This document shows, one piece after another, positions 1 to 64,000 of a stretch of 64,000 nt of DNA. The notes beneath the pieces are model-generated. The model searched no databases. It was not told the DNA's origin and saw nothing but the letters and a program-made list of their open reading frames with translations. The stretch covers positions 281,955 to 345,954 of the forward strand of contig JAPYMA010000544.1 in assembly GCA_035041965.1 (NCBI GenBank). Direction: 5' to 3'. How positions within the stretch are numbered: the first letter of the stretch is position 1; the number at the start of each line of letters is the position of its first letter. A program made the translations under genes and the position numbers. This stretch comes from Anisakis pegreffii. Lineage: Eukaryota; Nematoda; Chromadorea; Rhabditida; Anisakidae.

Positions 1-326
1 TGCATGCAAACTCGCGAAAGCAATATTCATTTTATGTTTCACTTTCTTCTATTATCCTTTACTTTTGTTTACTTTTCATTCGTTGTGTATTGTGAAGTGC
101 AAAACTAGTCAGCTTAGGGTCTAAACATTAGATATAATGTATATGTGAAGATATGAAATGAAGCTTTTAGCATACTAGAACTTTAATCTTTCGGTAACTT
201 GATGCATAGCGTTTGTGAATTGGAGAGGGAGAGTATTCAAGAGCAAATGAAATGTTGTGAAAATTTATTGCCTGTTTAAAGTGCAATTTTTTACTCTTTA
301 TTCTCATCGTGTGAATGCGACTTTAG
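1..326. other. Upstream intron/flank of the first gene
   Basis: No coding exon could be supported here. The stretch ends in a splice acceptor (ctttag, 321-326) that opens the first recognisable exon, so most of it is probably intron of a gene beginning to the left of the window. Confidence 0.4.
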
Positions 327-1160
327 ATATTCGGTACCAACAGCGAAGTGTATGGACGCGTGCTGAACGAGAGACTGAAATGTTGGTATGAAGAGATATA
401 CGCAAGAGAAGAGGATCGAATAGTCGAGGATTACATTGAATTAGCATATCACATCGTTCGAAAATGTTGGAAACTAATAGTGGCGAATCTCAACGAAACA
501 ATGCACACTCTCAAACTTTGGACTGCAGTTTCCGTTAAGGTAAGATTACATTGCTGTTAATGTTAATATATTGTTATTTTCAGGTGCCATTTCAATATTG
601 ATATTATTTCAAAAAAATTTTAGGTGTTGAACTCAAGTAACGACCCATCAAAGTGTCGCGAAAGTGCCCGTCTTCTATCGACTCTGTTGAAGAATTGTGG
701 TGATTCAGGACAAGCCGAGCAAAATTTCAACGAATTATTGCACGAAATGGCTGAGAATGTCATTGTGGTGATATTCACTCGACTTCAGTATGAAATGATG
801 CACACAACTGCCGAAAATCTCGCTGAAATACTGATGTTCTTCGCGAGGAAATTCCCTCAACAAACGAGGTAGAGTGCTTGTTGAGTTATCATTGAATACA
901 TTTGTTCGGATCATTCGGTCGTATTTATTCAGTCAGTTATGTGCTGAGAACAGTGCCTATAAGGACATTAATGGTAGTTTCATGCATTTAGTAACGGTGT
1001 TCGGTGTTGTTGCAGGCAGTATATTCAAACTCTACCCAACGGTCAGTCACCATTAGTGGCGGAAATATTAAATCAGTCATTCAATGCGAGGGCTTTCAAA
1101 AATTCAATGTTGCGTTTCAATATGCAGATGCGGAAGTCTGCGAAAACGTTGTCTTGCTGA
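327..1160 (+). CDS. C-terminal exons of a HEAT-repeat-like protein, possibly importin-13/transportin-3-like (5' partial)
   Basis: Three exons join in phase: 327-539, 624-868 and 1016-1160, with donors gtaaga and gtagag, acceptors tttag and tgcag, and stop TGA at 1158-1160. The visible product is about 200 residues, all alpha-helical in character, with no signal peptide or membrane segment. It has alternating amphipathic helices such as LAYHIVRKCWKLI and LAEILMFFARKFPQQTRQYI, and a basic tail (FNARAFKNSMLRFNMQMRKS). The pattern resembles the last HEAT repeats of beta-karyopherins, where a final helix runs FNxRxxKxxxxxF. That assignment is by general resemblance only; another HEAT/ARM protein is possible. 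The gene starts left of the window, because the first exon opens directly from an acceptor with no good ATG. It converges with the channel gene on the opposite strand. Confidence 0.5.
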
Positions 1161-1748
1161 CGAATATAATCAGTGATATTGAATAGTGATCAACAGATGG
1201 ATCGGTAAAAATGTGCGCGTTTGTATGTATCTAAATGTTTTGTTTGATTGGTTGATTATTGTTATGAGTGCGTGATTTTGTTTGTTTGTTTGTGTGTGCG
1301 TGTGTGTTCGTAGTAATATATGCAAAACGAAGTCATTCATTAGAAATGTGATTTGTTTTGTTTTGGATTTGTTTGTGTTTGAAAAATTGCATTGTTTTGT
1401 AAAAATTTTTACGTTTTTGTTGTGAGAATCTTTCATTTTTATGTTTGTTTTTCATCATTATTATTGTTTGCATTGAAAAAATTGATTCGTTTGTGTGTCT
1501 TTAGAAATGGAGAGAGGAGTTTATTCTCGAGCGTAATATGAGCATAATCATTTCCTATTGGTTACGCATTCCTTCTCATTGCAGATTCCACACATACACA
1601 TACAACATCGTTTCCAGAACCACTCTGATAATCTTATCATGTGGTTAATCTTAATACGATGAATGATTTGAATTGGGGTTGAGAATGGGGTGCGAGGTGG
1701 TATTTCAAGGGGTGCGAAATAAGGTTTCATTCTTTACTTACAAGGAAC

Positions 1749-1796
1749 GGTCACGAGGTTACCCCCGCCTTCCGGGGTAACTTATTGTTAGTGACC
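1749..1796. repeat. Two-stage hairpin, GGTCAC/GTGACC enclosing GTTACCCC/GGGGTAAC
   Basis: Outer arms GGTCAC (1749-1754) and GTGACC (1791-1796) enclose perfect 8-bp arms GTTACCCC (1758-1765) and GGGGTAAC (1774-1781) around an 8-nt loop. The GC-rich arms stand out from the AT-rich surroundings. No transposase or target duplication is visible, so its nature (fold-back repeat or transcript structure) is unknown. Confidence 0.6.
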
Positions 1797-1905
1797 TTTC
1801 ATTTATCATTTTATGATTTCATTTATCAGTTTCACTTACCACCATATATATCATATAAATATGATGTATATCTCATCCCGAAAGATGGCCTTTCCTCGTT
1901 AATAG

Positions 1906-1984
1906 AGTAAGCGAGGGCGGATTTCAACGCATACGTACGTGTAAAGTAGGCGAGGATGGAATTTAGCGTATACATTTCTGCAAA
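1906..1984. repeat. Diverged two-copy tandem repeat, about 39 bp
   Basis: Two adjacent units starting AGTAAGCGAGG and AGTAGGCGAGG share most positions through a shared CGxATACxT core and TGxAA end, at roughly 75% identity. They are non-coding as far as can be seen. Confidence 0.55.
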
Positions 1985-4705
1985 GGCTGTAATGTGCTCT
2001 AGTGGTATATACTTATCTACACTGTAAACACCCACTGTAGTGAATTGAGAGGGGTGCGAGAACATTTTGAAATTTTGTAGGGAGTGTGGGGGGAAGAGGA
2101 GATTCCAAGCCACTGATTTAAATCATATTGACGAACTGATGTTCGATTGTTATAGTGAGGCGTCATGAATGCACGTACATAATGCCTACGACACAATTAC
2201 ATTAACATTTTACCACTACTTTAATCTTTCCTAAGTAATAACGGAAGATATCTTTTCATTACAATCATCGAAATAATTCATCTCATCATGTACCTTTTCA
2301 GAATCCACTGAAAAACTCGTAACAATGCATGCAATCCTGACTCTTACTCCGAAAGGACATCGATAGCATAACTCGAAATAATCGGTTACAGAACATGAAC
2401 GATACTTTGCACAAAACTGAACAAAGAACAATATTCTGAACGAGCGATAGAATGAATCATCGCCAAACACCTGTCACAGTTCACTCTCTCGAATTGAAGT
2501 CATCTGAAAATTGACTGCTTCAATAATCAAACTGATCAATTTTGATTGTTTGTTGATTCAACAGATCACCGCTGCTATCCATAAAACCACACTAATAACA
2601 CTAATAAAAAATGAATGATAGAAACGAAGTCCTTACAATCATATCACACAGCTGACTGACATAATCAGCAGTCGATGTGACTGATAGAGAGATTGACTGT
2701 GTTCTTTGATATCTACTTAATTTATTTTCAACCTGAAATTCAATGCCCCGTCAAACTGAATTAATTTTTTTGTCGGAAAATTATCCTCATCAAATCTGTT
2801 GCATGGTCGTGTCTCATAACTTCTAAGAGGTTTACATTGTAATAACTGTAATAAAATAAAAATGTTCATGCAATACAATCAACTGATGAATAATCACTAT
2901 CTGATAATCAACGATAATGGTCACACAAAAGTGATAAATCGATAGGTTTATTCATTAAATGAATAATAAAACAGTGTTAATCAAAACAGCCAAGCAAGCA
3001 CTATTAGCGATCGTACGAGAAGACGTCGGGTCGGTCGGTTCACAATCACACATTACAACAAATATTCTTAATCCATAATATTGATAGAAATGATCACAAA
3101 AACAAGTGTAATGATCATAATTTGATAGATACATATCAAAATCCTTGTGATATTTATGAAGCACGCTGCTTTCCGAACTTCACAAACTGATGTTCACTTC
3201 AAAAACCCGTATAAATGAATGTGAATAGAAGCAACTGGAATCCATACCACAGAACCCACAGGAATGTTTACGCTCAGATCAACTTAATGAGCAACGTGCC
3301 TAGTAAGACTAGAGTATTTTGATGTGTAAAGTATTGACAATAATATTTGCATGATCTAAGAAAGCATGACCTCAGTAGATGAAAACTTTACATGTTCCTA
3401 ATGAGGAACCCTCAAGTCGAGAGCTATTCAGCATATGTTCACTCATGATCTTGACTTTCAACAACCTTCACTTAAGCCTTCAAAACAATCAAATAAGCCT
3501 ACAACTTATAATGATATTCCTACAGATCATGACCTCCGTTGTCTGAAAAATACAAATGCTCACAAGCAAAAGTCCGTCATTCGAGAATTCACTGATCCTA
3601 GAAAATGAACATCACCTTTTTCTTATTGAAGGCAAACGATAAAAAAAAGTGTTACTGTTGACTATACTTAAGTGAACGGTGTTATAGAGTGTGTGCAATA
3701 GAATGAGAATGTGATTTGAACTATTGATAGAAGAAAATAGTACGAGAACACTTTTAATTAAAAAAAGAATGAGACTGGTTACAGCAATACTAACAATAAG
3801 AAAAATGACAGCGATCATAACAATGCCTGAAAAAATGAGATTTCTGATAAATGAATCTGAATCAAACGTGATTCTTAACGGATCATGCATTTCATCATTT
3901 ATTCTTTCCGTTTAACCAGTTCACCTATATAAGGGATTCCACATTTTCGCACTCTCATGTTCAGACTAATCAACTCTAATGAGCCATCTCAATAACTTTC
4001 TGAGAAGCATAATCTCATCCATCTGAAAATTATTTCTTCTATCGAATAGACTATATTCAAGAAATTTCTTCGTTCAAAAATTTCTTTAATTCGCCACAAT
4101 ATTTTCACTCGAACACTATCCGCACACAAATTTCCACCATGAGAACCACCATCTTGATTTATTACTTTCCAAGAACGATTTGTTGTACGACTCAAAACTC
4201 ATTCATCCAGTGTCACCAGTGGATATCATCAATAAACCATTATATTATTCAGTGCATAAATATACCAAACAAGTTTCACGGATGGCAGCACGAAGCCGGA
4301 AGTTGAGTTAAAGGCATATAGGCTTCAAAGCAATTATACAATATGGGATGATGTCGTAACGCTTCATAAGCTTGATAATTTCTCAATAATCATGCTGAGA
4401 ATAATGAATCGATCACAATAAGAACATCAATCAACGAACAAATCAATTGTTAGAACAGCCAATTAGCAGTATACGGCTTAATTACCTCAAATGGCTATCA
4501 GTCCACTATCGAAGCAAGATAGTGTTCTTGCATTTACACTACATGATCAATACAATATAGGAATGATCAACTTGCAATGCAGTCTCATCTGATCTGATGT
4601 GTTATCAATGTATCAATAACCACTCAACGATAATATCAATCGATTAATCAAACCATCGCAAATGTTAATGAGTGCATATGAATCAATCGACGAGTCTTTG
4701 AAGTG

Positions 4706-7588
4706 TTATGAATCAGGAGTGTTAACTTGTAAATCATCCAGAAAGGCGCAATTCGGTGAGTGCCTTGCGGCGAAGTTATGGTCATGCATCACCAACTCGG
4801 TCACATCGTCATCACTCGAAAAACGCGTTACCAGCGATTGAATCAAGTACGCATCGGTTTGTGTACTCGCCATCCGCACTCGTTGTCTAGCTTCCCATTT
4901 ATCCTTGATACGCTTTCTGGATCGTTCCGACATAGCCCAATACAACAAACGTGTTCTCAGAGGCATACGGGCGATTATCGCATCCAATTGCATATCGCTG
5001 AGTTTCGGTTGAGGGGCACGATCTGGAAAAAAAGTGATAGGAATCTATGTGATAGGCGATGAGATAATGATAATGATAACTAGATGAGATATGAGCCAAA
5101 ATAAAAGGTCAGTTGCTCACCAATCAGAGATTTCGTTAGTTCGTTTTGATCAACATTAAGCATGTGCGGGTGTTGATCCAAACCTAATTTTGCTTCGTCC
5201 TCACTGATAACTCCTTCTTCATAGGCGGCTTGTATTGCTTTCGCGTACTCCTTATCGATATCAGAATCCAGTTCCTATCGGATATGATCATCATCAGATT
5301 AACGCTGCATTTTTATTATCTAATCAAAATTATAGCATATATGCTCTAATGGCGATCCTGGGAGCTGATCTGAATATAAAAATAGTCCTTCAAGACGATT
5401 TGTGATGTTGCAAGAGGTCGTCTGCTTGTTTACTGTTACGAAAGCAAAGGGTTAATATCCCATGAAGGTGGTGTTAACTGACTGATGCGAGTGCTTCGAT
5501 CTGTTGTTGAATGATGGTTAATACGGTTGAGACGAGCGCTAGACCGATGAGAATACAAAAGCAAATGAACATCATGTATCTGGGTCTGGACGGGATCACA
5601 TCACCGAATCCGATTGTCGTGAACGAGATCAGCGTGAAGTACAACGATGTGCCTGTTATCATCAAACACTTATCATCACTTTCACAAACAAACGAATGCA
5701 TAATTAAGACATCTCAGCAACGGGAAGACCATTCCTTTCTTTCTCTGACTCAAATTTTATTAAATAGTGTGGTGAGAAGATCGGGGAATTTCGGAGACCC
5801 CGTCCCTGGGGCCTCATCCTCGTCCCCACCATTTTTTGAGCCGACCACATTTTCGGGATCCCAAACTCAAAAATTTCATCCGCAATTTTCCCTGTTCCCG
5901 ACTTTTTTCCGTCCCTGCAATACTAATAGTCGAGGAATCTCCGGGACGGGGTCCTCGAATCCCCGTCTTAGACAATTTTTAAGCTGATTGCATTTTTTGG
6001 ACTTCAACTGTAAATTTTCGTGCGCAATTTTCCCCGTTCCCGACTTTCTTCCGTCCCCTCACCACACTAGTTGAAGCCAAAGAAACAGATGTGCTCAGTG
6101 CATACAGTGGTTAGCAAAAGCAAGGGTTTACTGATTACCGTAACACCATTCTTCTTCGATGAGGAGGAATAGTGCGGCACAGGTGAGTATCCAAATAACG
6201 GTCAGTCCAATCAGAAAACTGATCGGAAAACTCAATAGATCATTATCTAGCGACTGATCTTTAGAGGTGCTGTTCGTTGCCGCCGATAACTTATCCACCT
6301 GAAATCCATTCCGCTCAGCATGATTTTGCCTGGTGATCGCTGGGTATCCAATTTGGACAAACATTCAGCTATTCAGCTATCAACCTCGACAAAAAATCAT
6401 TTTCATAACGCCAGAAATTAATGCGGTGATTCTGAGATAGTGCACTTTGCAGATAACGATAATACTGTTCAGTGTATTTCTGCGAAATTCAAGCTTTAGC
6501 GTCGACGCCTGATGACGGCTAAACGCCCAACCTGTTTCTCTAAATCCTTCGACACAACTCGAGTTGACTTCTTCAACGATTTCAAAATGATTGTCCACAA
6601 AAATTTACAAATTCTCGCGAATAAGCCACCCAGCGCAATAAGGCATATCAATGCCAACGGTATACCGATGAACGCGTACACTATTGTCAGAATACGACCG
6701 GCCGTTGTTACCGGATATATGTTTCCGTAACCTGAAACCGACACGACAATGAAAAATTCTAAAGCAAAATAAGAACAGTCTCAGCTATCTGAACCTCGAG
6801 TAAAAATCTTTATTTAAGAAGTAATAATCAAGTTGAAATTTCAAGACTAACCAATAGTCGTATAAACAGTGAGTGCATAAAAGACGGCACCCCACCACGT
6901 CCACTTCACATCCTCTTCAACATCAACTTCCTTCATTCCCATCTTCTTATTGTAGCTTTTTAAGGTGGCTACCGTGTGATTATACGCATCCAACGGCTTC
7001 ATCTTCTGCATACCGTTCAATCGGTATGCAGTGTTCTGAGATAACATCATAAGCATCATGCAACTGTTTGCATCACAACAACTTAAGTTTACAGAAACAT
7101 TTTTGTTCTCATCATTACTATCGTTATTGTTAATGTCACTATCATTAAACTGATTAATTTTTGCTTTTATCACTTATTATCATTCCTACTTTTGTTAATA
7201 CCGTATCACCGTCAATCATACTAGACGTTAACATTACATTGATTTGTTCGTTCCATCTGATCACATACTTTCCCACTCACACGATCCATTAAAGATCAAG
7301 GAATGAATTCTAAACAACTACAGCTAAGTTAGTACTATTCATATTAATCATAAAAATCATTGCAGTAGCAATAGAAGGTAATGATTGCTGAAGAAATCGA
7401 GATACCTCAAGTAAGTCATCACGTTCTTTCTTCAAAGATTCCAGTTGAGTTCTTTCCTCAGGTCCTTCTACATAGTAGAAGATCAACGCTCCCACAAACG
7501 TATAAATGAGCAACAAAAGAACTGGTATCAGCGCCAACACCCCTCTCTTCATTGATCCCAATAATTCATTCAATTTTTTCGCCAGCAT
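4706..7588 (-). CDS. Two-pore-domain potassium channel (TWK/K2P family)
   Basis: Seven exons join in phase: 7588-7406, 7035-6852, 6731-6532, 6298-6139, 5652-5483, 5274-5121 and 5022-4706 (stop TAA), giving 455 aa. Residues 16-40 form TM1. Pore loop 1 has the filter TTIGYG (120-125), split by intron 2 inside the first glycine codon. TM2 is about 135-157, TM3 about 210-235, pore loop 2 has TTIGFGD (254-260), and TM4 is about 269-290, followed by IIQQQIEALAS, a signature that continues TM4 in nematode TWK channels. The cytosolic tail (300-455) is acidic, then basic. The fold is a plasma-membrane K+ leak channel working as a dimer of two-pore subunits. The exon 2 acceptor is the least certain: a second in-phase acceptor about 100 bp upstream (near 7140) would add an Asn/Asp-rich stretch to the extracellular cap. 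The subfamily is not resolved. Confidence 0.95.
5765..6069. mobile_element. 305-bp inverted-repeat element (MITE-like) in intron 4 of the K2P gene
   Basis: Perfect 12-bp terminal inverted repeats TAGTGTGGTGAG (5765-5776) and CTCACCACACTA (6058-6069) bound a C-rich insert whose base composition is unlike the intron around it. Inside, a 35-bp unit occurs twice in direct orientation (5881-5915 and 6023-6057, 2 mismatches), and GACCCCGTCCC near 5797 faces GGGACGGGGTCC near 5942. The outermost TA on each side may be a TA target duplication, which would suit a Tc1/mariner-mobilised MITE. That last step is inference. No coding capacity. Confidence 0.75.
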
Positions 7589-9656
7589 TCTTGCATCTAT
7601 CGCCTTCTATCGGGCTTCGTTCGTAATCCTCCAAGCAATTGCGATCAATTTCTCGTCTTCGATTCGATACAAAACCTTAATTTCCGTCGACGAATCAACA
7701 TTATCATACGCTGTCACACGCAATATCACTCAATTTTAAGCGATTATAAATAATTCAGATTCGATTACCGTCGTGCATATGGTAGAATTATTATCGGAAA
7801 CATAAAACGTGAGCATGATAGTGCTATTCATTTAACGAGCATATAAACTGTCATATCAGAAGATGTGATGTCGAGAAATGCGAATGATTATTGGATTTTG
7901 GATGATCAAATTATAATTTGGATTCGATCAAATTGTCGTTGCTGCTGATTGTGGTATGGTCTGACAAAGATGTAAACAGATCAATTGCTCGTATTTGCTA
8001 GTTGATTCGAATTATTCGATGACTGATGGATACTTCGAGATTCCGAAACTGGTGAGTCTCAACGCCACATCAACAACAGCATTAGAGCTGCGGATGAGAA
8101 TAATGAATTGATGAAATTATGAAAGTGAGATTGCATTTGATGAATTGTGCGAGTAATATGATAGCAACAATGAACAAATATTCCCGAGGGGTCGTGTTTT
8201 GATTTATTTGAGCGACATCCCACATGATCGGTTACATACTGAATCAGACCGACCCACTCAGAGCAGTCTCTTCTCGTTTTCAGCAACGATATCGCTCGAT
8301 TTGTTGGTTTAGCATAAAAAGCTGAAGCAACATCAATGCTATGCTTCATAATCGATGAAAATTAATCAATGCAAATGCCCAATTTGAAATGCAAAACTTC
8401 CAATTCATCTATTCAAACTCCGAAAAGAAACTCCATTATCTAATTAAATCAGTCACCAATCTATTCATTCAATCATCAATTAATATGAGTGTGTGCTTTC
8501 CAAGTAACTAACGATATCAACTCAAGGAATTCTCCCACTATTTTCATGCAATTCAACTTCCAATTGCTGATTTGGCGATCGCAAAGATTTTTCGGTTAAT
8601 CCCCACTTATTCGCATAAATTTAAGCCAAACTGACTATCAGTGATATCAGTGATCAAATATCAGTGATCAAAGTAATCATAGGCGTTAACAGATGTCTTA
8701 TCTTATCATATTAGTGTCGAGAACGGATAGGTATTGAAAATGCGACAACTCTTGTGAATGACTCATCTTATTCTACTTTGCATCTCAATAAGTTTTATGA
8801 GATGTTGTCGATGCTGTCACTAACGGCATTGCTCTCCATTTATTATCCAATAGTTACACCTGTTCATAGCAATTAATCAGAACAAATCGACAACTAATAG
8901 CCAAGTTCATTACTTTGTGACAATTAAACGAACAACGGTAAACTTCGAGTTCAAGTTATTCATCAATTGCGAGCAGCTACAAGCGGCATACTTCAAATGA
9001 ACAATTACACAGATCATCAGAAAATATTCGATCGTATCTCAAATAACATCTCAAAAAGCTTCTGATAATAGCCGTTCATTTTAAGGATTATAATCATATA
9101 CATATAGTTACTGACTGAAATAATGACATGAGCAGTCAGATAGTGTAATTAATGGAATGAGAAGTTAATTGTAATTGTAAAGTAGTGCTGAGATACACAT
9201 TTTCAACAGTGATAAGAATAAAATGATAATAGTGATAATAATGATAACAATAAGGATAATACTTTGGTCTACCGAATAATGTGCAAAGGTATCTACGGAA
9301 CGTCTCGACGCAAAGCCCGCACGGATGTCTTAATACTGACGGTGTATGCATGTACAATTGGCTACTACATCTTGTCTTGAGTGGATTAATTCTTTCGGAT
9401 TAAATTAATTCATGGCGGTTAAGCATGAATATGTTATCCGTGTAAGAGAAACTTGTGTATTGATGGCTATCTCGAGGCACAAAAATGGGAATTACATAAA
9501 TAATAATGATGTTAATAAAAGCTTTTATGTGATATGATAATAACAGTAGCAATAAAAAATAATGATGGGGTGATAATTGTAACAATAACAAAATAATAAC
9601 AATAACAAAATAATAACAATAATAAAATATTAATAACATTAGTTTGTGATGGCGTG
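7589..9656. other. 5' flank of the K2P channel, no gene recognised
   Basis: AT-rich DNA that should contain the channel promoter and 5' UTR. No TATA-like element could be tied convincingly to a start. It contains short direct repeats (ATCAGTGATCAAA twice near 8643-8673). The right end is the A/C-rich tract next to the Penelope-like remnant. Confidence 0.5.
9525..9640. repeat. AAT/AAC microsatellite tract
   Basis: An imperfect (AATAAC)n and (AAT)n run lies immediately downstream (in minus-strand sense) of the retroelement stop at 9657. Such tails are common at the 3' ends of retroelements, so it may be part of that insertion. Confidence 0.7.
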
Positions 9657-10500
9657 CTAGAGTAATCGTTTATATCTGACAATGAGATGGCTGATGAATC
9701 GCACCGCATCGCTCATTTCATGTCGAATGTTGACGTCTGCTTTTAGCTTCTCAATGAAGATCGCCTCTTTTGTTTTTCTTCTTTGCAAGTTTTGCTCATG
9801 AGTTAAAACTTCGTATATGCGCCTTCATGGGCTCCCCTGAGTGTCTAGGATGCATATACAGCAACCATGGGTTCTCTCGGTTTGCATGTTTCATACTCAC
9901 AAGATGTTGCTTGTATCGTAACGCAAAATGTCACCTATATAAAAGGATGAGCATTCAAACACAATTTTTTGAGCGTTCCTTTTGCTGTACGCGCTTCGTT
10001 GCCATTCTTATAAACCTTACATTCCGTTTCTTCACATCTTTTCTCAAGCAGCTATGGTTTGTTAGTTGGTATTTGAGATACTGCAAGGACACTGACATCA
10101 ACCTTCCAGTTTTGGAAAAAGATGGACTTTGACAATGAAATTGTCAAAGTCCAATGGTAGTTTAAGGACAGGAAAATTCTTAACGAGGCGATTTCGGCTG
10201 TAAGCTTTCGCACTAATCTCATTATAAGTATTTTGTTTGGCTATGTTCAAACCATTGTTATACGCATATTGCATGTGTTCTTCTGAAGAAACAATGCGTC
10301 TCTAATTGTGTTTAGGACTTTGGGTGCATTTTCATGCTTTTTGGGTGCGCAGATTTATTCTGATAATATTATGTCTTTGTTCATTTCTTTTCGGAACCAA
10401 CTTGTCTCAAGATGACCGTCTTTGACGCGTATTTTCGAGACCAAGAACGGTTGCCATCCCTCATCACTGGGTGTTGTTTTCTGTCGTGATGTTTAACTAT
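9657..10500 (-). pseudogene. Penelope-like retroelement remnant (RT C-terminus and GIY-YIG region)
   Basis: Read on the minus strand, three frames pieced across several frameshifts and stops show a retroelement polyprotein. Near 10440-10350 comes GHLETSWFRKEMNKDI, the TSWxRKxxNxxI motif that follows the catalytic region of Penelope-type reverse transcriptases. Near 10290-10150 comes RIVSSEEHMQYAYNN and NRLVKNFPVLKLP. Near 9980-9940 comes CSSFYIG, a possible GIY-YIG remnant. Near 9790-9660 comes a C-terminal stretch containing LQRRKTKEAIFIEKL and RHEMSDAVRFI, ending at TAG 9657-9659. This helical tail is typical of the GIY-YIG C-terminus of Penelope-like elements. The RT palm with its YxDD is not present. 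Family assignment rests on motif recall, not on a search. Confidence 0.7.
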
Positions 10501-13500
10501 GCAATTATCCTATCGGTGGGATAGACTTAGCTGTTGATCCTCCTCAATGTAGTGATCCCAGTCCATTTCACTTCAGTAATAATCTTTCAAGATGACATCA
10601 AAATCGACTACTATCATCTGCTCATTTCGGTGAATTTTTGTATTTTGTGCTGAAAAATCCATTCTTAGTCCATAGATTCCCATTTTTCCCAAAATTTGCC
10701 CATTTTCTGGTTATTCACCAACCCAACGTATTTGAATCCATCCAATTCCAGTAGTTTGATGAATTTAATGGTCACATTATTTTGTGCATCCTAAATGAAA
10801 GTTCCTCAAAATGGCAACAATCAATGAAGAAGTGGCAATGTTCAGTTCGTTGATCTCTCCGTTAAAATCAGTCTGAATTACAAGAATACTAGCACGATGA
10901 ACTGTAATGCGAGGGCCTAGAAGCCCTCAAAACTGTTGAATAAATCTTCGCACGATCAAAATTGTGCTCACTGTCACTAGTTCAAGCCAGCAAACTCACT
11001 GCAATATTCGCAGAAATTGTCTTCGAAATGCCAAAATTTTCATCCCAATATCCTAGAATATAGAAATCTGATCGTGAGATGTTTAACTTGCGAAATATTA
11101 AACTGGACATAAAATCCCGAAAAATGTAAATCTAAAATTAAATCCAAGCAGAACAGTCCAACCAGACGAATGAACTTGCATGATATAGCACTTAGGAAAT
11201 TTCCTCTTACAAAAACTTGTCAGTGAGATGTTTGTTGACGACTCGTTAAAACTCTGCTCAGTCAATCATCTGATTACATCGAAACAGCAAACAATAAATC
11301 AACCACGTTTGTTTGTGGGCACAAGGGATTGACGAAAACTCTGCTCGAAACACTGCACTACTCACTCTCGAAAACACGCTTTCCCATATGCTTCACAAGC
11401 CATTCTCAGACGTTGCCATAACTTCATCAGCAACTCAAATGGAATCTCATCTATTATTCTTCCAAATGCTAGACGACTGCTGAATAGATTCGGTATTGCA
11501 TATTACGCAGCATCTCATCTTTCTCGTCAATCACTGCAGGTAGATCAAGTTTCATTCAGCATATCGCATGCATAGCACGGCCCTTTCATGAATATTCAAG
11601 TATATCCACTCACTAAATCTACAAATCCCAAATGCAATTAAAGTAGCTACACGATGAATTGGTGGAGCATAACATGCATACATGAACTGAACAAATCCGC
11701 ATAAATTGAATGTATAAAAGTTATTCATTCAAACACAACAATAAATCCGTACAAATAAAATGAGTCCATGTAAAAACATAAACGAATGCCGAATCCACCT
11801 CATTGAAAAGTTACCTCATCATTAACCAAAAACGAATTCACCTAGCTAGGCGATTGAATCGGTATGTAATGGCAAAAGTCGAACGCAAGTGAGTCAACAA
11901 ACTTTTTTATTTGAACTACTTTGAATCTGACTAAACATCAATGTGTTTCGCCATAGTATTTGTGATAAAACTGCAGTACTCATGAAATGATAGATGTGGG
12001 TAGTTGTTAAGGTCGTGATTGTTAGTAAGAATTATTCTATGGAATGCGATCAGCTCGACTTAAGATTATTTTATACTAAAGGCATCGATTATCCTATGGA
12101 TTTCTAAAGTAAAAGCAAGACAAATAACGTTCTATAATGTGTTACGTTTCAAACAAAAAATTGTGAAAGCTAATGATTAAAAATATTGGTAGAAGTGTGA
12201 TGATTAGCGAGGAGTGAGCATTTTGCATTATCAAACACTCAATCATTCGTATTCGATAAACAAACAAATAAAACTTAATGGAACTGTCAACAGAATGCAG
12301 ACAAATGTCGAATACTTAAAAACTGAAAGTCGTAAAGAAGATATTCTCGAGCGATAAAACATCAAATAAACGTGGAACAAACTTCAACAGTTGCTGTTTT
12401 TCAATTTAGTTCATTTGAGAGTTTGGTGATGAGGTGCGAACGAAGGAACTGATTGATTTTGATGAATCGAATGACTTGATGAGGTAGATCTCAGAGACTG
12501 TTGTTGAAGACTCGATGAGATCAACTGAATTAGAGACAGCGAAATATCGGGAAGCAAATCCGTAATATTGCCGACTTCATTCATTCATTAAGTTCGAAAT
12601 GAACTTTCGTTCGCATGGTCTTATTAGGAATTTAGGTGATGTTTCATAGATGGTCTCATCGTCAGTAAAAAATCGATACATTTTTCATTCATTCTTGCTT
12701 CTTTTCATCTCGCTATGACTACTCAAATTAAATTTGCTATGTTTCACAAGAGAAATCTAATTTCAGTGATGTGAGATGAATTTAATTCAGATCGTAACAA
12801 TAACCCTAATTCTAATTCAAAAACCTCAACATGATCATAAATAAATGCCAGCATCGCTCAGTCAAAATGCGACTGCAATTTACTTTAAGCATCTCAATCA
12901 CCATCTCAGTCTCATGTCAGAATATTATTTGAATTCATTTCTTCCATAACAATAACAATTGTTCTCGAATTGAGAAGACGTTTTCGAGGGCATTTCTGCG
13001 CTTTAGCATAAACTATCAATGACTTTAGCCTTCTGAAAAATAAACAGAGTTGACTGGCAATGACTGACTGCATAAATAGTTAAAATGTCAGAGAAATGAT
13101 AATTCATCTTAATTTCATCTAACTGAAAACTAAAAAATTTTACACCTGATCACATTTCGTTGTCACCACTGTTGACATTCGGTCAATGAAAGCGATCATC
13201 TACCGCTACGTTCAACGTTTCTGGCAAAATCTTACAATTAGATCAAAGTTAAATCAAAGCAACAGTTTGAAATATAAAATGAGATATCGACAAGTGAATT
13301 CTTAATATTCCTGAGCTCAATTGCTGTCATTTTAAATGAACATTCAATGCAATTGCACATTTACATTCCAAATTAACATTCACTTTATGTAATTCAAACA
13401 AACTCATTATGCGATTGAAACAGCAGTAAACCAATCAAGCACAAACGGAAAAAAAGCGTAAAGTAATAAAGGTGAACGGAGCATTGTTCTGGTTGTTAGC

Positions 13501-13626
13501 AGGGCATTTGGATGTAATAATAGCGAGATATGTGAGGTATCTTAATAAATATCTCACCATTGCAGAAATATATCATCATCGAAAAATTAAAAGGGAACAT
13601 AACCCAACGGCCTAAATGATAGTCAG

Positions 13627-13640
13627 AAAGAGCGCTCTTT
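13627..13640. repeat. Perfect 14-bp palindrome AAAGAGCGCTCTTT
   Basis: A perfectly self-complementary 14-mer in otherwise AT-rich DNA. It could be a protein-binding site or chance. It is not next to any gene I can support. Confidence 0.4.
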
Positions 13641-14128
13641 GCCCACACTGCTGGCCGAATACTACTTATTTATGATTAATTTGTCGTTTCAACGATGGAA
13701 TTATTCGAAAGTAAAATTAAAAATAAGGAATTTGAACAGAAAAGTAACAAACGAATGTTAATTGATGTTATTTGCAACATTCCAGCAACATCCATCAGCC
13801 ATCACTACTCACACATCCAATGCATACACCTCTTAAGAAATGTCTCAAAAAACATCTTATAATTGAGTAAATACCTTTCACATGATCTCGTCGCTTGATC
13901 ATTCATACCAAGACAAGCTTTTATTCATGTCAAGATGAAGACGAGTACTTCTTTCTCCTATGTGAAAACATTTTGAGACATTCAACTCGGTAATACTCCA
14001 GAGTTTAGACTCAAGTCAATTTATGACTGTTTGTTTGTTGAATGCAACGATGACAACTAAGAAAAAGAGGGATTGATTCAGCAATCAGAATAACGACGCA
14101 CTAAATACCCTTCATTGTGTCTAAAAGA

Positions 14129-14159
14129 TTCCATGTATTTCCCTACGGGATACATGGAA
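14129..14159. repeat. Short near-perfect hairpin
   Basis: Arms TTCCATGTAT (14129-14138) and ATACATGGAA (14150-14159), with an inner CCC/GGG pair (14141-14143 and 14147-14149), a TAC loop and a 2-nt bulge, make a 13-bp stem. No flanking duplication or gene explains it. Confidence 0.5.
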
Positions 14160-16724
14160 AAATACGAAAGGATGCATACACTATGACGATATCAGAAGGA
14201 ATTTAACATACTACGATTTAGTCACATAAGCCATATGACAGCTGGAAAAAGTTGAATGTAGTGCTTATCTGTGGCTGTGAAAGAGTGGAATACGGAAGAG
14301 GCACTCCGCCTTGGTTTGAGTCGATAAGTTCGAAAAAATAAAATGAGACGAATCAAGGAAAACAATCAGGGCACTGATCTGAACCAAGAAGAGCAAATAA
14401 GAAACTGATAATGAGTACAGACCTAGAGGGCAGTGGACCTGTCTCAAAAAATTGCAATTCTCTAGGATATATCATATATACATCAAAGCACAACTGCAAA
14501 AAACGTATCTCCGGAAGGCAGTATGTCTCAAAACGTCAACTAGAAATCCTAATTGACTTAGCTGAATCAACGGATGCATAACGACGGCCCAGCCTCTAGT
14601 CTTATCTGGCATTCACTTTTCGTGGTGACAACCAATCACCATGAAAGAAGAAAATTGAATTTGAGTTGAATATTGAAATTTTCTTAGGAAAACCCGGCAT
14701 TTTTTTCGGGGATAATTTTGAAAAATTAGCAAACGATATGAATGTGGGGCAAAACAGAAAAAAAAACAATTCAGCAAGAGCAAATTTTTTCGACTGCTTC
14801 AAGCCAGTGAAATAATGAAGAATGAATGAACGAGAATGAAGAAAAAGAAAAAAAAAGTGATTGAAAGGCGTTTTGTTGAGTCGTGCAGAACGAACTTGTC
14901 TTAATTGCCCATTGAAAAGGCATCAATTATGACAACTAACTGCAAACGAATTCTTCTGCAATGTTCGATTGTGTTAATGAATCGAGCATTCAGAAGGGAT
15001 AGTTTACACCATTCGAATGCGACGATCTAATTCTGGTGATATCATTTTGTTGCATTTTACAAAGTTTTATTAAAGAAAGACTCGAAGACTTGTCTAAGTT
15101 AAAGGGACACTTGTTTGTTAAAGACTCAAACTGAAAACTAATTTATTTTAGCGAGGAGTTTGAAGCAAAAAAAGCAAGAAAGTCCCATAAAGAAACCCAT
15201 TTCGGTGAAAACATTTTGGCAGATAGAATAAAATATGTAGTTTTCGATTAGGAGTAAATAAGTAAATCGAGAGAGGCGTTCAAAAAACGGAAGTCTCATT
15301 ATCAGATGAACTCAGTTGACAATATTCTCTGAACCGTTCATACCAACAGATCATCAATATGAGCAGTCGCAAAGGCGTTTCATTGTACCGCATTTGCTGG
15401 ATAAGTATGCTCGAATTCATTTAGTTTTTTTTGTTGAGAATATCATATAAAATGAATAATAAATATAAATGGTCTTCATTTGCTTCATTAGTATTGCAAA
15501 AGCAGTTTTTTGTCCTCAGTTCAGCAATATCACATATTCGATAAAATATACGCTGGCGAAATAAATTTCACATTTTATGTATTTTATAAAATGATAAATG
15601 AATTCCTCGAAATTCCATAATTTATAAGAAAAATTCTAAGGAGTGCATAAAATTTTATGACGAAATATCGTATTTTAGCAATGAAAGTCGAAAAACATCC
15701 AATGATTAATTAAAAACCGAATAAATGTTCATCGATCTACCAGTGCATTTTCACCCTCATCGATCTACCGATGCATTTTTCAAACGACTTTTGAAGTGCA
15801 AACCCCTCAACGAGTAAGTATTATACACTCAAAGTCTCAGGTACAATTGAAATGAAAAAAATCAAATAAATGGCCGATAATATATGACGTTTAAAAGTGC
15901 ACAGAGAGATTCAGTGATAGATGAAGCCCAGCTGAGGCTGCAATAAGGTTTCCCAGTTCTTAAAGGTCACGAAAGTATTTCGTTTAGTAAACAACAGATC
16001 TAAATTAATGACATCAACTGCAATGCTGTGTTGTGTTGATTGATGCAATCGACAGATTCGTGATTATGAAATAAATATGTGAAATTTTATTGCTTAGGAT
16101 TACCATATTCTACAGTATGTTAAAAGTTTGCTGAGAAATTCGAGTGTTTTTCGAGATGAGCGCACAGCAAATAATCTGAACTATGCAAAAAGGCTAAGCT
16201 GAGTTTGTTGAGTAACAATTCTTTCTTTGTCTGCGCGTTCCATGATCTTAAAAACTACAATCGATTTTGGCCACATATAACCATTAACAATACTGGTTAA
16301 ACGAGCAGCTCGAGGGTGTACGCGTTAAAATGCGACTACGACTTTGTCAAATGAGAATAGCGATTGAGAGAGAGGCAACAAAAGAATGCTTTTTTATGAT
16401 TTTAGCTGTGAAAATGATTATTACACCAAATAAATTCAGTCAGCCAAATGAACCAATGCAATGTTTCATTCAGAAATTGTCACTAGTTTTTAGCAATTAT
16501 CGTAAAGTTTCAAGCGAACAGAATGAATAAGTCTAGAGTTATTCAACATTTCACTTCTCGAACTTACATATTTGGAAAGTCCTCATGCTGATGCCATCAA
16601 TACGCTCAGGTTATTTTGGTGACAACAAGATAATATGGTATGAAAACCTTAACTGCAAAAGAGAATGAGCCGTAAGTAGACGTTTGAGTTTAAACATTTG
16701 AAAATAACTGTGTAAGGAGATAAG

Positions 16725-16769
16725 TGTTTATAAGGATATAACGTATAAATGTTTATAAGGATATAACGT
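16725..16769. repeat. Two-copy tandem repeat, 20-bp unit, 25-bp period
   Basis: The unit TGTTTATAAGGATATAACGT occurs exactly twice (16725-16744 and 16750-16769), separated by 5 bp. It is recent enough to be identical. Confidence 0.75.
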
Positions 16770-19099
16770 TCAGTATGGAATATCAAAATATAAAAATAAG
16801 AATGAACAAAATTGGAATGGATGTGTATGGGGTTGGTTTAGAATTGAGTTGATTCGTTGAGTGTGGCTAACTGAATCGATTTCACATAATGCAAATGAAA
16901 TGATGGGGCTGAGCGAATGGCAAACGAATGCTTTGTTGGCTTTGAAAATGGATATGTCATTTGTTGTTTCTGGGGAAAATTTCATCGTTCGTTCAGATGA
17001 ATGAGTTTCGGTTGATTGAGCGTTCTGTTTTATCGTTGCGAGTAGTTACCAAATTCGTCAGTTACCATATGCTTTCAGCAAACACCAACAACGCTAACAG
17101 AAAGGTGTATCGATACGTCTCAGTTAGTGGAATGGTAAACGAAAAGGTGTGAATCAGCGTAGAGGAGGTGAGTTCGAGTGCGATCAAGAGTGTTTGGAAG
17201 GATGAGATGAAGTGTACTGAAATATGAATGTTTGGATACTCGTCGTTTGATTTATCGTGCACATGATGAGGCATGCCTACGTGCTCGAAAAAAAGAACAT
17301 TCAATTTTCCAGTTTTTTCGATGTTCGCAAGCAGAAAAATTACGAAGTGGTATCATGAGGATTAGATACTTAAAAGGAATTTGCGATTGAACTTGATGAA
17401 TTCATGGCTTATCGGTGGTCTCTGAGCTATACGATAATCGTAGTTGGAAAGTAATGAGACCTTACGAATATCAATCATTTGGGACCATTCTTTTCGCTCT
17501 GGTTCGATGGAGATAAGATTAGGCATAAGTAATTTTTTGAATGTAAAATTAAGAATGTAAAATTAAGATTGAAAATTAATTTGCAAAAAAAATTTAATTT
17601 CTGTGTTCTCTTCAAATTGCTCTTGCGTGGACCCATGAGATGAAACAGCGAAGCGTTCATGCTGATTGTGCGTGTTTTTAAGATCAAATTTCTGCTCAAT
17701 GTGAGTCATTTCCATTATAAAATTTAGTCCTTCACAAATTATTCAGCACAAGCCGGAAGGTCAACAAGTTGAACGTGACTTACAGGAAAAAACGTGACAG
17801 TTCCACCAAATACCGAGAAAATTTGATAATTTTACACGAGAAAACCAAAAAACCTAGTGTGAACCATGAAAATGGCACAACCAAAAGCATTACTCCCATT
17901 ACTTGAACTCATCAACTCCATTCATCCATGCATTGAATTTACAAGTATCATCAAGATTAGATTCGTAATTAATATATATTAGAAGAGCGCTGTTGAAATA
18001 TTACGTTGATATTGAAAAGTACTGCTGAAATATATTAAAGAGATAGCATATGTTGAAGGAATTGCATTATCAGAAGACACTCTGCAGAATGTGAATGAGT
18101 ATCAGATGTGAGGTGATTTTTAAAGTGAAGCAAAGAACGAAATGACGTTATCAGAGATTTCGGATGAGATAAGCTGATGGTCGGTTAATATATTACAGCG
18201 CCGTTGTGTATTTCTAGATCTTATTAATTATGTTTATTTTCTTAAGATTTTTGTACGACGAGCAGAAGCACCGTTCAATCTTCAATCTGCTGGACTCAAT
18301 TGTTCCAAGTTTCGAATTATTTCTACCAATTGTTATACGAAGTTCTGTGCTTTTTATTCCTTTGGGTCTTGTTGTGACGATTCTGAATGGTTATCTTTAT
18401 TACTGCTGTCATTATTATGAATATTTATATCGAAGTTGAGATATTCATATTTATATTAACATTTATATAAAGGTTCAAATATTCAAAGTTGAGATCCAAA
18501 AAGTATCCGCAGATAGCTACTGAAAAGTTGTGTGCTCAAAAGTTGCATGTTCAAGAGAATAGAAGTTCAGACGAATAATTCATTATGAATGATGCCAATA
18601 ACGACAAGCATATCAATATACAATTGGAATAACGAGTCAATAATGATAGGTTGTTAACCTCATTTAAGTTGTTCGAAAGTGATTTGTATGATACGTTACA
18701 TCGTTTTTTCTTTTCGAAAAAATTTTATTATGTATTCACATAAAATTGTGTCGGTCTACACGCAATTTGTTTTATGTATCACAACTAGCAATTATCGATG
18801 ATTTATTTAATGTATTCTTTCGAACGTTTTTTTCATTAGTTCATGTTCAATACATGCTCGTTAATACATTTCAAATACCGCCCATCAATAAAATACATTT
18901 AATGTGCTCAGAATGTAGCATGTTCATGCTAAAGGCATGCCTAAATCAAACTTATAAAAAAGGTGTACCAGTGTGTCCGAGGCTGCAAGTGATCTAGAGA
19001 TACAATTGAACTTCTAGAGAATATAGCATTTTATTCTTCTCATTGGGAAAATTACAGGAGCACCATTTTCAAGTAATATGTATGCTTAAGCTCGTGACC

Positions 19100-19235
19100 G
19101 AACAATTTGCCTAAAAACGTTTTGCCTAACGACAATTTGTCTAAAGACACATTGCCTAACGGACGGCTTTTTAATGGATATTTTGCCTAAAAGGCAAACT
19201 TTCCTTACAATTAGGCAAACTATCCTTAGTCAAAA
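19100..19235. repeat. Degenerate TTTGCCTAA repeat cluster with an inverted arm
   Basis: TTTGCCTAA or close variants recur about every 20 bp on the plus strand (near 19109, 19121, 19137, 19151, 19183), alternating with AACGACAA/AAGACA-like spacers. The block then inverts (TTAGGCAAAC near 19211), and TTTGCCTAAAAGGCAAAC is itself palindromic. Clusters like this often form ends of DNA-transposon-derived repeats. No transposase is seen. Confidence 0.55.
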
Positions 19236-22084
19236 CGTCCGGGTACAGCTCAAGCTTGCTCCAGACGTAACAATTTCTTCAAACATCAGAAAACAAACCC
19301 CATAAATTCAGGAAAATATGCATATCGTCCGGCGATTTTGCTCATATTCAGAGCAAAATTCATGAATTTCAAAAATTGCATCTGAACTGATACATCTACG
19401 CAATACATTAGCAATATTGCGGGCACCATATTCAAACTCCTCAGATCTCTCCACAAACACGACGCTTTCATCAAACTGCTAAATTCTCCAGATCCTCTAA
19501 TCATAGAAAAGATTATCTCTTATCAGGTAATTTTGCTTGGTTGCAGAGAAATAACTACATTCATATCCTCACTGTGAGTTCGTATTGATATAAGAAAAAA
19601 AAACACACATTATATATTGTGTTTCGTATTCTACAGTTTTGAAAGCATCCCTTACGGCTGAGCGGCTGCATCGCCATTCATACCGATACATCACATCTGA
19701 ACTGATAAATGTAAATAATGCATGAGGAATATAAGGAGCTATCCTCAGGCCTGTCAATAATTGTGATAGCTCCTTCAAGCAGTTGCTTTTAACTTTGCCT
19801 TCAGATACTCCAATTTCAAACAAGTGTGTGTGTTACTGACGAAGTAAACTCATGAATTTTGAATAAGTATACTCAAATATTCAATTCTCAAGCTATCGCT
19901 AATCTCACCATGAGGATTTATAAAAGATAATGCAATTTTTTAAATATCCATGGGATATTTGAAATCTCAGTCAAGTTTGATGTAACTATATGAATGTAAC
20001 TAACAACGCATGTATGTAACTGTCTACTCTTTTAATCATTCTTTATATATAATAAATATAAAAACTGAAGGAATCCCAACTACGGAAATGAATTTGAGAG
20101 AAGCAGAGAATCTTTTAAACAAAAATGTCATACTTCTTTGAAAGTATGCACGCTAGACATAAAGTTAACGAGCATTTATTCATTAGGATATCAGTTAATT
20201 TATTGATGGCATCCTCTGTCCACAAGTTGGCCGAGGATTCCATTTAGGCTTACACTTATCAGCTCATCAACTGTTTATCAAATATTACGACTACGAAGAA
20301 CGAGCATTCACGGCGACTACGTATTACGACAACGATTTCAACGTTCAGTTATTACCATTTTTTTCAAAGATTATTAATAGTCCAGTCCATGAATCGCCGA
20401 GTTTTCAGCCATTTCTGTAAAAGAAGTGGATGAGAATATCACGCATGCACCTGAAACCTCAAACTCATGAGTACATTGTTTAATGATATTCATGCATTAC
20501 ATTCCTTCTGAAATGCAATTTTTCATGATCGCCTCACCCTCAAACTCTCAATTTTTTTTCGATTCCCCACTGATCATGAACGATTCTGGTTCTTAATTGA
20601 ACTCGTCGGAATGTCCATGTGAATTGTCTGAATGAGGTGGTCGAATTGCTCTCAAGTTGTGGCCATATTGCCAGCGCTTTCGTGAATCCAGCTTTTGCAT
20701 GTGAGCAATTTTGTTTTTGTCGATCACTTGTCTATTGAAAGATAAATAATCATTTATGCATAACCATTACACATATGATAATTGCATAACAAACAAGCAT
20801 CAATTACATGCATTCATTATATCGCCCGTAAACTTCTCTTCCTCTTCCACTTATTCTCAGAATACATCACCTTAACTTTAGTTCCGCAATCAATTTCATT
20901 CTCCCTAATTCATTTACAATTTTTATCGATACATCTATGATAAACAATATTCTTCACAAGTTACTCATTTAAATCGCAATCTTTCGAATATTTTTCACTG
21001 AAAAACGATGCAAAATCTCAAATCTCCTGCTATTCATAATATTCATGAGCACAGTTTCGTGTCGTACCTGTGATTTGAGTGCAACCTAATTAGTTTCCTG
21101 ATTGTGTTTGCTAACTATAAACTAATGGATCTGAACTTCTGGATAAACACAAAAATAGTGCAATCATCCTCCAATTTTGTCGGATGGCACGTCAGAATGC
21201 GTGGTCGATCGATTCAGCTCTCTGGGATCAAAACTTCCATCACTCCACTTTATATCTGCGTATTCCCTCTTCTATATGTTGCTTTATGAGTTATTGAAAT
21301 AAAATCTCTTTTCAAATTGTTGCTACTGTCAACTGCTCACTTGAAACTTGTTTGTTATTTGGTAATTCAACAGAAACCATTGGCAAGTACAGTTAAGAAT
21401 GATTGAATTTTTTCGAATTTAAGCCAGAATGAAAGCGAGAATTAATAATGTGATGACAGTGAATGTAATGAGCGTTTTGCATGCGTTCGTTCAATTATTC
21501 ATCTCAATTCACTTTTTTGTCTATCTCAACGTTGTTGATAAAACATTCTGCAACGTTCGAGTTTCAGATTTTGTTGTTGCAGCAAACCTAGACAGCTTGA
21601 GTCTTCTCAAAGTCTAGAATCACTTCATTACTCGATTTTAGATCGATTAATCGTATTTGGTCGTGCATTCATTCAACAATTTCACAAATAAACATCCATT
21701 GTTTTCGCATAAAAAAGTGCATTTGTCATGTATGATAGTGTGGCCTAAACAAATCGGTATTCCCTCAAGAATTTATCGACTCTTCTAGAAAATTTCTCCC
21801 TTAGAGTCTCGCTGAACTATGTCCGTTCTCCCGACAATAGCCGTATTATCTCGTTATTTCATCCCTTCTGCAATATCACATCTGCAATGGCTACTTGATA
21901 AATCATCCATTCATTCAACTTGAGCGATAGAGTTCTAGCCATAGCCGTTTCAAACAGACTGGACCAGAGGGATGGAGCGAGTACATTGCGTAGATTGTAG
22001 CCATTGTTATCGTTTATTGAAGTGTTGTTTTGGGAAGTGATCACTGATCAGCATGCATTACTGACGGCATCCGAGCGAATTTCA

Positions 22085-22230
22085 AGTAGGTCGCAATCCG
22101 ACCGATATGAAATTTCATCATTCCGACAGTCGAAGTCCGACCGAATTGATATTTTGAATCCCAACAGTTGGAATCCCGATTGGCCTTCCAAATTGTTCCG
22201 TCGGAATCCAAATGCCGGAATTCAAATCAA
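22085..22230. repeat. Degenerate TCCGACCGA/TTCCGACAG-type repeat block
   Basis: Short variants of AATCCGACCGA, TTCCGACAGT and GTTCCGTCGGAAT recur in both orientations across about 140 bp, giving locally higher GC than the flanks. Probably the decayed end of a transposon. An apparent plus-strand open frame across it is a by-product of its composition. Confidence 0.35.
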
Positions 22231-25200
22231 AATTGTCGTATTCTTCCGATCAACCATCGCTCAGATGCCATCAATATGCATCATGTGTTTTTGTGCGTTT
22301 TAAAACTGTCAGCTGTTCATGTTGCACTACAAAATTGACGTGTTCCAGAAAGACTTTAAGCTTTTTGTGTTGTGTTTCCGCAGAGTTTTATCTCACCTCT
22401 GTTATTCATGATCTAAGCATCTTTACACACATCAGAATGCACGATGACAAGCAAAAACAACACTGAATCCAAGCAAATCAATGGTTTCTAGTCGAATATC
22501 GTTCATTTCACCAGAATAGAAAACAAGTTTGTTTATCAACTTTGTTTGACAGAGCATATTGATGTTGTACTCTGATGGATGTGATGGCACTGCAGTGATG
22601 ATGGTGTTGAATTTCTTCATATTTGACACACTGAATGGATCGTAATTGCCCTAAAAAGGGTGAAATTGAATCGCAAGGAAATCGATTGCTTAATGCGTTG
22701 TAGTGCAATGCATTGATTGAGCAATACATTCTGAGATTCTTTCGTAAAATCCAGTGGAAAACGACAATACGATGGCATTTTCTCTCCTCATTTCTTGCAG
22801 AATGCTGTTTGTGTCATATGCTCATTGTTAGTTTTTTTCCTATTCTTCTCATCGACTATGCCAACGACATCGATATTGTATCCAAAGCCTTACTATCAAC
22901 CCTGAGCGAACCTTGCATCAAAGAACAGAACTGATATCGTTGATTGAGAATAACGCAGAAGTTTTTTAATCCACCAAGAATATTGTCGAGATTCGCGGTA
23001 CTTTTCAGAATCCGAAAGAAATTCAGGATGAGACAAATGCGACAGTTGATGACTGTAGTGGAATCGATTCATCCATCTCACCGCTGATGTGCCTCCCAGC
23101 TGCCCCTAATCACCATAATCATTCCTTCTCATTATTTCGAAATTACTCGAAATAATTTGATCTCATCACGATATCATAATATTCTCAGTGCATACCCTTA
23201 CTGTGGCAGTAATTTCATCATACACTTGATATTAATGATCACGCATATACATGAATTTATCATATGCGAACATGTCGATTAACAGAGCATTTTCGAGACA
23301 GCCGATCAAAGAGCATGCTTATGAGATCATATGCCCATAAGAGCCGTATCCGAAGATATAACGATAAAAGTGCGCACATGTAAAAGTTATCGACAATCCT
23401 CTCAGATAGTCATTAGCACTTAATTAAGCAAGCTTGAACATAATCAGTAGACACCCACTCAATTGAGTACATTTGTACGCACCAACCTGTTCAACTAACG
23501 AATACAATTCCAATTCATATCCTTCGAACCACAAATTTGAATGAATAGTCGCATATCAACAATTCATCTTCATTAACATTTGCTGCATTGCAATATCCTA
23601 ACAAGCAGACGTATGCCTTTTTAATAAATGCTTCAAGCTTTATTCCTTATTCCAACCACTACAAATCCATCTATGCCATCATCCAACTGAGACACGTCCA
23701 TTCAACTAAAACCTTTGTCTATACGCTAACGATCGCATGATATCTGAAGCATAATTACATCTGATTTTAAGCGTTGAATCAGTTGCATTCCGTGTCAATT
23801 CATTATTTCAGAAAATACGAATGACAATAGTAACAAAATTGGGAATGCAAATGAAGTGATCGTCTTAAAAGTATTCGAAATGAAATTTTCTCATCAATGA
23901 AGCGGCAATGAGTCTATGTTAAGTTCGGATTGAGAATCAGAAGCGTTTCACAGTCACCAAGACAACCAACCACTGTTTTAGTTACAACAACCGCAACACT
24001 CAGCCTAGTTTATGTGCACCTCTTCAATTATTCATTGATTCATCATATCGAAACCCTAAAATAATCTCTCATCTGACATCATATCTATCCCGTTCTCTGA
24101 CAGATTACGATTCAAAAGCAATCTTTATTCAATATCAACATAATTACTCGTTTCCATTTCATTATTTGTATCTGATTATCGCTGCTAACGCGAAAAGCTG
24201 ACATAAATATGTGAGATGTGAAATAAGAGAAGACATCACATCAGTTGACTAGATTTGAAAGGAAGGTGCAAGAGGACGGTGGTGTACTAGGGTCATGCTG
24301 AGTTTTAGGGATCTGAACAGCTCAGAGATCATTCCCACATTCGATTCCGAGGTGATCCAAAATCATCGTTGATTTTCGATTCCTTTGCTAAAGAAATGTG
24401 AGAAATAAAGAGGTAATGACGAGGATTCATTTTTCAACAGAAATATTCTTCTCACAGTCAAAAAACTCCTCACCTGTTTGACGTTCATGATAATGACAAG
24501 TATAAAGACAATAATAGTGGTAATATCCACAACAATAATGATTATCCCATCCCATATTATCGTGCAATATTGTTTCGTGTCGTATCGTTTTCATTGCATT
24601 TCAAATCTCAATTCCTTTTCGGATCTGAATCATCGTCAAGTATAAAATACAATGTGACGGATGCAAATACATTCGTCGAATTCAAAAGTGAATATATTCG
24701 GTGATAAATCGCGGTTTATTTATACAATTGCTCTATGTGTTCTTGTAATAGCACCAATAGTTGAGATCTGCTTCCTATTGCTACGGTAGGTGTTCAATGA
24801 AGGTGCATGCATGTGTCTGCTTGCTTCTCAGAACGATTAATGTTTCCGTCGGGCTATTATCATGACTGTTCTTAGTAACGTCTTATTATTGACACGTTGC
24901 TATTTTTTGCTATCGTAGATTACTGCAATTGGTTTTGTCGTTATTCAGAGATCGTTTTCTTAGGAGATATACTGATAGGTTTCAATCATAATGCATGCGA
25001 TTATGATAGATTTGATCCAGAATAGCTGCCTGCATGATAATGTACTCATCGTCAGTTCAAACTGTTCAAAATTCGAACAATACGGATGCATTGGATTTGT
25101 CTCCTCGAACTATCAAACAGAAACATTTTGTATAGGATCTGGAATGTACAGAGTTTGGTCATCAAAAGATGTTAGTGGATTATTTTCAGTTTTTAGTTGT

Positions 25201-26070
25201 AAACGACTAGTTGTTCACGGAACGAAAGTAAATATTTTCGAATATTTTCAATTCAAGTACCAAAAGTAAATGTTTTCAGTTATAAATCGCGATTTGTTTG
25301 CAGATATAGCTGGATAGTTGTTCTTCTTCTTGATCGTTCAAATAGAACAGAGTACCTTCATCGATTCGGAGACGTTCAGTAGGATGGAATATCTGCGCAA
25401 TATTGATTTTATGATTCTGATGCTTTAGCTAAAAATAGAACCGTTGTTTACGAACGATGCTGATGATAACAATAACGCTGATTAGTAGCAGTCAAACTTC
25501 TGATAAATAGGCACAAACAATTCGCATCAATCGTCTGCTCTAACCCTATCAACCAATCTTCCGAATCTACCAACAAATGTTTGCCGAAGCCTTATGTCAT
25601 TAATCTCTGATTATTTCAACCAATTTCAATTAAACTTTTTCGTTACCGAAGAGAATTTGACAAATAAAGACGTATGAAACAAATGAAATCTTGACACTAC
25701 ACTGTGTGATATAATATATCTGTGGTCAAATGGTAAAGATATAGTCATATGAGTACACATATTTCGTGCTTAAGATCAATTATGTCTGTCGAATACTTAG
25801 TCATTTGATCGTACCATATATGCGCTTTAGGTTACAGACTCGATCCTTCACGGTTCGACCACTCACAATCAGACAGCAGTCGTTTTCGAGCAACAGGATT
25901 TAAGAGATCTACGATTTGAAATCGCAAATCTAATTCTGTTCAATAAGGGAGTTTTTTTTAAAGAAAATGAGGGATTAAGAAGCAGGAGATATAGCTGAGC
26001 AGTTGTTCTATCTTAACCCATTCAAAATTTATGATAGATCATCATGCCACGCCCTTTTGAAGAGACAAAG

Positions 26071-26117
26071 ATATCTTTTGATGCATGATGCGTTGGTATA
26101 ACATGCATCAAAGATAT
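26071..26117. repeat. Inverted repeat, 16/17-bp arms
   Basis: ATATCTTTTGATGCATG (26071-26087) faces CATGCATCAAAGATAT (26102-26117) across a 14-nt loop. The arms differ by a single extra T. Lies about 0.7 kb upstream of the four-TM gene. Confidence 0.6.
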
Positions 26118-26890
26118 GTGCATGTTAGATTGTTTGAATTTGATTGCAGTAGGTCGATTGAGTAGAGACGGGATATTTATAGCTCTGGCCAGCTGGATGG
26201 ATGGATATATGAGTTGGTCTATCTCAGAACAGCAATGTTCTTTTTAACACACTACCGTTACTCACTTAGTGCATCATATTTAATAGCATCACTTATTTCG
26301 TCACGTTAGGCGAAGCAAACTCAAGTAAAATTATTATCGTACCTTATTCAGTTACTAATTACTGATATATCCACCCATCCATCCATCTTATAATACATCA
26401 TATGGATCGTGCACATCTGATGATTCATTTGTTAATTTGCTACTAATATGATTTCCATGATTATTTTTAACAACATTAAGCAACGTTTGTCCATTTAATT
26501 GCGGTTGACTGATTTATTTGGTCTAATTCTTTGAACTGATTTGTTCGCTATTCTGATTCTGAATCATTCAGTGTGCAGAGCCTCACATCGTCTTTAATTT
26601 TGTATGTTGTTATCAAAAGTTCTCGCAAATCCTATCCGGTAGGATACGTATTCCAAGCATCGAACTGGAATCCCTGAATATCTGATCAAGATCCATACTT
26701 ATCAAAATTGATCCTTGAATACTTCGTCGAAAACTTCTATTCTGGACCTAAATCACTCACTAAATTTTATCTTCAGCTTACAGGTCATCCACCCATTCAA
26801 TACATACATACGCATATCCGTTTTCCGAATCCACACTACTGTTCCGAACAACATCAATATTTCAACAAATGCGCTAAGTGCTCCATCGAA

Positions 26891-29800
26891 ATGGATTATC
26901 TGCCCTTCTCAAACGAGACCACATCCCTGTCCCAGTCCAATGTCACCGTATCATCTGCAGCCACCTTCTCAGAATGCCCAACCACTCGTCTCGACAGTAT
27001 CATTTCGCAGCATTTCCCTCATCAACTAAATCAGACCTCTATACTTCCGCTGATCCACGAACCTCAACGACATCAGCCTTTACAATGGACTGAACAGCCC
27101 TTCGCACTGAAACCTCAATCAAAAATGGTAAACGGCACATCAGGGTATTCGGCGGGTCAAACACGAGGTCATTGTTGCCATCAAATGGTAAGTCCTGAAA
27201 GCATTGACTCACCTAACAATGCACTTATCACATTCTGTAAATAATATTTGATCTGATCAATTTGCTATTGTTTTATCTTGGGACCCACTGGTGCTCGTCT
27301 TAAGTAATTCGTCTTCGTATTCTTGACTCACTTATCATCCATCCAACCGATTGACAATGTTGTATTTATGTTATCACAATTAATAAAATACATCAAATTC
27401 ATTGTTGAACGTCAAAACTAGTAAATTAAGCAGTGGAAGAGTGTGTAATAGGATGAATTTCGAGAAATGGGGATTGACACACTAATAACAACCGAACGTT
27501 TCTTTTGATCGTCGATATGAGAGTAATTATGGCATATCTGATAGAATTAAAAGTTCAGATAGAAAGTTGACATGTAACTATTGGTTACATGTCAACTTTA
27601 CGTGTCAATAACAGTAAACAAAATTGCCACCGTGCAATATGTTGAGATATAAATGACATAAGTGATGATTTCTCAAGTGATGGCAGCTTGCACATAGCAA
27701 TTTTATCAGTGAACAAGTCAAGTAAATCTAATAAAACCGATAAATAATGGATGGTAAATATTGCTCGTAAATTTTTTAGTGTATTATAATAGGTCTGATG
27801 AAGATGGAAATAGCGCTATTTTATGATCTGAAATGTAACATCGTTTTTTATTATCAATAAAACGTATGTAAACATAGCGTTAACGTAATCCCTCGTCAAT
27901 TGATACCTTTTTTGCAAGTGAATTTAGCTTTTTTAATTGGTTAATGTTAAAACTTGCATTTGATCACAACGTGATTTTCGTCTCATTTGCGTGATCTTAA
28001 TCAAAATGATTTATTTTAGTTATCTTACAATCTGATCTTGATTATTATCGTTAAAATGCAGTTGATACGCTTTGCAACGTGCAATAAACGACATTCATTC
28101 AGTTCAATGTGCATCTATTTTATTTGTTCATTTATTTGCATTCGAGCGTTGTGTGCGTGATAAGCAATTGTTGACGTTGAAATATTCTTGTTCACCTCTT
28201 TATCGGTTCAGGTTCGAATATGAATATGAATTATTCACTCGAACTGCTGTCACACATTCATATCATATTACCTTCATTCGATATCACTCATCACATCGAA
28301 TTCATGTATCATTTAGTGAGTACGGATTCATCTTGTTCATTCCGCTTCAGTGTTGAATCTTACCAGAAAAGGTCAGAGTCAAAACCCGAATTGTTAAGAA
28401 TGGTAGGAATGGATGACAGAAAGTTCGCATTCAGTTGTTTAACGTAAAAGTTGAATATTACCACTAGAATTTACTAATCTGTTGCACTATTGCGATATCT
28501 CTTCCCTCTCTATTTTCCTTTATTATCGAATTCTGATCGCAGTCGAGAGCGCAAAACCTTATATGATCTTAATATTGACGATCTAATCTGTTTTTTAATG
28601 TCTCACTGACAACGATTACAAATCCGTTAAAATCCACTGGAATTATTATATTATTACTTCTGAAATTGATATTATTATCCTCATATTGTAGCATTATTGC
28701 TACCTAAGCACAAACATGTAACCTGCAGCATTCATCTAACGTATCAACAAGGTATATATTTGTTCGTTGACGAGCCGTAAATAATGTAATATGCAGGTGT
28801 AGAGTTGGCACAGGACAGATGTCATATTTATGACTAATTGCAATTATACTATTGTTTGATGCTCAGTTCATTCAAGCATGTTTACTTCAAGCCTTATACA
28901 TACATTATAGTGATATCATCGTGTCTATAATTGCTATTATTATCGATATCTCATCTCTAGCATTATCATCACGATTATGATCACTAATATCAGTGTTAGT
29001 GTCGTTATCAATACCTTCGTGTTATTTCTCTGATCGTCCTCAAAATCGTTATCATTACTACTATTGTTATAATAATATTATTATTGATATCACTGTTATA
29101 TTATTAATGTTAGTGTTATTATTATTGCTGATATTATTATGGTTATTATATTACTATTGTTGTTGAACATAGAGAAAAATAATGTCAGACGTATGTTTCA
29201 TTGTTTTATTGTTGCTTACTGTTCAACAAGATTTGCAATTTACCCGATAATTAAGCATGCATTAATGTTGACATCAAATGACATCTCTCTCGTTGTCAAA
29301 AAAGAACGCATTCACCAGATTGTTCCTTTTATATGCCAGCAACGCTTCGAATCCACAAACAAACGCCTATGTGAACCATCTCATCTTCCATTCTCCACAA
29401 ACCAGTCGACGATTCTTAGGAGTATCTTTTTTCGCAAAGAATTTTCAGAGAAGTCAAGCCGTCCGTCCCGATCTCCTTCGAAGACCAATGAAATTTTTCC
29501 AAAAAAAAGTCTCATTATCATTTGAAACACCTCCATTCATTGATTTCATCAGTTTTTATTCGCCATCAGTACTCTTGTCGTTGATTTGTCATAAAAAGAA
29601 GTAATTGTTTGCCTTATTGGCAATATGCAACACTGATAGAGACAGCAACATTAAAGATTTCATCAATTAATATAATTGAAAAGTGAATTCCCGATGCACT
29701 GATCGCTTCAGAAAAAAAAGTTATTTAGTGAGAAATAAATCCAAATTCAATACAAATAATTGATATTGCACTCGAAATTCACTTATTCACTTCATTTTGA

Positions 29801-32800
29801 ATCAGTTCCTTCTGAAAGTGCAACTTTCAATGAAACATCACTCTGATTTCAAGTATTGCTGCTCTGTTATGTAGAAAGAGTTGACTGTGAAATAGAGTTC
29901 AGTCAGGAAATCGCAGGTCGGATCGACCTTTCCATCAAATGACGGCACTGCTCTTCGTGCTATTATGAATCTATTCTGAGAATGTCTTCAATTAAAATGC
30001 TCAAAATGTTCTCTCTGCTCTCAACTTAATTGACCGTTCGCAAGTTTAACATTCGCCCTCAAGGTTTTTTTAATTTTTGAAGAAAACGGTATTGTAGTAG
30101 CCATAAGATATTATTAATTAGCAGCATATTCATGACTTTCAGCATTATCATTATCGTTTGCCTATGACGTTCAGATTAGAACTTCATTAGGTGAGATTCT
30201 ATGGAATGTCGTCATACCTTTGATGAACACAGGATGCTTCTGTAATTCGACATTACTAATCCTCTTTAATATTGGAACTTTTTAACGGACGGATCCATAC
30301 GGATTTCAATTAATCTTTCGCATTCCATTCAAATCACTTCTTCTTTCTGTTATCCACACACATTTGCAGACACCTCTTTATCTGTGTTTAATCCCTAATC
30401 CGAACATCAATAATAGATTCGAAGTATCCTATCAGTACGATAGATGCGTGCATGGATGAATAGAATGCAGTCACCGCAGCCATCCACATTCATTCATCTC
30501 ATGAGATTCCGCCTTGACTGTCGATTTTACTCACCTTGTCACTCTATCATTATTGTGATTATGTTACAATTCATGTATGTTGTCAAAGCACACTTATGGA
30601 CACAGGTTTCATCTGAGGTTTTGCACCTGAAAGTCGAGCCTTTCAATCATGGATTTATCTTTTCTTTAACTGGGGATCTTTTTAAAGATCGTAATTCTAT
30701 GGTCTGTATCCCATCTAATACATGTGCTCGTTTTCGATCATTCCATCAATGAATTTCCCGACCAGTACAAATCAAGAGACCAAAAACTCGTTTGATTATC
30801 ATCAAACATTCCCGTTATCATCTGGATGAGATGAGCTATGTGGATGAAACGACTTTACTGTTAATACGTTAAGTGACTACGATGTCAATTTTTCATGCCG
30901 TTTCAGGTCGCCCACAATAACAACAACAACAATTTAAGCAATATTGTTGGAGGTGCTTCCACAGTGCGAGCACTGCCCAATCAGAAAGTAATGCGTAAAA
31001 CAAATGGTGTTGAATATAGAACCTTGCTGAATGGCACTGATGGCAATAGCATTAAAGATCAAGAGGAGATTATCGCGAGGAAATTGAACGCTGAGCGAAA
31101 AGCTTCAACCGGAACGTTGAACAGGTAAGCAAATAGGTAAATCAGTTCTGTATTAATTTTCCACTGCGTTCATCTCGAAAAGTCTATATTGCTGGATATT
31201 GTGACAGTTGCATATCATAGCATTACTTCTTAGAAAGGGTAAATGTTAGTCATCAGTGACTGATTTACGAGAGTATAATCTTAATCGTAAAGTCGTGTGA
31301 TAACCTCAATAAGAAGGCATCGAAAGGCAGCTTTGCCCACATATCCCAAATCCAGTTGATTGCTTTGAATATGTGACCATCTCTCTAAAACTCATTCGAT
31401 TCGATTCACATAGCCAAATTTTCATTCTTTTCAGATGTTTTCTTGCCTTCTCATAGCTAAAATAATTAGGAAACTTTCACTTGTTGTCTATCTTCCGGTC
31501 CCTCTTTTTCATTTTGATCAACAGTTACGATCAAATTCTCAATCTATTATACATGCTCTCTAAATGCTTGTTTTACCATTGTTAATTTAGAATCAGCAAA
31601 CTCCTTCATAAATCAAACAGTATATCATGAATATCATGCTATGCCCAGTGAATGCAAACTGTCTTGTAATTAGTCAAATCCGAGTGTAATGAGATCCGAA
31701 GATGGTAATGGGTCTGAACACATTCTTTCCGCTTACATTCACATCTTCGTCCCAGGATTCACTCTGTTTTCATTTGCAGGCTTATTTTGGTCGCGCAGGC
31801 ACTCGAATCAGAGGTCGACTCCAGGCGACGTACGGATGTCAGCGGAGGTCGTGTGGTCTTCTCGATTCGGACTGCAAATTTGGTTTGTTTTCACCGAAGT
31901 CACCAATTAAAAAAACGATGTTTTGCACTCCAAAAAGCCGCCATTACTTCATTATTCAGTGCGTACAATATGGATGGGATGTGACCGCTGTGATTGTCTC
32001 ATCAGAGCTTTATTTTGAAAGCTGAGATAGAAGATTCCTTGAAATGAAAATTAGCTGAATACTCAAAAATTGTCGAGCAGACAAAAAAATAAACTCCTGA
32101 TAAATCTTCACTCTCATTTTAATTCTAGCGTAAGATTGCTACTCAAAACTTCACCGAATAGATTAACCGTCAACGCACCAAATAGCAGATTGAGCGGCGC
32201 TTCGCTTTTGTCATCTCTTTACTAATTCACGAATCTGTTGACTCATCACTCAACATAACGAATCCATCAGAGCTAAACGCTTCCCAAAACATTTCCTTAT
32301 GTTCGCAGTTCCTGTTGATTGTTTACAATTTTATCTTTCCAATTAATTCTTATATGGGATCGTGACTGAAATCGAAACCGTCTCAAACGTTCTTCCCGAA
32401 TAGTCCTTTGTGCACCTTCCAACGATGAATTATTTACCGTGAAATCGATGCGCACAAACTCCGATTCACAGTTTAAATAAAAACAAACCCGTCTAATAAA
32501 AAACAACTCCATCAGATTTTATCGCTTTGTTTGACTGTTGTCGTTCCGTTCCGTTCATGCATCTTCTTAACTTAGTTGATGTCTTCGTTGTTTTCGCTGA
32601 TTCATCCCCATCAAACTAACAACCCTAATCAACATTTCGACTGTAAACAAATGAGCCATAAGGCTTTTTGAGTGCCTCATTTAAAATACATCATAGGAAC
32701 AAGTTGAGAAGATTGACTATGCAAGTGATTTTGAAACGAGTCAGAAGCTATGAGTATCAACTGAAAGCATCTAAACTGTGGCTTGAGCCGTGCAATATGA

Positions 32801-35577
32801 ACAAAATGAGATTGATGTTGGGTAATGTAACAGTGATCTTATCTTGATATCTTTTGTGAATAATCATTTAACCGGAACCATACAAGAAATCGGCTCCGTG
32901 ATCAGTTGATCGGCACAGAACATCACCGATGTATTCCAAGTTCGTTGATTGCAGATTCTGTTGATTCTGGTGAATACTTTAATTCTGACGGGTGTTGGGC
33001 AATACAATTCACCGCATGGTGGTAAGCACCAGCTGATGTTGACGGCAGACAAATGGATCTATCGAACCGATGCCCAACTGCCGATTACATTCTCGGAAAT
33101 GCATCTGAACGGTCAATATCTCGCGTCCGGTTTATCCATCCTCATGCTACTCATCACTATTGCACTCCAATTATGGCACGTTTGCCACATGAAATATTCA
33201 AAACTTGTGGTGCGTTTTGCTTATTCTTTATCATATTCAGCTTGCATTGCAAAAATTCGTTACGAATAAGTGAGAGATTTTTGCATGAAGAAATAAGCGA
33301 AGATAAAGTGCAGAGGAGTGGAAATGGAATCGTTCTAGCGATTGCTTTGAATGTATATTCAGCCAAATACTGCTAGATTTGGCTAATTCCCGTCTACTTG
33401 CGCCGCTTCTGATTGCAAATCTATTGCGCGGTGCTCTATGGTCATTTAATTATACTCATAATATGCGTTCCAAGCGCCTAAACGATCAATTAACTCAATT
33501 GAAGATCAACGAGTTCAATCGTTCAACAGGAAAATCAGAGCATTATATTGAGGGTAATTGCCCTCGAAAGCAGAGTTCTAGTTATCCTGTATAGCGCCAC
33601 ATATGATTGATGAATGAAATGTTACTGTCAGATAATTAGACCAATTTGGCCCAATCTTTTGAGGTTCATCCTTTGTTTCGTTCTCATAAATGATTATTAC
33701 CCACTACTATGCTCACAGTATATCTACTAGATTTTATGTATATCATCTGAATTTTCACATTTATTTTCACTTGTCAAAGTACACTGATCGTGTTGTCGTT
33801 ATGATCTTATAATTGCCTCAATTATTCTTCTGAAAGTGAAGATCTGAATTTTAATCAAGCAAAAGATGAAATCTTCCTCGAGTCATGTGTAAATATGCTC
33901 TTGAAAAGTCCAATTATGACGACGAATAACTTTGCCGTAAATTCGATATGAACTCTAGTTAGCTTAACGTTTAGCGCATTCAGCTCAATTTTCAAATGCA
34001 CAACGATCATTCAGCCATCAAACATCGAAATTAAAAGCAGTCAGCGAATTGATTCATATTACAACAAGTTTGATACGTCAAAACCGTTGATATATTTAGA
34101 TATCTTCTTGCATTATCCAATGCAGTTTTGTTACTAATGAGGTTTTGCAGCAATGCGAGAGTACACTGATCGTGTTGTCGTTATAAATGCAGAATGTCAA
34201 TTCAGCTGAAGATAAGATTGTAATGTGATATGACATAATGCGTTGCTTCATTATTAGCATGAGCATCAAGATAGCATGTAATCGAGATGAGTCAAATGCT
34301 AATTACAAGTTGTTTTGAAACACTTCAGTGCTCATGCCGAATATATCATCGTAATGACCTGTTACTCATAGCTGACTCATCGATCATTATTCAATTTCAT
34401 TAATTGACAATTTGAATGTTGATGATTCAAGTAGTAGTTGATTTATTATTATTATTATTGTTATTATTATTTGTATTTAATATTATTACTATTATTGTGA
34501 TTATGTGCGATTTATTATTATCATTTTTATTGTTTTTGTTATCGTTATTATTGTTTTTATTATTGCTATCATTCTTATTATTATGATTATTTATTATGAT
34601 TATTAATATTGTTATTACGAACGCATACTATTATCTTAATGATGAGCACAAAGATATCATACGTGAATATAAGGATATATGAATGCTTTTCCTCGATTAA
34701 TCAGGCTCATTATTAAGCCGTATAAATCGTCATTAACGTCTGGCATTCTGCTATTAGATATCAGATTAACATTTTAACGGAGTGCGGGATTTGTATGTGC
34801 TATATTAATAAACGTGAATGGAAGCATTCTTAATTTCATATATCATTAAATGAGAGTGATTTTATGGATTATTTCTGTGAAACGTTCCCTATGCTCCATC
34901 TCTGAGAATATGCGGAATATCCGGCATTTCTTGGAAACTCGAAATGGTTTCACCTTTCAGTGTATGTGCTATTCGTTTGGGTCGGTTCCATTCTCGTTGT
35001 TCGTGTTCGGTCTTGAGATGCACTACAGCGCGTGTCCATGGCTGGACGACTTCTATCGAAGAGAGATCGTCCGAAGGGATTTCAAAGCTGTTGAACCTTA
35101 CTTCGACACTCAATGCGGTGTGAGCGGTTGGGCGTTGGCCGGTGTAAGTTTTTGTAAAAATAAATTCACCTTTTTCAATTTCTTATCCCATTTGCTTAGC
35201 TTTCAATACTCATTACGAATAAAGGGGGCTCTTTAATAATCTCACGAGTATCACTGACTATCACTTTCTGCATCCACATTTGACCGGTCAGCTTGGAAAT
35301 GACCAGTCTTACGTCAAAAACTGGTCATTCACATTTAAGTATATATCATTTTTTAAAATCTAAATTCTTCAAAAATTCAGATGAAGATTGCTAAAATTTT
35401 ATTGCAAAACTGAAGGATAGTTCGTGGAAGTGGTTTCGTGAAGGTGACTGTAATGAGAAATTGCAGATGTTCTCATTACTTTCTTGCGGTCTGTTCGTGA
35501 GCGAAGGTCTGCTGAGTTCATTCTTCCGTACAGACTCATTTCATTCGTCGTCACAAAAGACCGACACACTACTCTAA
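26891..35577 (+). CDS. Four-transmembrane protein of unknown function (claudin/tetraspan-like topology)
   Basis: Six exons join in phase: 26777-27187 (ATG at 26891, acceptor cttcag before 26777), 30907-31124, 31780-31882, 32955-33206, 34961-35143 and 35467-35577 (stop TAA), giving about 387 aa. Residues 1-200 are polar and low-complexity, rich in Ser, Thr, Gln and Asn, with an NNNNN run, probably cytosolic. TM1 spans the exon 3/4 junction (NLILLILVNTLILTGVGQ, about 205-222), TM2 is about 261-282, TM3 about 293-310, and TM4 crosses the last junction (WALAGMFSLLSCGLFV, about 347-362). The loop between TM3 and TM4 has two cysteines (CPWLDDF and TQCGVSG). I do not recognise the family. The donor ending exon 4 (CTT|GTGGTG) is weak. 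An extra exon around 33377-33590 is possible but does not keep phase. The start could lie upstream; ATG 26891 suits a trans-spliced 5' exon. Confidence 0.65.
27563..27599. repeat. Perfect 16-bp hairpin in intron 1 of the four-TM gene
   Basis: AAAGTTGACATGTAAC (27563-27578) and GTTACATGTCAACTTT (27584-27599) are exact reverse complements with a 5-nt loop TATTG. Confidence 0.8.
29041..29160. repeat. ATT-rich simple-sequence tract
   Basis: Imperfect (ATT)n / (TATTATTAT)n run in intron 1 of the four-TM gene, with no other content. Confidence 0.6.
33778..34184. repeat. Pair of identical 25-bp direct repeats, 382 bp apart, in intron 4
   Basis: The 25-mer beginning AGTACACTGATCG and ending TTGTCGTTAT occurs at 33778-33802 and 34160-34184 without a mismatch. 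The intervening DNA has no coding features. A segmental duplication, or the ends of a small inserted sequence, would both fit. Confidence 0.7.
34440..34620. repeat. (ATT)n microsatellite in intron 4
   Basis: About 180 bp of imperfect TTATTATTA and TTGTTATTAT units, upstream of exon 5 of the four-TM gene. Confidence 0.8.
35298..35329. repeat. 10-bp perfect hairpin in intron 5 of the four-TM gene
   Basis: AATGACCAGT (35298-35307) and ACTGGTCATT (35320-35329) pair exactly around a 12-nt loop. Confidence 0.6.
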
Positions 35578-37240
35578 CTGCTTACTGGTTCCGATGGTCA
35601 CTCGATGCAGCACCTTGAAACAGCTACCAACCAGCCTGCACATACCATATCATACATTTGATAACGTTTATTTGTTCATTCATTTAAAGTTGCAATGAGT
35701 TATGTTATGTTGATCTAGAACAGACCCGTTGACCACACTCAAAACACTCTAGAATCTGGCCAACTGCAGGTTTGATCTAAGGCTGAGGCCACTTATCTGC
35801 ATCAATATCTCGGTCCTTAGTCTGTAAGCAAAGCCGAGGTTTGTGGAAAAAGACTCGAAAGAGGGAGAGGAGATAGCCCAAATTATTTGGGTTAATGAAC
35901 AATTCGTTTACCGTGGGCGCAGATCTGTTATTTTGTGATACCTTTGACTGATAATGCAGCATCGATTATAACTTACTGTGATCATATCAACAAATCTATT
36001 CGTCAACTGTAACATTGTTGATTGATAATGTCTTATCCCTGATCTCATTCGATATTGTTAGCATGTATTTCTCTCATAACTTGTTTTATATCATTCACCC
36101 TCAACAAGATTGAGCACTTTCATGATATTTTTCAGTATTTTTCAATAGAACTACAAGCTGGAACTTGCTATTGATCGAAAATTGAGTTCGCAATAGGAAA
36201 ACTAAGGAAATTGGGTATTAAAAGTGAAAAGTTGTTTGTGCGTTAGGCTTTGATAAGCACCGTTGAAGACTGTGAATTCGAGGTTGAAGACCTTGAATCA
36301 TTAAATATCACTTCATTGACGTGGATTTTGCGTATGAATCAGTTTATCCGTCTTTTTTTGACGTACAAGAAAATTATCCGCATGTAATAATTTAGAACGT
36401 ATCACTTTACTTCTGAAAAACATCCCATGAGAGAACGAAGGTTCCACAAACATCAAAGTGAAATCGTTATGCGTCAAAAATTACTGAAACGATCGTTTTT
36501 TTATTCAAATCTATCTAAAATAGTGTTGTTTATTGTGTTTGCTCAACCTCAGTCGTTTTGTTCATATTTTTAAATATTATTCCATTTCATATTTCTTCAT
36601 TAGTGATAAGATAATTTTTTGATGTGCTCCTTTGATGTACAAAAAATCTCTTCTTAAAGTTCAGACATATTTTTCATGCATTTGAAATACCATCACAACG
36701 AACATTGATAAATTTAAAGTACGGATCATAGGTAATCAACCACGAGAGTGGGCACGGAAATGATGTATAAATAATAAGCATATCATGAATATTTTTGGAT
36801 GGGAAAAAACTGGTTTAATAAATACAGAATATGAGATTCAGCGTAACTACATGAGGAAGTAGAAACTATTTTCACGTGCAGCCTTCAGAAACAATGTTTC
36901 TGGCATAAAGAAATTTGGGGCATATTCACACAACATTTCCGACCAGGAGGGCATAAATGGAATCGATGATCAAACTGATATGATCATAAACATAATCAAA
37001 TCATTTCAAACTGGAGGGGGGTCAATTTTGAGAATTTGTCTCGTGAAATTGGAGTCTTCGTTCAAAAAGATATTTTTTTCTTTGACCTGAAGTCACCCAC
37101 ATTCGATAAAACAGACGTCAAAAACTCGGAAGATGTTGACGAAATCTAACAATAAGAGAAGATGTTAGCAGAACATCATGTATGGAAGACCGTAGTTGGT
37201 GATAGTGATTAATAGTGTTGATAAAGTGTTTGACTTTTAG
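35578..37240. other. Intergenic, no gene recognised
   Basis: AT-rich sequence with the 3' flank of the four-TM gene. No phase-linked exons, RNA gene or repeat of note were found. Confidence 0.5.
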
Positions 37241-37430
37241 GTATTTTGCTGTTGACAGGCGCCACCGTGCCATCACAGATACTGGTGTGGTCATACGCTT
37301 CACACATATGCCGAAGTCTATGCGCCAGCCTCATTACTGGGCTAAGCATGAATCTGAGCTTAAGCATACTCCTGATTTGAGGTGTCTGCCTATCTTCAAT
37401 CCAAAAAATCAGTTTCACTATTCGCTTTAA
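37241..37430 (+). CDS. Possible terminal exon of an unidentified protein
   Basis: A frame opens from acceptor gacttttag (37232-37240) in phase 2 and runs to TAA at 37428-37430, about 62 residues. An alternative acceptor, gttgacag, ends at 37258 in the same frame. The composition is protein-like and basic (YFAVDRRHRAITDTG, then HYWAKHESELKHTPDL and FNPKNQFHYSL), unlike the low-complexity noise nearby. I do not recognise the family and found no upstream exon with a matching phase, so it could be a relic. Confidence 0.3.
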
Positions 37431-38313
37431 ACAGAGGCGTGGTTAGTTAGTGAAATGCAACGCCAATAAAATCAGAATCGATCTGATCTTAAGTGAGCCC
37501 TACGAAATCGTATGGTTACTGCTCAATGCAATGAATTTCTCTTGTCCATCAGATGCTCCTCAGAACGTCAATGTTTACTCTGTATGAATATCAGCATCCT
37601 AATTCACTGTCCTGAGCTTCTGCTTTGCCGGAAGCTTCCAATATAACTTGGACACATGCGAAATCAGGCTGTTACACTCAACTTTCCTACAACTTAGCAT
37701 CATTGTGGATGTTCTGGTTCAGATCTCGCAAAACAGGAGATCTTTACAAGTCGAGCGGCTCTTACTGAAAGCTTTCCTCGTTTATAAGGCATATGGCAGT
37801 AATAGATGGATAACACCAATAACGTTGCGTTGTTGACGAAAAATTACTTACGGAGTAACAAATGTGTAATACTTCTTACTCCGCATGTAATCTCTTATCA
37901 ACATTATAGCTGAATAGCACGAAAATGTTACTGACTAAATTTGCTCACAATCATTGAATTGATTGAATGTGGTAACAGCACGCACTTGGATCATATTGAT
38001 CTGTACTTGACTCAGTGATCAACTATCAAATACTTCTAATCAATCTGTTTGAAGCATTTATTAGTAGGATGTGAATCTGTAATGTCTTTAGTTGGAAATT
38101 AGAATATCACATCAGCGAAATTACATTCTTCGACTTTTGAATGAGCGTATCGAAAGAATCTGATATTATATGGCATTACAATGCAAACCAACAACAATAT
38201 TAACAAAAATAACAACATTAACGAACACAATCATTGGGCCATTATTATCGAAGCAGAAAGCAATGCTTCAGTATTACTTCTTCTTCGAGCATTTTGTCTG
38301 GTGATGAGCCACA
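37431..38313. other. Intergenic, 3' flank of the LAPTM-like gene
   Basis: AT-rich sequence with no supported gene. It should contain the 3' UTR of the minus-strand gene that ends at 38314. Confidence 0.5.
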
Positions 38314-40482
38314 TTAGAGAGCGAGAGGTACGTTATTCGAATTCCGATCAGTATTAATATCATCACTCATATCACCACTATCATCATGGAAGTTACTGTG
38401 ACTAGAGCAACTGATAATACCAGCATTATTATGAATCATTGGTTGTGGCCATAATTGATCTTCACGTTCCTCCTCTGCATCTTCATCGGATAACGTAAAA
38501 TTCTCATTGGTGTATATTCGAAGTCGTTGATTATTGGAATGTTTATCCAAGGAAATCGATGTCATCAAATCATTTCGAGACGTAAACTGTCCTCGAGATG
38601 TCGGCTGGACAACACACCCGTTCGTCTGAAATTGCTTCAGTTAGCTGTCACGAACTTCATTTGATGTTCAGTTGATAAACAATTTCATTGTTATTACTAC
38701 CATCATCATCGTTATTATTAAGATGAGTTGGATTATTATCATCATTCACATAGCATCGTCACATATGCTGGATCAGTACCATGCCGCAAGAATACCTTAT
38801 TGTTGAAGATGACCGCATGATCACGCCTTTGTTGACTTCTGCACATACTCTTCTCATCGAAGAATCGATACGACGCCAAAATGACGCGTATAACCCAGAT
38901 TAAAATCAATGAGAAAGCGGCGACGAATAACGAATACAAGAAAGCTCTTAAACGTGTATCTGGAATGAGATGATGTCTAATGTAAGTAGAATTCATTATT
39001 TTGCTAATAGAAAGTATTCTCATATTCGCAATTTTACGTTCAATTATTGTTTTTCCAGCAGATTGCTGCTTTCCAGTATGAGCGTTCGGAAATTTGGTAT
39101 CGCTATAAATCATTTTCTACAAGAACCAAGTCGTTCTGACGATAATTAAAAGACCAAAAAAAAAACAGGTTGCATATCTAGTCAGAGATATGGATTATTG
39201 ACTGAAAAATTTATGTAGTTGGTAACGAATAGTCATTCACACTGAGAATCCAGATGAAATGCAGTAAAAAAGCAAAATAATATGAAACTTGAAAGGGATT
39301 CGTGCTCACCCACAGCGTTTGGTTCATCGCCATGTTGAAAATGAACGGCCCACGGGCTATCGATCCAAAAAATTGTCGTCATGCATATAAAATAGAGTAT
39401 CAATGAAACAATCAGCGTAAGTAACTGAAAATTTGGCGATTGTTAATAGAATGAACTTATGATCGATTCAGCGATACTTCGCAATTAAGAGGCGCAATTC
39501 CCATCCTTCACGTTATTCTCAAGTAATTTGCCTCATAACTGTGACAGCAAAAGAATTTAGCGATCCAGAAACAGAATGCATTCTGGTGTTATTTAAAATA
39601 AGTTCATGCGCAATTTTATTTTCAGTTACTGCTTTTCCGGCAAGATTATTGCCTCTCAAAAAAGAACAATTCAAGTAATTACAACGCTGGTGATAGAAAT
39701 GATAATGATGAAAATAAAGGTGAGTATCCAAATAAATATCCAAGCAATGAGGATGAGAAACTGCAAATGATGAAACGTGGGTTAAATTTGAATTGCTGGA
39801 TGAACGAGTGTTGTTTGAATAATGAATAAACCACCTGCATGAACAGATAAGGCAGTAAAAGTTGTCCGGATTCGCTCAAATAAGCAACAAGCAATAAAAT
39901 GCCAAAGAGTGCATCAAACGCCTCGGTGAATATCTCCAACCAGTCTGAAAAGACGCTTAGATTATAGAGCATTTTAGGTACACTTTATGAAATATGCACG
40001 AAAATGATTGAATCGGCATGAAAGTTTTGAACGCATAGTTTTTGAACGATTCAGCTGTAGGGTTATCACCGTCATCATCATTACATTGAAACCGTCATTG
40101 AGTTACGCCACCTCACATTACCTGCAGTAACGTGTTTTTGTAACACAAAATTGGCCCATCTCAGCACATCCCACGAAAGTGTTCCAATTACTATCATCAG
40201 AAGTGCTTCCTAAAATTTCTAAATTCTCGAAATTGCATCAAAAAATCAAGTGAATTGGACATTATTCTATCAAGCTCATTCATCACTGAATTTGATCTAC
40301 GATAGAGAGCGATGTTTTCTAGAAATCAAAGAACATAATATAACCTCGGAGACGAGTATGAAGATCTAAGCAAGTGGATATTCAACAGGGATACCAATAT
40401 CAGATTAACTCACCTTAACATGGATACGACCACAGCAAGTGAAATATTGCGGCTTTGAGTGATTTCGTGTTGGTGGTAACAT
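38314..40482 (-). CDS. LAPTM/MTP-like (DUF7027-type) four-transmembrane protein
   Basis: Seven exons join in phase: 40482-40414, 40209-40122, 39944-39835, 39760-39683, 39424-39310, 38959-38763 and 38625-38314 (stop TAA), giving 322 aa. The N-terminus carries TCCGRIHVK (15-23), matching the CCxCxHVRTG-type cysteine motif before TM1 in lysosome-associated LAPTM4/5 proteins and their nematode relatives. TM1 is about 24-46, TM2 about 60-85, a long hydrophobic block at 90-135 holds TM3, and TM4 is about 160-182. The tail is hydrophilic, with an acidic patch (LSDEDAEEEREDQLW) of the kind used as an endosomal sorting signal. By family, the protein would sit in late endosome/lysosome or Golgi membranes. 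The last donor (TAT|GTGACG) is weak, but its phase agrees. Family assignment rests on the N-terminal motif plus topology. Confidence 0.8.
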
Positions 40483-40823
40483 TAGAAAAGAGCATAATAA
40501 CATTGTCCAGATGAATACTCAAAATAATGAGCAGTAACAGGTCAGTAATTGGAATATTATGGAGATGATCCTTTTCTCCTTTACAATGCGAAATCGATCT
40601 TTAAACTCGATTCAGATTTCCCGTTAATGCTCTATGTGTATAACCACGTATAACCATAAATGGTTTCGATAAGGGATATTCGATGAAGAAGATCTGTTTA
40701 AGTCGTTCGATCAGTGAGATGATCTTTGAATCGCAGTGACTAAACATTTCAAAATCATATTACAACTTATAATTTAAGCGATCAAGCTTTTAATGAAAAT
40801 GCATTATAATAATAGTAATGTGA

Positions 40824-41797
40824 CAATCCAATATTATCGTATTAGTGAGATCATTAAATTAATACCATTGTCATCAAAAATGGTCTTTTTCATCGCCACT
40901 GTTGATATCATCATTGTTAATAAAAACGTATCTTTAGAATCTGAATTTGAGTAATGTGACATTTGAGTAATCATCATACTCATTGCATGTTGAGATGAAA
41001 TTTGCACAGTCATCTCGTGTCAATCTCATCTCACCTCGCATTTTACCTAACTCAGAATGAGAACATGCTTCACAAGCAATACATGTTAGTTAGCAACAGA
41101 AAAACATGAGATTGATTCCGGCAAATAAGCAAATGATTGGTTCATAACCCGTTCAGCTAATGTAGGTATAAGTATGACATGGTGACTTCATTGAGAGAGT
41201 TCAATTTTTAATCATCACGGAGGAATTGAACCATCGCCTACTGCAAACAAACTCCCAACACTACCACTGCACCATGTTACACAAATATCACAAGTGCATT
41301 CATTTAGTGAAGTTCTAATCAAACTGATCAAATGAAAAGGCACAATCCCGTAGCGATGGATAATAATCAGTTGAGATTATGATAAGCGTGCAGTGAAATT
41401 AATGAAGTGGAACAGAAATATTAATGAATGGACTATAATTATTCATGTAGCCGAGCGATTCGACCAGAAAACAATCGCTATGAGTTTCATATGACTTTCA
41501 ATGCGTTTCAATGAAGCAAAAACTCGTAGTGCGTTATACTGCAATACAATAGAAACATGGAAAGAATGATGCTTCGAGCATTCGTGACAATGCTCACGTT
41601 TAATTGATTACAGGATGATTGAAATGCTGGTGGCGAATAAAGTGATCGTTCGATCTGAACAATCGAGCTCGGCGGATCACATCATAACTTGCCGTTTTTA
41701 TTAGCGATGATGATATCAACAGTGGCGATGAAAAAGACCATTTTTGATGACAATGGTATTAATTTAATGATCTCACTAATACGATAATATTGGATTG
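40824..41797. repeat. 105-bp inverted repeat flanking a 764-bp spacer
   Basis: The left arm 40824-40928 is the reverse complement of the right arm 41693-41797 with about two mismatches (ATTGTTA against ATCGCTA). The spacer has no open frame of note. The arms end abruptly on both sides. Either a recent inverted duplication or a long-TIR (fold-back) element would explain it. The high identity implies it is young. Confidence 0.85.
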
Positions 41798-42340
41798 GTG
41801 CATAAGTTCGTGCGCTTTCATTCAGACTCAATTATTTCAGCGAAAGTCAACGCATTAGAATTACTTAATTTCATTAGTATTATACTTTCAGTCACCGCTT
41901 GATAAGGAATGAAATATATTTCTGAATTGATAGGCAGTAAAGCAATGCGAGTTAGTATCAACAGAATTTATACGTTTTGAATGCAATCGAGCTTTAAGAG
42001 GCACTTACTTATACGTTTACTGACACTTACGTAAAGTTAAACCAAAAGAAATTTGGTGTGTTAGAATAGGATTGTTTATGAAATTTTCAGTAACTGTTTC
42101 GGCTCATGAGTGCTTGTGAAACAAGCCTCAGGCTGTAGTGATGAGAGCGAGACTAGGATCCATGCAAGTTGATAAATGCACTATCTTACACGCAAAAGCA
42201 TCAGCGATTCAAGCGTGAAATGTTATGGCCGGGAAGACCAACCGTCATACGAAGTACGTGCAGATTTCGTTAGAATCGATTCAATTGTTCAATCGAACGT
42301 AAAGGATGAATACAATGACACTAAAATAGCTAGATAAGTA
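41790..42340 (+). mobile_element. Possible mariner remnant (5' end sequence)
   Basis: TTGGATTGGTGCATAAGTTC (41790-41809) closely resembles mariner terminal inverted repeats (TTRGGTTGGyxxAAAAGTtc type), and the two bases before it are TA, as mariner insertion requires. About 400 bp downstream a broken frame reads QRFKREMLWPGRPTVI, faintly like the GRPTVI motif after the mariner helix-turn-helix. No full transposase or second terminus was found. Confidence 0.35.
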
Positions 42341-45300
42341 TACTGTTGTATTATATCGAGTATGATGCATACTTATTCACAAACATAAAATTAATTCAAA
42401 TAAATAAAATCAACCTAAATTTTTAATTTGATCTTTCGACGTGACTAACACAAAACATAACTAATCCATTTATTCGTCACCATTTTAATCACAATTCAGT
42501 TAACATTTTAATCAAACTCAAAAAAGTTCATCCTCTCTCCTCATCCAGTCCACTTTTCCAGCTGCACTCTACTCTTACTTTCACACATACTTCTTCTAAA
42601 CAAACGTCAAACCAATTGCGATCGGCGAATTTAATTTCCATTAGGTCGCTTCATTAAAATTCATCACACATTCATTTAATCATGCATTAACCACTCTCAT
42701 TGAATATTCATCTCGGAACACATCGCTAAATTATTAATCATTTCTTCATTACACCTTATCATGCTCCACTTGTCCATTACATTACTGACAATATTCTCGA
42801 CTAAATGATTTTAACGGCTAATTTTATTGCAATTGCTAATCACATCAATGAGGTGGCTCACACATCTATACAAACAAATATAATATTTGCAAAATTCGAA
42901 AAGTATCTGCTATGATTATTAAGGCATAGAGCGTAGCAAAACGCTTTCATATTGAGTCGAACAAATTCAGTGATGAAGCACATAAAGGAGTTTGGTGAAC
43001 ATTGCTCTTTGTCGAGAAAATGATTAGGAAATGTTACAAAGAAGAAGTGTTCTGAGAATACGAATTGAGATATTGAGAATGAAGTTGAAGCTATGATTTA
43101 TAAGTGTTATTATAATAGAAGACAAACGAGTGAAAAAGTAGAATCCATCGATTCTAGTTGAATCTTCAAATTGACAACACGAAAAAGCTCACTATTGTTA
43201 TTGTCGATGCAAAAAAATGCATAGGCAAAAATCCATCGCCGAACCACCTCGAGCATCGTAAAAATACCTGCCTATCTCAAATAGATCTACGTTCTATACG
43301 AGAGAAGTAAAATTCCGTCATTGCATAAAAACTGACTAAATGATCGATAGTGCCACGTAAATAACTTCATTCACGTTCACGAAATACAATCTTAATAACC
43401 ACTTTTTGGTTAAATTAACCGAACGAATGAATTGTACCATACGAAATGTATGCAACGAAACGAACGAAACGGATCAAGATTATGCAACGCCAACTAACAA
43501 ATACACACATGTATCAAGCCAAATATAATCTTGCTATTCATCTTACTTCGAATTTTTGCGGTGTTCAAAAGGATTACTTGAAATCGGAAGGGGAATTATG
43601 CAAATGATGGAGGCACAAATAAGCGCTTTGTGACATGGATATGAGTATTGATGAATGGATGGATGCATTTCTACTAGAACTTCAGTGAAACTGCGCAAAA
43701 CAGAACGCACTCGAACTGAAACTTTATTACGATGGAGAAAAGAAGCTCCATTCACTAAGGAGTAATCGTACGACCAAGTATAACTCACTTTTCACGCCAA
43801 ATGGCGCAATTCAGTCTTCGCATACTTTCGGTTTCATTGAGTAAACTCATGATTTCATACTGCCATCGAATTCAGCTGTTTCTAGTCAACAATAGCACCA
43901 CTCTATATGTTGTCAACCGATGCAGACAGATCCAGATATCTAGCTGGTTTTCTTAAGCTTTCTGATATGAATTGTGATAGTATGCTGGCCTTCGCTGCTT
44001 CGTCCTTTGCTGCTTCTTCGAGTACAGCATTTCAGATGCTTAACGCCACTGGATGTTATATATCACAAATATCACATTCCTCCTTCCCTGGTATCCTTCT
44101 CTCCACGCAGCTAACGATAATAGCGTTGGAAAGTATTTCTCTTCATCAAATTCCAACTTAATTATTGATTTGGCGAGCTCAGAGGTTTTGAGTTAGTATC
44201 CCGTACTGCCCAAAGATCTCTAGGAAAAATGACTCAAAAAGATATATTCCGCTTGATCGATTGAACACGCGTCCAATGATCGCTCAGAGTGGCTGTTTGA
44301 AACAACGAACAGTAGTAAACCAGTTTTCGGGATCAATAACGAACAATCGATGTAAGCGAATAGATCTGCAGCAATCGCCGCATAAAACATTTCACAGCCA
44401 AGCAATTACGAATGCCGACTAACTTAAATACTATTCATAATTAGACATAGCCGAACTTCAATCCATTGAATAATCACAACAACGATAAACACTGTGCCGT
44501 TCGCCCAGAGCGATCGGCAAACCAACCTCTCAGTGTTCGAATAACCACTCCGAATCGCAACAATATTTACCAAAACATTTCCATATGCTTCAGATTATTG
44601 CTTTATTTTCATCGTAATTGAAACTTCACTATCCATATGCACACATCCACATCGCTCGCATATCCTTGCCTACAACCACACATGGACCATTTTGGACTAT
44701 CCGTATGCTCAGATTCTCATGATTCCCAGATGCGTCCAACATCTGATATTCTATATGTTCACCTAAAAGACTACTTCACTCAAAACTCTCTATTGTTGCG
44801 ATCTCCAGCCAGTTTCCTTGACACCTTCACTTCCATCCCCCGACATGCCCTCATCTTACCATCCCAATTTCTCTGCTCCATATTAAACAACCTATCAAGC
44901 CTGACGGCACCGATGTTCATTAATGGATGTGAATCAATAAATAAAATGCAGCTAAACAATCACAAAATATCATCAACAACGTCCAAAATCAAAAAACAAG
45001 ACCATCATAAGTGGATACACTAAGAACAAAGCAATAAATACTGTAGTACACATCAACCGAAACAAAAGTCAAATCAAATAAATGAATAAGCAATTTGGTG
45101 AAAAGATGGGGAATAATATACAAAATACATATGAGAGAACATGGGATGCATACGTTATCAATAAGAATAACATTATCAATTGTGATATCGTTGTCAGTGA
45201 CTTTATCAATATTTACATGAATGACGATATCAATTATGATATTTGCTGATATCATAATTTAGAATAATTAATGTTCAAACTACTAACTAACAGTTAATAT

Positions 45301-46064
45301 TAGTAATAATAATATCGTTAAGTTCAACAATTAACACTATCAATAATTAATATCTGGACGGGGAGGAAGCATAGTAAAAGTTGCGAGTTCACAACAAACA
45401 CAGGGAGAAATAAACAATCATCTCATTTCCATTGATTTTCATTGAAATGCTCTCAAAATATTCGATTTCTAAAGAAATAGAATGCAAAGCTAATGAAAGA
45501 CAACAATTATCAGGAACTTCTAATTCTTCATTGCGGCACTTGTCCACGAATTCTATCGGTACAATTTTGTGGGCTTCAAAAAGTGCATGAGAACATGCAA
45601 TATGCCAACACTTCAAAATGTGCCTCACCTCACATAGCAGTGTACTTTTTTGGATTTCAGAGATCGTGAATGGACAATAAATGTACAATGCGGTATAGTG
45701 GAGCGATTAATAGCCAGAAATATAATACTTAAATGGAGCATGAAGCCAAACATTGATTAACTAGGAGCGTGCTAATTATCGGTATCAGGAAGCATGGTTA
45801 ACGAATGAGGATAAATCGGTGAGATTCATTCAGATACCTTGGTGTTCCGGTTGCCACCTTCTCACGTACATTCTCAAAAATGCATTTGTCATGCAAGAGT
45901 TATAGATTAATGAATTTATGTGGTGGGATGGAATTTTCAACTTTTTTGATCAAATCACGGATGAAGATCATGTGCGCAAAATCTAAACTTTCAATGTATT
46001 GTCTAAATGACATGTCACTGGATTTCTCTGCAAACATTGGTAAAAATTGTATGAATACGAAACA

Positions 46065-46135
46065 TCTCTGCGTTTGTGGGGAATCGAACACACGTCGATT
46101 GTTTAGAATGCAATCATGCTGACCATTACAACATG
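46065..46135 (-). pseudogene. tRNA-like sequence (degenerate)
   Basis: Read on the minus strand there is an A-box-like TGTTGTAATGGTCAGCAT, an anticodon-arm-like GATTGCATTCTAAACAATC (candidate anticodon TCT, Arg) and a B-box-like TGTTCGATTCCCC, at tRNA spacing. The acceptor stem does not pair, and the anticodon and T stems have mismatches, so it is a pseudogene or SINE fragment rather than a working tRNA. Confidence 0.4.
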
Positions 46136-48153
46136 ACTTCACTCCTTCTCGAACACTCTCATAATTGTAACTGATAAATCATCATAATTAATAAATCAAG
46201 CGGCACGAAAGGTTTCGAAGGTACTCGTTATCCCAGGATTCTGACGATTATACCAGGACCCACTGGACTTTAGGTTGTCAGGAATTCTCACATTCAGGAA
46301 AATCCATCGACATTTCTTCTTTAATAAATGAGAAATCATATCAAATAATAGTCAGATTCATCAAAATCCGATTGAAGATTAAGTAAATTGACCCCAATTA
46401 TCGAAACTTTTACATTTTCATTATTTAGCGCTACGTCACTTTGAAAATTTTATTCGATTCACATTTTGATATCGGACTTTGATGAGACTCGAATTTGACG
46501 GAGTGTTGGCATTGAGGAGAAACGATGCGACATATCTTTCATATGCTTGCACATCTAATCCCATTAATTAAATATCCTTTCATATAGAACCTTTTGAATT
46601 CCTGATTAAATTTTCAGTGATGTCATCGGGAGGACATTTAGAAAAACATTATTGAGTGATAGTCATTAGAACATTACTCTTGCTTAGTTTTTGATATTAT
46701 CGATAGAGTTGATCCCAATCTTCAGCAAAAATATTCAAATTTGATGACAACGGACAATTTTCAGTATACAGCTGAATTTATGAATATTAATTCGCTGCAC
46801 CAATTTTGTCACGTTTCGGCTAACTGCACCCTTCTATCTCATCGATAACGCAGTGTTTGATATCAACAAAATTCTTCCCGATATTGAGCTACAGCGGAAA
46901 TCTTCCCTTCTAGATGTGTGACCCATACATCTAGCATGCTGACACTTCGCTCAGGCTATTGACCACCGACACTAAACATGTCATCGTCAAGTCACCTGTG
47001 CCATCAGACTGTTTCATTTCCTCTTAAACAATTATTTGAAACATCATTGAACATCATTTTGGAGACTGCTCGATGCTGCAGATCGCGAAGGTGACTGATC
47101 TGATTGTAAACCAATTGTAAACCCCTCTATAATGCCAGATGACTAACTCGCTCTGAATTCACTGTCTCATTTAGCTACTGGTTGCATCGTCTTTATTCGT
47201 ATTTCTATATGGTCTCGAGTTAACAGTGTTGTCTGGTTGAGGCACTCTCAAACGCTTTTTCTTCATTTAATTTTTTTTTTCAAATTTCTCTTCAACCATT
47301 TTTATTTCCAGACGCAAGAAAAACGAGAAAAATTAGACTTTCATTGACATTTTTTGAATATTCACTCGAAATTTCTGGATTGTCTTAATTTTCCAGGACC
47401 CTTTTATCATCGTTAAATGTGTCAAATTTTCGCGAGGAATTTCAGTGCTGAGCGATTTGGAAATGACTTGAGACGTTCATTTTTAGTGGAATATTTATAA
47501 AATCTTTTCCTTGCCACACTCCCCAACCACTCCAAAATTGTTTTATTTTCTCAGATTTTCCACTTTGCTCTTCCCCATCATCCCGAAAATCAATCATATT
47601 TCAGTGCGTCATCTTGACAGTTCACCTTTGAATTTAATAAATACCAAATATCTCTGCTGTTTATGTAAATTTATGTAAATATAATCATTATGTAAACATT
47701 TTGTTTCATTATACTGCATGCGCTAGGTTCTTTCATTCTGTGACCCTGAATGAAGCTATTTCTCGATCACAAACGTTATTCAAACATAAAACTAAGAACC
47801 AAATGATTATAGAGATTTCACTTTCATCAAAACGATGCACACCATAACGACGATACTCATTTGATTTATATACAAACAAATCATACCGATATTTCAATTC
47901 AATATCAGTACTGCAGTGTTACACTCAATTCGTCAACGAATACGAATAAATAAATGAATGAAAGAAAGAATGTGACATGAAATTACGCTACTTAAATACA
48001 CAACACGAAACGACACATTCGATATAACTGCGTGATAATGGCAATGGTCAGCAAAAATACAATTATCGCGATAATAACAATAATATAATTGTGGCAATGG
48101 TAAGCAAAAAGATGGGCATGATTATAACAAAAAGCATTGATACAATATCAATA

Positions 48154-48168
48154 TAAATAATAATAATA

Positions 48169-48207
<39 letters not shown>
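48154..48207. repeat. (AAT)n microsatellite
   Basis: Uninterrupted or nearly uninterrupted AAT units just downstream (minus sense) of the acyl-CoA synthetase stop codon. Confidence 0.9.
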
Positions 48208-48208
<1 letters not shown>

Positions 48209-48253
48209 TTACAATACCAACAATAATGAAAATAATTATTGTATCAGTAGCGA

Positions 48254-51200
48254 TTACGCTCGAGAAGATGATTTGGTCGCCGTCGTGCGCTCAGCTACTG
48301 CCAGCTCACGGAGTTGCCTTCTTAAAATTTTTCCCGAAGCTAATTTTGGAATGGCATCGATGAAGGTGACACCACCTTTCAGTCGTTTGTAGTTCGATAC
48401 TCTACCTTAAAAACGAGCCGTATACAATTTGTAGAGTCATCAAACTACTGCGTATGTGGCTAGTGGAATGACTCTTCTTATCATTAGCATATCATAATGC
48501 GATCAGCATAAGATAATTGAAATTAACCTCTCAAAATCAAACATAATCATCGATGAATTTAACAATCAACGATAGCAACTATTAACATTTGCACAACTCT
48601 ACGTTTGAGTCTCATCGATTTCAACCGAAATTCTGTTTTCTCATTAATAATTTTATTACCCAAACTGGAAAACTCTCCTGAATTAAGAGTATGATAAACC
48701 ATACAAATCAAATTAATTGGAATCACGACACTAGCACAGAATTGATTATGAGGTACGGTACGTTTGTGTTCTTAGGATTTTAACATATCAAACGAATGGA
48801 AAATTTTACCATCCACATATTTTAGTACATCTTTTTCCGTCAGGCTATCACTGGCCCTCACCACGAACGCTTTCGGCAGCTCTCCGGCCACTGCATCGGG
48901 TATGCCGATCACGGCTGCATCTCGGATTTGTGAGTGCGAGAGGAGAATATCCTCAAGTTCGGCCGGTGGAACCTTTGAGAAACGATATTAACATACAAGC
49001 AATTTCAGTGACTACCGCAAAAATTGACCAATAACAACAACTCACCTGAAATCCTTTAACTTTAATAAGTTCCTTTAGTCGATCAACAATGAACAAATAA
49101 CCGCGCTCGTCCAAATAACCAATGTCACCTAAAACGACACAACTGAATAACCATTAAAGTACCAAATATGTTCAATAGTCTCAGCATACACACCCACCAG
49201 TATGAAGCCATCCATCCTCGTCGATTGTCTCAGCCGTTGCCTCATCTCTATTCAAATATCCGCGCATAACAGTCGGTCCTTTTATCAGAATTTCTCCCTT
49301 TTCGCCCACTCCGCACTCTTTTTTAGACTGCACGTCGATTATCTAAAAGAAACTCCTGTTTTAAAACGAAGCAATACCGAATACCAATCACACCGTTCTT
49401 TCACTGATATGCATCCTGCAGAATACTCCCTAATCCACACCTTCTGTTTAAACGTCGGCGCAAGTTTTCCGCAATTACCAAAATTCTGCCCGTCTTCAAT
49501 GTCCGGAAGATGTGATGCCAACGAAACTTCAGTCATGCCATACCCTAAATAATTGTCCATCGTTATAAAAAATATGGCGAATGACTAAAATTACAAAAAT
49601 AATAACAACTACATTGAATAAGAACAACAGTAATAGCAAATAAGAGTTACAAATAATAGCAAATAACAGTAATAATAACAACAACAAAAACTAAAATGAA
49701 TAAAAGCAACCTTGAATAATATATTGCACACTTTTGTGTTTCGAACGGACGTCATCACACAGGTCTTTGCCAGCCGGCGCGGCACCACCTGTCAGCATAA
49801 TAACACTGCTTAAATCGTATTTCGAAACGATGGCAGACTTAGACAGGAACACTAGAATTGGTGGTACTAACGCCAGTATACGGACCTGGAATACGTTTCC
49901 TGATTAGCCAATATAAGATGATTTCTATATACACCCAGATAACATTTATTCACTGTATTCAAACAACAGTTTCATGAAAAATAAAACCATGCGAGAATGA
50001 AGTGTAGCAAACGGAAGGTAGAGATAATAAAGACATTGAATCATATAATAGAAAACAATGATATTAAATAATATCAATGTCGAATGAATCGAATTCACCT
50101 TGTGTTGCTGAATATTGCTGCAGTATAAATCTCCATCGAAATGGTTAAAAGTAACACCAACCGATCCTCGAATAATGGTAATGCATGCCAATCCAAAACC
50201 ATAAATATGATAGAATGGCAGCACTAACAGAGTCTTTTCCTCAGCCCAATTCCAGTCGGCTGCCAGTTTGGGAATGATCATCGTTTGTGCCTGACTGAAA
50301 TAAGAGTACATGCTAATCAAACCAATACATCGCACTTACTTCACTTCAATCAAAGGCATATCAAATATTTCATGCCTATTACCCATCACTGCTTATGACA
50401 TAATTTACGAACTAGCCATCAATCCACTTCATCAACATAGTACTAAAAAATAAAAAACATACGATAATGATTCTACTAAGTATCATAGAAAAGATATGTT
50501 AACAATGATACTCACTAGTCAAATACGTTCAGCATTGTACCAACATTGCGATGTGTTAGCATTACACCTTTCGGTGAACCCGTTGTCCCACTGCAATATA
50601 ATCAAAGTGATAATCCGTTCTGCAACTAGGTCCCAACAACTTCCATCTAATGATCATAACCACACAATAATAAGAGTAATAAAAAATAACACCAAGAACA
50701 ACCAGAATACTACACAATATTACTATGAACCTAAATAGTAAAGTACCCACCTGGAATAAGGTAACAACGCCAGATCATTAGCAACGTCAATTTCAACTTC
50801 TTGTCTATGAACATCTGGCTGTTGTGATACAACCGTTGACCACGGCACCACCTCAGCGGGTAGTTCGTGCTCGACCACTGCTCGCTTGTCTTCTTTATGT
50901 TTTCTCGCATGGAATACGTCTCTATTCGGGATTACGATAACTTTCTAAACAACGATTAATCCTTTATCAAGGCTGCTCGATCAGTTTAGAATGCTTTCAT
51001 TCTGTTCTTCCCAAACTGACCAATTCATGAGTTATACTTCCATATTTGAAATTTAAAGTTTCACTGATATAGTTGCAAGATCTCTTCGCAACATTAGCCA
51101 CTGAATAAACGCTTGGCGACAATTATTTCCATTCATTACTAAACAATGATATAATTTGTTCTGTACCATAAGAAAATAAGTTATGCAAATGGTACAACGT

Positions 51201-52076
51201 TGCTGATAAGAAATGCAGTAAGTCACCTCAACATCAGGACAATTCCTGCTTGCTTTCAATACCTTGTGCATACTTTCCTCCACGGTGAGCACGAGTTTGC
51301 AGCCGGAATCGCTGAGCTGCTGCTCGATTTCATCTGAATTCAGTGATGCATCATTACAAATCAACACACGAATCATGAACCAAACAAATATCAAAACAAA
51401 TAAATGAATAACAAATAAAAGTTACGTTCAACAAAGTGATAGCTAACACCAGAGACGGCTCCACCACTCTGCAAAGTACCGATGAGAAACGCTAAAAACT
51501 GCCAGCAATTCGGCAGTACCACACAGGCGATATCACCGTGTTTGAAATGCTCGTTGCGCAGATACGTACTGATCGACTGTGCATACAAATACAGATCGCG
51601 ATATGTTATGCACACTGAATTGTCCTCTGCGCTCATCTGGAAGCTCCCAAAAGATTTATGAAAATGCATGACTTTCGATCATTAGACAGAGCTGTATGCA
51701 GATTCAGCGTGTGCAAAGAAAGATGCTGCTGAAGCGCGATGACAATATTAGAATATAGCAGTAATGATATCAACAAATTTCAAGTCCATTCGATTCATGC
51801 TGACAGGTTAGCTGATATATTTTATAACGATTTTGTAACATCACGCTAAGTGAACGACAAGTTTTATCGAGAAAAAGAATCAAAAACAGCTCACGAATGC
51901 AATTCTATTCGGAGTTGTCGTTGAGTGTCTCCAAATCGCATCCAGAAGTGTTTTATGTAAGGTTTGTTGTGCGACGAGCTGAGATGCGTCATTATGGGCG
52001 ATTGACGCAACATGTGCATATGACTTTGATGACGGTAAGATGGTTTGGAAGGGTTCAGAAGCGAGAAACTTTTTCA
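48254..52076 (-). CDS. 4-coumarate-CoA-ligase/luciferase-like acyl-CoA synthetase (AMP-binding enzyme)
   Basis: Twelve exons join in phase: 52076-51895, 51636-51426, 51333-51227, 50944-50751, 50590-50527, 50290-50099, 49885-49711, 49544-49441, 49342-49198, 49128-49046, 48972-48810 and 48405-48254 (stop TAA). The length is about 590 aa if one upstream base completes an ATG. The adenylation motifs are all present: P-loop [11 protein letters not shown] (about 230-240, split across exons 4/5), [27 protein letters not shown] (about 376-381), [24 protein letters not shown] and the C-terminal catalytic lysine in [13 protein letters not shown] (about K566). It should activate a fatty or aromatic acid to acyl-AMP, then acyl-CoA. 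The substrate cannot be told. The C-terminus SSSRA is only loosely like a peroxisomal PTS1 (canonical SKL/SRL). The first listed exon opens from acceptor attttcag, so the start codon lies upstream or is made at a splice junction. Confidence 0.93.
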
Positions 52077-55003
52077 CTGAAAATAAAGCAATGAAAAAAG
52101 TGTTCCTGGAATTATGGTTCTTTGAAATGCAAACAAATTATCATTCGTTTGCAATGCCACTTTCACGAAAATTTGCCAAAATATTGAAATTTATCACGTT
52201 CTTCGCATCTCACAATCAATATTTTCAGAACGAAACCGGAACGAAAGCATGCGACTGTTATATGAAAATTTCAAGTTGCTGTACGAGTGATAAAAAGAAA
52301 CTGATAAAAAGCTACCTGATCGAACAACTTGAGGCCCATATTTGCAAACGAGACTCCTCATGTTTGCTTGATAACTTCAACAGTTGTCAGATAATTTGAA
52401 CAAACCGAGATGAACACCTATGTCTGTTGAAACGTTGGGATGCAGTGAGGGCAACGAGACTGGAGATACGAGAATACACCAATAGACGAGATTGCTGAAG
52501 ACTTATCACTGATATTATTATTATTATTGTTATTATTATTGCATTGAAAGGCACTAATTGAATCAATGTTTGTTTCGCTGAGTGCTGCAATGCAGCGCAA
52601 CCCGTTCCAGATCGAAACATGCAGTAAAGAAGGAAATAAATAAATGAAGAAATATGAAGATGAACCGATGAGATAATGTTGTACTATGAACCACAGCATT
52701 TCGAACTTTGACACACGATGTGAATAGCGTAACGATTGAATGACGATTGAATAACAACAATCATTATGCTAACAGCAACGAATGCTGACTGAAAGGGTCG
52801 TGATGAGAGTAATAATATTATCAAACGATTGCTAAGGGTATCACATCACATATTCTCGTGCTCAGCACAATATTCATTCCACTGTTAATCACTCGTATTA
52901 TCTTCATAAACGCTAAGCACTCTTTCATTGTTTACCACCAAATCTAGATGCGCTTTGTATTTAATATTTTTTGCCTGCTGCAACAATTAGTCATAAACGA
53001 ATGCCCTCTCAGTTATCACCTAAAGACATCACTAATGCTGTTAGCGATATCGATTGTGATGAATAAAAAGCAATAACCTAGAAAGTATGCAATCAAATGC
53101 AAGAAGTAATTTTGTTTTAACAACTGCTGAATTGTTTTCATGTCTTCGCTGTTTTAATCTCTTTCATCTCGTCCACTCGCTTCAATTTCGATCTTCCACT
53201 ATTAAACTCAATTCGAATTTCACTATGGTTTATTTTGTTCGTATAAGCTGCCCGCAGGAATGTTGACAGTGTTCTTGAATGAAGGCGAAGGGTACTGCTG
53301 TGATATTTCAAAAAATAATATGCAATTTTGATCGTCGAAAGATCCTTATCAATTACGCCTAGCACATTCGTCTCAAATGGAGGTGATTGCTTGTGGCCGA
53401 AAACGAGGGAAAAAGCAGGAGAAAACAATATATAGAAATGATTCAATCTGATGCAATTGGTTTCAGTGATGCAGTCTTTGCAGTAAAATGATTAATGAAT
53501 GAAAAGGAAGTAAAGAACGAATTGATGCTCATTTCACATTCAGCAGAGGGTGCAAATATCATCCTGTACATGTGTCTTATCAGAACAATTCTCCGTTTTC
53601 TGAAATACTTCATGTGTATCATTCAAAAACTGATATACTGACTGATAACATACTACTCATCAAAATGCGATAAAGACTCACCTATTTAAAACCCCCAAAA
53701 AAATTCTGCAATTACAATATTCCGTAAGAATTGTTCAGTCATGAACATAAGACTAGATTTTGCTATTGTACGTATTCTGCGATGGCATATTACGAGCCTG
53801 TTTCCAACTCTTCAATCAAAAAATCATGCAATGTAACTGTTTCGGAATATTTCATGTTGTAACCATAACACGACAGCTCTTTATCAATTATTCATTGCGT
53901 TTGTTCATTACGAATGAGCATAAACACAGTGTTTTGGTGATAACACCTTCATATTCCCTGTACAATTCAATGGCACATACACAATTAATATTAAATGGTT
54001 TCTCAAATAAATTCCACATTCTTGCACCAATGTTGATACCGCTGCAACCAATGTTGACATAAGAACAGTTGAATTAAGAAAATCAATGTTTCGAAGTCAG
54101 AAAAATAAGGGAACGTTGATAAACCCACAATAATACTGAAAACATCTAGATGAGATTGATGTAGTTTCCTGAAAATTAGTGTACTGCTAATCCATCAGGG
54201 CCACAAATACTTAAAAAATATCACAATCACGAATTTTTTCATAATCGATCATTCGATTGCATTCTCATGAACCATATAAAGTATTAAAGGCATGTGATTT
54301 ACAAAAATAACTGATGAGTTATTTGATGGTTAGCAGACACGGAGGTGAATTGCTATGCAATTCAGTCAATTCGCACAACGTCTAGAGTTAGAGAGTCAAT
54401 TGATGGTGAGCTTGCTGACCACTTGGGTAGGAAAACACATCAAATGATATGTAATTTCATAGCATCGAAAACAACGGCAACTAATAGAACATTAAAAACA
54501 GCTTACGAAATTTTTATTTTAGGTAATACTTCGTTAGGCAATTTTGTATCTTAATTTTTTATTTTCATGTAATTTTGTATTGTAGGTTGGTAAAATTGAA
54601 AGGGCACTTCGTTCGTTCTATTCGAAGTTGAATGGTAGTGCAGTTAGTGTACACCAAGAAATATTCACATTCGTCCACAAACTGTAAATTCACAACAACA
54701 TAAATGGAATGCATACAGCGATCGATGTAAGAAGCAACGAATGAACTGATGATTAAACAGTGCAATCGGGCAGATGAAAAAACGTCAGACGAATGACTAT
54801 AAGATCATTTCAACAGGACCTTAACGTATCATATGCAGAGTATGGCACTCTTCTAATTTGACTGTCCTCTGAGCCAAGATTTTTCCAAGTCCAGATGGAA
54901 GGCTCTTTCACATCACTTTTCTCTTTGCTTCCATTACGAACATAGCGTATATCGCTCACCATATCCGTTTAACGGTTGAAAGGTTTCTAGCAGTGAGCAT
55001 TAC
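52077..55003. other. 5' flank of the acyl-CoA synthetase, no further gene recognised
   Basis: A first, possibly non-coding, exon of the minus-strand enzyme should lie here but could not be fixed. It contains an (ATT)n tract near 52508-52545. Other open frames are short and featureless. Confidence 0.45.
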
Positions 55004-56235
55004 TAGAGTTTGCACGGGATCCCGGGATCCCGAGATTTCAGTTCTGATCCCGATCCCGGGGTTTAAGTTTTGAAAAATCCCGGGATTTGATAAAACAGGT
55101 CAACTAGCGTGAATTTTGATAGTATGCTTATCTTGAAGCAAGCCTTAATCATTCCATCTCATTCATATGCAGTCATCTTTGTTGTTTGCCCTCTATCATT
55201 GATGAATAGCTGAGGAAATAGACGCAAATTGGACGAATGACATGATCAATGACAGCTCGATGAACTTTTACGTAACATTTCATTGAATATTCAACTGATT
55301 ATTCTGCTTTTCATTGCTTTATATCACGCTCATCTGGATGCATTTCTAAGTATACTAACAGAGATAATCACATTTTCTAATAAGAACCAAGAGCAACAAA
55401 ATTCAACGAAATTTTAAATCGTTTCCTCTAACGCGATTTTTTCGGCTTCAATATTCCATTTGTTAATTCGACTGCATGTTCTAAAGACTGCAAGTCTTTT
55501 TACTTCGCTATTTGGAAACGTTTTCATCCGATCGAAATGTACATTAATTCTCACTGAGTTCACTCATAGTGAGAATTCACTGTCGCAAATTGTTCCATTA
55601 AAAGGATCTTAAGCTTGAATATCAAATATAAAACATTTGCGTGATTTTTGATCGAAAATATCAAACATGTAAGTGCTCCATGGTTCGATGAAAATCCATT
55701 GCGGATGTTTTTTCACTTTTTAGATAAACTCTAAACTTTTAATTTTTGCAAAACTCGAATGATATAATTCATGCGATGCATTTTTTTGTAAAAAATCGAA
55801 ATTTTACGAAGTGGCAGAATTCAGCTGATGTTAATACTGAGAGAAAATGGACTCGAAGCATTGCAAATAAGTGTTTGAGAATCAAGAATTTCATATTCAC
55901 ATATAAGTGTACTGTTATTAGCTTACACCCGAAATGACAAGATGCCTTAGCATAGAATATGCAGTATGCCCTTGCGGCATGATCACTGGCATCATTATAT
56001 GAAATATTAATTTGAATTTGAATACTTAGTTCCTTGGATTTGTTCAATAATTTGTTGAATTAGCTCCTTTCTGATTAATAATGAACATATTGATTCGAAA
56101 AAATGTGTTTAAGCATGTCCCGCATCGATAATTCAATAATTGTTCGATCCCGGGATTATCCCGAGATCAAAAATCGGTCCCGGGATTAAATCCCGATCCC
56201 GGGATTGAAAAATCGTCGAGATTTTGCAAACCTTC
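55004..56235. mobile_element. hAT-like non-autonomous DNA element
   Basis: The left end TAGAGTTTGCACGGG (55004) and the right end, whose reverse complement reads TGAAGGTTTGCAAAATC, share the GTTTGCA core seen at many hAT termini. Both subterminal regions are filled with repeats of TCCCGGGAT (55018-55090 and 56147-56210), in sharp contrast to the AT-rich interior. Flanking 8-mers GCATTACT and GCACTACA could be a decayed 8-bp target duplication (6 of 8 match). No transposase is encoded. Confidence 0.55.
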
Positions 56236-56366
56236 AGCACTACACAATACAACAGAATTGTTAGTGATCATACTGGATGTCCCAATCCGATTAAAAATGA
56301 CCAGAATGCTCCATCCACCTGAATTTCAAGGATTACAGTGATCCATTTAAAGAGATAGCAACGGGA

Positions 56367-56767
56367 GTGGAAAGAAACGGCAACCGACGCTTCATGGTTC
56401 CGGTAGAAAAAGAAATGAGGAGACTCTGCTTCCTATTGTTACTGATAAAGTTTTACCGGGCACCACTATTGTGTCCGGTCTGTGGTCAGCATGTGGTGAT
56501 TTCAAGAATCTGGCACAAGGTCATCAGCACGAGACTGTGAATCATTCCAAAAATTTTATAGATCAGGATACCGGGGCTTGCGCCAATACAGTGGAGTCCA
56601 TGTGACAAAAATTCAAAGCGAAACACAAGTCACGGTTCAGAAAAAAGGAATTTGAAGGAGAAGACTGTTTATTTATTCAAGATAGCAGAAATGTACCCTA
56701 TATCTTATCTTTGCTGTTCAGAATATCCGGATTTTTGTATCACGTCATATCAATTTTTGCATCCTAG
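56367..56767 (+). pseudogene. Broken Merlin/ISXO2-like transposase
   Basis: A first frame (56367-56415) gives GNRRFMVPVEK, then a frameshift leads to LLPIVTDKVLPGTTIVSGLW, TVNHSKNFIDQDTGACANTV and ESM (56423-56602). This is the DDE core of the IS1595/ISXO2 transposase family used by eukaryotic Merlin elements. A TGA at 56603 replaces the expected Trp of ESMW, and the frame stays open after it through KKEFEG to TAG near 56766. The second catalytic Asp, expected in IxSD, is Gly here (IVSG), so the enzyme is dead even apart from the frameshift and stop. The glutamate of ESM remains. The 5' part with the first Asp is missing. Confidence 0.8.
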
Positions 56768-56775
56768 CGAGGTAA

Positions 56776-58371
56776 TGATGTAGTAAATAGTATTCATTGG
56801 TGCGATTGTTTGTCTTTCTTATCATAATATAATTGTCTACTCCATTCAAATAAAAAACAATTGACCTATCTTTACACCATCCGTTCCCAATTCATTATCC
56901 TCATATCAATGTTTGCATATCCCACAATAATGTCTTCGCTGTAGTGCGATTTTGTGTGCATATCTGGCGCAATATGTTGTATATTCTTTGCAAACTTCCC
57001 ATATTATTGTATTTGACATCAACCCGGAGAAATGGATAATTCCCGCCCATCTCTTCGGGTTTGTCTTATAATCAATGCGACAACAATTACCCCCAAGCAT
57101 TGGCTGTGGTCTTCCTCTGATGTTGAACTCAACACTATTTCAATCACATCGCTTTCTCAATGCTCCATTGTGTATTACCAATTTATTCTGTTTTCCTCAA
57201 ATAAACCAATTCAATTTCATTTTGTACATCAGGGTTCATTTTAATTATCATGCACCTTAACCTTACGAATAAATTTGATATTTGTAGTTGTAGAGATATA
57301 CGAACGAAGAAATAGGATCCATACCATCGCTCAGTCGCGATTACCAAATAATCGCGAAGAAGAGCCACATTAAACAATTAGTGCAACAAACAATTATTTT
57401 ATCGCGAAGAAAGTCGCGATAAACATATAAACAAGCTATTTCTGCAACTTGACCCTACCTCTATGCCCACCATCATTTACTTCACACATACAATCTATAG
57501 GCCACTCGCTTCACTTATTCGGAGCAACAACAACCACAACTTTCACTTAAATCTTCATGTGCTATTAAATCTTAAATCTCAAAACCTTTAACCTTAAACT
57601 CTCACTTAATTATATCAGTGTAGTTGTTTAGTCATAATTGTACTTCAATTACGATATAATATTATCTCGCGAATCGCGTTAATTTGTTATGTAATAACAA
57701 TGGTTTAATTACCCAAGTTTGAGATCGTGCCAAATTCGAAGAAAGTGAAAGATTGGTAGCGAACCAATTCCAGAGTCAAATTGCCGATCTCAAACTGGTA
57801 ATCATATCATAAAAATAATCGAAATAATTGGAAGAAATTTCCACAAATAAGACTATTATTGAATAGTCAAATCAAAGTATCTCGCTGTATTGAGATACAC
57901 CAAGTCGATAGGAAAATCGACCATAGCCTTAGCCCTAACCAAAACCCCTTGTCCCACCACAAATAACCCCTAAGAGTGCACTCAACGTCAACGTCCGTCA
58001 CTTGGACAACGAAGGCAACCGCAGAAACAACGGCAGCCGAACTACGACCAAATACTCATCAAATTATAACGTTATCAAATCGATACGTTGGTTTAAATTA
58101 ATTGTTCACAAATAATTGTATTAATTAAATTTACTAAATTGATTATTATTAACTTGTTCATTTACAACTTTATTATTGATTTATTACATTGAAAGTCTAT
58201 AACTTCATAATCTCTTATCTGTCTACACTCTTTATCTCCATTGCGCATCCTCACTATATTGTATAACCACACCCGATAATATTCAAATAATAATATCTAT
58301 TAACATAAAATTTTCCCACACAACAGCGCAAGCAAAACCAAATATTAATTACTATAACAAAAGTAATTACA
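56776..58371 (+). repeat. LTR L1 of a BEL/Pao-type retrotransposon (5' LTR)
   Basis: The start TGATG (56776) is set by homology with L2 (both preceded by TAGCGA). The end TAATTACA (58371) is set by homology with L4 and by an adjacent TGGGGGCTC primer-binding-site-like sequence. Length is about 1.6 kb. Landmarks: a CGGAGA...TCTTCGGGTTTGTCTTATAA block (57030-57070), AAGCATTGGCTGTGG (57095-57109), an AATAAA at about 57199, a palindrome directly followed by SL1 (57685-57723), and ATCGATACGTTGGTTT near 58080 shared with L4. Confidence 0.75.
57685..57723 (+). promoter_or_regulatory. Palindrome plus exact SL1 spliced-leader sequence in L1
   Basis: TGTTAT-GTA-ATAACA (57685-57699) is followed after 2 bp by all 22 bases of the canonical nematode SL1 exon (57702-57723, starts GGTTTAATTA, ends GTTTGAG). 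The next bases are ATCG, so there is no splice donor. CGATCTCAAACTGGTAAT (57785-57802) can pair with the SL1 3' part and the following ATCG. Confidence 0.9.
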
Positions 58372-58400
58372 TGGGGGCTCAGCCAACACGATAGGACAAT
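58372..58400 (+). other. Probable primer-binding site
   Basis: TGGGGGCTCAGCC directly follows the LTR end TAATTACA. A TGG-starting sequence here is what pairs with the CCA end of a primer tRNA. The tRNA is not identified. The gag ATG lies about 115 bp further on. Confidence 0.5.
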
Positions 58401-58487
58401 TCATACAACTAGCTCAGCACATTTAGCTCAGCCACACAAAAAACACTATTTCAAATCCTTCACATCATAAATATAATAGAACAAAAC

Positions 58488-59447
58488 ATGGCATCCTCAG
58501 CTATTAGGTCATCAATCGGTCCATGCAAGAAGCGATTAGTAGATTTCCTGCAAACCGGCTTAACCACATTAAACCTCTCAGAAATTCAAAATTCTCCCAA
58601 TCCCGAGTCCGCGTTACGCGTGGCATACATGGAAGTTGATCACGCGCTTAGACGCTTACAGCAATATGTCACTACGCTGCAAGCCAAAAACACCGAATGG
58701 ATCACGTTGATATCTGGACTAAAGAATCAACAAGAAGCAGATGAAGAAGCCAGAAAATACGAGCTTCATGTGAGTGATCCGGACAATTTTCTCGAGGTTA
58801 TTGAAATAGCCAAGGACCACGAAGTCACATTGGAAAGTCAACTTAAAAACATTACGGCACTACTCGCGCAACGTGATACATGCCAACCAACAACTTCAAA
58901 AGCACCTACTCCTCTGGTGCAACCACAAAATCTCCCAATGCGGTTGCCGCAACTACAAATCAAAACCTTTGATGGAGAAGCAAGAAAATGGCCACAATTT
59001 TGGCCCATGTTTTTAAGTGCAATCGACACTCAACCCTTGACTAAGGTCGAAAAGCTCATGTATCTCCTGCCCTATCTGGAAGGAAAAGCGTTACACGCAG
59101 TGAGTGGATTCACCGTATCTGAAAATAATTACGATACGGTCAAAGAAGTACTCATAAAGAAATTCGGAAATACATCAACAATCGTCAAGTAACTGTATTT
59201 CGAATTACAAAACTGGAAGCCGACAGGACAACAATTTTCAGAAATGATTGCAAACACTGAATGTGTATTGCAACAACTCACCCAACTGGGTGAGAACATA
59301 AACAACGCGCAAACGGAACTCTGTATTGAAAATAGACTTCCGCCATGGGCTCGGCTTGAACTTGAACAAGGAAAAGAAGAGGTCGAGACATGGTCAGTAA
59401 AAATGCTGCGTGATAAGCTAGCAGCAATGGTACGTGTCGTATGCTAG
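58488..59447 (+). pseudogene. Truncated BEL/Pao gag (DUF1759-type), element 1
   Basis: About 320 codons from ATG 58488, in one frame with a single in-frame stop TAA at 59190-59192. The N-terminal 150 residues are helical. A proline-rich linker is followed by LPQLQIKTFDGEARKWPQFW (about residue 150-170) and EKLMYLLPYLEGKA, the signature of the DUF1759 region in BEL/Pao Gag-Pol. The frame runs through ENRLPPWARLEL and WSVKMLRDKLAAM and then ends in L2, so the zinc knuckle and all of pol (protease, RT, RNase H, integrase) are gone. It is non-functional as an autonomous element. Confidence 0.85.
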
Positions 59448-59964
59448 CGAATTGATGAGCCATTATATAGTACTCATTCATGCGATTGTTTATCTCTGTT
59501 ATCTCAATTGCATTAAACAGTATTTGATAGTAAAATTAATTGTTTATCTTCATATAAAAGCAATAGACCTCTCTTTACACCTTCCGCTCCTAATTTATTA
59601 TCCTCATCATAAAGTTCGCTTATCCCAGAAATGTATCTTTGTTGTGCCGATTTTATGTGCGTACCTGATGCAATAAGCGGTACATCCTTTCCAAACTTTG
59701 CATATTGTAATTTTAGTAATCAACCAAACTTCGCATACTGTAATCAATCCGGAGAACCCCGCTCCTCTCTCCGGGTTCGCCTCATAACAGATACCCCATG
59801 TCGCGAAATATCGCGATTATTAAATAAAATATATATCTATATATATGAAAGCACAAAATCTATGATGATTATCATGTGACTAAAAATAGATTGCTCTGAG
59901 TGGGCACAACAAGATATATGAAGTCAACCAATAACAAAATATATGAAGTCATTAATTACATGAA

Positions 59965-60267
59965 GTGATCAATTATATGGCGTCACTTTTACACTTTGAC
60001 TCTTTTAACCAGAGATCACTTTTCAAATGCTTAAAGGACAATCCGCAATTAATTCAAATGCTTAAAGGATTATCGAAACTGGACTCCGATGAATTACGTA
60101 AATTAACCATCTCGGTGTTCAGAGATCGTTTGCCCTCACTAATCTCGACTAAAGGATACCAAAAGTACCTTTGTGAAGAGAACACGTTCGACCACGTCAT
60201 GGGTCATCATTATAAATGCTTAACGTTCAAAGTTAATCAGATAACTTCGGCATTTGTAAACTCATGA
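59965..60267 (+). CDS. Open frame of about 100 residues inside LTR L2, function unknown
   Basis: An uninterrupted frame lies in a block of L2 with no counterpart in L1 or L3. The first ATG is 59977. The predicted product is polar and helical (KCLKDNPQLIQMLKGLSKLD, then ELRKLTISVFRDRLPSLI) and does not look like AT-rich noise. No family is recognised. It may be a relic of host or element coding sequence captured in the U3 region. Whether it is expressed is unknown. Confidence 0.3.
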   Translation: MINYMASLLHFDSFNQRSLFKCLKDNPQLIQMLKGLSKLDSDELRKLTISVFRDRLPSLISTKGYQKYLCEENTFDHVMGHHYKCLTFKVNQITSAFVNS

Positions 60268-60487
60268 ATCGAAGATCACCACGCCTATTTCCTAACGTAT
60301 AAAAGGATGAAGCTGGAACAACTACTCCATCTTGTGATCAGTGATAAAGTTCAATTTATTCCTTAAAGTTAAATATCTGTTTTAAATATCGTTTGCCATA
60401 TAAACTAGAAAACGTTCGCTCATGTATGTTAAAGATTATTCGCATATATATATATTATGATGTTATACCTATTACGCGCTCGCATTA

Positions 60488-60525
60488 TATCATGTTGATA
60501 AAAGGTTTAATTACCCAAGTTTGAG
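60488..60525 (+). promoter_or_regulatory. Palindrome plus exact SL1 sequence in L2
   Basis: TATCA-TGT-TGATA (60488-60500), 3 bp, then an exact 22-nt SL1 (60504-60525). It is followed by TGTAC, not an immediate GT. TTGAGTG (60521-60527) pairs with CACTCAA (60578-60584), and CCAA with TTGG (60590-60593). Confidence 0.9.
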
Positions 60526-60769
60526 TGTACAAAACAAGGAGCGATCCGTAAACCTCTACCCAGAGACAGAAAAAGAGCACTCAACCAAATTGGACCAGAA
60601 ACAAGACGTTGGCCAGGCGAGGACCTAACGAAATATACAATCAAATCAACTATACCGCGTGGCATAAAAGGGCGAGCAAAAAAAGGAACCACCGACCGAC
60701 TGTACAGATAGGTTGTTTAAAAGTTACAACCCGAGTGGAGAAATGGAAAAGTTATAAAAACCAACATAA

Positions 60770-61650
60770 CACCCCAGGGTGACGAATATCAAGCCCAAGC
60801 AAAGGCTGTGGGCATCCCATCCCCTCTGAGACCTCCCATCAATCCGCTCTTCGAAGTGTGACAACAATCAACCCTAACCAACGGCTGTTAGCCTTCGACT
60901 TCCAATCAACCCATCCCTTAAGTGACAATTGTTTGCATCATCTTATTGTGTTCTTCTCTAATGAACGTAATCAATCCAATTTCTTATCTTGTTCTTGTTC
61001 GACATGGAGCATCTAGAAGCCGCTAACTCAGTCGTCTCGCCGCAGGCATCAGTAACTGTCGGGAAAGAATGGGACAAAATAGGCACGGATTCAAAATTTA
61101 AACAGTAAACAACAGCAGGAACCAAATCTCGTAAACACCCGATAAATGTCCTCAAGACAGGATCGATGATGGATAGTTCTTCTCGAATGGTACGGACTGT
61201 CTCGAAGTCAAACGCGACAAGCCTCCCAACGAAAGCGGTATTTAAGGACGGAAATGAACAACAAGCTCTAGCCGATTGTGATCAGTGATTCTTCCTATGT
61301 TAATGTTCACTTTATACGTCCTCATTCCGCAACTTTAAAAGCTTATAATCTACGATATATTATGTTAGATCGCATTCGCATAGATCTTATGCTTATTCCG
61401 TATAATAGGCGCTCGCATTATTTTATCATGTTGATAAAGGTTTAATTGCCCAAGATTGAGTGTCCAACAAACGACAACGAACGATCCACTATATCGAAAG
61501 CAACAAGTGGTCGACACTCTTACAATTGAACCTGACAATAACGGCTGACGAACGAAACCAAAAAGACTACCGCGTGGCATTATATCAGGCGAGCAGAACA
61601 GAGCAAGTAATCATCGACTGTACAGATAGGTTGTTTAAATTAACAACCTG
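60770..61650 (+). repeat. LTR L3 (5' of element 2; left end truncated or diverged)
   Basis: The left part aligns with L4 from the AACCCCAAGC/GGCTGTGG block (L3 about 60795-60815, L4 about 62520-62540). The right part aligns with L2: TATTTAAGG (about 61239), TTGTGATCAGTGATTC (about 61278), palindrome, SL1, then ACCGCGTGGCAT and CTGTACAGATAGGTTGTTTAAA near the end. The terminal GGTTGTT-TAAATT-AACAACC (61629-61648) is an inverted repeat, and TGGACCCAAT after it may be the primer-binding site. Confidence 0.65.
61422..61460 (+). promoter_or_regulatory. Palindrome plus near-SL1 sequence in L3 (20 of 22 match)
   Basis: TTTATCA-TGT-TGATAAA (61422-61438) abuts an SL1 with two substitutions (61439-61460; A10G and T17A). 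GGTTTAATTG pairs with CAATTGAACC (61523-61532, one U-G wobble as RNA), and GAGTGTC (61458-61464) with GACACTC (61513-61519). Confidence 0.85.
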
Positions 61651-61707
61651 GACCCAATAAAATAGTACAACCCATAAACTTTCTATACAGTAACAGCCCA
61701 TTTGAGA

Positions 61708-62385
61708 ATGACTGTTGAACCCTATTTGAACGAATGCACACCCCTATTGGATGATGCAGATTCCTATCTGCAGTTCCACATTGACGAGACGATGTCTCCA
61801 GTGGAACAAATTTCCAGTCTCCAACAAACTAGACGATCAGCTTCCTATGCTTGCGTTTTGTTGAAAGAAAAAGAACAATGTCTCCGCACTTCGTTCGACG
61901 AATGGAAAGATATTATATGTTCGCTATCACCAGAAGATAACGAAGAGACCGTGCACTCGAAATATTCTGCATTCCAAGCTATGAGTGTAAACCCAAACAG
62001 TCTCAGAGCAACATTGTCACACATCACAACAATCATCCACAAACTGCATTTATTGGATGAAGACCTCCATGATCTTGAAGATCAACTTCGCTCAAATCTT
62101 TCCGCCGCACCCAGTCGCCAACTGCAATCCCCAGAATTGTCAGCGACTACAACCCAACAGAGAGCTGAACCGTCAGATGCTCAGCAACAAAGTATTCCTA
62201 TTCAAACTAACCCTTCATCGCATTCAAAACCTGAACCATCTATTAATCAACACCGTCCGTCACAAGTCTCCACTGATGTTTTCATTCAGTCATCTCAACT
62301 ACCAAATACAATCACCGCTCGTTTGCCGCAATTGTAATTGCCCACATTCGACGGCAAACCAGGTGAGTGGTTCGAATTCTGGCAA
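61708..62385 (+). pseudogene. Truncated BEL/Pao gag, element 2
   Basis: ATG 61708 opens about 209 codons to a TAA at 62335, after which the same frame continues LPTFDGKPGEWFEFW to 62385, so the TAA is an internal stop. The N-terminal helical half (VEPYLNECTPLLDDADSYL, HIDETMSPVEQISSLQQ) and a Ser/Pro/Gln-rich linker precede the DUF1759 motif. It parallels element 1 but is strongly diverged. Everything after the motif is lost at the junction with L4. Confidence 0.8.
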
Positions 62386-63988
62386 CTTTCCAAACTTTGC
62401 ATATTGCAATTAATTTTTGTAATCAACCCGTAACTTCGCATATTGCAATCAATCCGGAGATCTCAGCCACTCTCTTCGGGTTCGCCTCATAATACATGCC
62501 TGAGTGTGACCAATGTCAACAACCCCAAGCAACGGCTGTGGGCTGTTTTCTCCAATCAATCCAGCGATCCCTGAAATGACTGTTGTGTGCCATATCAACT
62601 TATTGTTTTTCTCCAATAAAACTATATTCAACCCAACTTTTCTTATTTTTTGTTCGACAGTACGTGTACGAAAAATATTTTCGCAACATGGCCCTACCTC
62701 AATGCCCATTTACAAGTCGTTAATCATAAACAAACAATAAAAGAAACAGCCTTTGTTGTAGCCGTAATAAAAGTACATAAAAGGGCATGATAAACTAAAT
62801 TGCGCCACAATCTGCGATGCAGACAGTACACCAAACTTTATAGTTAAAGCAATATCCAAAATAGCCCTTGTTGAAGCCGTAACGAAGCTAGATCAAAGAG
62901 CATATTACGTCACAACCCGCATGGCAGATATCACACAAACTTTCTAGAGCAATAACACAAGTTCCAACTCTTATCATATAAATAGGATCAAAGTCATGAA
63001 AACATCATTTGTTTCTCTCTTGCAATCTACAGTCCAGTCTCTCTGGTTATTTGCAGCATCCTTTAATATCAATCATTCACCCCACATTTAACTCTTAACA
63101 TGTTTAAATTCAAAATCTGGGTCTTAAAATTAGTTATTCAAATGACGTTGTATATGTGTCTCGTGATTCGCGTTAATTGTGTTATGTAATAACAATGGTT
63201 TAATTATCCAAGTTTGAGATCGTGCCAAAAAATCAGAAAAACGGAAAGATTGTTGGTAGCGAACAACGATAAAATTTCAAGTAGCCGATCTCAGACTGGT
63301 AATTATATCATTAAAATTATCGGAATAATTTGTATTATTCAACTGAAATTGGAAGGCGCCAAATCATTATCGGAGGTAACTATGTAACAAATTAATATTG
63401 TTATTGAACAGTCAATCAAATCATCTCGTACTAAAATACAACGATTCAGCAAAATATGATCGACTAACGTCAAAGTCGTCCGAATCCCACAAACCTAAAC
63501 TCAAACCGTCAACTCCTAAATCCCTTCCACTACCCTTTCCAACCAAACAATTATTCAATTGACTCAAGTGAGTGCACTCAAACTACAACAACGCCGCTCG
63601 GACAATAACGACAAACGCAAATCCGACCAGCATCGACATCGTAACCACAGTGAAAGTCATCGAACAAATTATCGCTATATCATATCGTTATACCCTGTAT
63701 CGATACGTTGGTTTTCTTTAAATTGTTGATAAGCAAACTTTACGCACTATATATTGACAATTTGGCTTGTATATTTATCTCAATTTATTCATTCAATCTT
63801 TTCACTATTCAATGATTTGCACACCATAATCTCCTCTCTGTCTACACTCAATATCCACATCGCATTATATTGTATAATAACACGCGCTGATATTCAAACA
63901 ATAATAACTATTAGCATAAATCTCTCCCACACGACATTACAAGCAATTAAAACAAATTATTAATTACTTCAGCAAAAGAGTAATTACA
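62386..63988 (+). repeat. LTR L4 (right-hand LTR, reaching almost to the window edge)
   Basis: Begins within the LTR at AACTTTCCAAACTTTGCATATTG, matching L2 59690-59712, so its first 230 bp are absent. It then has CGGAGA...TTCGGGTTCGCCTCATAA, GGCTGTGGG, AATAAA (about 62615), TATAAATAGG (about 62977), palindrome plus SL1 (63180-63218) and ATCGATACGTTGGTTT (about 63699), ending TAATTACA at 63988 like L1. The sequence after it (ACGTGTATCATG) does not resemble the L1 primer-binding site. Confidence 0.7.
63180..63218 (+). promoter_or_regulatory. Palindrome plus near-exact SL1 in L4 (21 of 22 match)
   Basis: TGTTAT-GTA-ATAACA (63180-63194), 2 bp, then SL1 with one C11T change (63197-63218), followed by ATCG. 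CGATCTCAGACTGGTAATT (63286-63304) pairs with the SL1 3' half and ATCG. Confidence 0.9.
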
Positions 63989-64000
63989 ACGTGTATCATG

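Follow-up and report, generated by a model that had tools for sequence, protein, structure and literature searches.

Spliced leaders in the DNA of retroelements

The closest described system is that of Brugia malayi, for which 120 integral SL1s were reported, 60 of them within 1 kb of PAO elements, and an origin by trans-splicing was proposed (PMC7181701, available portion). No direct link between SL1 and Pao elements appeared in the available portions of PMC3315495, PMC4558846, PMC12220107 and PMC7652881. The Anisakis pegreffii sequences analyzed here resemble those of Brugia in that the SL1 22-mer occurs outside SL RNA genes and is tied to Pao elements. However, SL1 was described as flanking in the available Brugia text, whereas in Anisakis it occupied a fixed point inside paired LTRs. 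In addition, the Anisakis SL1 was found in many classes, appeared to mark a module boundary together with a motif at about −30, and belongs to an ascaridoid host.

Two other systems are comparable in part. Cer1 of Caenorhabditis elegans is likewise an LTR element of a nematode, and SL1 can occur on its RNA, but the element is of the Gypsy type and its leader is trans-spliced onto spliced RNA; the available portion of the source mentions no hard-coded SL1 (PMC3315495). Dinoflagellate retrogenes with relict spliced leaders show that a leader can be written into DNA via retroposition, but these are gene copies and not part of a replicating LTR (PMC12014239, available portion). The Anisakis elements share Peptidase_A17, a DUF1759 gag, TG..CA LTRs and a 5-bp target duplication with BEL/Pao LTR retrotransposons, and differ from them in having a host spliced leader within the LTR.

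SL1 copies in the window and in paired LTRs

The window is the whole 64-kb stretch that was analyzed, and its end is also the end of the contig (C400, 345954 bases). The initial annotation had reported SL1 in four LTRs, at matching positions that could not be due to chance. All four places were confirmed on the + strand, with 0, 0, 2, and 1 mismatches in order of position (Table 1), and 100 dinucleotide shuffles gave 0 SL1 matches. Flank alignment divided the copies into two families, A and B, and not one. The family A flanks at 57702 and 63197 were 81% identical over 197 columns with SL1 counted in; those of family B at 60504 and 61439 were 84% identical over 80 columns with SL1 counted in, and 78% over 82 columns.

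Table 1. Features of the window, with positions counted from its first base.
Feature	Position	Strand	Basis or remark
Putative core-promoter motif, family A: two TCGCG copies, at −35 and −28 relative to SL1	57667..57678	+	Class-level test post hoc
SL1, exact, family A	57702..57723	+	Inferred start of R
Predicted remainder of R with U5 in the family A LTR; last bases ..TTACA	57724..58371	+	
Putative primer-binding site TGGGGGCTCAGCCAAC	58372..58387	+	First 11 bases same as in C130 element
gag-like ORF, DUF1759 (PF03564), BEL/Pao type	58416..59192	+	E 6e-18
Putative core-promoter motif, family B: CGCGCTCGC from −29	60475..60483	+	Class-level test post hoc
SL1, exact, family B	60504..60525	+	Pattern match
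SL1 in the second LTR-like piece of family B, 2 mismatches	61439..61460	+	Pattern match and flank alignment
ORF after second family B piece	61678..62337	+	No Pfam match
SL1 in the second LTR-like piece of family A, 1 mismatch	63197..63218	+	Pattern match and flank alignment; near contig end

We infer that the window copies sit in LTRs because of the family resemblance, the primer-binding-like site and the gag ORF; the paired LTRs that are known belong to five elements in other parts of the assembly, none of which lies in the window. The family A LTR would end at 58371, since the following bases begin like the primer-binding site of the paired-LTR element C130. An Anisakis simplex protein matched the gag-like ORF at 95% identity over 91%, and one TAA lay inside the wider domain match. 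The Pao-type protease domain Peptidase_A17 had no match in the window. The assignment to BEL/Pao was right, by the DUF1759 gag in the window and Peptidase_A17 in the genome.

The five BEL/Pao-type elements with paired LTRs carried exact SL1 in all 10 LTRs, and the two LTRs of a pair were 97.1–99.8% identical. Their LTRs ended in TG..CA, with a 5-bp target duplication in four of the five; in the pair C986, neither the 3′ end nor the duplication was clear. The flanks could not be aligned between families, and SL1 was hard-coded at a fixed place in the LTR. Exact SL1 was found upstream of 11 of 56 gag matches and of none (0/56) on the opposite strand, which is the Brugia-type pattern of SL1 outside SL RNA genes, on the same strand and near a PAO element. 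For nine of 43 Peptidase_A17 matches, an exact SL1 lay on the same strand and no more than 9 kb away; five of these matches had one on both sides. SL1 itself served to find most sites, and its presence in all families is not claimed: among six gag matches without exact SL1 that were checked, five had no SL1 in ~1.9 kb upstream. The protease domains of five SL1-bearing elements compared were only 38–61% identical. SL1 elements did not form one clade in the protease tree, with which a single origin is still compatible.

The idea that the SL1 loci are SL RNA genes with inserted LTR fragments was rejected. Four LTR loci tested against RF00198 scored at most 28.7 bits, where the gathering score is 75 and the SL RNA arrays reached 78, and the window had 0 Rfam matches at the gathering score. 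The host SL1 RNA genes on contig C14 (78 bits) form a tandem array beside 5S rRNA. As in nematode SL1 RNA genes of 5S arrays, the 22-mer is identical and often followed by GT, but the tested LTR loci had neither remaining SL RNA nor a 5S neighbor, with the exception of a junction on C14. Genome-wide, SL1 with up to 3 mismatches gave 200 + 185 sites, compared with 0 + 2 for the reversed pattern. The 132 exact sites listed comprised 23 in SL RNA arrays and 109 dispersed ones, and the flanking sequence of 89 of the latter (84 plus 5) was examined. Exact SL1 had 0 matches in IMG/VR and GTDB contigs.

The claim that SL1 was kept while its flanks diverged held for families A, D, and E, in which divergence was lower in SL1 than in either 60-nt flank. 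It did not hold for family B, with a divergence of 0.099 in SL1 vs. 0.083 in the upstream flank. These samples were drawn by U3 only, and SL1 was inexact at 21 of 53 U3-matched places; families A and B include old copies with 2–5 mismatches. C634, outside the 53, had an LTR-like flank and no recognizable SL1 (best 10 mismatches), which counts against the claim. The matches dropped were 3 of 14 in family A (C262, a contig that ends in SL1; C336, a short match without SL1; C634), 8 of 22 in family B (alignments ending away from SL1), 2 of 17 in family D (C1399, sequence not read but exact by pattern search; C917:14-97, short) and 1 of 14 in family E (C1648, sequence not read, SL1 exact by pattern search). 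The comparison was likewise without C1434_24759 and C289.

The junction of U3 and R-U5

The sites fell into ~20 upstream and ~22 downstream classes with little in common beyond SL1. In the class table, which left out only C637, five U3 classes were combined with at least two R-U5 classes each, and six R-U5 classes with at least two U3 classes each. C910 and C130_222660 were 90% identical over 354 nt up to SL1 and had no similarity just after it. C289 combined a family B U3 with the R-U5 of another class, and C361_122113 and C1263 were further recombinants; in all three the break was at SL1.

With SL1 excluded and strong thresholds, one-sided similarity was found at the SL1 split in 27% of pairs (48/178 pairs, 37/67 sites) and in 1–10% at seven splits inside U3; these thresholds were chosen after the outcome of a looser test was known, and the pairs are not independent. 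The next split after SL1 gave 43%; in families with a short R-U5, the end of the LTR falls within it. In the looser-threshold test, also with SL1 excluded, the SL1 split was no more discordant (0.20) than the other splits (0.24–0.43). Neither the C637 minisatellite nor the SL RNA arrays entered the strong-threshold test, in which the C14_3861 junction was kept; the HSP-end, looser-threshold and motif analyses left out the minisatellite and the arrays. The piling up of BLAST HSP ends at SL1 was rejected as proof because SL1 partly anchors the alignments, and the SL1-excluded tests were used instead.

YCGC or CGCG was present at −45 to −25 in 10 of 18 U3 classes and absent from the other eight, compared with a mean of 1.2 and a maximum of 6 in 2000 shuffles; the choice of motif followed inspection of the sequences and a k-mer scan, the shuffle figure is thus post hoc, and the classes may be distant homologs. 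The recombination boundary, this motif and the two-family split of the window copies had been missed by the initial annotation. GT came directly after SL1 in 10 of the 18 classes, which raised the idea of cis-splicing. It was rejected, as a TTTYAG acceptor did not occur consistently ahead of gag (in 2 of 6 elements, vs. 0.2–0.9 expected in each).

Origin and role of the embedded leader

From these sequence comparisons, we consider it reasonably probable that many BEL/Pao elements encode SL1 as a fixed component of the LTR DNA, in which it makes up the first 22 nt of R, and that it behaves as the U3/R boundary with modules recombining exactly there, a property that is new here. Pol II would start at the first G of SL1. 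If transcription from the LTR starts at SL1 in this way, the element RNA would therefore bear a hard-coded leader at its 5′ end, and trans-splicing would be unneeded. At the first strand transfer, strong-stop DNA ending in SL1 could pair with the 3′ end of other SL1-bearing element RNAs, and this pairing between elements may join U3 and R-U5 in new ways. A trans-spliced RNA was probably the route by which SL1 reached an ancestral element, the plausible origin suggested by the initial annotation and already proposed for Brugia (PMC7181701, available portion). It was probably kept as a useful leader and/or initiator plus common transfer homology; the use as a translation leader suggested by the initial annotation is hypothetical.

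It is possible, and proposed here tentatively, that the host spliced leader serves as a universal R, which would supply a host-like leader without trans-splicing and let unrelated Pao families exchange U3 and R-U5 at the first strand transfer, as a shared recombination currency. If so, a mobile element has made the host spliced leader part of its own regulatory sequence, its RNA resembles host mRNA independently of the splicing step, and the trading of promoters between LTR families is explained. SL1-primed cDNA libraries and SL1-based 5′ end calls may mistake such elements for trans-spliced genes.

SL1 might instead act as DNA, as an initiator or internal promoter element that came from SL RNA genes and that would set the start site as well. 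The fixed place of SL1 in the LTR, together with the −30 motif, agrees with this role. In Ascaris, SL RNA genes use the SL sequence as a promoter element; our literature search found no paper on such a promoter role in Ascaris. However, an SL RNA gene and one LTR family had no upstream similarity (C14_3861 vs. C15_69986 and C986_4260), and this reading, which we find rather doubtful, is compatible with a start at a DNA-encoded SL1 and hence hard to separate from it. A passive fossil, a single old capture copied on without function, would account for the loss of SL1 from old copies (those of families A and B, and C634) and for family B, in which SL1 shows no excess conservation. Such a fossil is very improbable, given exact SL1 in elements so different in protease and in ~20 U3 classes, and its lower divergence than both flanks in families A, D, and E.

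SL1 could also be renewed in each cycle. In that case, RNA starting upstream would undergo trans-splicing where the embedded SL1 ends in ...TTTGAG, and reverse transcription would restore the host SL1 in both LTRs. The exact SL1 in every LTR of the five pairs and its terminal AG fit this idea; Cer1 spliced RNA exists with and without SL1 (PMC3315495, available portion), and trans-splicing was inferred by the Brugia authors (PMC7181701, available portion). However, the −30 motif suggests a start at SL1 and so no outron. GAG is a poor splice acceptor. C49 and C201, separate insertions whose sequences part after the LTR, share the same SL1 with one mismatch; the variant therefore seems to be inherited, which argues against renewal, and we consider renewal unlikely. 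The shared SL1 variants of C702 and C11 were dropped as a likely segmental duplication, because the repeat in C702 begins 42 nt before the likely LTR start. An equally unlikely explanation is that the discontinuity at SL1 reflects ectopic genomic recombination or assembly joins at a repeated 22-mer, not strand transfer. In its favor, SL1 is the exact point at which an SL RNA array passes into an element at C14_3861, and contig C262 ends inside SL1. However, the swapped pieces have diverged since: C910 and C130_222660, at only 90% identity, are therefore not fresh joins.

SL1 copies in the window and in paired LTRs

The four copies of the 22-nt spliced leader SL1 (GGTTTAATTACCCAAGTTTGAG) reported in the window by the initial annotation were all present, and none occurred in 100 shuffles. 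The window reaches the end of contig C400 (281955–345954; assembly 122.66 Mb). Two LTR families, A and B, carry these copies. The only match of the gag-like ORF was an Anisakis simplex protein (95% identity, 91% of length), which points to Anisakis or a near relative within Ascaridoidea as the host. The two LTR-like pieces of family B lie in tandem, 935 nt apart. The end of the window seems to hold adjacent broken insertions and not a single element.

Positions of SL1 copies and other features (in the window unless a contig is named)
Feature	Start	End	Description
SL1, family A	57702		exact
gag-like ORF	58416	59192	DUF1759 domain
SL1, family B	60504		exact
SL1, family B	61439		2 mismatches
SL1, family A	63197		1 mismatch
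L060 (contig C637)	826	1112	minisatellite

Five elements had LTR pairs of 455–1275 nt whose two members aligned with 97.1–99.8% identity, and all 10 LTRs contained an exact SL1. Four showed 5-base target duplications (AAGCC, ATAGG, CTCAC, and CAGTG); in the fifth, on contig C986, the LTR end and the duplication were ambiguous. The distance from the end of SL1 to the LTR end was 37, 37, 46, 695 or 821 nt. An exact SL1 was located within 2.5 kb upstream of 11/56 DUF1759 matches on the same strand (0/56 on the opposite strand) and within 9 kb of 9/43 Peptidase_A17 matches, on both sides in five.

SL1 is absent from part of the Pao elements. Five of six gag matches lacking an exact SL1 had no SL1-like site in the ~1.9 kb upstream (best 6–10 mismatches), and for the sixth the SL1 copy, with 2 mismatches, lay at a distance of 2.4 kb. 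The protease domains of five SL1-bearing elements shared only 38–61% identity, and seven such elements did not group as one clade in a small tree. A single origin may be compatible with this protease tree.

Genome-wide distribution and conservation of SL1

With up to three mismatches, SL1 was found at 200 + 185 sites in the whole assembly, and the reversed pattern at 0 + 2. The genome-wide sorting proposed initially gave at least 132 exact sites, comprising 23 in SL RNA arrays (11 read, and 12 on contig C1485 assigned by regular ~559-nt spacing alone) and 109 dispersed (flanks read for 89; one array junction and one minisatellite included). The array units on contig C14 scored as 5S rRNA and SL1 RNA (78 bits; gathering 75); such scoring was absent at the four LTR loci tested and in the window. 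C1485, with 12 exact copies ~559 nt apart among those listed, is a second likely array, and a Pao gag match lies ~4 kb behind the last listed copy. The minisatellite comprises 31-nt units, each an SL1-like 22-mer plus ~9 nt, with an exact SL1 in one unit.

The conservation sample was gathered with U3 pieces alone, so that SL1 played no part in the choice of sites, and 32 of the 53 matches readable at the SL1 place had it exactly. The claim that SL1 was kept while its flanks diverged held for both flanks in families A, D, and E and failed for the upstream flank in family B, in a comparison where U3-based finding favours that flank. Between families the contrast was far larger, though most such sites were picked by SL1.

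Mean pairwise divergence of SL1 and of 60 nt on either side; windows are sliding 22-column windows below the SL1 value
Family	Exact SL1	SL1	Upstream	Downstream	Windows
A	5/11	0.097	0.214	0.269	7/121
B	4/14	0.099	0.083	0.289	60/121
D	11/15	0.032	0.104	0.107	1/121
E	12/13	0	0.028	0.069	0/118

Exchange of U3 and R-U5 at SL1

Comparison of the flanks showed that swaps fall exactly at SL1. The sites C910_45910 and C130_222660 shared 90.4% identity over 354 nt, reaching the base that directly precedes SL1; just past it no similarity was found, and the next match was at +738. Downstream, C130_222660 matched C98_4921 (76% over 865 columns), and the C910 site resembled C130_141526 (67.5% over 280). Contig C289 combined the U3 of window family B with the R-U5 of C657, and C361_122113 combined the U3 of C361_118977 (91.5% over 365) with the R-U5 of C383_15435 (98.3% over 118).

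Similarity confined to one side was scored at splits along the LTR, under strong thresholds and with SL1 excluded. Such pairs made up 1–10% at seven splits within U3, 27% at SL1 (48/178 pairs, 37/67 sites), and 43% (54/127) at the split after SL1, where short-R-U5 families have their LTR end; beyond it the count was 0/42. With looser thresholds, which were tried first, the SL1 split was not prominent (0.20 vs. 0.24–0.43 elsewhere). When 119 of 120 sites, SL RNA arrays and the C14 junction included, were sorted by flank similarity (threshold 0.5), 20 U3 and 22 R-U5 classes occurred in 30 combinations. Five U3 classes were combined with two or more R-U5 classes, and six R-U5 classes with two or more U3 classes. 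Since the sharing goes both ways, rates that differ on one side cannot account for all of it.

At C14_3861, the upstream sequence was identical to the SL RNA array over 2.6 kb, and past SL1 followed an element body that matched C15_69986 at 97.9% identity across 1500 nt or more. The two were joined exactly at SL1, and the element's own U3 was absent. This would be expected if the array had recombined with DNA starting with SL1; an assembly join is also possible.

Proposed start of R and possible inheritance of SL1

Ten of 18 U3 classes had a YCGC/CGCG motif beginning between −45 and −25 relative to SL1 (mean 1.2, maximum 6 in 2000 shuffles); the motif was picked from the sequences themselves, which makes this comparison post hoc. 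Core promoter elements commonly lie at such a distance. On this basis we infer that the first G of SL1, or a base close to it, is the transcription start, where R would begin. The first strand transfer in LTR replication joins R-U5 of one RNA to U3 of another; with R starting at SL1, this step would be a natural source of the swaps.

Renewal of SL1 by trans-splicing was also considered. Contigs C49 and C201 share a one-base SL1 variant, and their LTRs agree (93% over 308 columns). They look like separate insertions because the sequences diverge past the LTR; a third copy, on C1576, tracks C49 beyond that point. The variant was either inherited or arose twice, the chance of the latter being ~1 in 66 by our estimate with one random change each. 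This one case therefore speaks against obligatory renewal. A DNA-encoded SL1 that begins R and bounds the exchange appears to be the best overall explanation, held with somewhat better than even confidence; this was lowered slightly in view of the post hoc choice of motif and of C634, which has an LTR-like flank and no recognisable SL1 and stands against it.

The literature check suggested initially showed that SL1 with nematode Pao elements had already been described: the available text of a Brugia malayi study reports integral SL1 adjoining PAO elements and also a trans-splicing origin (PMC7181701). SL1 as the start of R, the −30 motif, and module swapping at SL1 were not found in the available text of open-licence literature, which may lack older studies of SL RNA promoters and of nematode LTR elements.

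GT directly followed SL1 in 10 of 18 U3 classes and at 42 of 84 exact dispersed sites, resembling the SL RNA donor site. Two loci on contigs C770 (L145) and C1701 (L146), ~90% alike, share an SL1 variant followed by GTAAGC. Short pieces of them had no Rfam match, and they may represent a further leader-like gene or an LTR class of their own.
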